Below are positions 1 to 64,000 of a stretch of 64,000 nucleotides of DNA, in pieces. Position numbers and translations under genes: made by a program. Position 1 is the stretch's first letter, and every line of letters starts with the position of its first letter. This stretch comes from Thioclava sediminum (GTDB taxonomy: Bacteria > Pseudomonadota > Alphaproteobacteria > Rhodobacterales > Rhodobacteraceae), in assembly GCF_002020355.1 (NCBI RefSeq), contig NZ_MPZV01000003.1, positions 62,001-126,000 on the forward strand, written 5' to 3'. A model generated the notes under the pieces. It made no database searches, had not been told where the DNA came from, and saw only the letters and a program-made list of their open reading frames with translations.

Positions 1-1
1 C

Positions 2-121
2 TATACGACCGCGGGCGGGCTCGGCAAAGGTCTTGGCGGGGCCAAACGCCTCTCACATGGGTTCGAGGTCCACTCAGCGCCCGGGAAAGGAACAACCGTT
101 TCCATGAGCGTGAAGCTATGA
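2..121 (+). CDS. RsbT-like anti-sigma ATPase, C-terminal end (partial)
   Basis: Only the last 39 codons are in the window. They read as the end of a GHKL ATPase: a G2 lid with GLGKGLGGAKRL, then a strand and loop with APGKGTTV, and a stop at 119-121. This arrangement is typical of the small RsbT/RsbW kinases that phosphorylate an STAS-domain antagonist. The stop overlaps the ATG of the next gene (ATGA), so the two are very likely co-translated. The family is inferred from the C-terminal lid and from the gene that follows; the N- and G1-boxes lie outside the window. Confidence 0.75.
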   Translation, partial: YTTAGGLGKGLGGAKRLSHGFEVHSAPGKGTTVSMSVKL

Positions 122-1128
122 ACCAATGGGTCGAAATTGATGATCGCAGCGCCGTGGCCGTCGTGCGGCGGCTTGCGCGACGTCATGGCGTCGAGATCGG
201 TCTTCCCGAGACACGCGTCGGCGAACTCGCGATCGTGGCCACGGAGGCCGCGACGAACATCCTGCGTTACGCGGAGCGCGGTCGCGCCCTGATCGAACTC
301 GTGCGGCAGCCCGGCGCCGATGTCATCAACATGATCTTCACCGATCGCGGGCCGGGGATCGCGGATATCGACCGGATGTTCCAAGACGGCGAAAGCTCCA
401 CCGATTCCGCAGGGCTCGGGCTCGGGGCGATCGTGCGCCTGTCGGATACGTTCGATATCTTCAGCTCGCCCGACACCGGAACGACGATCGTGTGTACTTT
501 TGGCGGGCGACGCGACGGGGCTGATTGCGGCGTTGACGCGGTGGGGCTGCGCGTCTGCCACCCGAACGAAACCACCTGCGGCGATGATTTTCAAATCCGG
601 CAGACCCCGCGGGCGACCGATGTGTTGCTCTGCGACGGGCTCGGGCATGGCCCTGCCGCCGCCGAAGCCGCCAGCGAAGTCATCGAGGCCGCTGGCGCTG
701 CGGGCGGGCTCTCGTCCGAGCCGGGCAAGCTGATGCGCCAGATCACCGAGCGGCTGGTCGGGCGGCGCGGGGCGGTGGCTGCACTGATGCATATCGCCCA
801 GCCGCAGATGGAGCTGCGCTACGCCGCGCTTGGCAATATCTCGTCTCTGCTGGTCGGCGCGAATGGCATTCGCCGCATGGCGGTGCGGGACGGCCGCATC
901 GGTGGCGCGGCGACCCATGGCTACGAGGAAGTCGTGCAACTGGAGGCGGGGGATATTGTGATCCTGCATAGCGACGGTTTGAAAACCCTGCGGGAGGCGC
1001 ATTTCCCGCCCGGACTGCTGAAGAAGAGCCCGCTTTTGATTGCCGGATTTCTTCTGGATCGGGCCTTCCGCGGACGCGACGACGCCAGCATCGTCGTCTT
1101 GCGCATCAACCGGGAGCGCGAGCAGTGA
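118..1128 (+). CDS. RsbT-like ATPase fused to SpoIIE/RsbX-type PP2C phosphatase
   Basis: A 336-residue two-domain regulator. Residues 1-130 are a GHKL ATPase, with an N-box around residues 43-52 (EAATNILRYA), the G1 box DRGPG at 76-80 and a glycine-rich lid near 99-103. Residues 140-336 are a SpoIIE/RsbX-like PP2C phosphatase. They carry the aspartates expected to bind the two metals: GDD near 155, CDGLGHG near 172, HSDGL and a late RDDAS. In partner-switching systems such a protein can both bind or phosphorylate and dephosphorylate the STAS antagonist or its paralogue. The start overlaps the preceding RsbT-like gene by 4 bp and the stop overlaps the next gene (GTGA), so all three form one translation-coupled unit. 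The output sigma factor or response regulator is not visible here. Confidence 0.85.
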   Translation: MNQWVEIDDRSAVAVVRRLARRHGVEIGLPETRVGELAIVATEAATNILRYAERGRALIELVRQPGADVINMIFTDRGPGIADIDRMFQDGESSTDSAGLGLGAIVRLSDTFDIFSSPDTGTTIVCTFGGRRDGADCGVDAVGLRVCHPNETTCGDDFQIRQTPRATDVLLCDGLGHGPAAAEAASEVIEAAGAAGGLSSEPGKLMRQITERLVGRRGAVAALMHIAQPQMELRYAALGNISSLLVGANGIRRMAVRDGRIGGAATHGYEEVVQLEAGDIVILHSDGLKTLREAHFPPGLLKKSPLLIAGFLLDRAFRGRDDASIVVLRINREREQ

Positions 1129-2261
1129 AGACGACGAAGCTCACCACCGTGACCCTCGAGAAAAGCACCGACGTCGCCCGGTTGCGCGATGTCGCAATGA
1201 CATTGACCAGTGTTCTCCAATTCAGCTCCTTCGAGCGCACAAGGACCGTCACAGCCGTCGTCGAACTCGGCCGCAACGCGATCGAGCATGGCCAGAAAGG
1301 CCGCGCGACCTTTTCGCTGACCGAGGCGAGCGGCAAACCGGCGCTCGGTCTTCTGGTGACCGATCAGGGGCGGGGCATCCCGAAGGAGCACCTTCAGCCC
1401 GATGGCGCACCGTCTTCCGCGACGGGGATGGGGCTGGGGCTTCGCGGCGTGCAGCGGATCGCCACGCGTTTCGATGTCCAGACCGGCCATGAGGGCACGC
1501 GCATCGATGCGGTTTTCCTGTCCTCAACCGTGTTGCCGGCGGGCGCCCAACTTGTCGATCAGGCGACCGAGGCGCTCGACGCCCTCAGCGCCAAGGATCC
1601 GACGGCGGCCCTGAACGAGCAGAACCGCGAGCTGAGCGAGGAGATCACGGAACGCGACCTGCTGATGCAGGAGCTTCACCACCGGACAGGCAACAATCTG
1701 GCGCTCATCGCCGCGCTCATTCGCATGAGCAAGTCGCGGGCCAAACAGGATGAAACCCAACAGGTTCTGACCGAGCTCGAAGTCCGCGTCGGGGCGCTCT
1801 CCAAGGCTCACGAGTTGATGCAGCGCGGAACCGACACCGGTAAGGTCGATCTGGCGGAGATGGCGGCGGAAGTCGCAAGGACGTCGGAGCGCGCCTTCAG
1901 CGGCGGAAGCCTCGACGCCAATATCGAAGTGACCTGCGCAGAGCTGCAACTCGACAGCAAGCTTGCCATCGACATCGGGCTCATCATCGGCGAACTCATC
2001 ACCAATGCGTTCAAATATGCCTTCGTGGGCAGGGATAGCGGGACCATCCGCGTCGATGTCTCCGGCGATGTGCTGAGCGGTATTGCCTTGGTGGTGTCCG
2101 ACAACGGCATCGGCTTGCCTTCGGATGCCGCGCGTCCTGAGCGGTCGAATTCTCTGGGTTGGCGATTGATCCGAACGCTGACCTTCCAGCACGACGCGAC
2201 CCTGACCGTGGACGGCACCGATGGGCTGCGCGTGTGCATCGAGTTCCCGGCGCAGGCCTGA
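1125..2261 (+). CDS. Double-ATPase sensor: RsbW-like domain fused to HisKA_2 histidine kinase
   Basis: A 378-residue protein with two separate GHKL ATPase domains. The N-terminal one (residues 1-135) is RsbW-like: N-box ELGRNAIEHG (47-56), G1 DQGRG (80-84) and lid GMGLGL (101-106). A helical segment (160-180) leads into a HisKA_2 dimerisation domain with ELHHRTGNNL near 183-192; His186 is the likely phosphoacceptor. A second ATPase follows, with GELITNAFKYAF (289-300) and DNGIG (326-330). No transmembrane segment or PAS domain is visible, so it should be cytoplasmic. The start is a GTG overlapping the previous stop. It probably joins a partner switch to a two-component phosphorelay in one polypeptide. 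Its substrate is unknown. Confidence 0.85.
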   Translation: MKTTKLTTVTLEKSTDVARLRDVAMTLTSVLQFSSFERTRTVTAVVELGRNAIEHGQKGRATFSLTEASGKPALGLLVTDQGRGIPKEHLQPDGAPSSATGMGLGLRGVQRIATRFDVQTGHEGTRIDAVFLSSTVLPAGAQLVDQATEALDALSAKDPTAALNEQNRELSEEITERDLLMQELHHRTGNNLALIAALIRMSKSRAKQDETQQVLTELEVRVGALSKAHELMQRGTDTGKVDLAEMAAEVARTSERAFSGGSLDANIEVTCAELQLDSKLAIDIGLIIGELITNAFKYAFVGRDSGTIRVDVSGDVLSGIALVVSDNGIGLPSDAARPERSNSLGWRLIRTLTFQHDATLTVDGTDGLRVCIEFPAQA

Positions 2262-2387
2262 CAGTCGCGGCATGGCGCAGGAGCGGGACCCGTGCGGCGT
2301 AGAAGGCTGCTCGGCGAAGCACGCAGGAGCGTAAGCCGCGCAGGGGTGGCCCGAGGGTCCGATTAAAGTCGCATTTTCAGGGATTGC

Positions 2388-2418
2388 ACACTTTCAGAGT
2401 GTTGATGTGTCGATCAAC
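2388..2418. other. Two adjacent short inverted repeats downstream of tRNA-Ser
   Basis: ACACT-TTCAG-AGTGT (2388-2402) is followed at once by GTTGAT-N6-ATCAAC (2401-2418). They lie between the tRNA-Ser gene (minus strand) and the end of the kinase gene. Neither arm is followed by a T-run on the minus strand, so a classical terminator for the tRNA is not obvious. They may be 3' processing or weak termination signals. No function is proven. The rest of 2262-2427 shows nothing I recognise. Confidence 0.3.
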
Positions 2419-2427
2419 AAGGGAAAG

Positions 2428-2517
2428 TGGCGGAGAGACAGGGATTCGAACCCTGGGTCGGCTCTCACCGACAACGGTTTTCGAGACCGCCGCATTCGAC
2501 CACTCTGCCACCTCTCC
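2428..2517 (-). tRNA. tRNA-Ser (anticodon CGA)
   Basis: On the minus strand the segment folds as a class II tRNA of 90 nt. The acceptor stem is GGAGAGG paired with TCTCTCC, followed by discriminator G and an encoded CCA (2428-2430). The anticodon stem GCGGT/ACCGT encloses the loop CTCGAAA, giving anticodon CGA, which reads UCG serine codons. A long variable arm (near GTCGGTGAGAGCCGAC) and the T-loop GTTCGAATC are present. The long variable arm and identity elements fit serine. The CCA is encoded in the DNA. No integrase or duplicated 3' end is visible nearby, so there is no sign that this tRNA serves as an attachment site here. Confidence 0.95.
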
Positions 2518-2626
2518 GCATCAGGGGTCGTCTTGTAGGGCGGGATTTAGCCGCCCTCGCGCGCCCTTGCAACCCGTTTTTCGACGAAATTTTCAGATAC
2601 TTCGCAAAGCCGTCATAAACGTGAGG

Positions 2627-3373
2627 TCAACGCATCCGCAGCGCCCCGTCGAGGCGGATGACTTCGCCGTTCAGATAGCCGCTCTGGACGATGAAACCGG
2701 CGAGTTTCGCGTATTCCGACGGATCGCCGAGCCGTTTCGGGAAGGTCACTTCCTCGGCGAGGCTGTCTTGCACCTCCTGCGGCAGGCCCTTCATCATCGG
2801 GGTGGCGAAAATGCCCGGCGCGATGGCACAGCAGCGCACGCCCTGGCTGGCGAGATCACGGGCCAGCGGTAGGGTCATCGCGACGATGCCGCCTTTCGAG
2901 GCTGCATAGGCCGCCTGACCCTTTTGCCCGTCGAAGGCGGCGATGGAGGCGGTGTTAACAATGACACCGCGCTCGGGGCCGGGGTTGCGCGCCATTTCGG
3001 CTGCGGCGAGGCGGGCGACGTTGAAGCTACCCACGAGGTTGATGTCGATCGTGCGTGCGAAGCTCTCGAGCCGGTGCGGCCCCTCGCGGCCCACGACGCG
3101 CTCGCCGGTGGCGATGCCCGCGCAATTGACTGCGACGTCGATGCCACCCATCGCGCTCACAGCGGCGGCGATCCCGGCGGCGACGCTGTCTTCGGAGGTC
3201 ACGTCGACCTCGGCGAAGGTCGCGCCGATCTCGGCGGCAAAGGCCTCGCCGCCGGCGCGGTCGCGGTCGAAGAGCGTCACCTGCGCCCCCGACTCAGCGA
3301 AGTGCCGGGCGGTCGCGGCCCCGAGACCCGAGGCGCCGCCGGTGATGACGGCACGAATTTCACTCAACTCCAT
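2627..3373 (-). CDS. Short-chain dehydrogenase, 3-hydroxyacyl-CoA dehydrogenase (HSD10) type
   Basis: A 248-residue classical SDR. The Rossmann motif TGGASGLG is at residues 11-18, NCAG near 83-86, and the catalytic Ser143, Tyr156 and Lys160 (YAASK) are present. The C-terminal segment NGEVIRLDGALRM resembles type 2 3-hydroxyacyl-CoA (17-beta-HSD10) dehydrogenases, so an NAD-dependent step of fatty-acid or branched-chain acyl-CoA oxidation is likely. I chose the ATG at 3371-3373 because GGGAGGATCAC precedes it; the open frame extends upstream through the regulatory palindrome, which argues against an earlier start. The gene is divergent from the outer-membrane protein gene at 3625. The exact acyl substrate cannot be read from the sequence. 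Confidence 0.88.
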   Translation of the reverse strand: MELSEIRAVITGGASGLGAATARHFAESGAQVTLFDRDRAGGEAFAAEIGATFAEVDVTSEDSVAAGIAAAVSAMGGIDVAVNCAGIATGERVVGREGPHRLESFARTIDINLVGSFNVARLAAAEMARNPGPERGVIVNTASIAAFDGQKGQAAYAASKGGIVAMTLPLARDLASQGVRCCAIAPGIFATPMMKGLPQEVQDSLAEEVTFPKRLGDPSEYAKLAGFIVQSGYLNGEVIRLDGALRMR

Positions 3374-3389
3374 GTGATCCTCCCTGGAA

Positions 3390-3405
3390 ATGAACGTGTG
3401 TTCAT
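3390..3405. promoter_or_regulatory. Perfect palindrome upstream of the SDR gene, candidate TetR-type operator
   Basis: ATGAAC-GTGT-GTTCAT has perfect 6-bp arms and sits 17 bp upstream of the SDR start codon, directly beside its Shine-Dalgarno. Size, spacing and position fit an operator for a small dimeric repressor of the TetR or GntR class, such as those that control beta-oxidation genes. No promoter boxes were assigned with confidence. Binding is inferred, not shown. Confidence 0.45.
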
Positions 3406-3624
3406 TAACCAAAGGAACCCCCGCTTTGTCCAGTCTTGCCAATGCATTTTGCGCCTGCAGCATTCGTCACTGCGATCACGTCTTGTGACACGTTCGGCAA
3501 AGCGCCGCTCATGCTTGGAACCAACCGGATTGATTTCGCATTCAGGGGGCATAGGTCCGGGCAACGGATCTGATCCAAAACGTCTCAACGGGGGATGAAC
3601 CCCCAAGACAGGAGAGAGAGAAAC

Positions 3625-4218
3625 ATGAAACGTATCATCGTTACGTCGAGCATTCTGGCACTCGCTGGCTCCGCCGCAATGGCGGGCGGTTACACCACCC
3701 CGGCACCGGCCCCCGAGGTCACCCCGGCACCGGTCGCAGTGGCGCCCGCACAGTTCAGCTGGGACGGCTTCTACGCCGGTGTTCAACTCGGCTACGGCAA
3801 AGCCAACGAGTCGATCGACGGCGACGGCGTCGTCGGCGGTGCCCACGCTGGCTACCTCTATGACTTCGGCAACTATGTCCTCGGTGGCGAACTGGCCTAT
3901 AACGCTGCGAACATCGACGACAGCAACTCCGGTGCGAAGGTCAAATCGATGACCGACCTCAAGATGATCGCCGGTGCGCCCTACAACAACATGCTGTTCT
4001 ACGGCACGCTCGGTGCGTCCTATGTCGACGCCGAAGACGGTGCGGGCAACGGCTATTCCGACACCGTTCCGCTGGTTGGTATCGGCATGAAATATGCCAT
4101 CAACCCGAAGTGGACCGTCGGGACCGAGCTCGACTACCGCGACGGCAACAACTTTGACGGCACCACCAACGATCTGAACACCACGACGCTGAACCTCACC
4201 GCGTCCTACAAGTTCTGA
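3625..4218 (+). CDS. Outer-membrane beta-barrel protein (Omp25/31-like)
   Basis: A 197-residue exported protein. A signal peptide covers residues 1-21 with an AMA cleavage site. A Pro/Ala-rich linker (about 24-44) follows, then an eight-stranded-type barrel beginning WDGFYAGVQLGYG and ending in the aromatic YKF typical of barrels recognised by BamA. Length and layout match the porin-like Omp25/31 family of alphaproteobacteria. The ATG at 3625 is preceded by AGGAGAGAGAGAAAC, a strong ribosome site; an earlier in-frame ATG at 3595 would place extra charged residues before the signal peptide. A terminator follows at 4244. It probably has a structural or envelope-stability role; pore function is unproven. 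Confidence 0.85.
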   Translation: MKRIIVTSSILALAGSAAMAGGYTTPAPAPEVTPAPVAVAPAQFSWDGFYAGVQLGYGKANESIDGDGVVGGAHAGYLYDFGNYVLGGELAYNAANIDDSNSGAKVKSMTDLKMIAGAPYNNMLFYGTLGASYVDAEDGAGNGYSDTVPLVGIGMKYAINPKWTVGTELDYRDGNNFDGTTNDLNTTTLNLTASYKF

Positions 4219-4243
4219 TCTCAGGCGGATCGTCTGATCTACG

Positions 4244-4271
4244 CGGGCGGGGGGAAACCTCCGCCCGTTTT
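4244..4271 (+). terminator. Rho-independent terminator after the outer-membrane protein gene
   Basis: A 10-bp GC-rich stem starting CGGGCGG (4244) and closing CCGCCCG (4267), with loop GAAA at 4254-4257, is followed by TTTTC. It lies 26 bp after the stop codon and fits intrinsic termination. Confidence 0.85.
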
Positions 4272-4318
4272 CTATGTGCGGGCAATGCCGCGGCGCGGCA
4301 AAATCGGGGCAGGGTGGC

Positions 4319-4927
4319 TCAATCCGGGGCGATCAGGCCGAGGCCCCGCAAATAGACGCCGATGCCGCTTTCCAAGAGATCCTCGGGGGCATAGGGCGAG
4401 CGATTTCCCTCACGCGCGTAAAGCTCCACCACGCCGTGGCTCATCGCCCAGACATGGGCTGCGACCATCGCGACGGGCGGGCGTTTTACCGGCGGCACAT
4501 GTTCCATCAGGGCCCGCGTCGCGCGTTCCATCGCGGTGCTCGATTTGCTCGCCACCGCTGCAAGGTCGGGCGAGCGGTTGGGCGAGATGCCGCTTTCGAA
4601 CATCGCCATGTAGTGACCCGGATATTTCCGGGCGAAAGCCAGATAGGCGCGGCCCACGGCGGAAAACGCCGCCAGCGCCGAAGGCTTCCCGCCGTTCCAC
4701 GCATGATCCAGAAGATCGCCGAAAATCAGATAGCCCTGACGCGCGCATTCCGCGATCAGGTCCTCGCGCCCCTCGAAATGGCGATAGACCGCAGCCGGGG
4801 TCACGCCCGCGCGTTTGGCCGCCTCCGAGAGCGTGAACCCGGTCGGGCCCTTCTCCTCGATCAGCTCCAGCGCGGAGGCGACAAGCGCCTGACGCAGATT
4901 GCCGTGATGATAGCCTTGTTTAGACAT
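4319..4927 (-). CDS. TetR/AcrR-family regulator
   Basis: A 202-residue regulator. The N-terminal TetR DNA-binding domain spans about residues 10-55 (GHHGN-type start, [19 protein letters not shown] helix-turn-helix near 33-51). The C-terminal ligand-binding domain resembles the WHG/TetR_C_33 type. The start codon overlaps the last codons of ppk2 by 8 bp (4920-4927), so the two are co-transcribed and probably translation-coupled. The regulator may therefore respond to a signal linked to polyphosphate or nucleotide state, or it may simply use the ppk2 promoter. Its target sites are unknown; no palindrome matching 3390 was found next to it. Confidence 0.85.
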
Positions 4928-5816
4928 TCAGAACGTCGATGCCGCCGCAGATTTTTCCGTCGATCTCGCCAATCGCCTCGGGGTCCTTATGCGCGTAATC
5001 GACTGCGTTCAGCACCGTCTGGATCGCGGCGATCCGGGCGCGTTTCTTGTCGTCCGAGCGGATCACCGTCCAGGGCGCATGATCGGTGTCGGAACGCTCC
5101 AGCGTCTCTTGAATCGCCTCGGAATAGGCGTCCCAGCGCTTGAGCCCCTCGACGTCGATCCAGCTCAGCTTCCACTGCTTGAGCGGATCCTTCTCTCGCT
5201 TTAGGAAGCGGCGCAGCTGCTCGGCGCGGTCCACGTTCAGCCAGAGCTTCACGAGGATGACTCCGTCATCGACCAGCATCTTCTCGAAATCGGGGAGCTG
5301 GTAGAAGAAGTGCTCGCGCTGCTGGGGCGTGCAGAAATCGAAGACATGCTCGACCACGCCCCGGTTATACCAGCTCCGGTCGAACATCGCGATCTGGCCC
5401 GCTGCGGGCAGCCAGTCGATATAGCGCTGGAAATACCATTGCGTGGCTTCGGTCTCGGTGGGTTTGGGCAGCGCCACGACATAGGCTGAGCGCGGGTTCA
5501 GGTTCTGCCGCATCCGCCCGATCGTGCCGCCTTTGCCCGCCGCGTCGCGCCCCTCGAAGATCACCGCGATCCGCTTGCCGGTTTCCTTGGCGTCCCAGAA
5601 CATCTTGACCAGCTCGACCTGAAGCGCATCCATCTGGCGGTCGTATTTCTTGCGCTTCATCTCTTCGTCATAGGGGTAGGAAGACGAGAGCATGTCATCC
5701 TTGCCCGCCTCCTCGATCGCCTCGCGCACGGCATCGGGCGCTTCGCCTTCAAGGTAGCGGGTGATGTCGCCCACGAAGGGGATGTCGAACGGCGGGTCGC
5801 TCTTGTCCTTGGCCAT
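4920..5816 (-). CDS. ppk2: Polyphosphate kinase 2
   Basis: A 298-residue PPK2-family enzyme that transfers phosphate between polyphosphate and nucleoside phosphates in the cytoplasm. Walker A is GRDAAGKGG at 89-97, and the lid/Walker B signature DRSWYNRG is at 146-153. The further family marker [11 protein letters not shown] is near 122-132. The N-terminal extension (1-60) is normal for one-domain PPK2s. It cannot be sorted safely into the ADP-forming or GDP/NDP class from sequence alone. It is the first gene of a two-gene unit with the TetR regulator. The 137 bp upstream to the next gene end should hold its promoter. Confidence 0.93.
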
Positions 5817-5953
5817 GATCTGCCTTTTGTCGTTTCACGGCAGTATGCTGCGCGGGCCGAGGCGGTGCAAGCGGCGCCGCGTCCTGAGAGAGCGGCGCCA
5901 CATGTCTGTGACGTGCGTGCAAGGTGGGGGCGTAGGCGGCGCTCAGGCGTCCC

Positions 5954-6937
5954 TCATTCCGCCGCCGGGCGCATCGGGATATCGTAGCCCGCGCGCTTGG
6001 CGACACGGTCTACCGCAGCGACGGTCTGCTGCAACGCGACATGCGGAACCATATGGCCGATCCCGTCGAGCGAGATCAGCTCCGCTCCCGGCACCTCCTT
6101 CGTGAACGGCACCGCATGGATCTGCTCGCCCACGATGGTGTCGGCCGTGCCATGAACCGAGACCACCGGCAGATCGAGATCGGGGTAATGCGGGATCATC
6201 GCCTGAATTTCCGACTTCAGGCTGGCGCGCTGACGGGCATTCACCCGCATCGTCTGCACCCGCAGCGTCATGCCGGGGCCGAACCAGTGCAGATAGCCGA
6301 TGGGCATCTCCTGCGGCGTGAAAACGCTCTCGACTTCCGAGCGGATGATCGCAGGCGGGGTCCAGGCCGAGATCAGCGGCACGACAACCGCCTGACCCAG
6401 CGGCGGCGAGGTGATCTCATAGAGCAGCGGCAGCCCGCTATCCCAGCTATGCGAAGGCGCGGAGACCGGCACCAGCCCCGAGAGCGTGCCGGGCTGATAC
6501 ACCGCCCAGGCAATCGCCACCGCGCCCCCATAGGAATGGCCCAGCACGATCGGATCGTCCGCGCCCGCCATCTTGGTCGCTTTCTGCAGCAGCTCGGCCT
6601 GGTTCTCGATCGTGTCCTGATCCGCGGGCAGCGGGTCGGAATAGCCGAACCCCGGACGGTCGGGCACGAAGACGCGATAGCCTTTCGCCAGTTCCGGCGC
6701 GAGATCGAAGGTCAGGTCGCGGGCCGAGCCCGACGCGCCGTGGATCAATACCACCGCCGGGCCGTGATCGCCTTTGATCACCATATGAACGCGCTGATCG
6801 CCGACATCGACAAATGTGCCGTTGGGCGGGTAGCGCTGCTCCGCCATGCGGGCCCGCCAACTCTCCAGCCCCCATGTCGCGCCGCTCAGGATGAGCAGCA
6901 GCACGACAAGGCTAGTTACCAATCTCGGCCAGATCAT
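5954..6937 (-). CDS. Membrane-anchored alpha/beta hydrolase
   Basis: A 327-residue alpha/beta-hydrolase-fold protein. A single N-terminal hydrophobic segment (about 5-22) probably anchors it in the inner membrane with the hydrolase domain outside. The oxyanion region is HGASGS (66-71). The nucleophile elbow is GHSYGG with Ser135, followed by an acid (HGTAD) and the histidine in GIGHMV. Substrate is unknown; lipase, esterase or haloperoxidase-like activities are all possible. The start at 6937 lies inside the end of metA (26-bp overlap), so it is probably translated from the metA transcript. Confidence 0.8.
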
Positions 6938-7832
6938 ACGGCGTTTCCTGATAAATCTCGTTTATCCAGTTGCCGTAAAGCAGGTGGGCGTGACTTTTCC
7001 ACCTGTTGGTTGGCACCCGGCTCGGGTCGTTCTCAGGATAGTAATTCGCGGGGACGTTGATTGGTTTCCCCGACGCGACGTCACGATCGTATTCTTCCTT
7101 CAGCGTGCCGCTGTCATATTCGAGATGGTTGAAGATATAGAGCGCACGATGGGCGCGATCTTCGACCAGACAGGGCCCGGTTTCGTCGGAATGGATCAGC
7201 GTCACCAGCCCCGCCGCTTCCAGCTCGTCGCGCCGCATCTCGGTCCAGCGGCTGACCGGGATCAGCAGATCGTCCGAGAAGCCCCGCAGATAGGGCGAGG
7301 CGGGCGCGCAATTGCGGTGCCGGAAGCAGCCGAACGCCTTGTGATCGAGCATATGCTTGTTCACGCCGTGGAAGTAATAGGCCATCGCCATTCCGCCCCA
7401 GCACACGCCGAAGGTGGAGAAAACATGGGTCTGGGTCCAGTCGAAGATCCGCTTGAGCTCTTCCCAGTAAGTCACTTCCTCGAAAGGCAAATGTTCGATC
7501 GGGGCGCCGGTGATGATCAGCCCGTCGAACTTCTCGCCGGTGGCTTCGACCTCCTCGAACGGACGGTAGAACTCCTCCATATGCGCGGCGGCGGTGTTCT
7601 TGGTCTGGTGCTCGCTCATGCGGATCAACTGGAAGTCGATCTGCAGCGGCGTCGCACCGATCAGCCGGGCGAACTGGTTCTCGGTCTGGATTTTCTTCGG
7701 CATGAGATTGAGAAGGCCAATCCGGATGGGGCGGATTTCCTGCCGGGATGCCCGTTCGGGCGACATCACCATCACGCCTTCCCGCGACAGGATGTCGAAG
7801 GCGGGGAGGTTTTCAGGCAACTTGATCGGCAT
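6912..7832 (-). CDS. metA: Homoserine O-acyltransferase, probably acetyl-CoA specific
   Basis: A 306-residue MetA-family enzyme that acylates L-homoserine in methionine biosynthesis. The catalytic cysteine is in FGVCWGG (Cys144), with His236 and Glu238 in FNHLEYD. The specificity loop reads TGAPIEHL (108-115). Family work shows that glutamate at this loop position marks acetyl-CoA users, while glycine (as in E. coli TGAPLGL) marks succinyl-CoA users. The Glu113 seen here therefore predicts homoserine O-acetyltransferase activity despite the metA name. The hydrolase gene downstream overlaps it. The 54-bp leader contains a hairpin overlapping the preceding gene's stop, but I could not match it to a SAM riboswitch. 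Confidence 0.92.
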
Positions 7833-7886
7833 TGTTTTTCAGTCTCTTACAGGGTGAAGTTAAAGTAATGCGTGAAGCGTCTTGGC

Positions 7887-8741
7887 TCACGCGGGCAAAG
7901 CATCAGCGATCAGCGATGTAAAATCTTTTGCATCGCGGACAAGGTAAAGATCTTCGGCGCGGATCGTCACTCCCCAGTTTCTCGCCATCGCCGCATAGCG
8001 CGGCTGACGGTGCGCCAGCGCCTGCGCATAGGTCCAGCGCACGAAATCGTCTGGGTCGACCTCCGTCTCCGCCACGCCTTTCAGCGCGCGATATTCGGCC
8101 CATTTCGCGGCCAGAAACTCGGGCTGATAATACATCGGCTTCGGCGCACGCGAGAAGCGTTTGATCAGCTCCTCGGTATGGGCCTCGGAGCCCTCGATCC
8201 AGACCATCAGCAGGTTCTGCGACAGCGAGGTCAGGATCGGATCCTCGGGATCGTCGGGGTCCACCACCTCGCAGATCGAGCCGCCGGAATCGCACAGGAA
8301 ATTCTCGATCCCGTAGATCTGCTTCGCGCGGTCGATGAAATGCGCCGTATCCAGAAGCGCCGCCATCTCCGCCGTGCGGTGCTGGCTCTGGCGTTCCAGA
8401 TATTCCTCGAAGGGCAGCCCGCCCTTGGCAGGATCGCCGGGCTTGCCGAGGTAGGTCGAGAGCGGCGCGAGGTTCTCGAACGTGATGTTCGACGCGATAT
8501 AAACCGAGTCCGACAGCAGAAGCTCCGCCAGAAATGGGTTCTTCATCGCCTCGCGCTTGAAGTTGTCGGCGATATATTCGCCCATGTAGCGCGTGCCGAT
8601 CCGGTAATCGACGGAGTAGTGGAACCAGCCCTCGTCGCGCAGCAGGTTCGCAGCCCAGGTCTTGCCGAGGCCGGACATGCCGAACAGCGCAACCTTCCTC
8701 GATTTGGCGGCCAGCCACTCGGCGCGATTGGAATAGATCAT
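7887..8741 (-). CDS. P-loop NTPase of unknown function
   Basis: A 284-residue soluble protein with a clear Walker A motif, FGMSGLGKT, near residues 20-28. After that come SVDYRIGTRY and an acidic DPDDPEDP stretch in the middle. It looks like a kinase- or ATPase-type P-loop protein of the sort annotated only as ATPase in Rhodobacteraceae; I do not recognise a specific function. The ATG at 8739-8741 follows GGGGACCAC. A longer reading to 8795 would overlap the end of the upstream transporter gene and add a basic, unstructured leader, so I prefer the shorter form. It ends 54 bp before metA and may share its transcript. Confidence 0.7.
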   Translation of the reverse strand: MIYSNRAEWLAAKSRKVALFGMSGLGKTWAANLLRDEGWFHYSVDYRIGTRYMGEYIADNFKREAMKNPFLAELLLSDSVYIASNITFENLAPLSTYLGKPGDPAKGGLPFEEYLERQSQHRTAEMAALLDTAHFIDRAKQIYGIENFLCDSGGSICEVVDPDDPEDPILTSLSQNLLMVWIEGSEAHTEELIKRFSRAPKPMYYQPEFLAAKWAEYRALKGVAETEVDPDDFVRWTYAQALAHRQPRYAAMARNWGVTIRAEDLYLVRDAKDFTSLIADALPA

Positions 8742-8791
8742 GTGGTCCCCATTGGTCTTTCGCCCCGGTGTAGCCCGGCAAGGCGCGCGCG

Positions 8792-9697
8792 TCACGGGGT
8801 TTTGGGGCGGCGGTTCAGGATCAGCAGGCCAAGCGCGAGGATCGCGAAGCCCAAGGCCTCCGCCCAGCCCAGACGTTCGCCATAGACCGCCCAGCCCGCG
8901 AGGATCGCGACGGGCGGGATCAGGAGCGTGACGAGGGCGAGGTTGGCAGCGCCTGCAATCGCGAGAATGCGGTAATAGAGCAGGTAGGCCAGCGCCGAGC
9001 AGCCAAAGCCGAGCCAGAGCATCGCGATCCAGACCGAGGGCGCGTAGTCGAAGCTCGGCACGCCTTCGGTGACAAGCAGGATCGGCAGCGTCCAGATCGC
9101 GCCACCTGTGAGCATCCCAGCCGCTGCAACTTCGGGTCGTAACCCCCTGATTGCAAGACGCGCATAGGCTCCGGCGAAGCCGTAGCTCAGCGCCGCGCCG
9201 AGCACGGCAACTTGGCCGGCAGAGGTCAGATCGAACCCTTTCAGCGCATCCGGCCCGATCGCCACGACGACACCTGCGAATCCCACCGCGATGCCGGTGG
9301 CCTTACGCGCGCTCAGCCGCTCGTCGGTGAAGACAACGGCTGCGACCAGCGCTCCGAAGATCGCGGTCGATGCGTTCAGGATCGAGGCCAGCCCGCTATC
9401 GATATGCTTCTGACCCCAGACGATGAGCGAGAAGGGAATGGCGTTGTTCAGCAGCCCCATGATCAGGAAATGCCCGAGATAGATCGGATGGCGCGGCACC
9501 GGCAGGCGGCGCAGCGCGACATAGGCCCAGATCAGCACCGCGCCCGAGGCGACCCGCAGGAAGACCACGGTAAAGACGCCCGCACCTGCCAGTGCCGCGC
9601 GGTTCGACAGGAAGGACGAGCCCCAGATCAGCGCCAGCGCCGCGAGCAGCGCCCAGGCGAGCGGGGTGAGGGATAAAGGGGCGGGTGCGTGTTTCAT
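8792..9697 (-). CDS. EamA/DMT-superfamily transporter
   Basis: A 301-residue inner-membrane protein with about ten transmembrane helices in two EamA repeats. The first repeat starts with the family-typical LIWGSSFL near residues 24-31. The second repeat begins around residue 155. Such proteins export or exchange small metabolites such as amino acids or nucleosides, and the substrate cannot be read from sequence. A terminator-like hairpin at 9766 separates it from the FadL-like gene upstream. The gene downstream starts 51 bp after its stop. Confidence 0.85.
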   Translation of the reverse strand: MKHAPAPLSLTPLAWALLAALALIWGSSFLSNRAALAGAGVFTVVFLRVASGAVLIWAYVALRRLPVPRHPIYLGHFLIMGLLNNAIPFSLIVWGQKHIDSGLASILNASTAIFGALVAAVVFTDERLSARKATGIAVGFAGVVVAIGPDALKGFDLTSAGQVAVLGAALSYGFAGAYARLAIRGLRPEVAAAGMLTGGAIWTLPILLVTEGVPSFDYAPSVWIAMLWLGFGCSALAYLLYYRILAIAGAANLALVTLLIPPVAILAGWAVYGERLGWAEALGFAILALGLLILNRRPKTP

Positions 9698-9765
9698 CGC
9701 TTCGATCTAGCGGGCGACGGCGATGCGCACCACCCGGAACTTGCGGCATTGCCGAGGAACAAAGA

Positions 9766-9792
9766 AATAGCCCCGCACGAGGCGGGGCTATT
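9766..9792 (-). terminator. Hairpin terminator between the FadL-like and EamA genes
   Basis: AATAGCCCCGC pairs with GCGGGGCTATT around a 5-nt loop (11 bp, no mismatch). On the minus strand it is followed by TTTCTTTG, a weak T-rich tail. It lies 24 bp after the FadL-like stop and should end that transcript. Confidence 0.75.
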
Positions 9793-9815
9793 CCTAATTT
9801 TTCAGTGACTTGCGA

Positions 9816-10934
9816 TCAGAAGTTGATCCCGACGCGCAGGCCCGCGCCCCAACCGTCATTGCCGGTGAAGTCGCCGTTGATGCCATTGGTGGTCGCGTCG
9901 CCGATATCGACGTAGCGAACGCCGCCGGTCACCTTGATGTTCTGGGTCGCCTGGTAGCTTGCAGCCAGCGAGACCGACTTGAAGCCATCGGTCGGGCCGA
10001 GGTTCCCGGTCGGTTTGCCGGTGTGCTTCTCGTAGCCGAACATGATCGCACCCGACCACTGGTCGTTGAAGCGACGGCCAACGCCGAGGTTATAGGTGAT
10101 CGTGTTGTCCGTGTATTCGACGAGCGCACCTTGACCATAGACGCCGCCATTCAGAGGGCTCTGCGTGTATGCGTTGGGCGAGATATCGAACTGGGTCCAG
10201 TGCACCCAGCGAACCGAGCCCATCAGCAGAGTATCCTTCATGATCCCGGTCTGGAATTCGAGGTTGACCGATTCCGGTACGGTGGTTTCGAAGTTCGAAT
10301 TGAAGGTACCGGCGACGGTTTCTTCGGTTGCGCTGAAATCATGCGTGATCTTGGAGTTGTAGGTCAGAGCCACGCGTGCCGCGATTTCCGGCTTTTCCCA
10401 AGCCACCCCGACGACATAACCGAAATCGGTCTCGTCCGAAGTCTTCATCTTGTAGTTCAGGAACGGAAGCGAAACCTTGCCCGACGCGCTCTCGCTACGA
10501 ACACCGCCGTAGAACGATACGTTGTTCGGCATCTTGTAGCGCAGCAGTGCCGTAATAGCCGCGGACTTGATCGATGCCTGAGAACCACCGAGCGGATAGC
10601 CTGCCGGCGGAGCGGGCTGAGCGGGATAGTTCACTTTTGCACCGATCGGCTGATCGAAGATAACCGCGAGGTCCCATTGATCGCTCAGATGCTGCTTGTA
10701 ACCAAGGCTCACCGTGCCATAGCCGGGCGCCATGTCGCCCGAAGAGGGGTTGCCAAAGGGTCCGTAGCTTACCGAACCCGACACGTCCGGATTGAACGCG
10801 CCGAAGCTCACTTCGCCGTAATTGCCCTGTTCGAACAGGATGCCGACCGATTGCGTCGAGCGCTCCACCCCGCCCGCATGGGCCGCGCCTGCGCCAATCG
10901 CGAGTGCGGCCATCGAAGTCATCACACGTTTCAT
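9816..10934 (-). CDS. FadL/OmpP1-family outer-membrane transporter
   Basis: A 372-residue outer-membrane protein. The signal peptide is residues 1-21 (AHA). The mature N-terminus GGVERSTQSVGILFEQGNY fits the FadL plug-domain start common in this family in Rhodobacteraceae. The rest is rich in alternating amphipathic strands and ends in GINF, a terminal phenylalanine suited to BAM assembly. Family members take up long-chain fatty acids or other hydrophobic compounds. The ribosome site GGAAGAGGAACATT precedes the ATG. Two tandem repeats in the leader region (10951-10992) may be control sites. Substrate identity is inferred only from the family. Confidence 0.8.
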   Translation of the reverse strand: MKRVMTSMAALAIGAGAAHAGGVERSTQSVGILFEQGNYGEVSFGAFNPDVSGSVSYGPFGNPSSGDMAPGYGTVSLGYKQHLSDQWDLAVIFDQPIGAKVNYPAQPAPPAGYPLGGSQASIKSAAITALLRYKMPNNVSFYGGVRSESASGKVSLPFLNYKMKTSDETDFGYVVGVAWEKPEIAARVALTYNSKITHDFSATEETVAGTFNSNFETTVPESVNLEFQTGIMKDTLLMGSVRWVHWTQFDISPNAYTQSPLNGGVYGQGALVEYTDNTITYNLGVGRRFNDQWSGAIMFGYEKHTGKPTGNLGPTDGFKSVSLAASYQATQNIKVTGGVRYVDIGDATTNGINGDFTGNDGWGAGLRVGINF

Positions 10935-10950
10935 AATGTTCCTCTTCCCT

Positions 10951-10992
10951 AACGTGTCCCGAAGGAGATCCTAACGTCTCGAAGGAATTCCT
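10951..10992. repeat. Tandem direct repeat upstream of the FadL-like gene
   Basis: Two copies of a roughly 21-bp unit lie head to tail at 10951-10972 and 10973-10992. Each begins AACGT and contains CGAAGGA and TCCT. The second copy includes the perfect 12-bp palindrome AAGGAATTCCTT (10982-10993). They sit 17-58 bp upstream of the FadL-like start codon, where an operator pair would be expected. The rest of 10993-11133 shows no other clear structure. Confidence 0.5.
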
Positions 10993-11133
10993 TTCGGTGA
11001 CGCTATCAGCCGGAAGGTGTAAATCAATCTGCGCTTCACGATGACGTCACGTTCTGTTGCCGGCATGCACGGAAAAATGTGTCTTTGCGGCCACTCGAAG
11101 GTGACGTTCGCGTCAAGTTCTGAACTGAAGCGT

Positions 11134-11340
11134 TTAGAAGCCGTTGGAAAACTTGAGAATCGCAAGAAGGCCGAGCCAGAGAGCCGCGCCGAAAAGCGCG
11201 ACCAGAAGCGCACTCCAAAGCGTGGCGCGCGGAGCTGGCAGATGTGGCGGCCCGTCGGTCTTGCGCGCCTGCAACGACGTTCCGGCAGGCGGGGGCTGTC
11301 TGCGCTTTGCGCGCGGGGGATTTTCAGGAGCGCGGGCCAT
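11134..11340 (-). CDS. Small single-pass membrane protein
   Basis: A 68-residue protein. The first 40 residues are proline- and arginine-rich (MARAPENPPRAKRR at the start), and a single hydrophobic helix covers about 43-63 (LWSALLVALFGAALWLG). This pattern fits a small inner-membrane protein with a cytoplasmic basic tail. CTGAGGCGAA gives a good ribosome site just before the ATG. It is divergent from the GNAT-like gene, 63 bp away. I do not recognise a family, and the basic N-terminal half could also be a high-GC artefact, so confidence is moderate. Confidence 0.6.
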   Translation of the reverse strand: MARAPENPPRAKRRQPPPAGTSLQARKTDGPPHLPAPRATLWSALLVALFGAALWLGLLAILKFSNGF

Positions 11341-11403
11341 TTCGCCTCAGGGTTGTCATGTTTAGCGCCGTCATTAACCCCAGCTTAGGTAAAGCAAGCC
11401 TTA

Positions 11404-12306
11404 ATGGCGGCGATGAAACCTGTCCGTCTCACGCAATTTTCAGGCCCCGATGCGGGCTGGGATCGGGCGTTGCGCGCGCTTGCGCCGGGGCACGCGCCGG
11501 CCTTTCAGCAAGCGGCGCTCTATGGGACGCTTGCTGCCACGCGGGGGCGGCGCGTCCTGCGGCTCGAGATCACGCATGAGGGCAGGCGGATCGCATTGGC
11601 CCAGATGATCGGGCGCGGCGGGCTGTGGCTTTTGTCGCGCGGACCGGTCTTCGCCCCTGGCCTTGATCGCGACAGTCAGATCGCGGTGCTGCGCCGGATC
11701 GCGCGCCGATGGGGGATCGTCCTCGCGACGCCGGACGCGCCGCTGGCTGGGGGCGGGCTGGTGCCGCTGATCACGCCTCGCCACCACGCGCTTTGGTCCT
11801 TGCAGCCCGAAACGGAGGCGCTGCGCGCCGGGCTGGCCGGTAAATGGCGCAATCGCTTGGCGGCGGCGGAGCGCGCGGGGCTGCAGGTGAGGATTGAGCC
11901 CGAAATCGACTGGCTGCTCGCTGCCGATGCCGCGCAGCAACGGGCGCGTGGCTACCGCGCCTTGCCGCCCGGCTTCACGCGCGCTTGGGCGGATCACGGT
12001 CCGTCTGATCTCCTCGCGATGCGCATCGAGGATGCCAAGGGACAGCGCCTCGCGGGCGGCATCTTTCTGTTCCATGGCGCGGGGGCGAGCTATCATATCG
12101 GCTGGACCGGGCCGGAGGGGCGCGCATCCGGCGCGCATAACCTGATGCTCTGGCACGCGGCGCTGCGGCTGAAGGCGCGGGGCATCCGCCAGCTCGATCT
12201 GGGCGCGGTGGATAGCGAGGACGGGGCAGGGCGGATGCGCTTCAAACTGGGCACCGGCGCGCAGCCTCACAGCCTCGGGGCGACCCTGTGGGTGCTGCCG
12301 GGTTAA
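11404..12306 (+). CDS. GNAT/FemAB-like acyltransferase
   Basis: A protein of about 300 residues resembling the Acetyltransf_6 (FemAB-like GNAT) group. The C-terminal half carries AGGIFLFHGAGASYHIGW and then HNLMLWHAALRLKARGIRQLDLG, a typical acyl-acceptor core with a helix ahead of the LDLG strand. The family transfers amino-acyl or acyl groups, for example in cell-wall or lipid modification; the acceptor here is unknown. Two ATGs are possible, at 11404 and 11413, and neither has a strong ribosome site. The gene is followed by a short dispersed repeat and then the convergent speB. Confidence 0.72.
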   Translation: MAAMKPVRLTQFSGPDAGWDRALRALAPGHAPAFQQAALYGTLAATRGRRVLRLEITHEGRRIALAQMIGRGGLWLLSRGPVFAPGLDRDSQIAVLRRIARRWGIVLATPDAPLAGGGLVPLITPRHHALWSLQPETEALRAGLAGKWRNRLAAAERAGLQVRIEPEIDWLLAADAAQQRARGYRALPPGFTRAWADHGPSDLLAMRIEDAKGQRLAGGIFLFHGAGASYHIGWTGPEGRASGAHNLMLWHAALRLKARGIRQLDLGAVDSEDGAGRMRFKLGTGAQPHSLGATLWVLPG

Positions 12307-12308
12307 CC

Positions 12309-12344
12309 CTTCCCCTTGAGGAAAATATCCCCGCCGGAGGCTCC
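12309..12344 (-). repeat. Intergenic dispersed repeat, copy A
   Basis: On the minus strand this segment contains CCTCCGGCGGGGATATTTT followed by CCTCAAGGGGAAGGG. The core GGGATATTT with a following AAG-rich tail recurs at 22436-22510. Such elements lie between the 3' ends of genes in many Rhodobacteraceae. It sits between the convergent GNAT-like and speB genes. Confidence 0.5.
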
Positions 12345-12345
12345 C

Positions 12346-13335
12346 TCAACCTGCTGCAGGCGCACCGCCGGACTGTCGTGCATGAAAGATGAAGCCGAGG
12401 AAATTCAGCAGCACTTGGGCTGCGAGGATCGGGGTCGAGCCGGTGGGGTCGTAATCGGGGGCGACCTCGACCAGATCGATGCCCACGACCTCGTGCCGCT
12501 TCGCCACGCCCTGCAGGACCTCCAGCACCTCGTAATAGAGAAACCCGCCATGGCTCGGCGTGCCGGTGCCGGGCGCGATCGAGGGGTCGAACCCGTCGAT
12601 ATCGATCGTGACATAGATCCGCGCGCCGTCGGGGATGCGGGCCAGCGCGCCCTCGGCCCCCAGCTTGCGCACCTGCCGCACACTCAGGAAATCGTCGCCC
12701 ATCGCGCGGGCGGCGTCATAGCCCTCCTTCGAGGTCGAGGAGACGTTGCGAATGCCGAGTGCGGTGATCCCCGAGACGTACCCCTTCTCGGCGGCGCGGC
12801 GCATCGGGTTGCCGTGGCCTTCGGTCACGCCGTGACGCTCGTCCACGAAATCGAGATGAGCGTCGATCTGCAGGATATGGATCGGGCCCTTCTCGGCGCA
12901 ATCGCCCTCGAAGGCGCGGATGCAGGGGATATTGATCGAGTGGTCGCCGCCGATCACCACCGGCAGCGCGCCCGCCTTCAGCATCGCCCGCACGCCGGTC
13001 TCGATATTGGCATGGCTCTTCACCGTGTCGGTATGGACGATATCCGCATCGCCGATATCGACGATCGTGACCTCCGGCCCGAGATAGGTCGCGTCATCCT
13101 CGTGATCGTAAGCCCCGGCATGGCCGAAGGAGAATAGGGTCGAGGCCTCGCGCACCGCCCGCGGCCCGAACCGCGCGCCGGGGCGGAATTGCGTGCCGAA
13201 ATCGAACGGCGCGCCCATCACCGCCACATCCGCCTCGATCGCGTCCCAATCGGCCACGTAAGCGCGCTTGCCGAAAGTGGAAATCCCCACGAAGGGCAGG
13301 TTCAGCCGCCCCGATTCATATCCATGTCCCGCCAT
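12346..13335 (-). CDS. speB: Agmatinase / ureohydrolase family
   Basis: A 329-residue ureohydrolase. The manganese-binding motifs are all present: GGDHS (129-133), DAHLD (158-162) and DIDGFDPS (245-252). Agmatinase makes putrescine and urea from agmatine, but closely related enzymes act on guanidinobutyrate or guanidinopropionate, so the exact substrate is not settled. I chose the ATG at 13333-13335 because AGGAGG lies five bases upstream; a GTG six codons earlier would include that ribosome site. The gene is divergent from the TehA-like transporter, with 107 bp between them. A polyamine-type binding protein is encoded at 31077, but no direct link is visible. Confidence 0.88.
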   Translation of the reverse strand: MAGHGYESGRLNLPFVGISTFGKRAYVADWDAIEADVAVMGAPFDFGTQFRPGARFGPRAVREASTLFSFGHAGAYDHEDDATYLGPEVTIVDIGDADIVHTDTVKSHANIETGVRAMLKAGALPVVIGGDHSINIPCIRAFEGDCAEKGPIHILQIDAHLDFVDERHGVTEGHGNPMRRAAEKGYVSGITALGIRNVSSTSKEGYDAARAMGDDFLSVRQVRKLGAEGALARIPDGARIYVTIDIDGFDPSIAPGTGTPSHGGFLYYEVLEVLQGVAKRHEVVGIDLVEVAPDYDPTGSTPILAAQVLLNFLGFIFHARQSGGAPAAG

Positions 13336-13442
13336 CTTGCCTCCTGACACCCTGTCGCACCTCGGACAGCTTTTCGCCGCGCGCGAAATATTGCAAGCTT
13401 CTGCGCGACCGAAACGATTTTCCGATTGCCCGAGGAGAGCGC

Positions 13443-14405
13443 ATGTCCTTCGCCCCGCCCAAGATGACGCCCAAGGGCCTGTTTCGCCGCACCCCGCCCG
13501 CGATGTTCCCGCCCGTGCTGGGGCTGATGGGCCTCGGGATCGCGTGGCGGCGCGGCGTCGGGCAATTCGCGCTGCCGCCCGATCTGGCGGAGCTGTTTCT
13601 GGGCGCGGTGACCCTGCTCGCGCTGTTCACGCTGATAGCCTATGGCGCGAAGGTCGTGCGGCGTCCGGGCGTGGTGTTCGAGGATCTGCGCGTGCTGCCG
13701 GGCCGTGCGGGGCTCGCCGCGGGAACGCTGACGATCTATCTGATCGCGGCTTCGCTTGCGCCCTATGGCGGGCTCGCCACCGTCATCTTCTGGCTGGGCG
13801 TCGCGGTGCATCTGGGGCTGATCTCAGCGGTGATCTATACGCTCGTAACCGGCCCGGCCGAGCAGCGCCGCGTCAATCCCACATGGCAGCTGACCTTCTC
13901 GGGCTGGATCGTGGGCGCAGTGGCGGGCGTCATCCTTGGGCTCGATACGGTGGCGCTGGTGATGTTCTGGGTCGCGATGCTGTCGGCGGTCGTGATCTGG
14001 ATGATCTCGTTGCAGCAATTCTCCCGCGAGCGCGTGCCTGCACCGCTGCGCCCGCTCTTGGCCATTCACCTCGCGCCTGCGGCGCTGATCGGCACCGTGG
14101 CGAGCGCGTTCGGCGCGATGGGGATCGCGCAGGCGATGGCGATCCTCGCGGCGGCCTTTCTTCTGGCGCTGGTCGTGTCGATACGCTGGCTGCTCGCAGG
14201 GGGCTTCTCGCCGCTCTGGGGCGCGTTCACTTTCCCAGCGGCTGCGACGGCAGGGTGCTGGCTCGCGCTTGGCGGGGTCTGGGCGTTGCCCGGCGCGCTG
14301 ATGCTGACGGCAGCGACGCTGATCGTGGTGCCGATTGCGCTGAAAGTGCTGCAGCTTTGGGCGAAGGGTCAGCTCGCGATGAAGACCAACGCCGCGATTG
14401 CCTGA
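13443..14405 (+). CDS. TehA-type (TDT/SLAC1 superfamily) membrane transporter
   Basis: A 320-residue protein with about ten hydrophobic helices. It starts KGLFRRTPPAMFPPVLGLMGLG, a pattern typical of the tellurite-resistance/dicarboxylate transporter family, to which the plant SLAC1 anion channels also belong. Family members carry anions or dicarboxylates, and TehA-type proteins can give tellurite resistance. It lies about 2 kb upstream of the trgA-trgB-cysK genes, which are tied to tellurite resistance in Rhodobacter sphaeroides; guaB lies in between. Whether it acts on tellurite is an inference from family and position. Confidence 0.78.
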   Translation: MSFAPPKMTPKGLFRRTPPAMFPPVLGLMGLGIAWRRGVGQFALPPDLAELFLGAVTLLALFTLIAYGAKVVRRPGVVFEDLRVLPGRAGLAAGTLTIYLIAASLAPYGGLATVIFWLGVAVHLGLISAVIYTLVTGPAEQRRVNPTWQLTFSGWIVGAVAGVILGLDTVALVMFWVAMLSAVVIWMISLQQFSRERVPAPLRPLLAIHLAPAALIGTVASAFGAMGIAQAMAILAAAFLLALVVSIRWLLAGGFSPLWGAFTFPAAATAGCWLALGGVWALPGALMLTAATLIVVPIALKVLQLWAKGQLAMKTNAAIA

Positions 14406-14531
14406 GCGCGGAGGGCGGCGCCCGAGCCTCGGGTGGGCGCTTTGCTCCGCACGTGGCTGGGCGGTTTATCCTGCAAGCCCGTAAGTCGGTCGTTCCCGCG
14501 ATGATAGCGCCAATGCGCCCTCCCGTGGGGA

Positions 14532-14549
14532 GGGTCGGGCGCGGCCCGG
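14532..14549. repeat. GC-rich dispersed repeat, copy 1
   Basis: The 18-bp string GGGTCGGGCGCGGCCCGG contains a hairpin (CGGGC-GCG-GCCCG) and occurs identically at 60145-60162. It lies 157 bp upstream of guaB, within a 301-bp stretch (14406-14706) that otherwise holds only a possible 25-codon frame. Confidence 0.6.
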
Positions 14550-14586
14550 GGCTGGTCGCCCCGCGCCACCGTAGGAGGCTGACACG

Positions 14587-14664
14587 ATGGCGCCATACCC
14601 CTCGTTCGCGCACACCCCCTGCGCAGCGCGTCCGCGAGGGGTTGCCTTCGCGTCCATTGCGTGA
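14587..14664 (+). CDS. Possible 25-codon upstream frame before guaB
   Basis: A short frame starting [18 protein letters not shown] with a strong ribosome site, TAGGAGGCTGACACG, just before the ATG. It ends 42 bp before the guaB start. The strong Shine-Dalgarno is the only support; the peptide matches no family I know, and GC-rich DNA here easily yields such frames. If translated it could act as a leader for guaB. Confidence 0.28.
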
Positions 14665-16155
<1,491 letters not shown>

Positions 16156-16185
16156 AGCGCGCAGCGCCGCATTCCGATAGACGCG

Positions 16186-16217
16186 AAAGGCCCGGCCAGC
16201 GATGCCCCGGGCCTTTT
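16186..16217 (+). terminator. Terminator after guaB
   Basis: AAAGGCCCGG pairs with CCGGGCCTTT across an 11-nt loop and runs into TTTT. It lies 31 bp after the guaB stop. Confidence 0.85.
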
Positions 16218-16325
16218 CCATAGCAAATTACGCAGCGTAAACTTTTCATAGTTTCGCCGTAATCGCCCGTTAACCAGAGGGGATCACCCTCAAACCGTTC
16301 CTTGGTTTCGAGATGGAGGCCCGAC

Positions 16326-16811
16326 ATGATGCACCGAATTGCCGTGCGCAACTCTCAGGCGCAAATCCCTACGATCGCGAAACTTTTCGCGGCGCTGGCG
16401 CTTGGGGCGACCGGGTTCTTCGCCGCGCAGCAGATTATGCCCGCGATTCCCGCCGGCACCGACGGGGCGAAGGAATTGTGGCTGATCATGGGCTCGTTCG
16501 GGCTGCTGTTCGGCTGGCGCGTGGTCGGGGTTTCCGCTGGGCGCCGCTGGGTCGATGCGATCAATGACGGGCTGCGCGGCGGGCTTTACGTCCTGCTGTG
16601 GACCTTCGCCTTCCTCGGTGTGATGCAGATGCTGAAACTGGCGCTGCGCATGCGCTATGACGATGTGCTCTCCGCCGTGACCGACGTCATCGGGCAGGGC
16701 GCCTCGATCGGGTTGGCCTCGCTTGGGGTGGCGCCGGTCATTACGCTGGGCTTGGGCGCGATGGGGGCAGGGCTCCTGTCGGAACTCGCGCATCGCCGCT
16801 ACGGGCGCTGA
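16326..16811 (+). CDS. trgA: TrgA-family membrane protein
   Basis: A 161-residue inner-membrane protein with about four hydrophobic helices: residues 22-42, 52-72, 85-110 and 132-152. Length, helix layout and the immediate neighbours trgB and cysK match TrgA of the Rhodobacter sphaeroides tellurite-resistance locus. Its molecular action is unknown. I chose the ATG at 16326 because GGAGG sits six bases upstream; a second ATG follows immediately. Its transcript starts after the guaB terminator. The 90 bp before trgB hold no obvious terminator, so the two may be co-transcribed. Confidence 0.75.
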   Translation: MMHRIAVRNSQAQIPTIAKLFAALALGATGFFAAQQIMPAIPAGTDGAKELWLIMGSFGLLFGWRVVGVSAGRRWVDAINDGLRGGLYVLLWTFAFLGVMQMLKLALRMRYDDVLSAVTDVIGQGASIGLASLGVAPVITLGLGAMGAGLLSELAHRRYGR

Positions 16812-16901
16812 GCACGAAACCTACCACCACACCCTCCGCTTGACATCGCGCGCCTGCCTTGCAGGTTGTGGCGCATGATGTGCCAAGCTGCGGGGACGGT
16901 C

Positions 16902-18035
16902 ATGCAACCACATTTCTTCTACGGCACGCTGTGTCATCCGCCACTGCTGGAGGCGGTCATCGGTCGTGTGCCGCAGCTCGTTCCGGCGCGGCTGGAGGGC
17001 TTCGCCCCGCATGAGGCCTGTCGCGAGGGGCAGGGCTTGGGCTTTCCGATCCTGATCGCGACACCGGACGCTGTGACGCGCGGCGTCGTGGCCGACTTGA
17101 CCAAGGCCGAGGCCGAGCGCATCGCGTGGTATGAGGATGGCTACGATGCCGAGCTCCGCGAACTCGAGACCGGATCGGGGCCGCGCGAGGCGAAGCTGTG
17201 GCTGCCGAAAGCGGGGCGCTGGGACGTGGGCGACGCGTGGACACTCGGAGACTGGGCTCCGAAATGGGCCGCGCTGAAGACCGAGGCCGCGCGGCTCTTC
17301 ATCGCCGAGGCGCAGGCCGTGGGGCCTGACGCGGCCAATGCGCGCTATCACGCGATCCTCGTGCGCGCGGCCTCTACCTTGCGCGCCCGCGCGGCCCCGA
17401 TGGCGCAGCATTTGCGCCGGGATCTGCATGAAGGCGACATCAAGATCGATGCGCAACAGACTGCTTATGCAAAGTTTTTCGCCGTCGAGGATTACAAGCT
17501 CGAACATCGGCTGTTCGCCGGCGGCATGAGCGCCAAGCTCGACCGGGCCGCCTTCGTCTCGGGCGATGCGAGCGTCGTTCTGCCTTATGATCCGGTGCGC
17601 GACCGGGTGATGCTGATCGAACAGATCCGCACCGGGCCGCTGGCGCGGGGCGAGCCGAACCCGTGGATGATCGAGGCGATCGCGGGCCGGGTCGATCCCG
17701 GCGAGACCCCCGAAGAGGCGGCGCTGCGCGAGGCGGGCGAGGAGGCCGGGATCACGATTGCGCGCCTGATCGAGGCCCCGCGCTACTACCCGTCGCCCGG
17801 CGCGAAAAGCGAATTCGTCTATTCCTATATCGGGATTGCCGATCTGCCCGACGAGGCCGCACAGCTTGGCGGCAAGGCCGATGAGCACGAAGATATCCGC
17901 GCGCATCTGGTGCCGTTCGAGCGTCTGATGACGCTGGTTGCGACCGGCGAGGCGGGCAACGCGCCGCTGGTCGTGCTCGCGCTCTGGCTCGCCGGGCAGC
18001 GCGCCGCACTGCAGCGGATGGCTGGCGTCGCGTAA
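16902..18035 (+). CDS. trgB: TrgB: gamma-glutamylcyclotransferase-like domain plus Nudix hydrolase
   Basis: A 377-residue two-domain protein. The N-terminal part (1-160) starts HFFYGTLCHPPLL, the glycine-loop signature of gamma-glutamylcyclotransferase/AIG2-like folds. The C-terminal part (about 185-377) is an ADP-ribose-pyrophosphatase-type Nudix domain. Its box, around residues 261-283, fits GX5EX7REXXEEXG exactly (GRVDPGE, then REAGEEAG). TrgB is tied to tellurite resistance in R. sphaeroides, and the two domains suggest links to glutathione or ADP-ribose turnover. I chose the ATG at 16902, preceded by CGGGGACGGTC; other in-frame ATGs lie at 16875 and 16878. cysK starts 86 bp downstream. 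Confidence 0.8.
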   Translation: MQPHFFYGTLCHPPLLEAVIGRVPQLVPARLEGFAPHEACREGQGLGFPILIATPDAVTRGVVADLTKAEAERIAWYEDGYDAELRELETGSGPREAKLWLPKAGRWDVGDAWTLGDWAPKWAALKTEAARLFIAEAQAVGPDAANARYHAILVRAASTLRARAAPMAQHLRRDLHEGDIKIDAQQTAYAKFFAVEDYKLEHRLFAGGMSAKLDRAAFVSGDASVVLPYDPVRDRVMLIEQIRTGPLARGEPNPWMIEAIAGRVDPGETPEEAALREAGEEAGITIARLIEAPRYYPSPGAKSEFVYSYIGIADLPDEAAQLGGKADEHEDIRAHLVPFERLMTLVATGEAGNAPLVVLALWLAGQRAALQRMAGVA

Positions 18036-18121
18036 TCGCGGGGTTGAGGTGGCGCGCGCCGCGTCCTAAGTCTGATTTCAACGGCCCCGTTGGGGGTTAC
18101 TCGATACGGGAGGAATGCGCG

Positions 18122-19153
18122 ATGCGTATCTGCAGCGATCTGGCGTCGGCGGTGGGAAATACCCCGCTCATCAAGCTCAGGAAGGCATCGGAAGAGACCG
18201 GCTGCACGATCCTCGGCAAGGCGGAATTTCTCAATCCCGGCCAATCTGTGAAAGACCGCGCGGCGCTGTTCATCATCCGTGACGCGATCCAGCGCGGCGA
18301 GCTTGCGCCCGGCGGCACGATCGTCGAAGGCACCGCGGGCAATACCGGCATTGGTCTCGCGCTCGTGGGCGCCTCGATGGGTTTCCGCGCGGTGATCGTG
18401 ATCCCCGAGACGCAGAGCCAGGAAAAGAAGGACATGCTGCGGCTGGCGGGGGCCGAACTGGTGCAGGTTCCGGCCGCGCCCTATCGCAATCCGAACAACT
18501 ACGTGCGCTATTCCGAGCGGCTCGCCAAGGAGTTGGCCAAGACCGATCCGCATGGCGCGATCTGGGCCAACCAGTTCGACAATACCGCGAACCGGCAGGC
18601 CCATATCGAGACGACCGGCCCCGAAATCTGGGATCAAACCGGCGGCAAGGTCGACGGCTTCATCTGCGCTGTGGGCTCGGGCGGCACGCTCGCGGGCACC
18701 GGCATGGCGCTGCAGCCCAAGGGCGTGAAGATCGGCCTCGCCGATCCCGACGGCGCGGCGCTGCACAGCTATTACACGACCGGCGAGTTCAAATCCGAGG
18801 GCTCCTCGATCACCGAAGGCATCGGGCAGGGGCGGATCACCGCCAATCTCGAAGGCTTCACCCCAGATATGAGCTTCAACATCCCCGATAGCGAGGCGCT
18901 GCCGGTGGTCTTCGACCTGCTGCAGGAAGAAGGCCTCTGCTTGGGTGGCTCCTCGGGGATCAATATCGCGGGCGCGATGCACATGGCGCGCGAGATGGGG
19001 CCGGGCCACACGATCGTGACGGTGCTGTGCGATTACGGCAACCGCTACCAGTCGAAACTGTTCAATCCCGACTTCCTCAAGGGCAAGGGGCTGCCTGTGC
19101 CGGAATGGCTCGACCGGGCCCCGCGTGAGATGCCGGAGGTCTTTGAGGGATGA
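18122..19153 (+). CDS. cysK: Cysteine synthase A
   Basis: A 343-residue PLP enzyme making cysteine from O-acetylserine and sulfide. The PLP lysine is Lys44 in NPGQSVKDR, the phosphate-binding loop is EGTAGNTG near 69-76, and the later glycine-rich loop VGSGGTLAG holds the cofactor. GGGAGGAATGCGCG precedes the ATG. Its place directly after trgA-trgB repeats the R. sphaeroides locus, where cysK affects tellurite tolerance through thiol supply. The stop overlaps the start of the MscS-like channel gene (ATGA), so these genes probably form one operon. Confidence 0.92.
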   Translation: MRICSDLASAVGNTPLIKLRKASEETGCTILGKAEFLNPGQSVKDRAALFIIRDAIQRGELAPGGTIVEGTAGNTGIGLALVGASMGFRAVIVIPETQSQEKKDMLRLAGAELVQVPAAPYRNPNNYVRYSERLAKELAKTDPHGAIWANQFDNTANRQAHIETTGPEIWDQTGGKVDGFICAVGSGGTLAGTGMALQPKGVKIGLADPDGAALHSYYTTGEFKSEGSSITEGIGQGRITANLEGFTPDMSFNIPDSEALPVVFDLLQEEGLCLGGSSGINIAGAMHMAREMGPGHTIVTVLCDYGNRYQSKLFNPDFLKGKGLPVPEWLDRAPREMPEVFEG

Positions 19154-21699
19154 TCCTGCGTTTGGCGCGTCTGCTCTTGCTGGCCGTCGCGCTGGCGCTC
19201 CCCGGGTTTGGTTTCGCGCAAAGCCCCGAAACGCCCGATTACAAGGCATGGGAAAAGACCGCGACCGAAGCCGAACAGATGGTGCAGGCCGACAAGGCTC
19301 AGCGTCCGGCCTTCGACAAGATCCGGCAGGACGTCGTCAACTGGCGCGAGAAATTCAAGGCGGCCGAGGATATCAACGCCAGCCAGATCTCGACCGTCAA
19401 GGCGCAGATCGAAGCGCTCGGGCCCCCGCCGAAGGAGGGCGAGAGCGAGGATCAGGCGATTGCCGACCGGCGCAAGAAGCTGAACGACGAGCTCGCTAAG
19501 CTACAGGCGCCGGCGCTGCGCGCGACCGAGGCCGCCAGCCGCGCGGATTCCATCGTCGCCAATATCGATCAGGTTCTGCGCGCGCGTCAGACAGACAAGC
19601 TGTTGCGGCTGACACCTTCGCCGCTCAATCCGATCAACTGGCCCGAGGGGGTGAAAGTCCTCACCGGGCTGACCTCCGAGCTTGCCTCCGAGATGGGGCA
19701 GCAACTCGATCAGCCGGACCCCTACGCCAATGCGCGCAACAACGCCCCTGCGATCGTGGGCCTTTTGTTGGTGGCGCTTATGCTGGTGCTGCGCGGGCGG
19801 ACATGGATCGACAAGCTGGCCGATGTGCTGGAGGCGCGTCTGGCGCGCAACGCGCAGCGGGTGATCGATTTCATCGTCTCGCTGGGTCAGCTCCTGCTGC
19901 CGATCGCCGGGATCGCGCTGCTTGAGGCCGCGCTGGTGCAGACGGAGCTGTTCGGCGCGCGCTGGTTGGAGTTGTTGCTCGCGATCGGCGTGGTTCTGAG
20001 CGCGGCCTTCGTCGCCTTCTGGCTTTCGGGCCGTATCTTCCCGCGCAATGACCGGCAGGCCGCGCCCTTCACGCTGCAAAGCGAACGGCGCCGCGAAGGC
20101 CGGGTGCTGACGATCTCGCTGGCCGTGTTCGCCGCGATCCAGGGCCCGTTCGGTGACTGGCTTGTGGCCCGCGGGCAGGACGTATTCGAGGGTAGCGCGA
20201 AAACTGCCAAGGAGATCGACGCGGCGGGGCACACGCTCGACGCCGGTTTCGGCGTTCTGGTCTTCCCGCTGCAGGTCCTTGCAGCGATCGCACTGTTCCG
20301 CTTTGGTCAATTGCTGCGCCGTCACCTGCGCAACGAGACCAACGGGAGCGAGGAAGGCGCGTTTCGCGACCGTCTTGTCGGCGCGCTCGGCAATGCGCTG
20401 ATTGGCGTCGCGGTGGTCGCGCCGGTTCTGGGCGGGATCGGCTATATCAACGCCGCCAATGCGCTGATCTTCCCGACCATACTGACGCTGGGGCTGATCG
20501 CGCTGGTTCTCGTGCTCAACCAGTTCTTCACCGATGTCTACGTTCTGGTCACCCGGCGCGAGGATGACGGCCGCGACTCCCTGATCCCGGCGCTGATCGG
20601 CTTCTTGCTGGGCCTGCTCGCCATGCCGCCGGCGGCGCTGATCTGGGGCGCGCGTCCGGCCGATCTGGCCGAGCTCTGGACCCGGTTCCAGAACGGCGTC
20701 TCGGTCAGCGGCGTCACGATCTCGCCCGGCATCTTCCTGACCTTCGCGATCGTCTTCGTGATCGGTCTGATGGTCACGCGGCTCCTGCAAGGCGCGTTGA
20801 AGACCTCGCTGCTGCCGAAGACCAAGATCGACAAGGGCGGGCAGAACGCCATCGTCTCGGGCCTTGGCTATCTCGGGATCTTCCTCGCCGCGATCATCGC
20901 GATCTCTTCGGCCGGGATCGACCTCAGCTCGCTCGCCATCGTCGCCGGTGCGCTCTCGGTCGGTGTTGGTTTCGGCCTGCAGACCATCGTGCAGAACTTC
21001 GTCTCGGGCATCATCCTGCTGATCGAGCGCCCGATTTCCGAAGGCGACTGGATCGAAGTCAATGGCCAGATGGGGATCGTCAAGGCGATCTCCGTGCGCT
21101 CCACCCGGATCGAGACCTTCGACCGCACCGAAGTCATCGTTCCCAATGCGGACCTGATTTCGGGGCAGGTGACGAACTGGACGCGCGGCAATGTCACGGG
21201 CCGCCTCATCGTGCCGGTGGGCGTCGCCTACGGCACCGACACCCGCAAGGTCGAGAAGATCCTGCACGAAGTCGCCGAGAACCAGTCGCTGGTGATGATG
21301 AACCCCGAGCCGGTGGTGATGTTCAAAGGTTTCGGCGCGGACAGCCTCGATTTCGAGGTGCGCGTGATCCTCTCGGACGTGAACTTCATCCTGCGCGTCC
21401 AGAGCGAGATGAACCACGAGATCAATCAACGCTTCGCCGAGGCCGGAATCGAAATTCCCTTCGCACAGCGCGACGTGTGGCTGCGCAACCCCGAGGTTCT
21501 GCGGCCCAAGGACGAGCAGACCGAAGAGGACGCGGATGCGGAGGAGACCTTCGAGGACTCGGGCGAAGACGACAGCGACACCAAGCGCCCCGTCACCCGC
21601 GCCGATTACGGCAAGCCTCAGCCCGGCGAAGGGCCCGAGGGGATGGAGGAGCAGCGCCACGACACTTCAGACGGAGAGGCCGATGCCGGAGACCGCTAA
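19150..21699 (+). CDS. Large MscS-family mechanosensitive channel with DUF3772-type N-terminus
   Basis: An 849-residue channel. A signal peptide (1-23) leads to a periplasmic helical region (30-180, with heptad-rich stretches and a DUF3772-like section). Many transmembrane segments follow from about 195. The pore-lining MscS core is at about 590-700, with GALSVGVGFGLQTIVQNFVSG and the beta-domain ERPISEGDWIEVNG. An acidic tail (about 785-849) is poor in order. It should open under membrane tension and release solutes. It overlaps cysK by 4 bp, and its own 3' end overlaps alaX by 17 bp, which places osmotic control in the trg-cysK transcript. Confidence 0.9.
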   Translation: MILRLARLLLLAVALALPGFGFAQSPETPDYKAWEKTATEAEQMVQADKAQRPAFDKIRQDVVNWREKFKAAEDINASQISTVKAQIEALGPPPKEGESEDQAIADRRKKLNDELAKLQAPALRATEAASRADSIVANIDQVLRARQTDKLLRLTPSPLNPINWPEGVKVLTGLTSELASEMGQQLDQPDPYANARNNAPAIVGLLLVALMLVLRGRTWIDKLADVLEARLARNAQRVIDFIVSLGQLLLPIAGIALLEAALVQTELFGARWLELLLAIGVVLSAAFVAFWLSGRIFPRNDRQAAPFTLQSERRREGRVLTISLAVFAAIQGPFGDWLVARGQDVFEGSAKTAKEIDAAGHTLDAGFGVLVFPLQVLAAIALFRFGQLLRRHLRNETNGSEEGAFRDRLVGALGNALIGVAVVAPVLGGIGYINAANALIFPTILTLGLIALVLVLNQFFTDVYVLVTRREDDGRDSLIPALIGFLLGLLAMPPAALIWGARPADLAELWTRFQNGVSVSGVTISPGIFLTFAIVFVIGLMVTRLLQGALKTSLLPKTKIDKGGQNAIVSGLGYLGIFLAAIIAISSAGIDLSSLAIVAGALSVGVGFGLQTIVQNFVSGIILLIERPISEGDWIEVNGQMGIVKAISVRSTRIETFDRTEVIVPNADLISGQVTNWTRGNVTGRLIVPVGVAYGTDTRKVEKILHEVAENQSLVMMNPEPVVMFKGFGADSLDFEVRVILSDVNFILRVQSEMNHEINQRFAEAGIEIPFAQRDVWLRNPEVLRPKDEQTEEDADAEETFEDSGEDDSDTKRPVTRADYGKPQPGEGPEGMEEQRHDTSDGEADAGDR

Positions 21700-22429
21700 A
21701 CAGCCGCAGCAGCAAAGCTACCGCATACACCCCTATGCCCGCGATCTCGAGGTCCGGGTGACGGGCCTGACCGATGAGGGCGGCATCTATTGCGCGGATT
21801 CGATCTTTTACCCGACCGGCGGCGGTCAGCCCGGCGACAGTGGTAAACTGGTCTGGGATGGCGGCGAGATCGAGATCGCGACCGCGGTGAAGGCCGAACC
21901 CGGCGCGCCCGGCGCGGTGATCCTGGTGCCCGCCGAGCCCCAGCCGCTGCCGCCTGTTGGCGCACAGGTCCAGCAACATCTAGACTGGGAACGGCGTCAC
22001 CGTCACATGCGCGTCCACACCGCGCTGCACCTGCTGTCGGTCGCGATCCCGCTGCCGGTGACGGGTGGGCAGATCGGCTCTGAAAAGGGACGGCTTGATT
22101 TCGATATGCCGGAGCGGCCCGAGGATCTGGAGGCAATCGAGCGTCAGTTGAACGACTGGATCGCGCAGGACCTCAAGGTGGTCGAGCATTGGATTACCGA
22201 TGCCGAGCTCGAGGCGCAGCCCGATCTGGTCAAGACGCTCTCGGTCGCGCCGCCCAAAGGTCAGGGCTGGGTCCGGCTGGTCGCGATCGGCGAAGAGGCG
22301 GACCGGATCGATCTGCAGCCTTGCGGTGGCACGCATGTCGCCTCGACCGGCGAGATCGGCGGTCTCAGGATCGGCAAGATCGAGAAGAAGGGTAAGATGA
22401 ACCGCCGCGTGCATCTTCATCTGGCCTGA
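21683..22429 (+). CDS. AlaX-type alanyl-tRNA editing protein
   Basis: A 248-residue free-standing editing domain related to the C-terminal half of AlaRS. The zinc-binding residues are His112 and His116 (RVHTALHLL) and Cys214 and His218 (CGGTHVAS), and the GGGQPGD motif near 46-52 is conserved. It removes serine or glycine from mischarged tRNA-Ala in trans. GGAGAGGCCG precedes the ATG, which lies inside the end of the channel gene. The full alaS, with its own intact editing site, is encoded at 55346, so this is an extra proofreading activity. Confidence 0.9.
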   Translation: MPETAKQPQQQSYRIHPYARDLEVRVTGLTDEGGIYCADSIFYPTGGGQPGDSGKLVWDGGEIEIATAVKAEPGAPGAVILVPAEPQPLPPVGAQVQQHLDWERRHRHMRVHTALHLLSVAIPLPVTGGQIGSEKGRLDFDMPERPEDLEAIERQLNDWIAQDLKVVEHWITDAELEAQPDLVKTLSVAPPKGQGWVRLVAIGEEADRIDLQPCGGTHVASTGEIGGLRIGKIEKKGKMNRRVHLHLA

Positions 22430-22435
22430 GATCTG

Positions 22436-22510
22436 CGGGCCGGGCAGGGGCGCTGCCCCTCTGCCTGCGGCATTCACCCCGGGATATTTGAACAAGACGA
22501 AGGGGCAGAG
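22436..22510. repeat. Intergenic dispersed repeat, copy B
   Basis: The segment carries an AGGGGC-GCT-GCCCCT hairpin, then CACCCCGGGATATTTG and a GACGAAGGGG tail. The GGGATATTT core and AAG-rich tail recur in copy A at 12309-12344. It lies after alaX, just before the shared terminator. Confidence 0.5.
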
Positions 22511-22523
22511 CCGCCGAACACAA

Positions 22524-22548
22524 AAGGGCGGCCACCGGGGCCGCCCTT
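22524..22548 (-). terminator. Bidirectional terminator between alaX and fumC
   Basis: AAGGGCGGCC pairs with GGCCGCCCTT around a 5-nt loop. On the minus strand it is followed by TTTTGTG, so it should end fumC; on the plus strand it may help end the alaX transcript. Confidence 0.85.
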
Positions 22549-22569
22549 CGTTATTCATGGAAGCTTGGA

Positions 22570-23964
22570 TCAGGCTTTCGGGCCGATCATCTGCTCGGGG
22601 CGGACCACCTTGTCGAAGGTTTCCTCGTCGACGAAGCCAAGCTTGATCGCTTCTTCCTTCAGCGTGGTCCCGTTCTTATGCGCGGTCTTCGCGACCTGGG
22701 TCGCGTTGTCGTAACCGATGGTCGGCGCGAGCGCGGTGACCAGCATCAGCGACTCGTGCAGCAGCTTCTCGATGCGCGGCTCGTTGGCCTCGATGCCCGC
22801 GACCATGTTGTCGGTGAAGGCCGAGGCGCTGTCGCCCAGGAGCTGCATCGATTGCAGCACGTTGTAGCTCATCATCGGGTTGTAGACGTTGAGCTCGAAA
22901 TGGCCTTGCGAGCCGGCGATGCCGACGGCGGCGTCGTTGCCCATGACATGGGCGCAAACCATGGTCAGCGCTTCGGCCTGCGTCGGGTTCACCTTGCCCG
23001 GCATGATCGAGGAGCCCGGCTCGTTTTCCGGCAGGATCAGCTCGCCCAGACCGCAGCGCGGGCCCGAGCCCAGAAGGCGGATGTCGTTCGCGATCTTGAA
23101 GAGCGAGGCGGCCACGGTCTTCAGCGCGCCCGAGAACATCACCATCGCATCATGCGCGGCGAGCGCTTCGAACTTGTTCGGCGCGGTGACGAAGGGCAGG
23201 TCGGTGATCTCGGCCATGTTCGCCGCGACCGTCTCGGCCCAGCCCACTTGCGTGTTCAGACCGGTGCCTACGGCGGTGCCGCCTTGGGCCAGTTCGTAGA
23301 TGTCGCCGAGGCAGGCTTCGACGCGTTCGATCCCCTTCTTCACCTGATGGGCGTAGCCGGAGAATTCCTGACCGAGCGTCAGCGGCGTCGCGTCCTGCGT
23401 GTGCGTGCGGCCGATCTTGATGATGTCCTTGAAGTCCTCGGACTTGGCTTCGAGTGCCGCGTGCAGCTTGCGCAGACCCGGCAGCAGCACGTCGCGCGCC
23501 TGCATCGCGATCCCGACATGCATCGCGGTCGGGAACGTGTCGTTCGAGGACTGCCCCATGTTGCAGTGATCGTTCGGGTGAACCGGGTCTTTCGAGCCCA
23601 TCTCGCCACCCAGAATTTCGATCGCGCGGTTCGAGATCACCTCGTTCGCGTTCATGTTCGACTGCGTGCCCGACCCGGTCTGCCAGACCACCAGCGGGAA
23701 GTTGTCGTCGAACTTGCCCTCGATCACTTCGCCCGCGGCTTCGATGATCGCATCGGCGATCTTCGCGTCCATCTTGCCCTGCGCCTTGTTGGCCATCGCG
23801 CAGGCTTTCTTGATCACGCCAAGCGCGCGGATGATCGGGACGGGCTGGCGCTCCCAGCCGATCGGGAAGTTCATGATCGAGCGCTGCGTCTGCGCGCCCC
23901 AATATTTGTCGGCGGGAACTTCAAGCGGGCCGAAGCTGTCGGTCTCGGTGCGGGTCGCGGTCAT
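22570..23964 (-). CDS. fumC: Fumarate hydratase, class II
   Basis: A 464-residue class II fumarase of the TCA cycle. It has the fumarase/aspartase signature [11 protein letters not shown] near residues 317-327. The active-site region [10 protein letters not shown] and [13 protein letters not shown] are also present. I chose the ATG at 23962-23964 because GGAGGCCCAG precedes it; an upstream extension to 24030 would add residues unrelated to the family. The length is normal. A terminator follows. The gene stands alone on the minus strand, convergent with alaX. Confidence 0.96.
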
Positions 23965-24060
23965 CTGGGCCTCCATGATTGCGCGCAATCTTTCGCTCGC
24001 ACTGATAGGGCGCGCGGAGGGATTTTGCAACGGTATACGGAGGTATACTTGGTGTGGCTC

Positions 24061-24462
24061 TCAGATCTGTGCGGCGATTGCGTCGCGGTCGATCAGGGAA
24101 TGCACCTCGCGGATGCGGCCATCGGTGACGCGATAGAAGACATGTTCGTCGAAGGTCACGCGGCGGCCGTTCACCGGCAGATCGAAGAGCATTCCCACGG
24201 GCGTGCAGTCGAAACGCAGCCGGGCGGCGATCACCGGCGGATCGGCCACGAGCGTTTCTGCGCGGAAGTGCAGGTCGGGGATCGCGCGATGGTCGTCCTC
24301 GAGCATCGCTTGATACCCTGCGAGGCCGAGCGGGCGCGCGTTATGCGTGACCTCCGGATGCACGAAATCGCCGAGCTGCGCCCAGTTCTGTTCATTCAGG
24401 CAAGTGAGATAGCCGTGATAGAGCGAGAGGAGCGTGTCGCGGTCCAGAGGCTCCGAAACCAC
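24061..24462 (-). CDS. SnoaL-like (NTF2-fold) protein
   Basis: A 133-residue protein with the SnoaL/ester-cyclase fold. It opens LSLYHGYLTCLNEQNW, followed by FVHPEVTHNARPLG and a central AIPDLHF. Such proteins can be cyclases, hydrolases or binding proteins; this one has no assigned substrate. I chose a GTG at 24460-24462, four bases after the sspB stop, since the frame has no ATG before residue 50. The gene is therefore in one unit with sspB. A second NTF2-like gene lies on the other side of sspB. Confidence 0.7.
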   Translation of the reverse strand: MVSEPLDRDTLLSLYHGYLTCLNEQNWAQLGDFVHPEVTHNARPLGLAGYQAMLEDDHRAIPDLHFRAETLVADPPVIAARLRFDCTPVGMLFDLPVNGRRVTFDEHVFYRVTDGRIREVHSLIDRDAIAAQI

Positions 24463-24466
24463 CGGG

Positions 24467-24931
24467 TTACTTGCGGAACTGATCGAGGCTGACGACCTCG
24501 GCCTCGCCACGCGCGGCCGGAGCGGCCTCTTCTTCCTCGGCCACCTCATCCTCTTCGATCTCGTCGTCTTCGTCATATTCCTGCGTCTCGAAACGCAGGC
24601 CGAATTCGACGGAGGGGTCGACAAAGGTGGTGATCGCGTCGAGCGGCACATAAAGCGGCTCGGGAGAATTGCCGAAATTCAGCGTGATCGAGAACCCGTC
24701 CTCGCCCACTTCGAAATTGTCATACCAGTTCTGGATGACGATGGTCATTTCTTCGGGGTAGCGTTCGCGCAGCCAATCGGCCAGCTCGGCATCGGGGTGA
24801 CGGGTGTCGAAGGTGATGAAGAAGTGGTGCTCGCCGGGCAGACCATTGGCTGCGATGTCGCTCAGCACTGTCTGGATCAGCCCGCGCATCGCGTGATGCA
24901 TCAGGTTGCCGTAATCAATGGATTGCGTCAT
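24467..24931 (-). CDS. sspB: SspB-type ClpXP adaptor
   Basis: A 154-residue adaptor. Residues 1-110 match the SspB substrate-binding fold (start MTQSIDYGNLMHHAMRGLI, then HHFFITFDT). An acidic linker (about 118-136) and a C-terminal ClpX-binding tail ending VVSLDQFRK follow, the layout expected of SspB. It tethers ssrA-tagged proteins to ClpXP. ssrA itself lies about 0.7 kb upstream. The gene shares its unit with the SnoaL-like gene downstream. The 154 bp before it should hold the promoter. Confidence 0.92.
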   Translation of the reverse strand: MTQSIDYGNLMHHAMRGLIQTVLSDIAANGLPGEHHFFITFDTRHPDAELADWLRERYPEEMTIVIQNWYDNFEVGEDGFSITLNFGNSPEPLYVPLDAITTFVDPSVEFGLRFETQEYDEDDEIEEDEVAEEEEAAPAARGEAEVVSLDQFRK

Positions 24932-25085
24932 GGCCGGGTCCCTTTCTTCTCGGGCTCAGCATAGGGGATTCGTGGCGGGCCGCAAGGCGGGCAGAGCCGC
25001 GCGAAGGCTGACGTCGAGGGCATGTGCTGGGTGTGGCGGTCTTCGATCTTGCGCAACCTTGGGGAGAACCTCACGGGGGCCGCGC

Positions 25086-25511
25086 CTATCCCAGCACTTC
25101 GCCCGACAGGCACAGCGCGACGGTGTCGCGCGGCATCATCTCCAACGCCTCGAAGAGCGCGATCACATCGTAATTATTATACGCCTCCACGATCTTGTCG
25201 CCGCGAAACCGCATCGTCAGTTGCCCGGTAAATTCCACCGCGCGCGCCGATTGTGCGGATTTCCCGGCGATTTTCAGAAGCGTCCAAAGCCAGTCCTCCG
25301 TCTCGACATGGCGCAGCACGGTGATCTTGATGTCCTGCAGATGCGCGCGCAGGGCCGGCACCAGCTCGCGAAACTCCTGCGGTCGCAATTCGAGCCCCGG
25401 CATCAGCCCGTCCGCCTGCGCCTCGGCATCGAACAGCCCGTCGACCTCGTCCAGCCGACCTTCGCCCCATACGGCATGGAGCCACGTTTCGATCCTCGCA
25501 AGCCGGGACAT
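25086..25511 (-). CDS. NTF2/SnoaL-like protein
   Basis: A 141-residue protein with an NTF2-type pattern: IETWLHAVWGEGRLDEVDGLF at the start, then RPQEFRELVPALRAHL and EFTGQLTMRFRGDKIVEAYNNYD near the end. No catalytic signature is recognised. It resembles the family of the gene at 24061 in fold only. The ATG at 25511 lacks an obvious strong ribosome site. It ends 154 bp before the start of sspB and begins just downstream of ssrA on the same strand. Function unknown. Confidence 0.65.
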   Translation of the reverse strand: MSRLARIETWLHAVWGEGRLDEVDGLFDAEAQADGLMPGLELRPQEFRELVPALRAHLQDIKITVLRHVETEDWLWTLLKIAGKSAQSARAVEFTGQLTMRFRGDKIVEAYNNYDVIALFEALEMMPRDTVALCLSGEVLG

Positions 25512-25599
25512 CGCGCCCTCCGTTTCCCGTCGGTCCTGAGGGCCACCATGGCAGGCACGGATTTCAAACCGGTTAACACCGGTCGCATCGCAAAAAGAG

Positions 25600-25910
25600 G
25601 GGGGAAAGTGCAGGATTCTGTTGCAAGGCTCCTGCGGGCCCCGCCTTACGCGGCTAAGCGCAAGGAGTTAAGTTTCGGTTACCCGAGCTGCTTACGCAGC
25701 CAGAGCGACCGGAGCACGGTTGTCGTTGGCAACTGTACAAATCGCACCGATAACGGTGGTAGCTCACCGGGACAAAGCAAACATCTTTACACGTTCGTCG
25801 ATCCTATTTCGGCCCCATTCTCCCCCAACGAGGGTTGATTGGTGGAGCCGCCGGGTACCGCCCCCGGGTCCGATCCGCTTATTTCATGCGCGTTTATGCC
25901 CATAGTCCCC
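25600..25910 (-). ncRNA. ssrA: Two-piece (permuted) tmRNA
   Basis: On the minus strand the gene reads in permuted order. The acceptor piece (about 25840-25910) comes first. It ends CGGCTCC-A-CCA (25840-25850) and contains a T-arm with CCGGG/CCCGG. A 23-nt intervening segment (25817-25839) follows. The coding piece (about 25600-25816) starts GGGGCCGAAATAGGATCGAC, the usual tmRNA 5' end, and its first seven bases pair with the acceptor strand. The tag codons at 25692-25730 read ANDNRAPVALAA then TAA. GGGAC (25905-25909) can pair with GTCCC of the coding piece as helix P2. A stem at 25610-25635 and a T-run at 25592-25596 mark the 3' side. The outer ends are approximate. Confidence 0.93.
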
Positions 25911-25929
25911 GTTGCCGGGAACGTCTTGG

Positions 25930-25958
25930 AATATAGGGGGAAGATCGGGGGGCTTCAA
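25930..25958 (-). promoter_or_regulatory. Promoter of ssrA
   Basis: On the minus strand TTGAAG (25953-25958) and TATATT (25930-25935) are separated by exactly 17 bp. Transcription would start near 25922-25924, about 13 nt before the acceptor piece. Confidence 0.7.
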
Positions 25959-26051
25959 GGCGTCGGATGGGATGGATGCGTATTAACCGGACGTGAACTT
26001 GCCGCGCGTTATAGCTCGAGTGGGGCCAAGAACTGGCCATGGAGGGGCGCG

Positions 26052-27623
26052 ATGAGCGACAAGTTGATCCTGATCGATCTCAGCACGAGCTATCAGTTCC
26101 GCCATTGGCGGCCGATGGGCATCCTGCGGGTGGAGCATGAGGTCTGGCGGGCGTTTGCCACCCGGTTTGGGACGCGCGCGGTACCGGCGATCTATGATGA
26201 GGCGCGCGGCGGGTTCTATCGCATCCCTCAGGCGATCTTCGAGGAGGTGATCTTCCGCAACGGCTGTCAGCCGGAGGCGCCTGCGCGCGCTTCGACTGCG
26301 CCGCGGCGCTGGCGCTCCTGGGCGCGGATCGGACGGTTTCTCTGGCGCGCTCGGCGCAGGATGCGGGCTGTCGGGCAGGGCGGGCGATACGACGAGGCCG
26401 AGACCCGCTTGCGCCGCGAGAGCGCGGTGGCGGAGGAATTGCTGCGGTTGAGCGGTGAGGAATATGCCCTGATGCGCCATGGGCTAGTGGCTCTGGAACG
26501 GGTCGCGCCGGGGATCGCGCCGCGCATCCGGGCCCTCGATGCGCTCAATCACCGGGCGCATTACGGCCTGGTGCATACGGTCCACGACCAGATCTGCGCG
26601 GAGCGAAATCGGATCGCGCCGGAAGAGGTGGGCGAGTATGTCTCTGCCGGTGGGTTCTGGGGCGATGCGCGCTACCGGGCCGCCTATGAGATGCGGGCCG
26701 CTCATGGGTGGCGGTTGAGCTATTACATCCATGACCTGATCCCGATCCTTTGGGGGCATGTCGCCGAACCCACGACGCGCAAGACTTTTCCGCCCGCGCT
26801 GCATTGGATGCTCTGGGGCGTGGATCGGGTCTGGACGAATTCGGAGGTGACGCGGCGCGATCTGCTCGCCCATGCCGCCCGCTGCGGCTATCCCGAGTTG
26901 CAGCCAGAGAAGGTGCACGTCGTGACGCTTGGCGCGGATGCGTTCCGCGAGACCGCGTCCGCCACCGATCTCGCGGGGCTCTTCGCACATCGCGATCTGG
27001 AACCTGGGGGCTACGTTTTGATGGTGGGCACGCAGGAGCCGCGCAAGAACCATGATTTCGCCTATCGGCTCTGGCGTGAACTGGCTGCGCGCCGCGCGGG
27101 CGATATCATGCCGTTGGTCTGGGTCGGGCAGCCCGGCTGGTCGATCGGCCCGCTGCTTGAAATGGTGCGCGCCGATCCCGGCCTGCCGCATGGCGCGATC
27201 CGCATCCTCGATGATGTCGACGACGCCGAGCTGCAGGCGCTCTATGCGCTTTGCCGCTACACGATCTACCCGTCTCATTACGAGGGCTGGGGGCTCCCGG
27301 TCGTCGAGTCGCTTCTGCATGGCAAACCCTGTCTGACATCGGATGCGCCCGCCTTGATCGAGGCGGCGGAGGGCTGCGCGGAGGCGATCGGGCTATTCGA
27401 CGGCGAGCGATGGCTGGCCCGGGCCGAGGCGCTGATGGACGACGAGGCGGCCTATCGCGCGGCCTGTGCGCAAGCGGAGCGGTTCACGCCACATCGATGG
27501 GCCGATTTTCGAGCGGCACTCACCGCCGGGTTCGAAGCGGCCGGCGGTGACACCTCCACGCGCGACCCTGCATGGACCCACCAGTCGCGCCAGCCGATTC
27601 CCTATCGCGAGGATGCCGCATGA
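26052..27623 (+). CDS. Glycosyltransferase (GT4-like)
   Basis: A 523-residue glycosyltransferase with a GT-B fold. The C-terminal half has VGTQEPRKNHDFAYRL (near 325-340) and HYEGWGLPVVESLLHGKPCL (near 410-430), the nucleotide-sugar-binding signature of GT4 enzymes. The N-terminal 250 residues are long and specific to this protein (HWRPMGILRVEHEVWR near the start). GGAGGGGCGCG precedes the ATG. Its stop overlaps the next glycosyltransferase gene by 4 bp (ATGA). Sugar donor and acceptor are unknown. The operon of two transferases and a sulfotransferase suggests building of a decorated glycan. Confidence 0.88.
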   Translation: MSDKLILIDLSTSYQFRHWRPMGILRVEHEVWRAFATRFGTRAVPAIYDEARGGFYRIPQAIFEEVIFRNGCQPEAPARASTAPRRWRSWARIGRFLWRARRRMRAVGQGGRYDEAETRLRRESAVAEELLRLSGEEYALMRHGLVALERVAPGIAPRIRALDALNHRAHYGLVHTVHDQICAERNRIAPEEVGEYVSAGGFWGDARYRAAYEMRAAHGWRLSYYIHDLIPILWGHVAEPTTRKTFPPALHWMLWGVDRVWTNSEVTRRDLLAHAARCGYPELQPEKVHVVTLGADAFRETASATDLAGLFAHRDLEPGGYVLMVGTQEPRKNHDFAYRLWRELAARRAGDIMPLVWVGQPGWSIGPLLEMVRADPGLPHGAIRILDDVDDAELQALYALCRYTIYPSHYEGWGLPVVESLLHGKPCLTSDAPALIEAAEGCAEAIGLFDGERWLARAEALMDDEAAYRAACAQAERFTPHRWADFRAALTAGFEAAGGDTSTRDPAWTHQSRQPIPYREDAA

Positions 27624-28765
27624 AGATCGCAGCTTTCGGTCATTACCCGATCCACCGCCCTCTGCATGGCGGCCAGCGCCGGGTTGCAGCCATCGCCCGG
27701 CAGGCGCGCGCGGCGGGCAACATCTTCCGCTACGTCCCGATCTACTCGACCCGCGGCTATCCGGACGGCTCGCCGGATGAGCGTCGATCGGCAGTGCCGG
27801 ACGCGCTGCTGCCGCGTCTTCACGATCCGCAGCGCCGTGAGGATCTTCATTTCTCCGACACGCTCAAAGATCATCCGCTGATCGAAGGGCTGATCAGGGA
27901 GCTACGCGAATTCGCCCCCGATGCGGTGCAGTTCGAGCATCCGTGGCTCTATCCGCTATTCGCCGAGGCGTTAAACCGCGATCCGGTCCTGCGCCGCGCC
28001 CGGCTGATCTATTCCGCGCATAATGTCGAGGCCGCGCTGATCGATCCGCATTGGCGCGCGGAGGCTGAGGCGCTCGAGGCCGCGCTCGTCGCGAGGGCCG
28101 ATCTTGCCGTCGCGGTCTGTGACGCCGATGCGCGCCATTTCGCCGGTCTTCCGGGCGCGGCAGAGGTCGTTGTCGCGCCAAACGGCTGCTGGGCGCCCGA
28201 TCCCGAAACGGTCCCGTCCGCGCCGCTAGACGGACCCTACGCGCTTGTCGCGGGCTCAGCCCATCCGCCGAACGCGCGCGGCTATTGGGCATCCATCGGC
28301 GAAATTCCCGGCTTCCTGCCACCGCGCAGCCGCCTCGCCATGGCGGGCGGCATGACCCATCTGATCACCACCGACGACCGCTTTCGGCGGCACGCGCAAA
28401 TGAACGCGGAATTCGTCGTGCCCCTTGGTGTGGTGGAGGAAGAAGCCTTGAGCGGTCTTCTGCATCACGCGCGCGCCATCTGCCTTCCGATCACCGAGGG
28501 CGGCGGCACCAATCTCAAGACCGCCGAGGCGCTTATGTCCTGCAAACCTGTCATCGCGATGCGCCCCGCGATGCGCGGGTTCGAAGAGGCTGAACGCCTC
28601 AGCGGCGTGCATGTCGCAGACGACCCGGAGCAGTTTCGCTGCTTGCTGCGCGATGCCATGACCGGCGCGATAGGCTCGCAGCGCCGCCCGGACGAGGTCG
28701 CGCAATATGGCTGGCCCGCGCAGCTTGCGCCGTTGATCTCCCGCTATGAAAGTCTCGCCGCATGA
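27620..28765 (+). CDS. Glycosyltransferase (GT-B fold)
   Basis: A 381-residue glycosyltransferase. It starts KIAAFGHYPIHRPLHGGQRR, like a GT4 donor-site loop. YSAHNVEAALI is mid-protein, and PITEGGGTNLKTAEALMSCKPVIAM near the C-terminus is the family nucleotide-sugar signature. The start overlaps the preceding gene and the stop overlaps the sulfotransferase gene (both ATGA), so the three are coupled. It probably adds the next sugar of the same glycan. No membrane segment is seen. Confidence 0.88.
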   Translation: MKIAAFGHYPIHRPLHGGQRRVAAIARQARAAGNIFRYVPIYSTRGYPDGSPDERRSAVPDALLPRLHDPQRREDLHFSDTLKDHPLIEGLIRELREFAPDAVQFEHPWLYPLFAEALNRDPVLRRARLIYSAHNVEAALIDPHWRAEAEALEAALVARADLAVAVCDADARHFAGLPGAAEVVVAPNGCWAPDPETVPSAPLDGPYALVAGSAHPPNARGYWASIGEIPGFLPPRSRLAMAGGMTHLITTDDRFRRHAQMNAEFVVPLGVVEEEALSGLLHHARAICLPITEGGGTNLKTAEALMSCKPVIAMRPAMRGFEEAERLSGVHVADDPEQFRCLLRDAMTGAIGSQRRPDEVAQYGWPAQLAPLISRYESLAA

Positions 28766-29772
28766 AAGATTTGCCCCCGCACACTGCCGCCTTTGCCGAT
28801 CCCGACCTCGCCGCACAGATACAGGCCACGCCCGCCGCGATCGACACCTTGTTCCAGGCGTATCTCGGACGGCCCGCGAAAGAGGCGGCGCAGAGAGCGT
28901 TGAAGGAGCGGCGCGCGTCCGTCGCCGATGTCGAGCGCGAGTTGCGGGGATCGGAGGAATTTCGCCGCAAGGCGCGGCTGCTGCGCGATCACGATCGCAG
29001 CCAGTATGACGGCGCGATGCTGTATATCGCACCCGCGCGCGTGGTGTTCTGTCCGATCGCGAAGGTCGCCAATGCGTCGGTCAAGGATTGGGCGCTGCGG
29101 CTGGTGGGCGACGGGCGGCCCGAACCCGGCATGTCGCATTACTGGCTCGATTCCGGGCAAAGCCGGATGCAGGCGCGCCATTGGGCTTTCGCCGCGCGGG
29201 ACCGTGTCGATCATGCGCCGGACTGGGTCTCGGTCGCGCTGCTGCGCGATCCCGTCGACCGGCTGGTCAGCTGTTATTGCGACAAGTTCGGACGCAATCG
29301 AATGCAGGACTCGGTGCTGCATCATACGCGCCCGGTCTATGCGTTTTTCGCGGGTGGGGACGATCCGGACCGCGAGATGATCGAACGCGGGCTGAGCTTT
29401 CGCCAGCTCTGTTTCTACATCAACGCCACCGCGCGCGAGGTGCAGGACAGCCATTGGGCCGCGCAGTGGAGCTACCTGCAAAATCGCCGCTGGGACTGGC
29501 TGTTCGCGCTGGAGAAGATCGAGAGTTTCGAGAATTTCCTGCGCGATCGCTTGCCGGAGGAGCTTCGCGACATCCGGTTGGGGCTGACCAATGCCGCGCA
29601 AAAGGCGCGCGGGCGGCCGTCCCGTAATCTCGCCGATGCGCTTCCGGGGGAGTGGATGGGTGCGCGCACGCCGCCCTATGAGGCGTTCCTGACAGACGAT
29701 ATTCGCGGCTTTATCGGCGATTATTACGCGCTCGATGCACGGCTGCATGCGCAGGCGCTTGCCGAGAGTTGA
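28762..29772 (+). CDS. Sulfotransferase with DUF4214-like N-terminal segment
   Basis: A 336-residue protein. Residues 96-106 (FCPIAKVANAS) and 161-173 (LRDPVDRLVSCY) match the 5'-phosphosulfate and 3'-phosphate loops of PAPS-dependent carbohydrate sulfotransferases (Sulfotransfer_2 type). Residues 27-68 contain FQAYLGRPA and ELRGSEEFRRK, the pattern of DUF4214 repeats found in surface-layer or adhesin-like proteins; this fusion is unusual. There is no signal peptide. The gene closes an overlapping operon with two glycosyltransferases, which suggests sulfation of their glycan product. Acceptor unknown. Confidence 0.8.
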   Translation: MKDLPPHTAAFADPDLAAQIQATPAAIDTLFQAYLGRPAKEAAQRALKERRASVADVERELRGSEEFRRKARLLRDHDRSQYDGAMLYIAPARVVFCPIAKVANASVKDWALRLVGDGRPEPGMSHYWLDSGQSRMQARHWAFAARDRVDHAPDWVSVALLRDPVDRLVSCYCDKFGRNRMQDSVLHHTRPVYAFFAGGDDPDREMIERGLSFRQLCFYINATAREVQDSHWAAQWSYLQNRRWDWLFALEKIESFENFLRDRLPEELRDIRLGLTNAAQKARGRPSRNLADALPGEWMGARTPPYEAFLTDDIRGFIGDYYALDARLHAQALAES

Positions 29773-29791
29773 GCCGCAGCTGCCCGGCCGA

Positions 29792-30973
29792 TCAGTCGCC
29801 TTCGGCCGGAATGCCAAGAAGTGTGATCGCAACCCCCAAAGCGGCGAGCGCCCAGAACGCGTAGCGTTTCGTGCCCTCGGTCTGCAGCGCGGCGAGCACC
29901 GCTTGCAGCGTGTAATAGCCCGCGAAGGCGCGCGACGCGTAGGAGATGATCTGGAACAGATCGGTCGTCCAAGTCAGCGCGATCCCGGCGCCGATCAACA
30001 CCGGATAGGCCGCTTTTTGCGGGATTTTCCCGCGCGAGAATTCCGCGATCAGTCCGCCCGCGCCCCCGGTATCGGCCACGGCGGCGGAGAATTGCGCCGC
30101 CAGCGCTGCGGCCACCAGCATCGCGGGCAGGATCGGAGCGACGACGCGCATCATGTCGATGATCGCGGTCTCGGTCAGGTTATGGGCGTTGGGCGTGAAG
30201 ATGTAAGCCAGCAGCGCGATATAGACCATGTAGATCGCGGTCGCGAGCATCTGCGCCCATTTCATCGCGGCGACCCGGGTGTCGGCATCGTAGCTCTTGC
30301 CCAGATAACGCGCGGTCTCGAACCCCTGCACGGTCACGATCAGGCCGAAGAGCAGCCGCAGCGAGTCCCACGGGCCCAGCGTCGGTGCATCGACCACCAG
30401 ATCGCCGGCGACGGCCACCTTGCCGAAATAGACCGCCAGCCCGAGGATCAGACCGGCGATGATCGCGAGTTTGAGCGCGACCGAGGCATATTCCATCTGC
30501 TCGAGCCGTTTGAACCCTCCGGAGAACCCGGCGATGGCGACGATGGCGAGCATCGCCGTGGTTACCGCGCGGGCCGCGAAATCCGTGTTCCACGGAGTGA
30601 GCGAGACGGCGAAGGCCCCGAACAGGTTGAGGTAATAGGCGACTGAGATGACATAGGCGAAGGCGAGCGCGAGCTGCGCCACCTCTTCGATACGTTTGAT
30701 CACGGCGGTGTCGGGCACCTCCTCGGCGCGGATATTGGCGCGCACCGCCGCCCCGAAAAACCAGCCCAGAGCACACAAAGCCGCCATCGCGAGCGGGGCG
30801 AAGCTGCCGTAGCGGACCTCCAAAATCGGGCCAAGTACCAGAAAGCCAGAGCCGATGATCGAGGCCAGCGGGGTCACCATCGCGCGCCATTTCGGGCGAT
30901 CGCGTAGCTGGGGCAGGAACATCGCGGCAAGGACGATCAGGGCGAGGATGATAATGGCGGCGTCGAGTATCAT
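29792..30973 (-). CDS. Multi-pass membrane protein, probable APC-type permease
   Basis: A 393-residue protein with about eleven hydrophobic helices. The spacing of helices and the internal SGGFKRLEQMEYASV segment resemble the LeuT-like APC transporter fold; I recognise no closer family. It starts at the ATG at 30971-30973. It is convergent with the sulfotransferase, 19 bp apart. A strong terminator (31022) separates it from the polyamine-type binding-protein gene upstream on the same strand, so it needs its own promoter or read-through. Substrate unknown. Confidence 0.65.
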   Translation of the reverse strand: MILDAAIIILALIVLAAMFLPQLRDRPKWRAMVTPLASIIGSGFLVLGPILEVRYGSFAPLAMAALCALGWFFGAAVRANIRAEEVPDTAVIKRIEEVAQLALAFAYVISVAYYLNLFGAFAVSLTPWNTDFAARAVTTAMLAIVAIAGFSGGFKRLEQMEYASVALKLAIIAGLILGLAVYFGKVAVAGDLVVDAPTLGPWDSLRLLFGLIVTVQGFETARYLGKSYDADTRVAAMKWAQMLATAIYMVYIALLAYIFTPNAHNLTETAIIDMMRVVAPILPAMLVAAALAAQFSAAVADTGGAGGLIAEFSRGKIPQKAAYPVLIGAGIALTWTTDLFQIISYASRAFAGYYTLQAVLAALQTEGTKRYAFWALAALGVAITLLGIPAEGD

Positions 30974-31021
30974 GGTCTGTCTCAAATGGTCGGTTGGACG
31001 CAGCTAGCGCAGCAGGGGGAA

Positions 31022-31051
31022 TTAAAAAGGGCCGCGTCAGACGCGGCCCTT
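31022..31051 (-). terminator. Terminator after the binding-protein gene
   Basis: AAGGGCCGCGT pairs with ACGCGGCCCTT around a 3-nt loop (11 bp). On the minus strand it runs into TTTTTAATT. It lies 26 bp after the binding-protein stop. Confidence 0.9.
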
Positions 31052-31076
31052 CGCTGTGATCTATTCGGCGCAGTGA

Positions 31077-32129
31077 TCAGAAGCCAGCCTTGATTTTCTC
31101 GAACTCGGCCAGCTGCTTTTCGCGCAGCTCCGGCGAGTTCGGCGTCTGGGCGAGGATCGGCGCGTTGATCTCGGTCAGGCCCGCCGTTTCCAGCTGCTCC
31201 GGCGGGATCAGCTTCATCGCTTCGGTGTTCGTGTGACCGTAGCCGATCTCGTCGACGAGAACCGGGCCCGCCTCGGGGCGCAGCCATGCGTTCATGAAAT
31301 CGTAAAGCTTCTCTTCCGAGCCGGGACCGTCCTTGAGGTTCACGAAACCGCAGAACCAGGTCGACGAGCCCTCTTTCGCTTCGCGCTGGAAGGCGACCGG
31401 GTAGTTGTCGTCCTGCAGATAGGCGACGCCGTCATTCCACGACCACGCGACCAGCACTTCGCCCGAGGCCATCAGCTGCGCCTGCTGCGAGGGGTCGGTC
31501 CAATAGGATTGCACGTTCTTGTTGGCTTCACGCAGCCAGTCGGCGGCAGCCTGGAACTGTTCGTCGGTAACATTCGTCCAGTCGGTCACGCCGGTCGCGA
31601 GATAGGCCAGCGCCCAGACATCGTCCGAGCTGTCGGGCAGCGAGGTGCGGCCCGCATATTTCGGATTGATGAAGACATTGAGGCTCGCCACATCTTCGGC
31701 CGGGACCTTGTCGGGGTTATAGGCGATCGCGGTCGCGCCCCAGTCGGTCGGCAGGTACCAGACGTTCTTGTCGTCATCGACGAAGATCTTCGAATTCAGA
31801 TACTTGGGGTCGATATTCTTGAATTCCGGAATCTTCGAGACGTCCCAGGGTTCGATCAGGCCGGCATCCTTGTATTTCGAGATCATCTGCGAACAGGGAT
31901 GCGCCGCGTCTGCTTTGAAGCCCGAAGCGAGTTTCTGATAGGCCTCGTCGTCATCGCCGAAGAAAGCGTAGGTCGGGCTGTCGCCGTATTTATCGATATA
32001 GGGCTGGAAGAGGCCGGGGATTTCGAAACCGGCCCAATCGAAGATGGTCAGGTCCGGATCGGCGGCGCGGGCCGGGGCGCTCAGCGCGGCCACGGCAATC
32101 CCCGCCAGTAGGAGAGCAGAAGTCTTCAT
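31077..32129 (-). CDS. Spermidine/putrescine-type periplasmic binding protein
   Basis: A 350-residue extracellular solute-binding protein. The signal peptide is residues 1-22 (ARA). The mature part starts DPDLTIFDWAGFE, the pattern of PotD-type polyamine-binding proteins. Later segments VWYLPTDWGATAIAYN and WSWNDGVAYLQ fit the ligand-binding core of this group. No ABC permease or ATPase gene is next to it here, so the rest of the transporter must be elsewhere. It has its own terminator. The 206 bp upstream are shared with the divergent photolyase gene. Confidence 0.88.
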   Translation of the reverse strand: MKTSALLLAGIAVAALSAPARAADPDLTIFDWAGFEIPGLFQPYIDKYGDSPTYAFFGDDDEAYQKLASGFKADAAHPCSQMISKYKDAGLIEPWDVSKIPEFKNIDPKYLNSKIFVDDDKNVWYLPTDWGATAIAYNPDKVPAEDVASLNVFINPKYAGRTSLPDSSDDVWALAYLATGVTDWTNVTDEQFQAAADWLREANKNVQSYWTDPSQQAQLMASGEVLVAWSWNDGVAYLQDDNYPVAFQREAKEGSSTWFCGFVNLKDGPGSEEKLYDFMNAWLRPEAGPVLVDEIGYGHTNTEAMKLIPPEQLETAGLTEINAPILAQTPNSPELREKQLAEFEKIKAGF

Positions 32130-32335
32130 TGCATATTCCCTGTTTTGTGTTCGTTTTGTGAAAACGCTAGAGCGGCTTTTTCGCCCTCGCAAGAGGCATT
32201 TGCACGGCAGATAGGCAGAAGCCCTGCGGCAATGTGTGGAAAAGCCTCGACGCGGAGGGGCGTTGCGGAAAAATTGGGCGCGACTGAACCGGATCGGGCG
32301 CGGCGCGTAGGGAAAGGGAGGCAAAGGAGACGAGC

Positions 32336-33748
32336 ATGAGTGACACCCCCGTCCTGTTATGGCTGCGGCGCGACTTTCGATTCCACGATCACGAGGCGAT
32401 GGCGGCGGCTGCGAAGACCGGTGCCCCGGTGATCCCGGTCTTCATCCATGACGACCAGGTCGAAGCCTTGGGGGCGGCGGCGAAATGGCGGCTCGGTCTC
32501 GCCGTGGAGGCCTTCGCGGAGAGCCTCGCGGAGAAAGGCTCGAAGCTGATCCTGCGCAAAGGCGCGCCGCTGAAGGTCCTGCGCGCCTTGATCGAGGAGA
32601 CGGGGGCGGGCGCCGTCTATTGGTCGCGCCGCTATGACAAGCCGGGCCGCGACATCGATACGGAGGTGAAATCCACGCTCTCCGAGGCGGGGATCGAGGC
32701 CAAAAGCTTCACCGGGCATCTCTTGTTTGAGCCGTGGACCGTGGAGACGAAAACAGGCGGGCCCTACAAGGTCTACACCCCCTATTGGAACGCGGTGAAG
32801 GGCACGGACATCCCGCCGGAAGTTAAGACGGTGTCTGAACTTCGTTCTCCAAATACTTGGCCTGACGCCGAAAAGCTAGACGACTGGAAGATGGGCGCGG
32901 CGATGCGGCGCGGTGCGGCAATCGTCGCGAAACATGTAAATGTCGGCGAGCGCGCCGCCCAGTCGCGGCTGTCGAATTTCCTGCGCGATCGCCTCTCGGA
33001 CTACAAGACGCAGCGCGACGTGCCCGCTTCGGGCGGCACCTCGGGGCTGTCGGAAAACCTGACCTATGGCGAGATTTCTCCGCGTACGATCTGGCACGCC
33101 GGGTATCGCTACATGAGCGAGGGCAATCAAGGCGCCGAGACCTTCCTGAAGGAGCTCGTCTGGCGCGAATTCGCGTGGCATCTGTTCTTCCACTGGCCCG
33201 ACATGGCAGAGCGCAACTGGCGCGAGGAGTGGAACGGCTTCGACTGGCGGCGCGACAATAACGACGCCGAGGCGTGGCGGCGCGGCATGACCGGCGAGCC
33301 CTTCGTCGATGCGGCGATGCGTGAGATGTATGTCACCGGGACGATGCATAACCGCGCGCGGATGATCGTGGCCTCCTATCTCAGCAAGCACCTGATGACC
33401 GATTGGCGGGTCGGGCTGCGCTGGTTCGAGGATTGCCTGATCGACTGGGATCCGGCGAGCAACGCGATGGGCTGGCAATGGGTGGCCGGGCCGGGGCCGG
33501 ACGCGACGCCTTATTTCCGCGTGTTCAACCCCGAGACGCAGCTCGAGAAATTCGACAGGGACGGGCGCTACCGGAAGGATTTCATCGCCGAGGGACAGGC
33601 CAACCCGCCCGAGACGGCGACGGATTATTTCGAAGCGATCCCAGAGAGTTGGCATCTGTCGCCGGAACAGGATTACCCCGAACGGCTGATTGATCTGAAA
33701 GAGGGACGCGCGCGCGCCTTGGCCGCGTATGAGCGGCACAAAGGCTAG
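32336..33748 (+). CDS. phrB: Deoxyribodipyrimidine photolyase
   Basis: A 470-residue class I CPD photolyase that repairs UV dimers using light. The N-terminal antenna domain starts VLLWLRRDFRFHDHEA. The FAD-binding C-terminal domain has FLKELVWREFAWHLFFHWP and DWRVGLRWFEDCLIDWDPASN, with tryptophans placed as in the electron-transfer chain. A stretch near codons 162-182 (32821-32880) uses more A/T-ending codons than the rest. AGGAGACGAGC precedes the ATG. It is convergent with the NusG-like gene. Confidence 0.95.
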   Translation: MSDTPVLLWLRRDFRFHDHEAMAAAAKTGAPVIPVFIHDDQVEALGAAAKWRLGLAVEAFAESLAEKGSKLILRKGAPLKVLRALIEETGAGAVYWSRRYDKPGRDIDTEVKSTLSEAGIEAKSFTGHLLFEPWTVETKTGGPYKVYTPYWNAVKGTDIPPEVKTVSELRSPNTWPDAEKLDDWKMGAAMRRGAAIVAKHVNVGERAAQSRLSNFLRDRLSDYKTQRDVPASGGTSGLSENLTYGEISPRTIWHAGYRYMSEGNQGAETFLKELVWREFAWHLFFHWPDMAERNWREEWNGFDWRRDNNDAEAWRRGMTGEPFVDAAMREMYVTGTMHNRARMIVASYLSKHLMTDWRVGLRWFEDCLIDWDPASNAMGWQWVAGPGPDATPYFRVFNPETQLEKFDRDGRYRKDFIAEGQANPPETATDYFEAIPESWHLSPEQDYPERLIDLKEGRARALAAYERHKG

Positions 33749-33770
33749 GCTGTCGCGCTGGCTTGCGGGG

Positions 33771-34277
33771 CTAGATCAAGGCGTCGGATGTCGCCTTGAT
33801 CCGGGTCTCGCGGCCCATGAAATCCAGCAGCAACCAGACCCGCTTCTCGGCATCGACCTTTTCGACCGTCGCCACGAAATCCGCGAAGGGGCCGGTCGCC
33901 AGCGTGACCTCGTCTCCCGCTGCGTAGTCCGGCAGTGGCTGCAGCTGATCTTGCGTATCGCAGCGCGCGCGCAGCGCCTCGATCATCGCATCGGGAACCG
34001 GTGTCGGGCGCCCCGCGAGCGCCACGAGCCGCGTGATCCCCTGCGTGCCGTTCACCGCGCCCAGACGCGCCGATTTCTCATGTTCGCGCACGAAAAGATA
34101 GCCCGGAAAGAGTGGCGCACTGCGGGTCACGAACTTGCCCGACTGGCGACGCGTCGTCTCGACCATCGGCAGGAAAATGTCGAACCGCTGCCGCTCCAGA
34201 TTGCGCCGGGCGATCGCGGCGCTGTTGGGCTTGAACTGGGCCACATGCCACGCGCGGGCCGGGCTTTGATCGGTCAT
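33771..34277 (-). CDS. NusG paralogue, RfaH-like antiterminator
   Basis: A 168-residue NusG-family protein. The NGN domain carries WHVAQFKPNSAAIARRNLERQ and FLPMVETT, followed by PLFPGYLFV, the usual NusG core. The C-terminal KOW-like segment is degenerate (YAAGDEVTLATGPFADF). Specialised paralogues of this size (RfaH, LoaP) let polymerase read long polysaccharide operons. It sits directly beside manC and the yjb/wza genes, divergent from manC, which fits that role. Its recognition element could not be identified. Confidence 0.82.
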   Translation of the reverse strand: MTDQSPARAWHVAQFKPNSAAIARRNLERQRFDIFLPMVETTRRQSGKFVTRSAPLFPGYLFVREHEKSARLGAVNGTQGITRLVALAGRPTPVPDAMIEALRARCDTQDQLQPLPDYAAGDEVTLATGPFADFVATVEKVDAEKRVWLLLDFMGRETRIKATSDALI

Positions 34278-34473
34278 GAAAGGGCTTTCTGTTCAATCGA
34301 ATTACGCCCGTATTGGCTGAGGGATCGGGCGCGGAAAGTCAATCAGGCAAGGCGAACCTGCGCGGAAACGTGCGCGCTTAGGTTGTCCGATCCGAAGTTA
34401 ACCTTGCGTTAGGGATACCTGTGCAAGGCTCGTGCCGGGCAGAAAATCTGCCGCTGTTTTGGGGAGGATACAC

Positions 34474-35904
34474 ATGATCACTCCGGTTCTTCTCGCGGGC
34501 GGATCGGGCACGCGGCTCTGGCCACTGTCCCGGCGCAGCTACCCGAAGCAATTCGCAGAACTGACTGGCCCAAAGACCCTGTTTCAGGCCACGGCCGAAC
34601 GGCTGTCGGGTGAGGGTTTCGCGCCCCCCGTGGTCCTGACACAGTCCGATTTTCGCTTCATCGCGACGGAGCAGCTTGCCGATACCGGGATCGACCCGGG
34701 CGCGGTGATGCTCGAGCCCGAGGGCCGCAACACCGCGCCCGCCATACTCGCGGCCGCGCTTTGGGTCGCGCAAAAGGCCGGAGAGCAGGCGCTGATGCTG
34801 GTTGCTCCGTCGGATCATGTCATCGCCGATTCAGACGCGTTTTGGCACGCGATCGCGGCGGCGGAGCCTGCGGCGCGGGCAGGGCGGCTGGTGACTTTCG
34901 GCATCACGCCCGACCGTGCGGAAACGGGGTATGGCTATCTCGAACCCGGTAGGGAAGCAGATGCGCAGGGCGTAATGCCTTTGGTCCGGTTCATCGAAAA
35001 GCCTGACGTCGCGCAGGCCTGCGCGATGTATGAGAGCGGGGATTACCTGTGGAATGCCGGGGTGTTCCTGTTTTCGGCAGGGGCAATCCTCGACGCAGCC
35101 CGAACCCATGCGCCGACGGTTCTCGCTGTGGTTGAAAAAGCCTTTGCTGCGGCGTGCGCCGATTTGGGATTTCTGCGCCTCGATCCGGAGGCATGGAGCG
35201 ACTCCCCCGACATCTCTATCGATTACGCGATCATGGAGCGGGCCGAGACCGTCTCCGTCATGCCTGTGCAGGCGGGCTGGTCCGATCTTGGCGACTGGGA
35301 AGCCGTGCGCCGTGCGAATCCGGGGACACGCCCGGATGGGGTGACGCTCTCGGGGCCCGCGACGGCGATTGACTGTCGCGACAGCCTGCTGCGCTCCGAA
35401 GATCCGCGTATCGAGATGGTCGGGATCGGGCTTGAGGACGTGATCGCGGTGGCGATGCCCGATGCGGTGCTTGTCGCGCATCGCTCGCGGGCGCAGGATG
35501 TGAAAGCGGCGGTCAGCGCGCTAAAGGCGCGAAACGCCGCGCAAGCCACGGATTTTCCACGCGATCACCGGCCCTGGGGCTGGTTCGAACGCCTTGTGCT
35601 CAGTGATCGTTTTCAGGTGAAGCGGATCACGGTCAAGCCCGGCGCTGCGCTCAGCCTGCAAAGCCATCACCACCGGGCGGAGCATTGGATCGTCGTGCAG
35701 GGCACCGCGCTGGTGACGCTGGGAACCGAGACCCGCCTCGTGACGGAAAACGAATCCGTCTACATCCCGATCGGCGAGACGCATCGGCTCGAAAACCCCG
35801 GCAAGCTGCCGATGGTGCTGATCGAGGTGCAGACCGGCGCATATCTGGGCGAGGATGACATCATCCGCTACGAAGACGTCTACATGCGCTTGGCCGGCGA
35901 ATAG
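34474..35904 (+). CDS. manC: Mannose-1-phosphate guanylyltransferase / mannose-6-phosphate isomerase
   Basis: A 476-residue bifunctional enzyme supplying GDP-mannose. The pyrophosphorylase domain (1-330) starts PVLLAGGSGTRLWPLSRR and includes RFIEKPD. The C-terminal cupin-type isomerase domain (about 360-476) has RPWGWFERL and SLQSHHHRAEHW. GGGGAGGATAC precedes the ATG. It is the first plus-strand gene of the exopolysaccharide region and supplies a sugar donor for the polymer or for GDP-fucose-type derivatives. Confidence 0.95.
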   Translation: MITPVLLAGGSGTRLWPLSRRSYPKQFAELTGPKTLFQATAERLSGEGFAPPVVLTQSDFRFIATEQLADTGIDPGAVMLEPEGRNTAPAILAAALWVAQKAGEQALMLVAPSDHVIADSDAFWHAIAAAEPAARAGRLVTFGITPDRAETGYGYLEPGREADAQGVMPLVRFIEKPDVAQACAMYESGDYLWNAGVFLFSAGAILDAARTHAPTVLAVVEKAFAAACADLGFLRLDPEAWSDSPDISIDYAIMERAETVSVMPVQAGWSDLGDWEAVRRANPGTRPDGVTLSGPATAIDCRDSLLRSEDPRIEMVGIGLEDVIAVAMPDAVLVAHRSRAQDVKAAVSALKARNAAQATDFPRDHRPWGWFERLVLSDRFQVKRITVKPGAALSLQSHHHRAEHWIVVQGTALVTLGTETRLVTENESVYIPIGETHRLENPGKLPMVLIEVQTGAYLGEDDIIRYEDVYMRLAGE

Positions 35905-36044
35905 CGGCCAACTCGGCGGTGCACCGCCACCCGTCCGTGCAAATCTGCGACAGCTCCTTAAGAAAGCGTGAATTCGCGTTTCGGAGGAGTACGACTCTCT
36001 GCTAGGTCTCCAATTGATTGTGACCGAGCCGGATTTCTACACAC

Positions 36045-38159
36045 ATGTTGGTGCGCCCCTACCGCTCCCGTTTCCTCTTCCTCGCGATGGCGAGCAGCGC
36101 GCTCGCAGGGGTCGGGTTTGGTCCCGCCTGCGCGCAATCCGCCGACCGCGCGTGGGGCTATAATAGCTATGGCATCCCCGGCCTGATCGACATGCCTGTC
36201 GCGGGCAGCCGCGAAGATGCGGAGCTCGGCTTCAACGTCTTCACTTTCGCAGGACAAACCCGCGTCTCGGCCGCGTTCCAGATCACGCCGCGCCTGTCGG
36301 CAGGCTTCCGGTATTCGACGATCAAGAACTACATGGGCGGCGATACGCTCTACGACCGCAGCTTCTCGATCCAGTATCGTTTCCTCGACGAGGGCCGCCT
36401 TCGGCCCGCGATGGCCATTGGCATCAACGACATGACCGGCACCGGTGTCTATTCCGGCGAATACGTCGTGGCGACCAAGTCGGTCACGCCGAAACTGCGC
36501 GCGACGGCGGGGATTGGCTGGGGGCGGCTCGGGTCGAACGGCGGGTTCGACAATCCGCTGGGCGTGCTGGGAGATCACTTCAAGACACGCGGCGAACGCA
36601 CCGGGGCGCAGGGTGGGACATTCCAGCCGCAGCAATGGTTTACCGGAGATGCGGCGCTGTTCGCTGGTGTCGAATGGCAGGCGACCGACCGGCTGCGGCT
36701 GATGGCGGAATATTCCTCCGACGCCTATACGCGCGAGGACGGCCCGACCTTCGATCGCAAATCCCCGATCAATATCGCCGCGCAATATAAGCTCAGCGAC
36801 AACGCCTCGATCACGGCGGGCTATCTCTACGGCACCGATCTGAGCGTGCAGTTGAGCTATGCGCTGAACCCCAAACACAACGCCCATCCGAGCGGGCTCA
36901 ATGACGCGCCGCCGCCGGTCGTGCCGCGGGCGGGCGTCAAGGCGGCGCAAAGCTGGACCAACGATCCGGCCTATCTCGCAGCGAAACTCCGCCCGGGCTT
37001 GGCGCAGCAAGGCCTCGTGCTGGAAGGCGCGAAGCTCAATGGCTCCACCCTCGCGATCCAGATCCGCAACGATCGCTACAACGCGCCGCCCGAGGCGATT
37101 GGGCGCGCGGCCCGCGTGCTGAGCGCGCAGGCCCCGGCGAGCGTCGACCGGTTCGCGATCACCCTGTCGGAAAATTCGCAGCCCGTCTCGACCACGACGA
37201 TCCGCCGTGACGATCTCGAGGCCTATGAATTTCACCCGGTCGGCGGCGAGCTGATGCGGGCCCATGCCCAGATCGATGGAGCGCCCGCTCACCTTCCGGT
37301 TGCGCCCGGGACCTATCCCCGCTTTTCGTGGAATGTCGGGCCGTATCTGCGCCCGGGCCTGTTCGATCCCGACGATCCGATGCGCGCCGATCTGGGTGTC
37401 AGCGTCAATGCGCAATACGAGATCGCACCGGGCCTGCTGCTGTCCGGGCGCGTGAACCAGAAGGTAATCGGCAATCTCAATCAAGCGAACCGGCCCTCGG
37501 ATTCGGTGCTGCCACATGTGCGCTCGGATGCGTGGCTCTATTACAAGAATTCCGGCCCCACGGTTCCCGAACTGACGGGGGCCTATTTCTTCCGTCCCGG
37601 TCGCGATCTCTTCGGGCGTGTGACGGCAGGCTATCTGGAGCCGATGTTCGCGGGCGTCTCGACCGAGCTGCTCTGGGCGCCGGAGCACAGCCGTCTCGCG
37701 CTCGGGGCCGAGCTGAACCGGGTGCGCCAGCGCGGCTATGACCAGCGTTTCGATCTGCGCGATTACGAGGTCACGACGGGCCATCTGTCGGCCTATTACC
37801 AGTTCACCGACCAGTTCTATACGCAGCTCGATGTGGGCCGGTATCTGGCGGGCGACTGGGGGGCGACGCTGAGCTTCTCGCGCGTTTTCGACAATGGCTG
37901 GAAGGTCGGCGTCTATGCGACGAAGACCGATGTGTCCTCGGCAGATTTCGGCGAGGGCTCCTTCGACAAGGGCTTCATGATCACGATCCCGCTTCACTGG
38001 GCGACGGGTCAAACGACGAAGCAGCGCTATTCGACCGTGATTCAGCCGATCGTGCGCGATGGCGGGGCGCGGCTGGGGGTGTCGAACCGGCTTTACGGGA
38101 TGGTGCGCGAGGATCAGCCCGCCTCCTTCGACGGCAATTGGGAGCGGTTCTGGCGATGA
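36045..38159 (+). CDS. yjbH: YjbH/GfcD-type outer-membrane exopolysaccharide protein
   Basis: A 704-residue protein with a signal peptide (1-30, ACAQ) and then a long beta-rich chain starting WGYNSYGIPGLIDMPVAGSREDAE. That is the pattern of YjbH, an outer-membrane lipoprotein-like barrel of the yjbEFGH exopolysaccharide operon. This version lacks the lipobox of E. coli YjbH. It overlaps the YjbF-like gene by 4 bp (ATGA). No strong ribosome site is visible; another in-frame ATG farther in would cut the signal peptide. Its job in polymer export or modification is not known in detail. Confidence 0.85.
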   Translation: MLVRPYRSRFLFLAMASSALAGVGFGPACAQSADRAWGYNSYGIPGLIDMPVAGSREDAELGFNVFTFAGQTRVSAAFQITPRLSAGFRYSTIKNYMGGDTLYDRSFSIQYRFLDEGRLRPAMAIGINDMTGTGVYSGEYVVATKSVTPKLRATAGIGWGRLGSNGGFDNPLGVLGDHFKTRGERTGAQGGTFQPQQWFTGDAALFAGVEWQATDRLRLMAEYSSDAYTREDGPTFDRKSPINIAAQYKLSDNASITAGYLYGTDLSVQLSYALNPKHNAHPSGLNDAPPPVVPRAGVKAAQSWTNDPAYLAAKLRPGLAQQGLVLEGAKLNGSTLAIQIRNDRYNAPPEAIGRAARVLSAQAPASVDRFAITLSENSQPVSTTTIRRDDLEAYEFHPVGGELMRAHAQIDGAPAHLPVAPGTYPRFSWNVGPYLRPGLFDPDDPMRADLGVSVNAQYEIAPGLLLSGRVNQKVIGNLNQANRPSDSVLPHVRSDAWLYYKNSGPTVPELTGAYFFRPGRDLFGRVTAGYLEPMFAGVSTELLWAPEHSRLALGAELNRVRQRGYDQRFDLRDYEVTTGHLSAYYQFTDQFYTQLDVGRYLAGDWGATLSFSRVFDNGWKVGVYATKTDVSSADFGEGSFDKGFMITIPLHWATGQTTKQRYSTVIQPIVRDGGARLGVSNRLYGMVREDQPASFDGNWERFWR

Positions 38160-38803
38160 GATCACTCGTTTTCGGTGCGGCGCTGCTTGCGCTGGGGGGC
38201 TGTGCGCAGCTCGAAAATCTGAGCAATACCGTGACGCTCTCGGGCAGCCGTTCCGCGGGGCAGGGCGCGGCTGCGCCGACTGCTACAGCTCAAGGCGAGG
38301 GCGTTGGCGTGAAGGTTGTGACGCAGACCGCTCCTGCGCGCGGGCTCGAGGTGGTAATTCCGTCGCGCGACGCCAATGCGATCCTGTCTCTGGCCGGGCG
38401 TAACGGCACGGTCGAGACCTGGCGCACGGATGACGACATCACGGTGTCCGTGGATCGTGGCGTGGTGGTTGCAACCAGAGGTTTAGGCGATGATCTGATG
38501 GCCGCGGACTCCGGACCGACGCTCGCCGCCCTTCGCGGGACGAAGATCGGCGCCTATCGCCGGACCTACCGCTTCCTCACGGCGGACAACCATTCCGATT
38601 ATGTCCTGCTTGGCTGCGAAATGACGACAGCCGGAAACGAAACCCTCGCGGGGCAGAATTTGCTGCGTCACGAAGAAAAATGCAGCAATCCGAAAATGAC
38701 CGTCACCAATATTTATTGGACCAATAAAAAGGGACGGATCCAAGCCGGGCGGCAATGGGTTTCCCCTACTGTCGGGCAGATCGCGATTGGTGTGCTCAAC
38801 TAA
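38156..38803 (+). CDS. yjbF: YjbF/GfcB-type lipoprotein
   Basis: A 215-residue lipoprotein with the lipobox ALGGC and the lipidated Cys16. The following serine/alanine-rich linker and the mid-protein DDDITVSVDRGVVVATRG fit the YjbF/GfcB family found beside YjbH. It overlaps yjbH at its start. Codons become more A/T-rich toward its 3' end (38640-38800). About 100 bp of AT-rich DNA separates it from the next gene. It is probably an outer-membrane or periplasmic part of the Yjb system. Confidence 0.82.
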   Translation: MRSLVFGAALLALGGCAQLENLSNTVTLSGSRSAGQGAAAPTATAQGEGVGVKVVTQTAPARGLEVVIPSRDANAILSLAGRNGTVETWRTDDDITVSVDRGVVVATRGLGDDLMAADSGPTLAALRGTKIGAYRRTYRFLTADNHSDYVLLGCEMTTAGNETLAGQNLLRHEEKCSNPKMTVTNIYWTNKKGRIQAGRQWVSPTVGQIAIGVLN

Positions 38804-38902
38804 GCCGGTTGAACCGTTCGGGATTAATTAACCCTATGGTTCACCAAAAGATTAATATAAGATTATCATGTCTTACCTATCCCAACCTAATCGGAGGTTT
38901 CG

Positions 38903-39238
38903 ATGACGAAGTTCTTTACCGGTGCCATTGCAGTGGCAGCTACTCTCGCCGGCGCCCTTCCGGGGGCGGCCCAGGATCTGCAAGCGCCGGCCAATCTCAG
39001 CCATGACGCGCTCGTCGCTTGGGCAAAAGCCAATAACGTTTGTGAAACGGCCGTTTCCGATGCCGTTTACAACGCCGACGGGAACGTCGCTGTGACTTGC
39101 ACGCCCAAGGCGACGAAGAGCACTCTTAGCGGCGCCACCCCGGTCGCAGCGGTGATCATTGGTGTCGGTCTTGCAGCGGCTGCGATGGGCAGCGGCGGCG
39201 GTACCAATGGGACCAACGGGACCAACGGCACGAACTGA
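38903..39238 (+). CDS. Small secreted YjbE/GfcA-like protein
   Basis: A 111-residue exported protein with a signal peptide (1-23, GAAQ). A cysteine pair (NVCET and VTCTP, about residues 47 and 66) is followed by a hydrophobic glycine-rich stretch and a C-terminal TNGTNGTNGTN repeat. E. coli YjbE/GfcA is also small, with a glycine-rich segment and a Thr-rich end, and sits in the same operon type. I call it YjbE-like by position and layout, not by strong identity. A clear terminator follows. TCGGAGGTTTCG precedes the ATG. Confidence 0.6.
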   Translation: MTKFFTGAIAVAATLAGALPGAAQDLQAPANLSHDALVAWAKANNVCETAVSDAVYNADGNVAVTCTPKATKSTLSGATPVAAVIIGVGLAAAAMGSGGGTNGTNGTNGTN

Positions 39239-39262
39239 TCCGTTCGAGCCGAGAATAAGAAG

Positions 39263-39287
39263 GGCCCCGCATCTGCGGGGCCTTTTT
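39263..39287 (+). terminator. Terminator after the YjbE-like gene
   Basis: GGCCCCGC pairs with GCGGGGCC around loop ATCT and runs into TTTTT. It lies 24 bp after the stop and ends the manC-yjb side of the region. Confidence 0.9.
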
Positions 39288-39425
39288 GATTCGGGCTAAA
39301 CCTAAGTCAGGCCAGAGAAACTGTCCAAATGGACAGCGGCTCCAGCAACTTTATTTCATGCCGATTCGCGCATCCTGTGATATGACATATTTGTGACGGG
39401 TATGAGGTGAATGGGGATTCACGCG

Positions 39426-39536
39426 ATGCTTACGGGACTCGCAATTTTTCCTCTCGCGGCTCTGGTGTGGATGATGCTCTGCGAGAGTGTTGCACCTATG
39501 CAGGACGAAGCGCCGTATCGCGAGGTGGCTAAGTAG
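39426..39536 (+). CDS. Possible 36-codon membrane peptide
   Basis: A short frame reading MLTGLAIFPLAALVWMMLCE and then a charged tail ending REVAK. It has one hydrophobic helix and a weak upstream GGGG. It is the only structured item between the YjbE-like terminator and the end of the WecA-like gene (39288-39700). It may be a small membrane protein of the polysaccharide region or a chance frame; I cannot tell. Confidence 0.3.
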   Translation: MLTGLAIFPLAALVWMMLCESVAPMQDEAPYREVAK

Positions 39537-39700
39537 GGACCGCTTGGGCCGGTTACGGCCCCGGCGAGGTGGTGACGAGCGCCGATCCGCGCAGGATAGG
39601 TAAGACTCAATGCGCCAATCAGCGCTCGGCGCCACCTGAAAAGATACACGCAGACATGCTGCGCAACTTTGCGGGCCGAGTTGATAAGGGCCTATTTGCG

Positions 39701-40807
39701 TTAGATTTTTACCCGTTCACGGCGGGAAGTCGCCATCGCGCGACGCAATTTGCTGCCAAGCGCGACGCGGCGGTAGATCAGCATGTAGCAGACGAAGACC
39801 ACGCCCACGCCTGCACCGAGGGCTGCGGGGGAGGTCGCGCTGAGCACAGTGATGGAACATGCGATCAAGCTGAGCGACCAGAGCACAACCGAGGTGATCG
39901 GATTGCGCATCTCCGGGCGTCCGAGCGACTCGGCGATTCGTTTCGCGCGGCTGCGATAGACGAGGCTGTGGAGATGCAGGCGGTCCGCCGCTCCAGGATG
40001 CGTGCCGTCCCGCTTCACGCGACGCCGGATCGAGACCACGGTTTCGATCCACGGATAGGCGAGTGCGAGTACGGCGATCAGCGGGGAAATCTCATGATTT
40101 CGGGCGGGAAGGACAATTCCGATCACCGCGAGCACGAACCCCGTCGCATAGGCCCCGGCATCGCCGTAAAACAGCTTGCCGGAGGGGAAATTCATCACAA
40201 AGAACCCCGCAATCGAGCCGATCATCAGCAGACAAATCGCGAGGATCGGTCCGTCATTGGTCTGTCCGGCGATCACCGCGAAGGCGGAGAAAACAATGAT
40301 CGCGGAGCCGGATGCGAGCCCGTTCACGCCATCGATGATGTTGAGCGAATTGGCGATCCCGCCGATCGCGATGGCGCTGAGCGCGATGCCGAAGGCCGGG
40401 TAGTGGAGCAGCACGTAGTCGAGGCCGGGAATATCCGAGCGATGAATATGATAGCCGGATACGAGGCAGAAGATCAGCCCGGCGCACACGGTGGCGATCA
40501 GGCGCCATTTAGCAGAGACTTTCTTGGTAATGTCCTCGATCGCGCCGGAGCCGAAGGCGGGAATGGCGCAAAGGCAGATCGTCCACCAGAGCGCCTGCGT
40601 CTGCGCATCGAGCGTCAGGCCGGCAGCCAACGCGCCTGCGAGGAGCGCAAAGCCCCCGATGCGTGGAGTTGGAGCTGCGTGGATTTTCTGGACACCATGA
40701 TCGCCATCGAGCGTGAGTTTGCCATGAAAGCTCTTGGTCGCAACGATCAGGACCGCCATTAACAGCGACGCAACAAAAGCTGTCACAACATACTCAAGAC
40801 CAATCAT
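39701..40807 (-). CDS. WecA/MraY-family initiating sugar-1-phosphate transferase
   Basis: A 368-residue polytopic enzyme that transfers a sugar-1-phosphate from UDP-sugar to undecaprenyl phosphate at the inner membrane. The family motifs NSLNIIDGVNGLASG and LFYGDAGAYATGF hold the metal-binding aspartates. The C-terminal cytoplasmic loop is HPGAADRLHLHSLV. I start at 40805-40807 because GGGGGGCAGTGT precedes that ATG. It probably loads the first sugar of the exopolysaccharide repeat unit. It is divergent from wza across a 438-bp control region. Confidence 0.88.
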   Translation of the reverse strand: MIGLEYVVTAFVASLLMAVLIVATKSFHGKLTLDGDHGVQKIHAAPTPRIGGFALLAGALAAGLTLDAQTQALWWTICLCAIPAFGSGAIEDITKKVSAKWRLIATVCAGLIFCLVSGYHIHRSDIPGLDYVLLHYPAFGIALSAIAIGGIANSLNIIDGVNGLASGSAIIVFSAFAVIAGQTNDGPILAICLLMIGSIAGFFVMNFPSGKLFYGDAGAYATGFVLAVIGIVLPARNHEISPLIAVLALAYPWIETVVSIRRRVKRDGTHPGAADRLHLHSLVYRSRAKRIAESLGRPEMRNPITSVVLWSLSLIACSITVLSATSPAALGAGVGVVFVCYMLIYRRVALGSKLRRAMATSRRERVKI

Positions 40808-41109
40808 ACACTGCCCCCCGGCAATAAAAATCATTATCGCGGCGGCAAATCTTAATATTTTGCTAACGCGATAGAGTGAAAAATACTGAAAATCGTACGA
40901 ATACCGTCGATAGAGAGATACTTAACTTTGTTCCCGGGGGTCAACGTCCTTTCACACGCCTTAGGCGAGTATTCGCGACAACGCCTCATCACCTCTTCGT
41001 GAGACCCGGGGTGACGTTGCGTCGCCCGAACGGTGTCACGAACGCGATGAAATCAATCCGGTTTCACGCTGTGCGCTGCTCGCCACAAGGTTGAAAGGCT
41101 TGGCGGGCG

Positions 41110-41129
41110 ATTCATGCCGAAGTATGAAT
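41110..41129. promoter_or_regulatory. Inverted repeat upstream of the wza promoter
   Basis: ATTCAT-N8-ATGAAT has perfect 6-bp arms and lies six bases before the candidate -35 at 41136. Its position suggests an activator or repressor site for the wza-wzb-wzc unit. The regulator is unknown. Confidence 0.4.
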
Positions 41130-41135
41130 GGGCGG

Positions 41136-41163
41136 TTGAAAACAGCGACAGCTTCTCTATTCA
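41136..41163 (+). promoter_or_regulatory. Candidate promoter of wza-wzb-wzc
   Basis: TTGAAA (41136-41141) and TATTCA (41158-41163) are separated by 16 bp. The -35 is good and the -10 is weak. Transcription would start near 41170, about 75 nt before wza. Confidence 0.3.
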
Positions 41164-41245
41164 GAGGCGCTAGATGAAGCCCGTCTCAGGTCCCTTGGCC
41201 GAGGAATGGGTGGCAGGCATAGGTAACGAGGCTCAGGAGGGCACG

Positions 41246-42331
41246 ATGGGGGCAATGACGAGGATTTTCGCGGCGCTTTGCGCGTTGCTCTTTTTGGCCT
41301 CCTGCGACACCTCGGCCACAAATTTTCCGGTCAACACCCGCAATGTCAGTTCCGTCGAGGATCCGGCGGCGGGCGATGTCGCAATCGTGCGGCTCAGCCT
41401 CGCCAATGTGGCCACTTTCGGTGCGCCGTCCGATCTCAGCGGCGGACGCACGACGCTGCCCTCGAGCGACTACTGGAATTATCGGATCGGGCCGGGCGAC
41501 CTGCTTGATATCGTGGTTTATGAGCATCCCGAGCTGACCTCGCCCGCGGGCTCGACCCGGACGCCCGCCGAGGGTGGTCTGCGCGTCAATTCGGACGGCA
41601 CCTTCTACTATCCCTATGTCGGCAACGTGCGCGCCGCGGGCCGCACGCCGGAGCAGGTGCGCGCCGATCTCTCGCGCCAGCTGAAGGAGTTCATTCCCTC
41701 GCCGCAGGTTTCGGTGCGCGTCGTGGGCTACAACTCGCAGACCGTCTCCGTCACCGGCGAGGTGGGCAAGCCTGCGCGGATCCCGCTGACCTCCAAGTCG
41801 CTTACGCTGCTTGATGCGATCAACGAGGCGGGCGGCCTGAATGAGACGGCCGATGCGCGCCAGGTGCTCGTCCGCCGTGGCGGGCGGAGCTACGCGGTCG
41901 ATCTGCAGGCCTTCCTCAACCAGGGCATCGCCTCGAACAACCCCGTGCTGCGCAATGGCGATGTCGTCTCGGTGCAGCGCGCGACGAAGCTCGAAGCCTA
42001 TCTGCTGGGTCAGTTGGTGAAACCCGGTCCGATCGACCTGACCAAGGATGACGTGAGCCTCACCGAAGCCGTCACCTCCGTCGGCGGGCTGAACACCAAT
42101 CAGGCCGATGCGCGCGGTGTCTTCGTATTCCGCGACAGCCCGAGCGGGGTGATCGTGTTCCAGCTCGATACGTCGAGCGCGGCGGCCTACGTGGTCGGCA
42201 CGAAATTCTTCCTGCATCCGCAGGACGTCGTCTATGTCACGACCGCACCGGTCGCGAAATGGAACCGCGTGGTCTCCAACATCCTTCCGACGCTGAGCAC
42301 GGCGCGCGCGGCCTCCGCGCTCGCGAACTGA
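41246..42331 (+). CDS. wza: Wza-type polysaccharide export lipoprotein
   Basis: A 361-residue outer-membrane exporter lipoprotein. The lipobox is LASC with Cys20. The Poly_export domain begins YRIGPGDLLDIVVYEHPEL near residue 80. Two SLBB repeats follow (VTGEVGKPARIPLT and LGQLVKPGPIDLT). It forms the outer-membrane pore for the polymer and pairs with Wzc. CAGGAGGGCACG precedes the ATG. wzb starts three bases after the stop. The candidate operator and promoter lie about 80-135 bp upstream. Confidence 0.93.
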   Translation: MGAMTRIFAALCALLFLASCDTSATNFPVNTRNVSSVEDPAAGDVAIVRLSLANVATFGAPSDLSGGRTTLPSSDYWNYRIGPGDLLDIVVYEHPELTSPAGSTRTPAEGGLRVNSDGTFYYPYVGNVRAAGRTPEQVRADLSRQLKEFIPSPQVSVRVVGYNSQTVSVTGEVGKPARIPLTSKSLTLLDAINEAGGLNETADARQVLVRRGGRSYAVDLQAFLNQGIASNNPVLRNGDVVSVQRATKLEAYLLGQLVKPGPIDLTKDDVSLTEAVTSVGGLNTNQADARGVFVFRDSPSGVIVFQLDTSSAAAYVVGTKFFLHPQDVVYVTTAPVAKWNRVVSNILPTLSTARAASALAN

Positions 42332-42334
42332 TCC

Positions 42335-42781
42335 ATGGCGAAAGTCGGATCCATCCTCGTGGTCTGCGTCGGCAATATCTGCCGCTCCCCGGTGGGCGAA
42401 CGGCTTCTGGCCGCGGCCCTGCCTGACTGCAAGGTCAGTTCGGCGGGCATCGGTGCAGTTGTTGGCGCGAACGCGGACAGGACCATGACCGAGGTCTGTG
42501 CGGAACACGGGCTGAGCCTTGAGGGTCACGTTGCGCGCCAGTTCACTGCCGAGATCGGCGCCGAGCACGAATTGATCCTCGTGATGGAGGCGGGCCACAA
42601 GCGCGAGATCTCGCGCCGCGCGCCGCAACTGGGCGGGCGGGTGATGCTGTTCGATCAGTGGATGGGGAGCAAAGGGATCGCCGACCCGTACCGGGAACCG
42701 ATCGACGCCCATCGCAAGGCCTTCACCGAGATTTCCGCCGCGAGCGAGGCATGGGTCTCGCGGCTCGCACAGAAACGTTGA
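42335..42781 (+). CDS. wzb: Low-molecular-weight protein-tyrosine phosphatase
   Basis: A 148-residue Wzb-type phosphatase. The P-loop CVGNICRSP (residues 11-19) carries the nucleophile cysteine and arginine, and DPYREP near 120 supplies the acid aspartate. It dephosphorylates the tyrosine tail of Wzc, cycling export on and off. It sits between wza and wzc with 3 and 61 bp spacing, so all three are very likely one transcript. Confidence 0.94.
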   Translation: MAKVGSILVVCVGNICRSPVGERLLAAALPDCKVSSAGIGAVVGANADRTMTEVCAEHGLSLEGHVARQFTAEIGAEHELILVMEAGHKREISRRAPQLGGRVMLFDQWMGSKGIADPYREPIDAHRKAFTEISAASEAWVSRLAQKR

Positions 42782-42842
42782 TCCGCGTCAGGGCGGCATA
42801 GGCACGGTTTTGAATAAGCATTTGAGAGTTTGAACGGGACAG

Positions 42843-45059
42843 ATGAAGCAAATTTCCGAAATGACGCAGAAACACGCCGCGCAGCCAGAAGTCGAGGATG
42901 ACGAGATCGACCTGATGGCGCTGGCTGGCGCGCTTCTGGCGGGCTGGAAATGGATCGCGCTGGCCTTCGTCATCGCCGTGAGCCTCGGTGCCTTCATCGC
43001 GCTGCGCAAACCGGTGATCTATCAGGCCACCGGTCTCCTGCAGCTCGAGCAATCGCAAAACGCGTTGGCGGCACTCCCGACCTCGATGCAGGACATTCTC
43101 GGCAGCGACGGTGGCGGCAAATCGGAGGCGGAAACCCAGATCGCGATCATGTCTTCGCGGCTCGTTCTGGGGGAGGCGGCCAACAAGCTCAATCTGCAGA
43201 ATTTCGTGATCCCGCAGCGCTTGCCGGTGATTGGTCTGCTGCCGACCAATCTGCATCTGCCCGATCCGGGACTGCTCGATCAGTATCAATGGGGCAATGA
43301 GAGCCTTCAGATCGGGCGCATGAAGGTGCCGGAGCAATGGCTGGGCGAGATGATCGACCTGCGCGTCACCGGTGCGGATAGCTACGAAGTCACGCTGCCG
43401 GACGGGACCGATCTCGCAGGTACGGTGGGCCATGAGATCACGGCGCGTGATGGCGATTTCACCTTGGCCGTGGCGTCGATGGATGCCCCGACCGGACGGG
43501 AATTCTACGTCGGGCGGCAATCGCTCAACGCCGCGATCAAGACGATGAAAGAGAATTTCTCGGTCTCCGAAAGTCCGCGCGGCTCGAATATCCTTCAGAC
43601 CTCGTATCAGGACACCGATCGGCAGCGGGCCGAAGCGATTCTGAATGCGATCGCGACCTCCTTCGTGGAGCAGAATATCGAGCGCAATTCGGCCTCCGCT
43701 GAGAACAGCCTCGATTTCATCGAAAAGCAGCTTCCCGACGCCCGCCAAAACGTGTCCGACGCGGAGCAGGCGCTGAATGCCTATCGTCAGAAGCAAAAAT
43801 CGGTCGACGTCAAATACGAGACGCAGGCCCTGCTGGAACGCGTCACCAAGATCGAAGGCGAACTCTCCGCGCTTGATCTGAAAGAGGCGGAGCTGAAGAA
43901 CCAGTACACGGTCAATCACCCGGCCTATCAGGCGCTGCTGCAGAACCGCAAAGAACTGCAGGCGCAGCTGGATCAGGCGAAGAAGGCGACCCAAGGCCTG
44001 CCGGAGACGCAGAAGGACATCTTCAACCTGCAGCGCAATCTCGAAGTGGCGCAGCAGGTCTACACGCAGCTGCTGAACCGCTCGCAGGAACTGAAGGTTG
44101 TGCGCGCCTCCACGGTGGGATCGGTGCGCGTGATCGACAAAGCCTATGCGAGCACGATTCCGGTCGCGCCGCGCAAATCGCGGATCGTGGCCCTCGCAGC
44201 CATCCTCGGCCTGATCATCGGGGCGGCCATCGTGCTGATCCGTCGCGCGCTGCGCCGGGGGATCAAGGGCGCCGAAGAGATCGAGGCGCTCGGCCTCCCG
44301 GTCTTCGCAACCGTGCCCTTCGCACAGGAAGCCGCGGATCTGCGCAACCGCAAGGGGGACCTGCCGATTTTCGCATTGGAGCACCCCGAGGCGGTCGCGA
44401 CCGAGGCGCTGCGCTCCTTGCGCACCTCGCTGCATTTCGGGCTGCTGGATGCGCAGACCAACTCGATCCAGATCACCTCCGCCGCGCCGGGCGTCGGCAA
44501 GACCTTCATGTCGATCAACCTCGCCGTGGTTGCGGCGCAGGCAGGGCAGCGGGTCTGTGTGATCGATGCGGATATGCGCAAAGGCTACCTCGCGCGCTTC
44601 CTGCATCTGCCGAAAACGGCTGAAGGCCTTTCCGACTATCTCGGCCATGAGAAATCGCTGGCGGAGGTGATGCGCGACGGGCCGGTCGAGGGGCTGAAAG
44701 TCATCACCTCGGGCCGTTACCCGCCGAACCCGTCCGAGCTGCTGATGCGGGCCGAGTTCGGCACCATGCTGCGCCAACTCGATAGCGAATTCGATCTGAT
44801 CATCGTCGACGCGCCGCCCGCGCTGGCCGTGACCGACCCGGTCGTGATCGGACGGTCCGTGGGCGCGAGCATCGCGGTGGCACGCCATCTCGAGACGATG
44901 CAGGGCGCGGTGCGCGCGGTGCAGGCGAGCTTCGAGGCGGCGGGCACGTCGATTACCGGTGCGGTCCTCAACGGCTTCAAGGCCGAGGCGAGTGAGCGCT
45001 ATGGCGGCCATTACCAATATCATTATAACTACCGCTACAGCTACAAATCCGACGATTGA
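42843..45059 (+). CDS. wzc: Wzc-type tyrosine autokinase / chain-length regulator
   Basis: A 738-residue inner-membrane co-polymerase. Residues 1-450 hold the Wzz-type domain with two membrane segments (about 33-53 and near 450) and a periplasmic coiled region. The cytoplasmic BY-kinase has Walker A AAPGVGKTF near 547, Walker A' CVIDADMRKG near 572 and Walker B LIIVDAPP near 652. The tail has seven tyrosines between 720 and 734 (YGGHYQYHYNYRYSY), the autophosphorylation cluster. It works with Wza for export and is reset by Wzb. The kinase and membrane halves are fused, as in proteobacteria. Confidence 0.95.
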   Translation: MKQISEMTQKHAAQPEVEDDEIDLMALAGALLAGWKWIALAFVIAVSLGAFIALRKPVIYQATGLLQLEQSQNALAALPTSMQDILGSDGGGKSEAETQIAIMSSRLVLGEAANKLNLQNFVIPQRLPVIGLLPTNLHLPDPGLLDQYQWGNESLQIGRMKVPEQWLGEMIDLRVTGADSYEVTLPDGTDLAGTVGHEITARDGDFTLAVASMDAPTGREFYVGRQSLNAAIKTMKENFSVSESPRGSNILQTSYQDTDRQRAEAILNAIATSFVEQNIERNSASAENSLDFIEKQLPDARQNVSDAEQALNAYRQKQKSVDVKYETQALLERVTKIEGELSALDLKEAELKNQYTVNHPAYQALLQNRKELQAQLDQAKKATQGLPETQKDIFNLQRNLEVAQQVYTQLLNRSQELKVVRASTVGSVRVIDKAYASTIPVAPRKSRIVALAAILGLIIGAAIVLIRRALRRGIKGAEEIEALGLPVFATVPFAQEAADLRNRKGDLPIFALEHPEAVATEALRSLRTSLHFGLLDAQTNSIQITSAAPGVGKTFMSINLAVVAAQAGQRVCVIDADMRKGYLARFLHLPKTAEGLSDYLGHEKSLAEVMRDGPVEGLKVITSGRYPPNPSELLMRAEFGTMLRQLDSEFDLIIVDAPPALAVTDPVVIGRSVGASIAVARHLETMQGAVRAVQASFEAAGTSITGAVLNGFKAEASERYGGHYQYHYNYRYSYKSDD

Positions 45060-45098
45060 GCGGGAGCGTCCCGTTCGTGACTCGGACCGGAGGCGCGA

Positions 45099-46004
45099 AT
45101 GCTGCGAAAACTGCTGGGCCGGGCGAAAATCTCGAAGCTCGGGATCACCACGCCCGAGCCGCGTCCGGACCGTCATGGCATCGCGATTGCCGCGATCGTG
45201 CGCAACGAGGCGCGGTTCATCGGCGAATGGGCGCGGTTCCACCATGCGGCAGGCGTGCGGCATTTCGTAATCTATGACGATGCCTGCACGGATGAGACCC
45301 GCGCGGTGCTGCAAGGCGCGCTACCGCCCGAGGCGCTCACGATCATTCCCTGGGCACAGCGGCTGAGCGATATCCGTCTCGGGCGCGAGATCCACAATCA
45401 GGTGCTCGCCTATGCCCATGCGGCTGGGAATTTCGGGAGCAACGTGCGCTGGATGGCCTTCATCGACGTGGACGAATTCCTGATCCCCACTGCGGGCGAC
45501 GATCTGAACGCCGCACTTGCGCCTCTGGGCGATATCCCGAATGTCTCGCTGCCGTGGCACATGTTCGGATTCTCCGGCCACGAGACGACGCCCGAGGGCG
45601 GGATGCTCGCCAATTTCACCACCCGTGCACGCGATCCGATGGGGGATGCGCCGGGGCTGCGGGCGTTCAAGATGCTCGTCGATCCGTGCCGCCTGACGGC
45701 GCTGCGCGTTCATTCGATGGAGACCGAGGACGGGCAGGTGACGTGGAACGACGCGGGGGTGAAATCCGACATGAGCGCGCGCGACAAGGCGGAGTTCTAC
45801 TCCACCGCCGCCGTGCAGCTGAACCACTATTACACGCGCTCGAAAGCCGATCTGGAGGCCAAGATCGCGCGCGGGCCGAACCTTGTGGCCAAGCGCGAGG
45901 CCTATCGCCGCAAGGTGATGCGCACCGTGAACAGCGTCGAGGCGGACACGGTCGAGGATACGCGCGCCCGCGATCTGGCCGCGCGCCTCGGGATCACCGG
46001 TTAA
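45099..46004 (+). CDS. Glycosyltransferase family 92-like protein
   Basis: A 301-residue protein. It has IAAIVRNEARFIGEWARFH near the start, YDDACTDET for the nucleotide-sugar site, and AFIDVDEFL as the metal-binding acidic motif, a pattern shared by GT92 and related GT2-like enzymes. It follows wzc by 39 bp, so it probably shares the transcript and adds a sugar to the same polymer. Its 3' end overlaps the convergent GT gene by 4 bp. Donor unknown. Confidence 0.85.
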   Translation: MLRKLLGRAKISKLGITTPEPRPDRHGIAIAAIVRNEARFIGEWARFHHAAGVRHFVIYDDACTDETRAVLQGALPPEALTIIPWAQRLSDIRLGREIHNQVLAYAHAAGNFGSNVRWMAFIDVDEFLIPTAGDDLNAALAPLGDIPNVSLPWHMFGFSGHETTPEGGMLANFTTRARDPMGDAPGLRAFKMLVDPCRLTALRVHSMETEDGQVTWNDAGVKSDMSARDKAEFYSTAAVQLNHYYTRSKADLEAKIARGPNLVAKREAYRRKVMRTVNSVEADTVEDTRARDLAARLGITG

Positions 46005-46813
46005 GGATCCTTGCGCCAGTTCTCCTCGACCCATTTCGTGGGCCAGAGGAAATGCCGCAGGTGGCGCAGCATCGATCCATCCCGCTCACCGCGCAGGCCA
46101 GCTTTCACATGCTCCATCGGCGCCATATGGGTCGAGCGGCTGTTCCAGCGCCCCTCGATCGCGTCGATCGGGTTCAGCCCGCCGGGGAAGATCACGACTT
46201 TCGCATCCTTCGGCAGTTTCGGCGGTGCGAAGAAGTTCATCGGGAATTGCCGGATGCAGTGCCACTTGAAGGTCGCGACCCAGCCCTTCGGCCAGAACTT
46301 CACACCACCCGGCGTGCGCCGCGTCACGAAACGCTGCTCGAAGACGTATTTCTCCGCCGTGCCCTGAGGATCGGCGAGGAATTCCTCGCGCAACGGCGCC
46401 AGCTTGCCGATCGGGAAACGGTAGAGCGAGGTCTGGCCCAGCCGCTCGAACGGGGTGTTCGGGTTGCGGGTCAGGATCACGTCATCGGGGTCGCCGTACT
46501 CGAACATCGCATCGAGATTGCCGGTCACGACCACGTCGAGGTCGAGAAACAGCACCGGCCCCGACAGCCCGCCCAGATCCGAGCGCCACAGCCGCGACTT
46601 GCCCCAGATGCCCTGACGAACATTGGGCATGTCGCAATCGAGTTCGGGCAGCGGCATCGCGGTGATACCCGGATCGAGCCCCTCGAACGTGTCGGTGAAG
46701 CAGTAGAAATCGAAGGGCGGCGTCACATGGCGCGCGACCATTCCGTAGAGGCGGTTGACGTAATCGACGCCGTATTTCTTGCCCCAGCGGATACAGATGA
46801 TCTGTTTCTTCAT
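46001..46813 (-). CDS. Glycosyltransferase (DxD-containing, GT8-like)
   Basis: A 270-residue protein. FYCFTDTFEGL and VLFLDLDVVVTGNLD (the DxD-type metal motif) are followed by VATFKWHCIRQFP, as in GT8-like or related bacterial transferases. I start at the ATG at 46811-46813. The gene is convergent with the GT92-like gene and lies on the same strand as the sulfotransferase upstream, 72 bp away. Product unknown; it probably modifies the surface glycan. Confidence 0.78.
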   Translation of the reverse strand: MKKQIICIRWGKKYGVDYVNRLYGMVARHVTPPFDFYCFTDTFEGLDPGITAMPLPELDCDMPNVRQGIWGKSRLWRSDLGGLSGPVLFLDLDVVVTGNLDAMFEYGDPDDVILTRNPNTPFERLGQTSLYRFPIGKLAPLREEFLADPQGTAEKYVFEQRFVTRRTPGGVKFWPKGWVATFKWHCIRQFPMNFFAPPKLPKDAKVVIFPGGLNPIDAIEGRWNSRSTHMAPMEHVKAGLRGERDGSMLRHLRHFLWPTKWVEENWRKDP

Positions 46814-46885
46814 GCGACACCTTTTTGAGTTACGCGCCCTCAATAGCCCCAGCGGGCGGGGCCGTGCAATCGCGGATCGGAGGGG

Positions 46886-47581
46886 TCAGCGGAAGAAGCG
46901 CGGCCGCAGATGGGCGTTGAGCTTTTTCGCCAAGCGCTTGAGCGGGTGCATCTTCTTGCCGCGCGTGCGTCCGATATCCTGCAGATCCGCCGCATCGAGC
47001 CCATAGGCGGGCAGGCGGGCCGCGAGGTCGTCGGCGCTGTCGTGATCCAGATCGAATTCCACGTATTGATCCGGCTTGTCGGCCATATAGGCGCGCACAT
47101 CGGCCAGATGCGCATCCCATTCCGCGCACCATTGATCCTTCAGTACTTCGAGATCGGTCAGCCCCCGCGCCGCCAGTTCGCGCTTGGCAAACTCGCCATG
47201 GCCATGCTTGAGGCGCGAGGCGATCCAGCCTTCGCGGTCGCGGAAGTTCAGCAGCAGGATCGTGTCGGGATAGTCGCGCAGGATCTCGCGGAACGCCGTG
47301 GCGCCTTCCCAGGTCACGGTGCCGTCGCTGTAGATCAGGTCGCAGTAGAAGGTGAAATTCTCGGCGCTGGCAAAGACTTTGCGCCCGGCGGCGAGGTTCT
47401 CGCGCATCACCCGGCCGATGCGGCGCGGCACGGGGCGGCCTTCGCGGATCTTGTGGTGAACGGTGGGGTGACCCGCGGCGCGGAACAGCTCGGCCAGCGA
47501 GCGCGTGCCGCATTTGTTGAACCCGATTGCGACGACGCGCGGCAGGGCGTGCGGTTGCGCGGAAGCGGCGCGATCTTGCAT
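46886..47581 (-). CDS. Sulfotransferase family protein
   Basis: A 231-residue protein. The P-loop-like VVAIGFNKCGTRSL (residues 16-29) is the 5'-phosphosulfate loop, and LLLNFRDREGWIASRL (near 109-124) fits the 3'-phosphate site. GAGGTCGCC precedes the ATG. There is no signal peptide, so it acts on a cytoplasmic or membrane-facing acceptor. It lies just upstream of the GT8-like gene on the same strand, next to the wza-wzc set. Acceptor unknown. Confidence 0.75.
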   Translation of the reverse strand: MQDRAASAQPHALPRVVAIGFNKCGTRSLAELFRAAGHPTVHHKIREGRPVPRRIGRVMRENLAAGRKVFASAENFTFYCDLIYSDGTVTWEGATAFREILRDYPDTILLLNFRDREGWIASRLKHGHGEFAKRELAARGLTDLEVLKDQWCAEWDAHLADVRAYMADKPDQYVEFDLDHDSADDLAARLPAYGLDAADLQDIGRTRGKKMHPLKRLAKKLNAHLRPRFFR

Positions 47582-47694
47582 GGCGACCTCGGAGCGGGTG
47601 AGACAGGAGCGGCGATAGCCTAGCCTCTCCTATCCCATCTTGGGCGGACCGTTTCAATCGCGCTTTGCGCGACTGACGCTCCGCCGCAAGCCGG

Positions 47695-49041
47695 TTACAT
47701 CCGCAGCCGGAAGTAGCTCATCTCGATATTGCCTTCCATCCCGGTGTCGCAATGGCCGAAGCGCGAGTTCGAGGTGCCGTCGATCTTGCCGCCAGAGACG
47801 ATCGCGACGCCTTCGATCCCGTCGGCCTGCGCCGAGAAGCTCACATCCTTCATTGCGAGGATCTGACCGCCGTAGAAGGAGATTTTCGCCGCCGAGGAGA
47901 CGCCACCCATCGTGATCAGCTTCGCGCCGCCATCGGGGGCGCAATTGTCGTTACGCCCGATCCGCAGCCCCTGCGGAGCCGAGAAGCTGCGATCATCGGT
48001 CGAGGTGTTCGCGAAGATCGCGTTTTCGAGCGCGACGCCATTGCCGAATTTCACCGGGCAGCTCGCGATCACCGCGACTTCTGAGAGCACGCTCGGATCG
48101 GTCGTCACAGTGTCGTCGACCTTGCTCGGCACCGAGATCGTCACGCTCGAATTGCAGTCGAGCACATAGAGATTGCCGGGGGTGAAATCGGTAGTTTCAA
48201 GCTTCGTTCCGGTAAGGACCGTCGGGGTTCTGTTCGTGATATAGGCCGGCAAGTAGCCGGTGCCGTCCCGCATGGACTGGATGATTTTCGGAATCCGGTC
48301 GAGCACGCGCAGCTTGTAGAAGGAGGTGCGCAGCGCCTCTTGCAGCCCGTCATTCTTCGTGAAGCCCGAGGCGGGAATGTCGAGCTTGCTGGTGTCGGGC
48401 ATCGACACGATCGCGCCGCTCTCGAAGAGGTTGTTCTGATTGAGCGAAACATATTGCGCCGCATAGAGGCAGAAGCCCGAAGCGAAGCTGTTGCCCGATT
48501 GCAGGTCGATAACGCCTTTCGCGGCCAGACCTTCGGTGAGGCAGGCGGGCTGATAGGCTTCGGCCACGGCGCCGGTGTTGATTTGCCAACCGTCCTGACC
48601 GATCACCTTGCCGAAGAAGGTGGGTGCGGCGTTCGCGCGCTCGGTCGTGCGATGGGCCATCACGCGGACGGCCGGGCTCAGATCGAGGTCTTCGGCGTAA
48701 TCCGTGACGAAGCGGTGATTGGTCGCGTCGTAATAGCCGAAGGTCACGTCGTCTTTGGTGATCACCGAAGTCCCGTCATCGGAGGCGAGGTTGGAATGCG
48801 CCAGCTGGGCCGCACGGGTCTTCGCCTCGTCTTTGGTGATCAGCGGGTCAGAGGAGAGATACATCGCGCCGAGCGCCGCCGCATCGGCCGCGTCCTGCAT
48901 CACCACCCGATTGCGATAGCCGTTCGAGACGTCGAGCGCGAGGCTGCCGACAGCGAGGAACAGGATCGTCCAGAACAGCGAAAGCTGGGTGATCATGCCA
49001 TCTTCTTCAGCGGTAAAATCGGTAATCGTTACGCGGTTCAT
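47695..49041 (-). CDS. TadG-like pilus-assembly protein
   Basis: A 448-residue protein. A single N-terminal helix (about 19-38, ITQLSLFWTILFLAVGSLALD) leads to a long exported region. ALDVSNGYRNRVVMQDAADAAALGAM is the classic TadG/pilus-assembly start. The rest contains scattered cysteines and is otherwise unrecognised. The ATG lies one base after the stop of the TadE-like gene, so the two are coupled. No other tad or flp genes are in the window. Confidence 0.82.
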   Translation of the reverse strand: MNRVTITDFTAEEDGMITQLSLFWTILFLAVGSLALDVSNGYRNRVVMQDAADAAALGAMYLSSDPLITKDEAKTRAAQLAHSNLASDDGTSVITKDDVTFGYYDATNHRFVTDYAEDLDLSPAVRVMAHRTTERANAAPTFFGKVIGQDGWQINTGAVAEAYQPACLTEGLAAKGVIDLQSGNSFASGFCLYAAQYVSLNQNNLFESGAIVSMPDTSKLDIPASGFTKNDGLQEALRTSFYKLRVLDRIPKIIQSMRDGTGYLPAYITNRTPTVLTGTKLETTDFTPGNLYVLDCNSSVTISVPSKVDDTVTTDPSVLSEVAVIASCPVKFGNGVALENAIFANTSTDDRSFSAPQGLRIGRNDNCAPDGGAKLITMGGVSSAAKISFYGGQILAMKDVSFSAQADGIEGVAIVSGGKIDGTSNSRFGHCDTGMEGNIEMSYFRLRM

Positions 49042-49042
49042 G

Positions 49043-49447
49043 TCAGGACTCCATGTAGCGGTAGTCGTGGACCGTGAGGTCCATGTTGAGAACTCTGGTG
49101 AAAAGACCTGTAGCGACGAGTTCGGACATCGGGATCGTCACGCGGGTCTCGATGATCCCGTCTGTGACCTGCGTGTCGACCGTGTACGTATTTTCGTCAT
49201 AGGGCAGCAGGGCGCGCAGGCGCGCCATCGTGTCCTCGTCATTCTCGAACCGCCCAACCGAGTAGGCGCGATCGACATCCTGCACGATACCGAGGATCCG
49301 CGACTGGGCGTTGAAGATGAGGGAAACATCGACGGTGGCGGCGAGCATCCCGATAAACAACGGCAGCCAGAGCAATGCTTCGATCGTTGTGGCGCCGTCT
49401 TCGGCGGAGAAGAAACTCTTTAAACGCTTCAAGACAGGACGCCCCAT
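49043..49447 (-). CDS. TadE-like pseudopilin
   Basis: A 134-residue protein. EDGATTIEALLWLPLFIGMLAATVDVS (about 16-42) is the TadE membrane segment with the glutamate expected after the processing site. I chose the ATG at 49445-49447; its ribosome site is weak. It is followed at once by the TadG-like gene. It is an orphan pair with no prepilin or ATPase gene nearby. Confidence 0.82.
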   Translation of the reverse strand: MGRPVLKRLKSFFSAEDGATTIEALLWLPLFIGMLAATVDVSLIFNAQSRILGIVQDVDRAYSVGRFENDEDTMARLRALLPYDENTYTVDTQVTDGIIETRVTIPMSELVATGLFTRVLNMDLTVHDYRYMES

Positions 49448-49662
49448 GGTTGAAAACGGTTGATTAACTATCTCCAGTTGCAAAAAGCGAAACTACCGCG
49501 GCGTAAATATGGCGAAATTGCGAAAATGGGGCTGAAATTGATCGGAATCGACACATTTGGGCGCGCGATGCTTCGGGCTGCGGTCTTTGCAGCGCGACGT
49601 TGCGCCGGTCCCCGCCGCCGCCTACAACGCCCCCAGATCACAGCTTGTTTCGGAGCCCGCCC

Positions 49663-50823
49663 ATGACGCCCGCCGCGCGCTATGCCGCCGCCATCGATAT
49701 TCTCGACCGCATCCAGACGGGCGAGGTGGCCGAGCGCGCGCTGACCAACTGGGCGCGCGGCCACCGGTTCGCGGGCTCCAAGGACCGCGCGGCGATCCGC
49801 GATCACGTCTTCGATGTGTTGCGCTGCAAGGCGAGTGCCGCGCTTGCCGGGGGCGGGGCGCAGGGACGCGCCTTGGTCGCCGGGCTGCTCCGTTTGCAGG
49901 GCACCGATCCCGCAACGGTCTTCACAGGCGAGGGCTTTGCGCCTGATCCTCTCTCCGACGAGGAGCGCGCGGCCCTGTCCAAGCCTTTGCCCGACGACAT
50001 TGCGCAATTGGACTGGCCCGATTGGCTGCGCGACCAGCTTGCCGCCGATCTCGGGCCGGACTTCAACGCCATTTCCGAGGCGATGCGCGCCCGCGCGCCG
50101 GTCTTCCTGCGCGTCAATCTCGCAAAAGCAGACCGCGCCGAGGCGATCGCCGCGCTCGCCAAGGATGGAATCGAGGCGTTTCCGCATCCGCTGGCAGAGA
50201 CGGCGCTGGAGCTTGGCGAGGGCGCGCGGCGCATTCAGCAGGCTGAGGCTTACACGAACGGTCTGGTGGAGTTGCAGGATGCGGCGTCGCAAGCGGCCAT
50301 CGCCTCTGTCCCGATCGCGGCGGGTCAGCGCGTGCTCGATTATTGCGCGGGTGGCGGGGGCAAGGCGCTGGCGCTGGCGGCAGCCTGTCCCGAGGCGCAG
50401 ATCGCCGCGCACGACATCGATGCGGGGCGGATGCGCGATCTGCCCGTCCGTGCGAAACGGGCCGGGACGAAAGTGGCCATGCGCGCGCCGGGCGATCCTG
50501 GGACGGGCTATGACCTCGTCTTGGTCGATGCGCCCTGTTCGGGCTCGGGGACCTGGCGCCGGGCGCCGGATGCGAAATGGCGTCTGAGTGCTGCGCGGCT
50601 GGCCGAACTCGTGACCCTGCAGAGCGAAATTCTCGACGTCGCCCGCGACCTCGTCGCACCCGGCGGACGACTGGTTTACATGACATGCTCGCTTCTCTCG
50701 GTCGAGAATGGAGCGCAGATCGCCGATTTCGTGACGCGTCACGGCTGCGAGCTCGTGTCGCAGCGGCAATTCACGCCGCTCTCCGGTGGAGACGGGTTTT
50801 TCGTCGCCCAGCCCCAGCTCTGA
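49663..50823 (+). CDS. rsmB: RsmB-type rRNA cytosine-C5 methyltransferase
   Basis: A 386-residue SAM-dependent RNA methyltransferase. The N-terminal NusB-like domain is residues 1-130. The catalytic domain has YCAGGGGKALALAA (SAM loop), VDAPCSGSGTW (motif IV cysteine) and VYMTCSLLSVEN (motif VI catalytic cysteine). RsmB methylates C967 of 16S rRNA in E. coli; the same target is likely here. The start ATG at 49663 has a weak GGAG upstream. It stands alone before cckA. Confidence 0.85.
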   Translation: MTPAARYAAAIDILDRIQTGEVAERALTNWARGHRFAGSKDRAAIRDHVFDVLRCKASAALAGGGAQGRALVAGLLRLQGTDPATVFTGEGFAPDPLSDEERAALSKPLPDDIAQLDWPDWLRDQLAADLGPDFNAISEAMRARAPVFLRVNLAKADRAEAIAALAKDGIEAFPHPLAETALELGEGARRIQQAEAYTNGLVELQDAASQAAIASVPIAAGQRVLDYCAGGGGKALALAAACPEAQIAAHDIDAGRMRDLPVRAKRAGTKVAMRAPGDPGTGYDLVLVDAPCSGSGTWRRAPDAKWRLSAARLAELVTLQSEILDVARDLVAPGGRLVYMTCSLLSVENGAQIADFVTRHGCELVSQRQFTPLSGGDGFFVAQPQL

Positions 50824-50958
50824 TTTTTCTGCCACTTTTACCGCCCGGATCACGGCTGCGTGATTGACTCAATCGTCAGTTGAAAGTCTAGTCGCGTTAA
50901 TTGGGTTTTAATTATTTTACCGCGCTATGGGGCCGATCTGTCAGGCAGGGAGGCGAGC

Positions 50959-53343
50959 GTGGGGCGGAACGAATTGATGCTGCAGCCACTCTCGAAGACG
51001 ATGGCGGCGCTGGCGCCGGGTGCGGTCTATTTGCTGCTTGCAGCGGGAATAGCGGCGGCGATCGCCTTCGTGATGCCCGATGAGGTGGTGACCTGGGCGA
51101 TGTTCTCCGTCGCGGGAACGCTCGTGATCACCGCCGCTTGGCTGCGTCTGGCCTTGGCGCAGGACCGAAGGCGGCGCGCACGACAGCAGGAAACGCTCGC
51201 GAATTTCATCGCCCATGACGCCGCGCCGAGTTTTACCACGGATCCCGAAGGCGAGATCGGCTATCAGAACCGCGCCGCCGTGGACCGTTTCGGCTCGCGC
51301 GGCGGGCAGGGGCTGGCGCGAACCCTGGCGGAACTCTTCGCTGATCCGGGCGCGGTGTTGCGCCGCCTGCAAAGCAAGGCAGAGGCGACGGGGGCCGCGC
51401 GCGAGGATCTCGTGACCCGGCGCGGCCATCTGCGGCTCTCTGTTCATCGTATCGGCTCGGGCGATTTTCTCTGGCGGCTCGAAGATATGGCCGAACGGAC
51501 GATTGGCGGGCGCGGCGCGGAAACGATCAGCTTGCCGATGCTCACCGTCTCCAATGGCGGCACGATCCTGTTCATGAACGAGGCGCTGCGGCGGCTCGTG
51601 GGGGAGCGGGTGCGCTCTCTCGATCGTATTTTCACCGATCTGCCACTGCGCTCGGGCGAAGAGCACGAGATCAAGGGAGAGGGCGGCCCCGTCACCGCGG
51701 TCGTGGCCCAGCTTGAAGGCGTGGGCGGTCGATCCGAGGTTTATCTGCTCCCGATCGGTGGACCGCGCTCCGCCGCGGAAGGCGCGAATTTCGAGGCGCT
51801 GCCCGTCGCTATGCTGCGCCTGTCGGCCCATGGTCGGGTGCGCGCAGCCAATCGTGCCGCGCGTGGCCTCCTTGGCGGGATCGAGCCACAGACCCGCCTT
51901 GCCGACCTCCTCGAAGGGCTCGGGCGCCCGGTCTCGGACTGGGTGAACGACGCGCTCGCAGGCCGTGCCGATGGCCGACCCGAAGTGCTGCGCGCCCGGC
52001 GCGGCGACAAGGAGGTCTTTCTTCAGGTTACACTCTCGCGGATCGTGGAAAACGGGCGTGCGGGGCTGCTCGCCGTCCTGTCCGACGCGACGCAGCTCAA
52101 GACGCTCGAGGCGCAATTCGTACAAAGTCAGAAGATGCAGGCAATCGGTCAGCTCGCAGGCGGTGTCGCGCATGATTTCAACAATCTGCTCACCGCGATT
52201 TCGGGTCATTGCGACCTGCTGATGCTGCGCCACGACAAGGGCGATGGCGACTATGCCGATCTCGATCAGATCAGCCAGAATGCCAATCGCGCCGCCGCGC
52301 TAGTGGGGCAATTGCTTGCCTTCTCGCGCAAGCAGACGCTGAAGCCGGAAATCCTCGATCTGCACGACACGCTTTCCGATCTTACCCATCTGCTCAATCG
52401 GTTGGTTGGCGAAAAGGTCGTCCTGAGCGTCAAGCATGAAAGCGATCCCGGGCGGGTGCGCGCAGACAAGCGGCAACTCGAACAGGTCATCATGAACCTC
52501 GTGGTGAACGCGCGCGACGCGATGCCCGGCGGGGGCGAGATTCGGATCGAGACCGACGCGGTGCACCTTGCCGAAAACCGCACCCGCGACCGTGTGGCTG
52601 TGCCGAAGGGCGACTATGTCGCGATCAAGGTCACCGATACCGGTACCGGTATCGCGGCCGATAAATTAAGCAAGATTTTCGAGCCCTTCTTCACCACCAA
52701 ACGCACCGGCGAGGGTACAGGGCTCGGTCTTTCGACCGCCTATGGCATCGTGAAACAGACCGGCGGGTATATCTTTTGCGATTCCGTTCTGGGGACGGGG
52801 ACGAGCTTCACGATCCTTTTGCCCGCCTATGAAGCTGGTGACGAAAGCGATACGCCGCGCGCCGACGGCGATGCCGCGGAGGCGCGAACTGCCCCGCGTG
52901 GCCCCACGACGCTTTCCGTCGTGCCCAAAGCGGAAGCTGCGCCGCTCCCAATAAAGGCGAACCGGGCCCTTGCCGCCGAGGCGACCGTGCTTCTGGTCGA
53001 GGACGAGCCCCCGGTGCGTGCCTTCGCCGCGCGCGCGCTCAAGCTGTGCGGCTACACCGTGCTGGAGGCCGAAAGCGCGGAAGAGGCGCTGGAACTGCTC
53101 GAAGATGCGGATTTGCAGGTCGATATCTTCGTCACCGACGTGATCATGCCCGGGCTCGATGGGCCAAGCTGGGTCAGCCGCGCGCTCGAGGCGCGGCCGG
53201 GCAAGCGCACGGTTTTCATGTCAGGCTATGCGGAGGAAGTGTTCCAGAACGGAACGTCCCCCGTACCGGATTCGGTCTTCCTGCCGAAACCGTTCTCGCT
53301 GAGCGAGTTGACCGCGACGGTGCAGGACTTGCTCTCACGCTAA
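50959..53343 (+). CDS. cckA: CckA-type hybrid sensor histidine kinase
   Basis: A 794-residue hybrid kinase. Two N-terminal membrane segments are at about 18-40 and 48-68. PAS-like domains (about 85-380) follow. The HisKA box is GVAHDFNNLLTAISGH with the phosphoacceptor near His404. The ATPase has VMNLVVNARDAM-type and GLGLST boxes. A C-terminal receiver starts VLLVEDEPPVRAFAARALK and carries the VTDVIMPGLDG aspartate loop. CckA feeds the ChpT-CtrA phosphorelay in alphaproteobacteria. A GTG start follows GGGAGGCGAGC. Its 3' end overlaps the convergent sulfotransferase gene by 9 bp. Confidence 0.93.
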   Translation: MGRNELMLQPLSKTMAALAPGAVYLLLAAGIAAAIAFVMPDEVVTWAMFSVAGTLVITAAWLRLALAQDRRRRARQQETLANFIAHDAAPSFTTDPEGEIGYQNRAAVDRFGSRGGQGLARTLAELFADPGAVLRRLQSKAEATGAAREDLVTRRGHLRLSVHRIGSGDFLWRLEDMAERTIGGRGAETISLPMLTVSNGGTILFMNEALRRLVGERVRSLDRIFTDLPLRSGEEHEIKGEGGPVTAVVAQLEGVGGRSEVYLLPIGGPRSAAEGANFEALPVAMLRLSAHGRVRAANRAARGLLGGIEPQTRLADLLEGLGRPVSDWVNDALAGRADGRPEVLRARRGDKEVFLQVTLSRIVENGRAGLLAVLSDATQLKTLEAQFVQSQKMQAIGQLAGGVAHDFNNLLTAISGHCDLLMLRHDKGDGDYADLDQISQNANRAAALVGQLLAFSRKQTLKPEILDLHDTLSDLTHLLNRLVGEKVVLSVKHESDPGRVRADKRQLEQVIMNLVVNARDAMPGGGEIRIETDAVHLAENRTRDRVAVPKGDYVAIKVTDTGTGIAADKLSKIFEPFFTTKRTGEGTGLGLSTAYGIVKQTGGYIFCDSVLGTGTSFTILLPAYEAGDESDTPRADGDAAEARTAPRGPTTLSVVPKAEAAPLPIKANRALAAEATVLLVEDEPPVRAFAARALKLCGYTVLEAESAEEALELLEDADLQVDIFVTDVIMPGLDGPSWVSRALEARPGKRTVFMSGYAEEVFQNGTSPVPDSVFLPKPFSLSELTATVQDLLSR

Positions 53344-53937
53344 GGCGCGGGTGACCCGATCATAGAGCGCAAGATCGTCTTGCATCGCAACCCGCAGCGC
53401 GGCCTCGGTCTCGGGGGCGAGCCCGGTCTCGACTGCCGGGGGGACGTTTACGCGGGGCAGGGTGATGGCGAAGCCGAGCTGATCTTCAAGAAAATGCACG
53501 AAATCCTCGATCCGCTCATAGGGAAAAATCCGGTCCACCAGCGGCGTGCCCGCATCATCACACAGAAATGCGGCCTGACTGGGCACGTCACTGAACCCTG
53601 CGCGCGGGTCCTCGATGTAATCGCGCGCGAATTGGTCGAAGGAATAGCCGGCTGAAATGTCGCTTTCCTCTATCAAATCGCGCAGTCGAAAACGATAGAG
53701 CGACCGCAACCAGTCGAGCGGCTCGCGCATCAACGCGACCGTGGTGAAACTGGCCTCGGTCTTCGACGACAGCAACGGCGCAAGATGATCCTGGAAATCG
53801 CGGGCCGAGGCGTGTTTGAGAACAGCCGGACGGGTCAGTGCGACGTCGGCCAAAGACTCCAGCGCGGTCTCGACCGCAGAGGAACCTGCCTTCGGCGTGG
53901 CGAGGAAGACGAGTTTTTGTGTCCAGAAAATCAGCAT
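53335..53937 (-). CDS. Sulfotransferase-like protein
   Basis: A 200-residue protein with LVFLATPKAGSSAVETAL near residues 9-26 (5'-phosphosulfate loop) and TVALMREPLDWLRSLYRFR near 66-84 (3'-phosphate loop). It is shorter than usual and may be a minimal or diverged member. Its 3' end overlaps cckA. No neighbouring glycosyltransferase is visible. Acceptor unknown. Confidence 0.7.
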   Translation of the reverse strand: MLIFWTQKLVFLATPKAGSSAVETALESLADVALTRPAVLKHASARDFQDHLAPLLSSKTEASFTTVALMREPLDWLRSLYRFRLRDLIEESDISAGYSFDQFARDYIEDPRAGFSDVPSQAAFLCDDAGTPLVDRIFPYERIEDFVHFLEDQLGFAITLPRVNVPPAVETGLAPETEAALRVAMQDDLALYDRVTRALA

Positions 53938-54041
53938 CTTGGCGGGTCAGCTCCTAACTGAGCCGGTGATAATCATTCGGCCGACGCGGGTAAACCGTTT
54001 CTTAACCGAATTGGCGGTTCAGTGAGTTGTGGAAAATTTTG

Positions 54042-54070
54042 TTGTAATGTTCACGTTCTGTGCGCATAGT
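54042..54070 (+). promoter_or_regulatory. Candidate recA promoter
   Basis: TTGTAA (54042-54047) and CATAGT (54065-54070) are spaced 17 bp. An imperfect GTTC-N7-GTGC (54049-54063) lies between them, and a perfect SOS box follows just downstream. Confidence 0.5.
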
Positions 54071-54077
54071 GCGATCA

Positions 54078-54092
54078 GAACATGAGGTGAAC
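54078..54092. promoter_or_regulatory. LexA SOS box of the GTTC-N7-GTTC type
   Basis: GAAC-ATGAGGT-GAAC is the reverse-strand form of the alphaproteobacterial LexA site GTTCN7GTTC. It lies at about +1 to +15 of the candidate recA promoter and 60 bp before recA, so LexA binding would block transcription until DNA damage. Confidence 0.8.
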
Positions 54093-54152
54093 ATCCGCGC
54101 GAGGGCGTCGCATTGCCGACCAGCCGTCGCTGTGAAATAAGGAAGCGGACAA

Positions 54153-55220
54153 ATGGCAGTAGCGAAGCTTTTCGATATGGATAAATCTCCCAAGGCAGAC
54201 AAGCAAAAGGCGCTCGACTCGGCGCTGGCGCAGATCGAGCGGCAATTCGGCAAAGGCTCGATCATGAAGCTCGGCGGCGACACGCCCGCGCGGGAAATCG
54301 AAGCGACCTCGACCGGCTCGCTGGGCCTCGATATTGCGCTCGGCATCGGCGGGCTGCCGAAAGGCCGGATCGTCGAGATCTATGGGCCGGAAAGCTCGGG
54401 CAAGACGACGCTGACGCTGCACGCGATCGCGGAAGAGCAGAAGAAGGGTGGCGTCTGCGCCTTTGTCGACGCTGAACACGCGCTCGATCCGCAATATGCG
54501 CGCAAGCTTGGCGTCGATCTCGACGAGTTGCTGATCTCGCAGCCCGACGCAGGCGAGCAGGCGCTCGAAATCGTCGACACGCTGGTGCGTTCCGGCGCGG
54601 TCAGTCTCGTCGTGGTCGACTCGGTCGCGGCGCTGACGCCGAAGGCCGAAATCGAAGGCGATATGGGCGATCACACCGTGGGCGCGCAGGCCCGTCTGAT
54701 GAGCCAGGCGATGCGCAAGCTGACCGCCTCGATCGGGCGTTCGAACTGCATGGTGATCTTCATTAACCAGATCCGGATGAAGATCGGGGTTATGTTCGGC
54801 TCGCCGGAGACGACGTCGGGCGGCAACGCGCTGAAATTCTACGCCTCCGTGCGTCTCGACATCCGCCGTATCGGCTCGATCAAGGATCGCGATGAGGTGG
54901 TGGGCAACCAGACCCGCGTGAAAGTGGTTAAGAACAAGGTGGCCCCGCCGTTCAAGCAGGTCGAGTTTGACATCATGTATGGCGAGGGCATCTCGAAGAT
55001 GGGCGAGCTGGTTGATCTGGGCGTCAAGGCCGGGGTCGTCGACAAGGCTGGCGCCTGGTATTCCTACGGGGATGAACGCATCGGCCAAGGCCGTGAAAAC
55101 GCGAAGACTTTCCTGCGCGAACACCCCGATGTCGCCTATGAGATCGAAGACAAGATTCGCGCCAGCCACGGGCTCGAATTCGACAAATTGTCCGAAGATG
55201 ACGCGCTGACCGAAGACTGA
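54153..55220 (+). CDS. recA: RecA recombinase
   Basis: A 355-residue RecA. Walker A GPESSGKT is at residues 78-85, and the loop regions and the acidic C-terminal tail (SEDDALTED) are normal. It drives homologous recombination, SOS induction and LexA self-cleavage. AAGGAAGCGGACAA precedes the ATG. An SOS box and a promoter lie upstream and a terminator follows, so it is a single-gene unit under LexA control. Confidence 0.98.
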
Positions 55221-55240
55221 TCGTCACCGCAAATTCATGC

Positions 55241-55272
55241 AAAGGCCGGGAGCGTCGTCTCCCGGCCTTTTT
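55241..55272 (+). terminator. Terminator after recA
   Basis: AAAGGCCGGGAG pairs with CTCCCGGCCTTT around a 6-nt loop, followed by TT. It lies 20 bp after the recA stop. Confidence 0.88.
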
Positions 55273-55345
55273 GCGATTGCTGGACAGGGGCAAGGGGCGG
55301 CGTTAAACGGGACCGAACATGCCCGATCAGGCGAGACAGGACGAT

Positions 55346-57999
<2,654 letters not shown>

Positions 58000-58000
<1 letters not shown>

Positions 58001-58305
58001 TGGCAGGCGCATTCTGGATCGCCCATGTGAAGGTGCTCGACGACGAGGCCTATGGCAAATACGCCGAGGGCGCGGGCCCTGCGATCGCGAAACATGGCGG
58101 ACGGTTCCTCGCCCGTGGCGCGCGCTATGTGCAGCTCGAAGGCAATGACCGCGCGCGCAATGTCGTCGCTTGGTTCCCGTCTCTGGAAGCGGCCGAAACC
58201 TGCTACTACTCCGACGAGTATCAGGCGGCGCTCGCCCATGCCAAAGGCGCATCCGAGCGCGACCTGATGATCGTCGAGGCGATGGACGACGTCGAAATCA
58301 AATGA
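58000..58305 (+). CDS. DUF1330 protein
   Basis: A 101-residue protein of the DUF1330 type, a small ferredoxin-like alpha/beta fold. It has FWIAHVKVLDDEAYGKYAEGAG at the start and ARNVVAWFPSLEAAETCYYSDEYQ in the middle. It overlaps alaS by one base, so it is translated from the alaS message. Function is unknown for the family; a terminator follows. Confidence 0.88.
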
Positions 58306-58342
58306 AGATCGGCCTGTAAGGCACTGATCAGAAAGTATTTGG

Positions 58343-58365
58343 AAGGCGGCTTCGGCCGCCTTTTT
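58343..58365 (+). terminator. Terminator after the DUF1330 gene
   Basis: AAGGCGGC pairs with GCCGCCTT around loop TTCG, followed by TTTC. It ends the alaS transcript 38 bp after the stop, so the following leader region needs its own promoter. Confidence 0.85.
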
Positions 58366-58395
58366 CTATGATGTCGTACCCGGTCGTTTTTGCTC

Positions 58396-58425
58396 TGGAC
58401 CTTCGGGCACGCTGCGTCCTATGCT
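58396..58425 (+). promoter_or_regulatory. Candidate promoter for a leaderless cysS leader mRNA
   Basis: TGGACC (58396-58401) and TATGCT (58420-58425) are 18 bp apart. Transcription would start at about 58431-58433, on or next to the ATG of the leader peptide at 58432, which explains why that ATG has no ribosome site. Confidence 0.5.
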
Positions 58426-58431
58426 GCCGCC

Positions 58432-58473
58432 ATGACCACGAAGACCATCATCATCTGCTGCATTATCCGCTGA
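58432..58473 (+). CDS. Ile/Cys leader peptide upstream of cysS-cimA
   Basis: A 13-codon frame reads MTTKTIIICCIIR, then TGA. Five isoleucine codons flank two tandem cysteine codons, a pattern seen in amino-acid attenuation leaders. The downstream genes are cysS (charges Cys) and cimA (first step of isoleucine synthesis from pyruvate), so the two amino acids in the run match the two genes behind it. There is no Shine-Dalgarno; the promoter prediction places the start at the ATG itself, as known for trpL of rhizobia. This assignment is inference from sequence. Confidence 0.6.
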   Translation: MTTKTIIICCIIR

Positions 58474-58543
58474 CATACGTCACGCGGGCCGGTCTTCTCT
58501 TTCCAAATTTCTCATGACCTTGTAAGCCCGCCGGCAGGTGCCG
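58440..58543 (+). promoter_or_regulatory. Alternative pairing region, possible attenuator
   Basis: GAAGACC inside the leader (58440-58446) can pair perfectly with GGTCTTC (58491-58497). GCGGGC (58484-58489) can pair with GCCCGC (58526-58531), and GCCGG (58488-58492) with CCGGC (58531-58535). CGGC-AGGT-GCCG (58532-58543) is a further small hairpin. A ribosome stalled on the Ile/Cys run would cover the first segment and change the fold. No strong T-run follows, so a simple intrinsic terminator is not obvious; the switch may act on translation or on Rho access. Confidence 0.4.
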
Positions 58544-58563
58544 CCGACCCTTTGCGAGGACAC

Positions 58564-60072
58564 ATGACCCAGATCCGTTTGCGCAATTCCCTGACCCGGA
58601 AAGTCGAGGATTTTCGTCCGATCGATGCCGACAACGTGCGGATGTATCTCTGCGGCCCGACCGTTTACGACCGCGCGCATCTCGGCAACGCCCGTCCGGT
58701 GGTGGTGTTCGACGTGCTCTACCGGCTGCTGCGCCACGTCTATGGGCCGGAGCACGTCACCTATGTGCGCAATTTTACGGATGTGGATGACAAGATCAAC
58801 GCGACGGCGCTCGCGCGCAAGGAAGCCGGGGCCGAAGGGTCGCTGGAAGAGCTGATCCGCGCGCGGACCGAGGAAACCATCGGCTGGTATCATGCCGACA
58901 TGGACGCGCTCGGCGCCTTGCGTCCCGATCAGGAACCGCGCGCGACCGACTACATCGGCGCGATGATCGCGATGATCGAAACGCTGATCGAAGATGGTCA
59001 CGCCTATGCCGCCGAGGGGCATGTTCTGTTCCGGGTGCGCAGCTACAAGGATTACGGCGCGCTGTCCGGTCGGACGGTCGATGACATGATGGCGGGGGCC
59101 CGGGTTGAGGTCGCGCCCTTCAAGGAAGACCCGATGGATTTCGTGCTCTGGAAGCCCTCCGACGAGGGGCTGCCGGGCTGGGAGAGCCCGTGGGGTCGAG
59201 GCCGTCCGGGCTGGCATATCGAGTGCTCGGCCATGAGTTACGAATTGCTCGGCGCGTCGTTCGACATCCATGGCGGCGGCATCGACCTGCAATTCCCGCA
59301 CCACGAGAACGAGATCGCGCAGAGTTGCTGCGCGCATCCCGAGGGCTCCTTCGCGAACTACTGGCTGCATAACGAGATGCTGCAGGTCGAGGGCAAGAAG
59401 ATGTCCAAGAGCCTGGGGAATTTCTTCACCGTGCGGGATCTGCTGGACGGCCATGACGGCGAGAAGGGTATTCCGGGCGAGGTGATCCGCTTCGTGTTCC
59501 TGCAGACGCATTATACCAAGCCGATGGATTGGACGGCGGAGAAGGCGCGGCAGGCTGAGAGGACTTTGCGGCGCATTGCAGAGTTCTTGGCAGCGGATCC
59601 TCTTACGAAGCCTTGGATTGGCAGGCGATATGCAAAGCCGCCTCAAGAGTTCATTGACGCGCTTTCAAATGACCTTAATACGTCGCTGGCACTCTCCCTC
59701 GTGCGCAAGTATTTGAAAGAACGAGATGAGTTCAAGCTCATTGGGGCGCTTCGGCTCTTGGGATTTGACGACCAAGCCTTGGTACAGAAATTCTCGCAGT
59801 TCCAATTCGCAGCTTCCTCCAACGAATTTTCTTCAGGTTTTCGGATGTCCACTCGAGGAGACGAGGCATCGGAGAACCCAAATCGAATGACCGAACTGTA
59901 CAATCGCTTTTCCGAAATGCGTAAAGAGGCAATGGAAACCAAAGATTTCGCGCCGGTCGATGCAATGAAACAGGCGCTCGTCGCCGCAGGCGTCGAAGTG
60001 CGCATGTCCAAGGATGGCGTCGAACTGCTGCCTGGACCCGATTTCGACCCCGCGAAGCTGGAGGGCCTGTGA
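58564..60072 (+). CDS. cysS: Cysteinyl-tRNA synthetase, with an atypical internal segment
   Basis: A 502-residue class I synthetase. The HIGH-like motif is HLGN at 39-42, a zinc-ligand cysteine is at 30, and KMSKS is at 279-283. The catalytic core and DALR-type C-terminal helices are intact. Between about 59555 and 59975 (residues about 331-470) codons turn A/T-ending and GC falls clearly, unlike the rest, although the frame stays open. That segment covers the link to the tRNA-binding bundle. GCGAGGACAC precedes the ATG. The last base overlaps the next short frame (TGATG). An Ile/Cys leader lies upstream. Confidence 0.93.
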
Positions 60073-60206
60073 TGGCGCGCGGCTACAGCGACAAGGGGCG
60101 CGCCGGACCCGAGGGGGGGCGCAATCGCGCCCGCCCTGGGGGGCGGGTCGGGCGCGGCCCGGCGTGCCGCCGGGCGGAACGTAACCTCGACGGAGGCAAC
60201 CAATGA
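60072..60206 (+). CDS. 44-codon GC-rich frame bridging cysS and cimA
   Basis: The ATG shares its A with the cysS stop (TGATG) and the stop overlaps the cimA ATG by 4 bp (ATGA), so the frame fits exactly between the two genes. It reads [19 protein letters not shown] at the start and GGRVGRGPACRRAERNLDGG near the end, and it contains the dispersed repeat at 60145. It may be a small coupling protein, or a repeat-derived stretch kept open by selection on coupling, or chance. I do not know the family. Confidence 0.4.
   Translation: MARGYSDKGRAGPEGGRNRARPGGRVGRGPACRRAERNLDGGNQ
60145..60162. repeat. GC-rich dispersed repeat, copy 2
   Basis: GGGTCGGGCGCGGCCCGG is identical to 14532-14549. Here it lies inside the 44-codon frame and 41 bp before cimA. 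The hairpin CGGGC-GCG-GCCCG is the likely functional feature. Confidence 0.6.
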
Positions 60207-61825
60207 CCAAACAACGCCTCTATCTCTACGACACGACGCTCCGCGATGGGCAGCAATCGGCGGGCGTCCAGTTCTCGGTGCCTGAGAAGATCGAGATCGC
60301 AAAGGCGCTCGACGGGATTGGTATCGATTATATCGAGGGCGGCTGGCCCGGGGCGAATCCGACTGACAGCGATTTCTTCGAGGCGTGGCCCGAGACGCGG
60401 GCGACGTTCACCGCCTTCGGGATGACCAAGCGGGCAGGGCGCTCCGCCGCGAATGACGACGTGCTCGCGGGCGTCATGAACGCGAATACGCCCGCCGTCT
60501 GCCTCGTCGGCAAGACGCATGACTACCACGTCACCACCGCGCTCGGGATCACGCTGGAGGAAAACCTCGAGAATATCCGCGCCTCGGTTGCGCATATGGT
60601 GGCGCAAGGTCGCGAGGCGCTGTTCGACGCCGAGCATTTCTTCGACGGCTACAAGGCGAACCCCGACTATGCGCTGGAGTGCTGCCGCGCGGCCTATGAG
60701 GCCGGCGCGCGCTGGATCGTTCTGTGCGACACCAATGGCGGCACGCTGCCGGGCGAGATCGGCAAGATCGTTGAAGCGGTGATCGCGGCGGGCATTCCCG
60801 GCGACCGTCTCGGCATCCATTGCCATGACGACACCGGCAACGCCGTGGCTGGCAGCCTCGCGGCCATCGAGGCCGGTGCGCGCCAGATCCAAGGCACACT
60901 GAATGGGCTGGGAGAGCGCTGCGGCAACGCAAACCTGATCACGCTGATCCCGACGCTTCTGCTGAAAGAGCCCTACGCCTCGACGCTCGACACCGGGATC
61001 GCGCCCGAAAACCTGCGCGACATCACCAAGCTTTCGCGCAAGCTCGACGATATCCTGAACCGTGTGCCGCTGCGCTCCGCGCCCTATGTCGGCGCCTCGG
61101 CCTTCACCCATAAGGCGGGGCTGCATGCCTCGGCGATCCTAAAAAATCCAGACACTTACGAGCATATCGACCCCGCCGTGGTGGGGAACACGCGGCTGAT
61201 CCCGATGTCCAATCAGGCGGGCCAGTCGAACCTGCGTGCGCGGCTGAAAGGCATGGGGATCGAGGTCGCGAAGGACGATCCGCGCCTCGCCCGTATCCTC
61301 GATCTGATCAAGGAGCGCGAGGATCAGGGCTATGCCTATGACGGGGCGCAGGCGAGTTTCGAGCTGCTCGCGCGAGCGGAACTCGGGCAGTTGCCGAAGT
61401 TCTTCGAGGTGAAGCGCTACAAGGTCACGGTGGAGCGCCGCAAGAACCGCTACGACAAGATGGTCTCGATTTCCGAGGCGGTCGTGGTGGTGAAAGTCGG
61501 CGGGAAGAAGATGCTCTCGGTCTCGGAAAGCATGGACGAGCAGGGCCACGACCGCGGGCCGGTGAATGCGCTCTCGAAAGCGCTGTCGAAGGATCTCGGC
61601 CCCTATCAAAGCCTGATCGACGACATGAAACTGGTCGATTTCCGCGTCCGTATCACCCAAGGCGGCACCGAGGCCGTCACCCGCGTCATCATCGACAGCG
61701 AAGACGATGCGGGCCAGCGCTGGTCGACCGTGGGCGTGTCGCCGAACATAGTGGACGCGAGTTTCGAGGCGCTGCTGGATGCGATGATCTGGAAGCTGAT
61801 GCGCGACGGGGCGAAACCGGCATGA
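60203..61825 (+). CDS. cimA: Citramalate synthase
   Basis: A 540-residue enzyme of the LeuA/CimA type that condenses pyruvate and acetyl-CoA, the entry to isoleucine synthesis by the citramalate route. It starts YDTTLRDGQQSAGVQFSV, with GIHCHDDTGNAVA and GLGERCGNANLI in the TIM barrel and a C-terminal LeuA dimer/regulatory domain (about 400-540, DFRVRITQGGTEAVTRV). Length and the GVQFSV variant favour CimA over 2-isopropylmalate synthase. Its start overlaps the bridging frame, and its stop overlaps the next gene (ATGA). A purely biochemical check would settle the substrate. Confidence 0.85.
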   Translation: MTKQRLYLYDTTLRDGQQSAGVQFSVPEKIEIAKALDGIGIDYIEGGWPGANPTDSDFFEAWPETRATFTAFGMTKRAGRSAANDDVLAGVMNANTPAVCLVGKTHDYHVTTALGITLEENLENIRASVAHMVAQGREALFDAEHFFDGYKANPDYALECCRAAYEAGARWIVLCDTNGGTLPGEIGKIVEAVIAAGIPGDRLGIHCHDDTGNAVAGSLAAIEAGARQIQGTLNGLGERCGNANLITLIPTLLLKEPYASTLDTGIAPENLRDITKLSRKLDDILNRVPLRSAPYVGASAFTHKAGLHASAILKNPDTYEHIDPAVVGNTRLIPMSNQAGQSNLRARLKGMGIEVAKDDPRLARILDLIKEREDQGYAYDGAQASFELLARAELGQLPKFFEVKRYKVTVERRKNRYDKMVSISEAVVVVKVGGKKMLSVSESMDEQGHDRGPVNALSKALSKDLGPYQSLIDDMKLVDFRVRITQGGTEAVTRVIIDSEDDAGQRWSTVGVSPNIVDASFEALLDAMIWKLMRDGAKPA

Positions 61826-62586
61826 GCGATCTGGCCGCGTCCCTTCAAGCGGCGGCCGAGGCCGTGCGGCAGGGTGATCCCGACCGGTTCGCCGCCACCA
61901 TGGCCGCGCCCGCGGATCTGCGCGACCGTCTCTGGCCGCTCTACGCTGCCAATCTCGAGATCGCGCGTGCGCCCTGGGCGTCGTCGGAGCCGATGGTCGC
62001 CGAGATGCGCCTGCAATGGTGGGTCGATGCGCTGGAGGCTCTGTCCGAGGGCCGCGAACCGCCGCATGAGATCGGCCCGGCGCTTGTCTCGGTGGCACAA
62101 CCCGCGCGCCATTTGATTGCCGCGGCCGAAGCCCGTCGTGCCGATTGCTGGCCCGATCCTTTCGACGATATTTCAAGCCTTTGGGCCTATCTCGATCAGA
62201 CCTCGGGCGCGCTCTACTGGGCCGCCGCCGAGGCGCTCGGCGCGCCTGAGGAAGCGGAAATCACCGTGCGCAGTTTCGGTGCAGGCGCCGGGCTCGCGGC
62301 GCTCCTGCAGGCATGGTCCGATCTCGTCGCGCGGGGGCGTCCACCGCTTGTCGCACCGGACATCGCAACGCTGCATCAGCTCGCGGCGGAGGGCCAAGTG
62401 CGACTCGAACCCGCCCGCAAGCTGCGTCTGGGACCGGCGAAGGCAGCACTTCTTCCGGGATGGCAGGCTCGGGCGCTCCTCGCGCGCGCGCGCGTCATAG
62501 AAGACCCGCTTGCGCCGGGTGCGCTGGCGCTGTCGGAATTCCGCCGCAGATCGGGACTTTTGCGCGCCGCGCTGCTTGGCGTCTGA
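61822..62586 (+). CDS. Squalene/phytoene-synthase-like protein (NDUFAF6 type)
   Basis: A 254-residue all-helical protein. LYAANLEIARAPWASSEPM and EMRLQWWVDALEAL match the non-catalytic branch of the squalene/phytoene synthase fold related to the complex I assembly factor NDUFAF6. The aspartate-rich DXXXD motifs needed for prenyl transfer are not found, so it is unlikely to make squalene or phytoene. It overlaps cimA by 4 bp and is co-transcribed. An assembly role in the inner membrane is inferred only from the family. Confidence 0.72.
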   Translation: MSDLAASLQAAAEAVRQGDPDRFAATMAAPADLRDRLWPLYAANLEIARAPWASSEPMVAEMRLQWWVDALEALSEGREPPHEIGPALVSVAQPARHLIAAAEARRADCWPDPFDDISSLWAYLDQTSGALYWAAAEALGAPEEAEITVRSFGAGAGLAALLQAWSDLVARGRPPLVAPDIATLHQLAAEGQVRLEPARKLRLGPAKAALLPGWQARALLARARVIEDPLAPGALALSEFRRRSGLLRAALLGV

Positions 62587-62710
62587 GCCCCTTGGGGGGC
62601 AGTGTGCGGGAAATTTTCGGAAATTAGAGGAATCTTCAACTCTTCGCCTGAAGGTGATCGCGATTGCCCCGATAGGTCGGGTCGCTGCCGCAGTTCGCCG
62701 GAGGACGTTG

Positions 62711-64000
62711 ATGCGCTTTCTCGACAATCTGAAACTTGGACTGAAATTGCCGCTGATGCTGGTGGCGATTGCCATGGTCGCGCTGACCATCATGGGAATT
62801 TCAGCCTATCGTACCGCCTACGGACTGTTGGAAAGCGAAGGGACGCAGCGGCTCTCGCGAACGCTGGCCGCGCGCGTCGCCCTCGCGGAGGACTGGGCGC
62901 AGACACTGGCCTCCAATACCCGCACGATCGCCGCGAATCCCGACACGGCGCGGGCGCTTTACGATTTCACCAAGAGCCTCAACCGGCTCGATCCTCCCGC
63001 CATCGAAAGCCTGCGGACCGGGGCCGCAGAGGCCGGTGCGTCCGAGGGCGAGGTGAGCGGCCCGCTCCGGGACTACCGCCTGCTACTCGACCGCTATGGA
63101 CCCGCCATCGATCAAATTTTGGCCGAGAATGGCCTGAGCGATTTCTATCTTATCGATCGTGACGGTCGCATTGTATTTGCCGCGCGTGATCACAGCGCGA
63201 TTGGTCACGCGCTTGCGGATGAACCGGCGGGGCTGATCGAGGCCGCGACCGCTGCGCTGGATTGGTTGAGCGCGCCGACGGGCATGGTGGCGGCCGATAC
63301 CGTCGCCGTTTCGCCCCCGCATTTCGAGTTTGCCAAGGGTCGGTTCTTCGCAGCGCGCCCCGTGCGAAGCGGAAATGGTCTCAAGCTCGGTGCTGTGGTC
63401 TTGCGAAAGCCAATGGCCGAACTCGGGGGGATCATGGCCAACCCGCGCGGCATCGGCGCGACCGGTGAAGGTTTCCTGATTGACGAGAAAGGGAGGCTGA
63501 TGAGCGATCTGCGCTTTCCGGCCAACGCTCCAAAACCGGGGGAGGTTTTGCCCGCGGCTACCGTGAGTGCTGTAGAACAGGCGCAGGAAGAGGTGATCTC
63601 TTTGCATGGGCATCCAGCGATCGAGAGAACCCAGAAGGTCACTGTATTCGATCAGCCCTATTGGGCGGTCGTCGAGCAAGACCGTGCGGAGCTGTTCGCT
63701 CCTGCCACGTCACTTGCACGTGCAATGCTATTCAACGCCTCTTGGCTCATCCTTCTATTGGCGGCCCTTTCTGCCTGGATGGCACGATCCGTCTCCAGCC
63801 CTCTCAAGTGCCTCGAAAGATCCATTCGCAAGATCAGCGGAGGCGATTACGCGAGCGAGATCGCACAGACTCGCCGTGGCGACGAAGTCGGCGCAATCGC
63901 CACCGCGCTAAGCAACCTGCGCGACGAGCTTGATCAGTCTGAAGGGATCAAACGCGAGGCCACGCGCCAGGGCGCAGCCTATGCCAACGCCTCCGCCGCC
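62711..64000 (+). CDS. Methyl-accepting chemotaxis protein (N-terminal part, cut by window end)
   Basis: An open frame of 430 codons to the window edge. A first membrane segment (about 10-30, LPLMLVAIAMVALTIMGISAY) is followed by a long periplasmic double-Cache-like region with ILAENGLSDFYLIDRDGRIVFAAR and GEGFLIDEKGRLM. A second membrane segment (about 340-360) leads to a HAMP domain (RSVSSPLKCLERSIRKISGGDYASEI). The signalling tip lies outside. GGAGGACGTTG precedes the ATG. It senses an external ligand for chemotaxis; the ligand is unknown. It is separated from the cimA unit by 124 bp and lies on the same strand. Confidence 0.88.
   Translation, partial: MRFLDNLKLGLKLPLMLVAIAMVALTIMGISAYRTAYGLLESEGTQRLSRTLAARVALAEDWAQTLASNTRTIAANPDTARALYDFTKSLNRLDPPAIESLRTGAAEAGASEGEVSGPLRDYRLLLDRYGPAIDQILAENGLSDFYLIDRDGRIVFAARDHSAIGHALADEPAGLIEAATAALDWLSAPTGMVAADTVAVSPPHFEFAKGRFFAARPVRSGNGLKLGAVVLRKPMAELGGIMANPRGIGATGEGFLIDEKGRLMSDLRFPANAPKPGEVLPAATVSAVEQAQEEVISLHGHPAIERTQKVTVFDQPYWAVVEQDRAELFAPATSLARAMLFNASWLILLLAALSAWMARSVSSPLKCLERSIRKISGGDYASEIAQTRRGDEVGAIATALSNLRDELDQSEGIKREATRQGAAYANASAA

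Follow-up and report, generated by a model that had tools for sequence, protein, structure and literature searches.

In enterobacteria, one leader peptide can carry control codons for several amino acids, as thrL does for Thr and Ile and the leader of ilvGMEDA for Ile, Leu and Val, and a paper from 1987 is said to have dealt with the thr leader and its codons for Thr and Ile. In mycobacteria, polycysteine leaderless short ORFs reportedly attenuate operons according to the cysteine supply (work attributed to Canestrari in 2020). The leader that we have analysed is likewise leaderless and Cys-rich, but the mycobacterial leaders differ from it in phylum and, by the title of that work, in being restricted to Cys. 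With thrL and ilvL it shares the presence of codons for two amino acids (Ile 30% and Cys 22% of residues across its relatives) that match the genes behind it, cysS and cimA. However, whereas the amino acids of the thr and ilvGMEDA leaders belong to linked pathways, there is no metabolic relation between Cys, which here concerns charging, and Ile, which concerns synthesis, and our leader is without the ribosome site that thrL has.

The closest described element is uORFC-8-2 (Brewer et al. 2021, PMC8632094). According to the accessible part of that paper, it has 145 examples, which occur only before cysS of Rhodobacterales, and attenuation by Cys through stalling for Cys-tRNA is proposed for it. 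The locus studied here lies in a window (the whole stretch of DNA that was analysed, 64,000 nucleotides) on contig C3 of a 4.13-Mb genome, whose nearest named relative, judged by CysS, is Thioclava marina. Its features, all on the plus strand, are as follows.

58396-58425, + strand: putative leader promoter, with a -35-like TGGACC (58396-58401), an 18-nt spacer and a -10-like TATGCT (58420-58425); transcription is predicted to begin with the A of the ATG
58432-58473, + strand: leader ORF MTTKTIIICCIIR, read from the sequence; candidate control codons Ile 6-8, Cys 9-10 and Ile 11-12
58440-58446, + strand: 5' arm of stem P1, GAAGACC (fold and own-versus-swapped test)
58491-58497, + strand: 3' arm of stem P1, GGTCTTC (fold and own-versus-swapped test)
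58466-58488, + strand: hairpin P2, which spans the final codons and the stop; 58466-58474 pairs with 58479-58482 and 58484-58488
58484-58492, + strand: strand A, GCGGGCCGG, the 3' side of P2, with strand B as alternative partner
58493-58504, + strand: U-rich tract after P1, the imperfect tail of the proposed terminator, sharing positions with the -35-like box of the putative second promoter
58500-58528, + strand: candidate second promoter of cysS, with TTTCCA (58500-58505), 17 nt and TAAGCC (58523-58528)
58526-58535, + strand: strand B, GCCCGCCGGC, with A or the cysS ribosome-binding region as partner
58556-58560, + strand: Shine-Dalgarno-like GAGGA of cysS, from the sequence
58564-60072, + strand: cysS, cysteine--tRNA ligase (TIGR00435, 425.6 bits against a cut-off of 340)
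60203-61825, + strand: cimA, citramalate synthase (TIGR00977, 587 bits against a cut-off of 450)

As far as the accessible description of uORFC-8-2 goes, both elements stand directly 5' of cysS in Rhodobacterales, and both are AUG uORFs with tandem Cys codons and a preference for TGC over TGT. The published motif has two stems, the first of which holds the Cys codons, and in the window P1 encloses the Cys codons while P2 lies over the stop; we infer that P1 and P2 are these two stems. In the same description, the tandem Cys codons (CC) are usually codons 14-15, whereas here the first Cys of CC is codon 9 or 10 in 74 of the 94 leaders with CC. A 3' U-run serves as intrinsic terminator in the published motif; the window has a U-rich tract after P1 that may have this role, and a strict scan calls no terminator in it. 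Ile, cimA, the leaderless start, strand B and the second promoter figure in the present analysis and not in that part of the published account. The Cys half of the leader, as far as that account goes, is already described as uORFC-8-2. Since leaders for several amino acids are established (thr, ilv) and the Cys part is in the accessible pages of the earlier paper, the claim of the initial annotation that a dual leader would be a new form of attenuation is not supported. What is new is the variant formed by the Ile part and its link to cimA, and it can be tested. Among the papers listed by a literature search of mainly open journals, none was seen to connect Ile or cimA with uORFC-8-2. To a motif that is little described in the accessible literature, our reading, if true, adds a leaderless start, an extra pairing, a possible second promoter and a putative Ile arm. 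Our preferred reading, which we hold to be slightly on the probable side, is that of a leaderless ribosome-mediated attenuator of cysS-cimA that responds to the charging of tRNA-Cys and most probably to that of tRNA-Ile as well.

The leader ORF and its start

The leader begins with ATG ACC ACG AAG ACC, continues with three ATC codons, TGC TGC, ATT and ATC, and ends with CGC TGA. The two strands of the window together hold 292 ATG ORFs with a length of 8-20 codons, and none of them except this leader has at least two Cys and at least four Ile. A cysS match was present in 289 genomes; for comparison, the cysS loci of 160 of these were fetched, mostly in listing order and one locus per genus. This purposely included ten of the 14 genomes without a cimA match (of the others, G026 was already present as L017, and G180, G202 and G327 have no cysS match). 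A counterpart of the leader is found in 144 of the 160 loci, with 16 loci called leader-bearing and 16 leaderless by eye. In 57 of 80 named cysS loci, a tiny ORF approximately 130 nt 5' of cysS was called as leader, the usual end of which is ICCI(I/T/P)(R/C/G)-stop. Conservation of MTTKTIIICCIIR-type leaders is thus far beyond the chance expectation, and the 13-codon Ile/Cys frame picked out in the initial annotation is confirmed, as are cysS and cimA behind it by their TIGR00435 and TIGR00977 matches.

In this set of 144, for which the leader of each locus was chosen with a preference for ORFs rich in Ile and Cys, Ile accounts for 543 and Cys for 398 of 1808 residues, with Leu at 32, Val at 13 and Phe at 15; when this DNA is read in its two remaining frames, neither Ile nor Cys is among the top nine residues. 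Between three and five Ile are present in 124 leaders and at least two Cys in 132, the full ranges being 1-7 for Ile and 0-5 for Cys. Cys is encoded 368 times by TGC and 30 times by TGT.

In the profile of the 144 leaders anchored on the ATG, position -35 is T in 83%, position -12 is T or A in 93% and position -1 is C in 85%, and the profile is devoid of a Shine-Dalgarno-like signal. In 87 of the leaders, 6-7 nt separate the end of the best -10 box from the ATG (6 nt in the window, counted from TATGCT), and the spacer is 17 in 80. In the window itself, both boxes agree poorly with the strict consensus, and a strict consensus scan of 58300-58620 called neither a promoter nor a terminator; the same arrangement recurs in relatives. 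Because the -35 and -10 boxes keep a fixed distance from the ATG and no Shine-Dalgarno-like signal is seen, the leader very probably is leaderless, the first base of its transcript likely being the A of the ATG, and the comparison thus supports the promoter placement suggested earlier. Between the preceding ORF of 101 amino acids and this promoter, there is a further hairpin that has a T-run (its arms are 58343-58350 and 58355-58362), which the strict terminator scan did not flag.

Isoleucine codons and the tie to cimA

Codon changes were counted by parsimony on the cysS tree in 93 leaders with CC. The codon directly before CC changed 12, 17 and 33 times at positions 1, 2 and 3, the codon two before CC 20, 20 and 30 times, and the synonymous ATC and ATT swap freely at both places, which is the mark of amino-acid (coding-type) constraint on these Ile. 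The third codon before CC (26, 34 and 18) is not of the coding type. A count for the two Cys codons was set aside as circular, since the leaders were aligned on CC. Cys is present in 143 of 144 leaders, and CC itself occurs in 94 of 144. Behind CC, 78 of 82 leaders use ATT for Ile, as opposed to 533 of 2724 Ile codons (20%) in cysS genes, and this position therefore carries an additional, unexplained base-level constraint.

These observations bear on the explanation that we take most seriously besides our own, which we consider a tentative one with an appreciable chance of being right, namely that the leader is a Cys-only attenuator, as proposed in the accessible part of PMC8632094, and that Ile is kept for some other purpose, for instance to provide a G-poor unstructured stretch, a peptide that fits the exit tunnel, or slow decoding. 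The near-universal Cys and the base-level constraint behind CC would agree with this, whereas the free exchange of ATC and ATT before CC argues against it, as does the rarity of Val, Leu, Phe and Met where Ile is common. Three leaders have just 0-1 Ile despite an adjacent cimA (L128, L151, L232) and speak for Cys alone; conversely, there is one genus in which Ile is retained although the leader has no more than one Cys, and in which cimA adjoins cysS. It is seen in G029, with the leader MNAPNRIIGIIIGG and cimA 66 nt behind cysS, and in G345, with the leader MDAPNRLIGIIICG and cimA just behind cysS on the same contig.

The distribution of cimA also goes against a role of Cys alone. Among 155 loci with intact downstream sequence, 138 have the leader and cimA, 1 has the leader only, 11 have cimA only and 5 have neither (Fisher 3.5e-5), such that the leader is missing in five of the six loci without cimA behind cysS versus 11 of the 149 with it. 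On supported branches of the cysS tree, the set assembled blind to the leader gives 2 independent pairs; averaged, the leader follows cimA in 1.6 of these and goes the opposite way in 0.0, which is not significant. A larger set, chosen by adding to the 155 loci eight named loci picked for lacking both (giving 13 with neither) and leaving out named loci that have cimA without the leader, gives 6 independent pairs, 5.5 going the same way and 0.0 the opposite way (p ~0.03). The independent losses behind the association are few. Possibly, the leader and cimA were lost from the two ends of cysS in one rearrangement. Since the upstream neighbours vary widely among the leader-bearing named loci, acquiring a different one is not in itself enough to abolish the leader. 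A detached cimA that carries an Ile leader of its own was not found in the three cases examined, there being no such leader within 420 nt of cimA in G081, G336 and G337.

The sole leader without cimA belongs to genus g123, where none of three searched genomes has a CimA orthologue (best hits 34-36% identical; the best hit in G137 is 2-isopropylmalate synthase). The leaders of this genus, MDWICCLCRA (twice) and MEWICCPC, have kept Cys and lost the Ile run, which goes against Cys alone. It is the only lineage with Ile lost and Cys kept. Ile-rich leaders are also found in five fragmentary genomes in which no CimA orthologue was detected (G134, G146, G181, G215, G312). This would favour the Cys-only alternative, but the absence of cimA in these genomes is uncertain, because the contig ends within or just behind cysS in four of them and approximately 0.6 kb behind it in G134.

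The dual Ile/Cys readout suggested in the initial annotation thus is favoured by the comparison, through the constraint on Ile, the tie to cimA and the Cys-only leader where cimA is absent, but it is not proven, given the few losses and the five fragmentary genomes that could speak against it. For the more far-reaching idea that one leaderless leader integrates the charging of two metabolically unrelated tRNAs, Cys-tRNA and Ile-tRNA, and that its codons follow the content of the operon, Ile codons vanishing when cimA is lost, we see the arguments for and against in balance. If true, this would show that a leader peptide can be assembled one codon at a time to suit an operon whose enzymes are unrelated, and that its codon mix is rewritten upon gene loss, which would make the evolution of attenuation testable across the nearly 300 sampled genera.

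An alternative that we judge to be improbable is nascent-peptide arrest, in which the Ile/Cys peptide would stall the ribosome on a small molecule or redox state and tRNA charging would not be the signal. The conservation of Ile before CC as an amino acid would suit such a peptide, but Cys and Ile drift in position and number, the CC tandem being limited to 94 of 144 leaders, and this is what one expects of control codons rather than of an arrest motif.

Alternative structures and a proposed mechanism

The minimum-energy fold of the window contains P1 around P2; the pairing of A with B (58484-58492 with 58526-58535) is outside this fold, and the stem is supported across genera. RNAalifold on a plain MAFFT alignment (66 of 70 leaders; L036, L055, L099 and L101 left out) returned merely 3 pairs. 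P1 drifts in register and is misaligned by MAFFT, and for this reason duplex energies of each locus's own arms were compared with those of arms swapped between loci. This was done in 127 of the 144 leaders, 17 being dropped because they had no recognisable core within 24 nt, and is uncorrected for relatedness. Own arms are more stable than swapped ones for P1 (-9.72 versus -7.43 kcal/mol, z -12.1), P2 (-11.81 versus -10.30 kcal/mol, z -11.4) and A:B (-16.32 versus -14.87 kcal/mol, z -7.9), with 0 of 5000 permutations reaching the observed value in each case, while three neighbouring control pairings gave z -0.3, 0.1 and 1.6. Both alternative pairings named at the outset, P1 and A:B, have therefore found support across genera. 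As strand A belongs to P2 and also pairs with B, P2 and A:B are mutually exclusive. In L190, L225, L235 and L264, the stretch from the leader stop to the GCGGG core appears by eye to be enlarged by an extra hairpin of about 20 nt or more. Rfam covariance models, those of T-box and other leader families included, gave two matches in 57900-60500, both below the gathering score (E 0.78 and 7.3).

The attenuator reading of the leader is supported by this comparison, as are the conserved ORF, the start geometry, the pairing of P1, P2 and A:B, the presence of Cys and Ile and the link to cimA. Transcription would start at the leader ATG, and a ribosome would begin at once. With ample Cys and Ile, it would finish and leave, codons 4-5 would pair with 58491-58497 to form P1 around P2, and this structure beside the U-rich tract would stop transcription. 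If Cys or Ile is short, the ribosome would stand on codons 6-12 and cover the 5' arms of P1 and/or P2, such that the polymerase would proceed and the freed strand A could pair with B. Basal expression of cysS would come from the second promoter. We infer the terminating role of P1 and P2, stalling as the signal, the sensing of Ile and the second promoter. The simplest output would be termination at the U-rich tract, as is also put forward in the accessible part of the uORFC-8-2 paper; the tract directly follows P1, the strict scan calls no terminator there, and its T-run may in part serve as a -35 box.

A footprint model was applied to 77 leaders. In this model, a ribosome stalled at the control codons would hide an arm of the alternative structures, as an attenuator requires: a stall is predicted to cover at least half of a P1 or P2 arm at 207 of the 228 Cys codons and at 277 of the 300 Ile codons. 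Since the same holds for 121 of 124 Thr codons, the geometry allows Cys and Ile but does not single them out. A ribosome on the stop would cover P2 in 77 of 77. In the window, with codon 9 in the A site, the modelled footprint would extend over approximately 58440-58468 and thus the entire 5' arm of P1.

A translational arm, in which B would free the cysS ribosome site, is a weak part of the model. As the main mode of control, with A:B releasing the site from B and no terminator involved, it is very unlikely: in an 85-leader subset of the 144, A:B (z -5.0) and B:C (z -3.9, C being the cysS ribosome region) are better than swapped and A:C is not, and the terminator scan was negative, but the predicted change in accessibility of the site is small on average (from 0.402 to 0.424 in 143 leaders) and nil in the window (from 0.257 to 0.258). 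In the window's fold, the Shine-Dalgarno sequence and start codon of cysS are paired with 58512-58525 whether the leader is masked or not, and the segments of this region (58512-58567) look kept in the nearest relatives.

A candidate second promoter and the neighbouring genes

The stretch 58500-58528 may be a second promoter of cysS that partly shares the T-run of the proposed terminator. An element resembling TTGCTAAG, preceded by a T-rich box whose end lies 14 nt upstream of it, recurs with at least 6 of 8 matches in 96 of 143 leader loci; among control stretches taken from inside cysS, 8 of 143 reach this score. By eye, boxes of this kind were also seen in several loci devoid of the leader (L107, L138, L142, L165, L187).

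Upstream of the leader lies a gene that we take to be alaS from its translation. Between the two is an ORF of 101 amino acids (58000-58305), which has no NCBIfam match and may be DUF1330-like. Inside cysS, the GC content falls to approximately 0.50 at 59600-59999, with 0.56-0.67 in neighbouring stretches; this segment encodes the C-terminal part of CysS, where the matches of many relatives end near residue 401. The gap between cysS and cimA (60073-60202) is very GC-rich and contains long imperfect inverted repeats, with 20-nt arms at 60103-60122 and 60127-60146 and 17-nt arms at 60095-60111 and 60144-60160.
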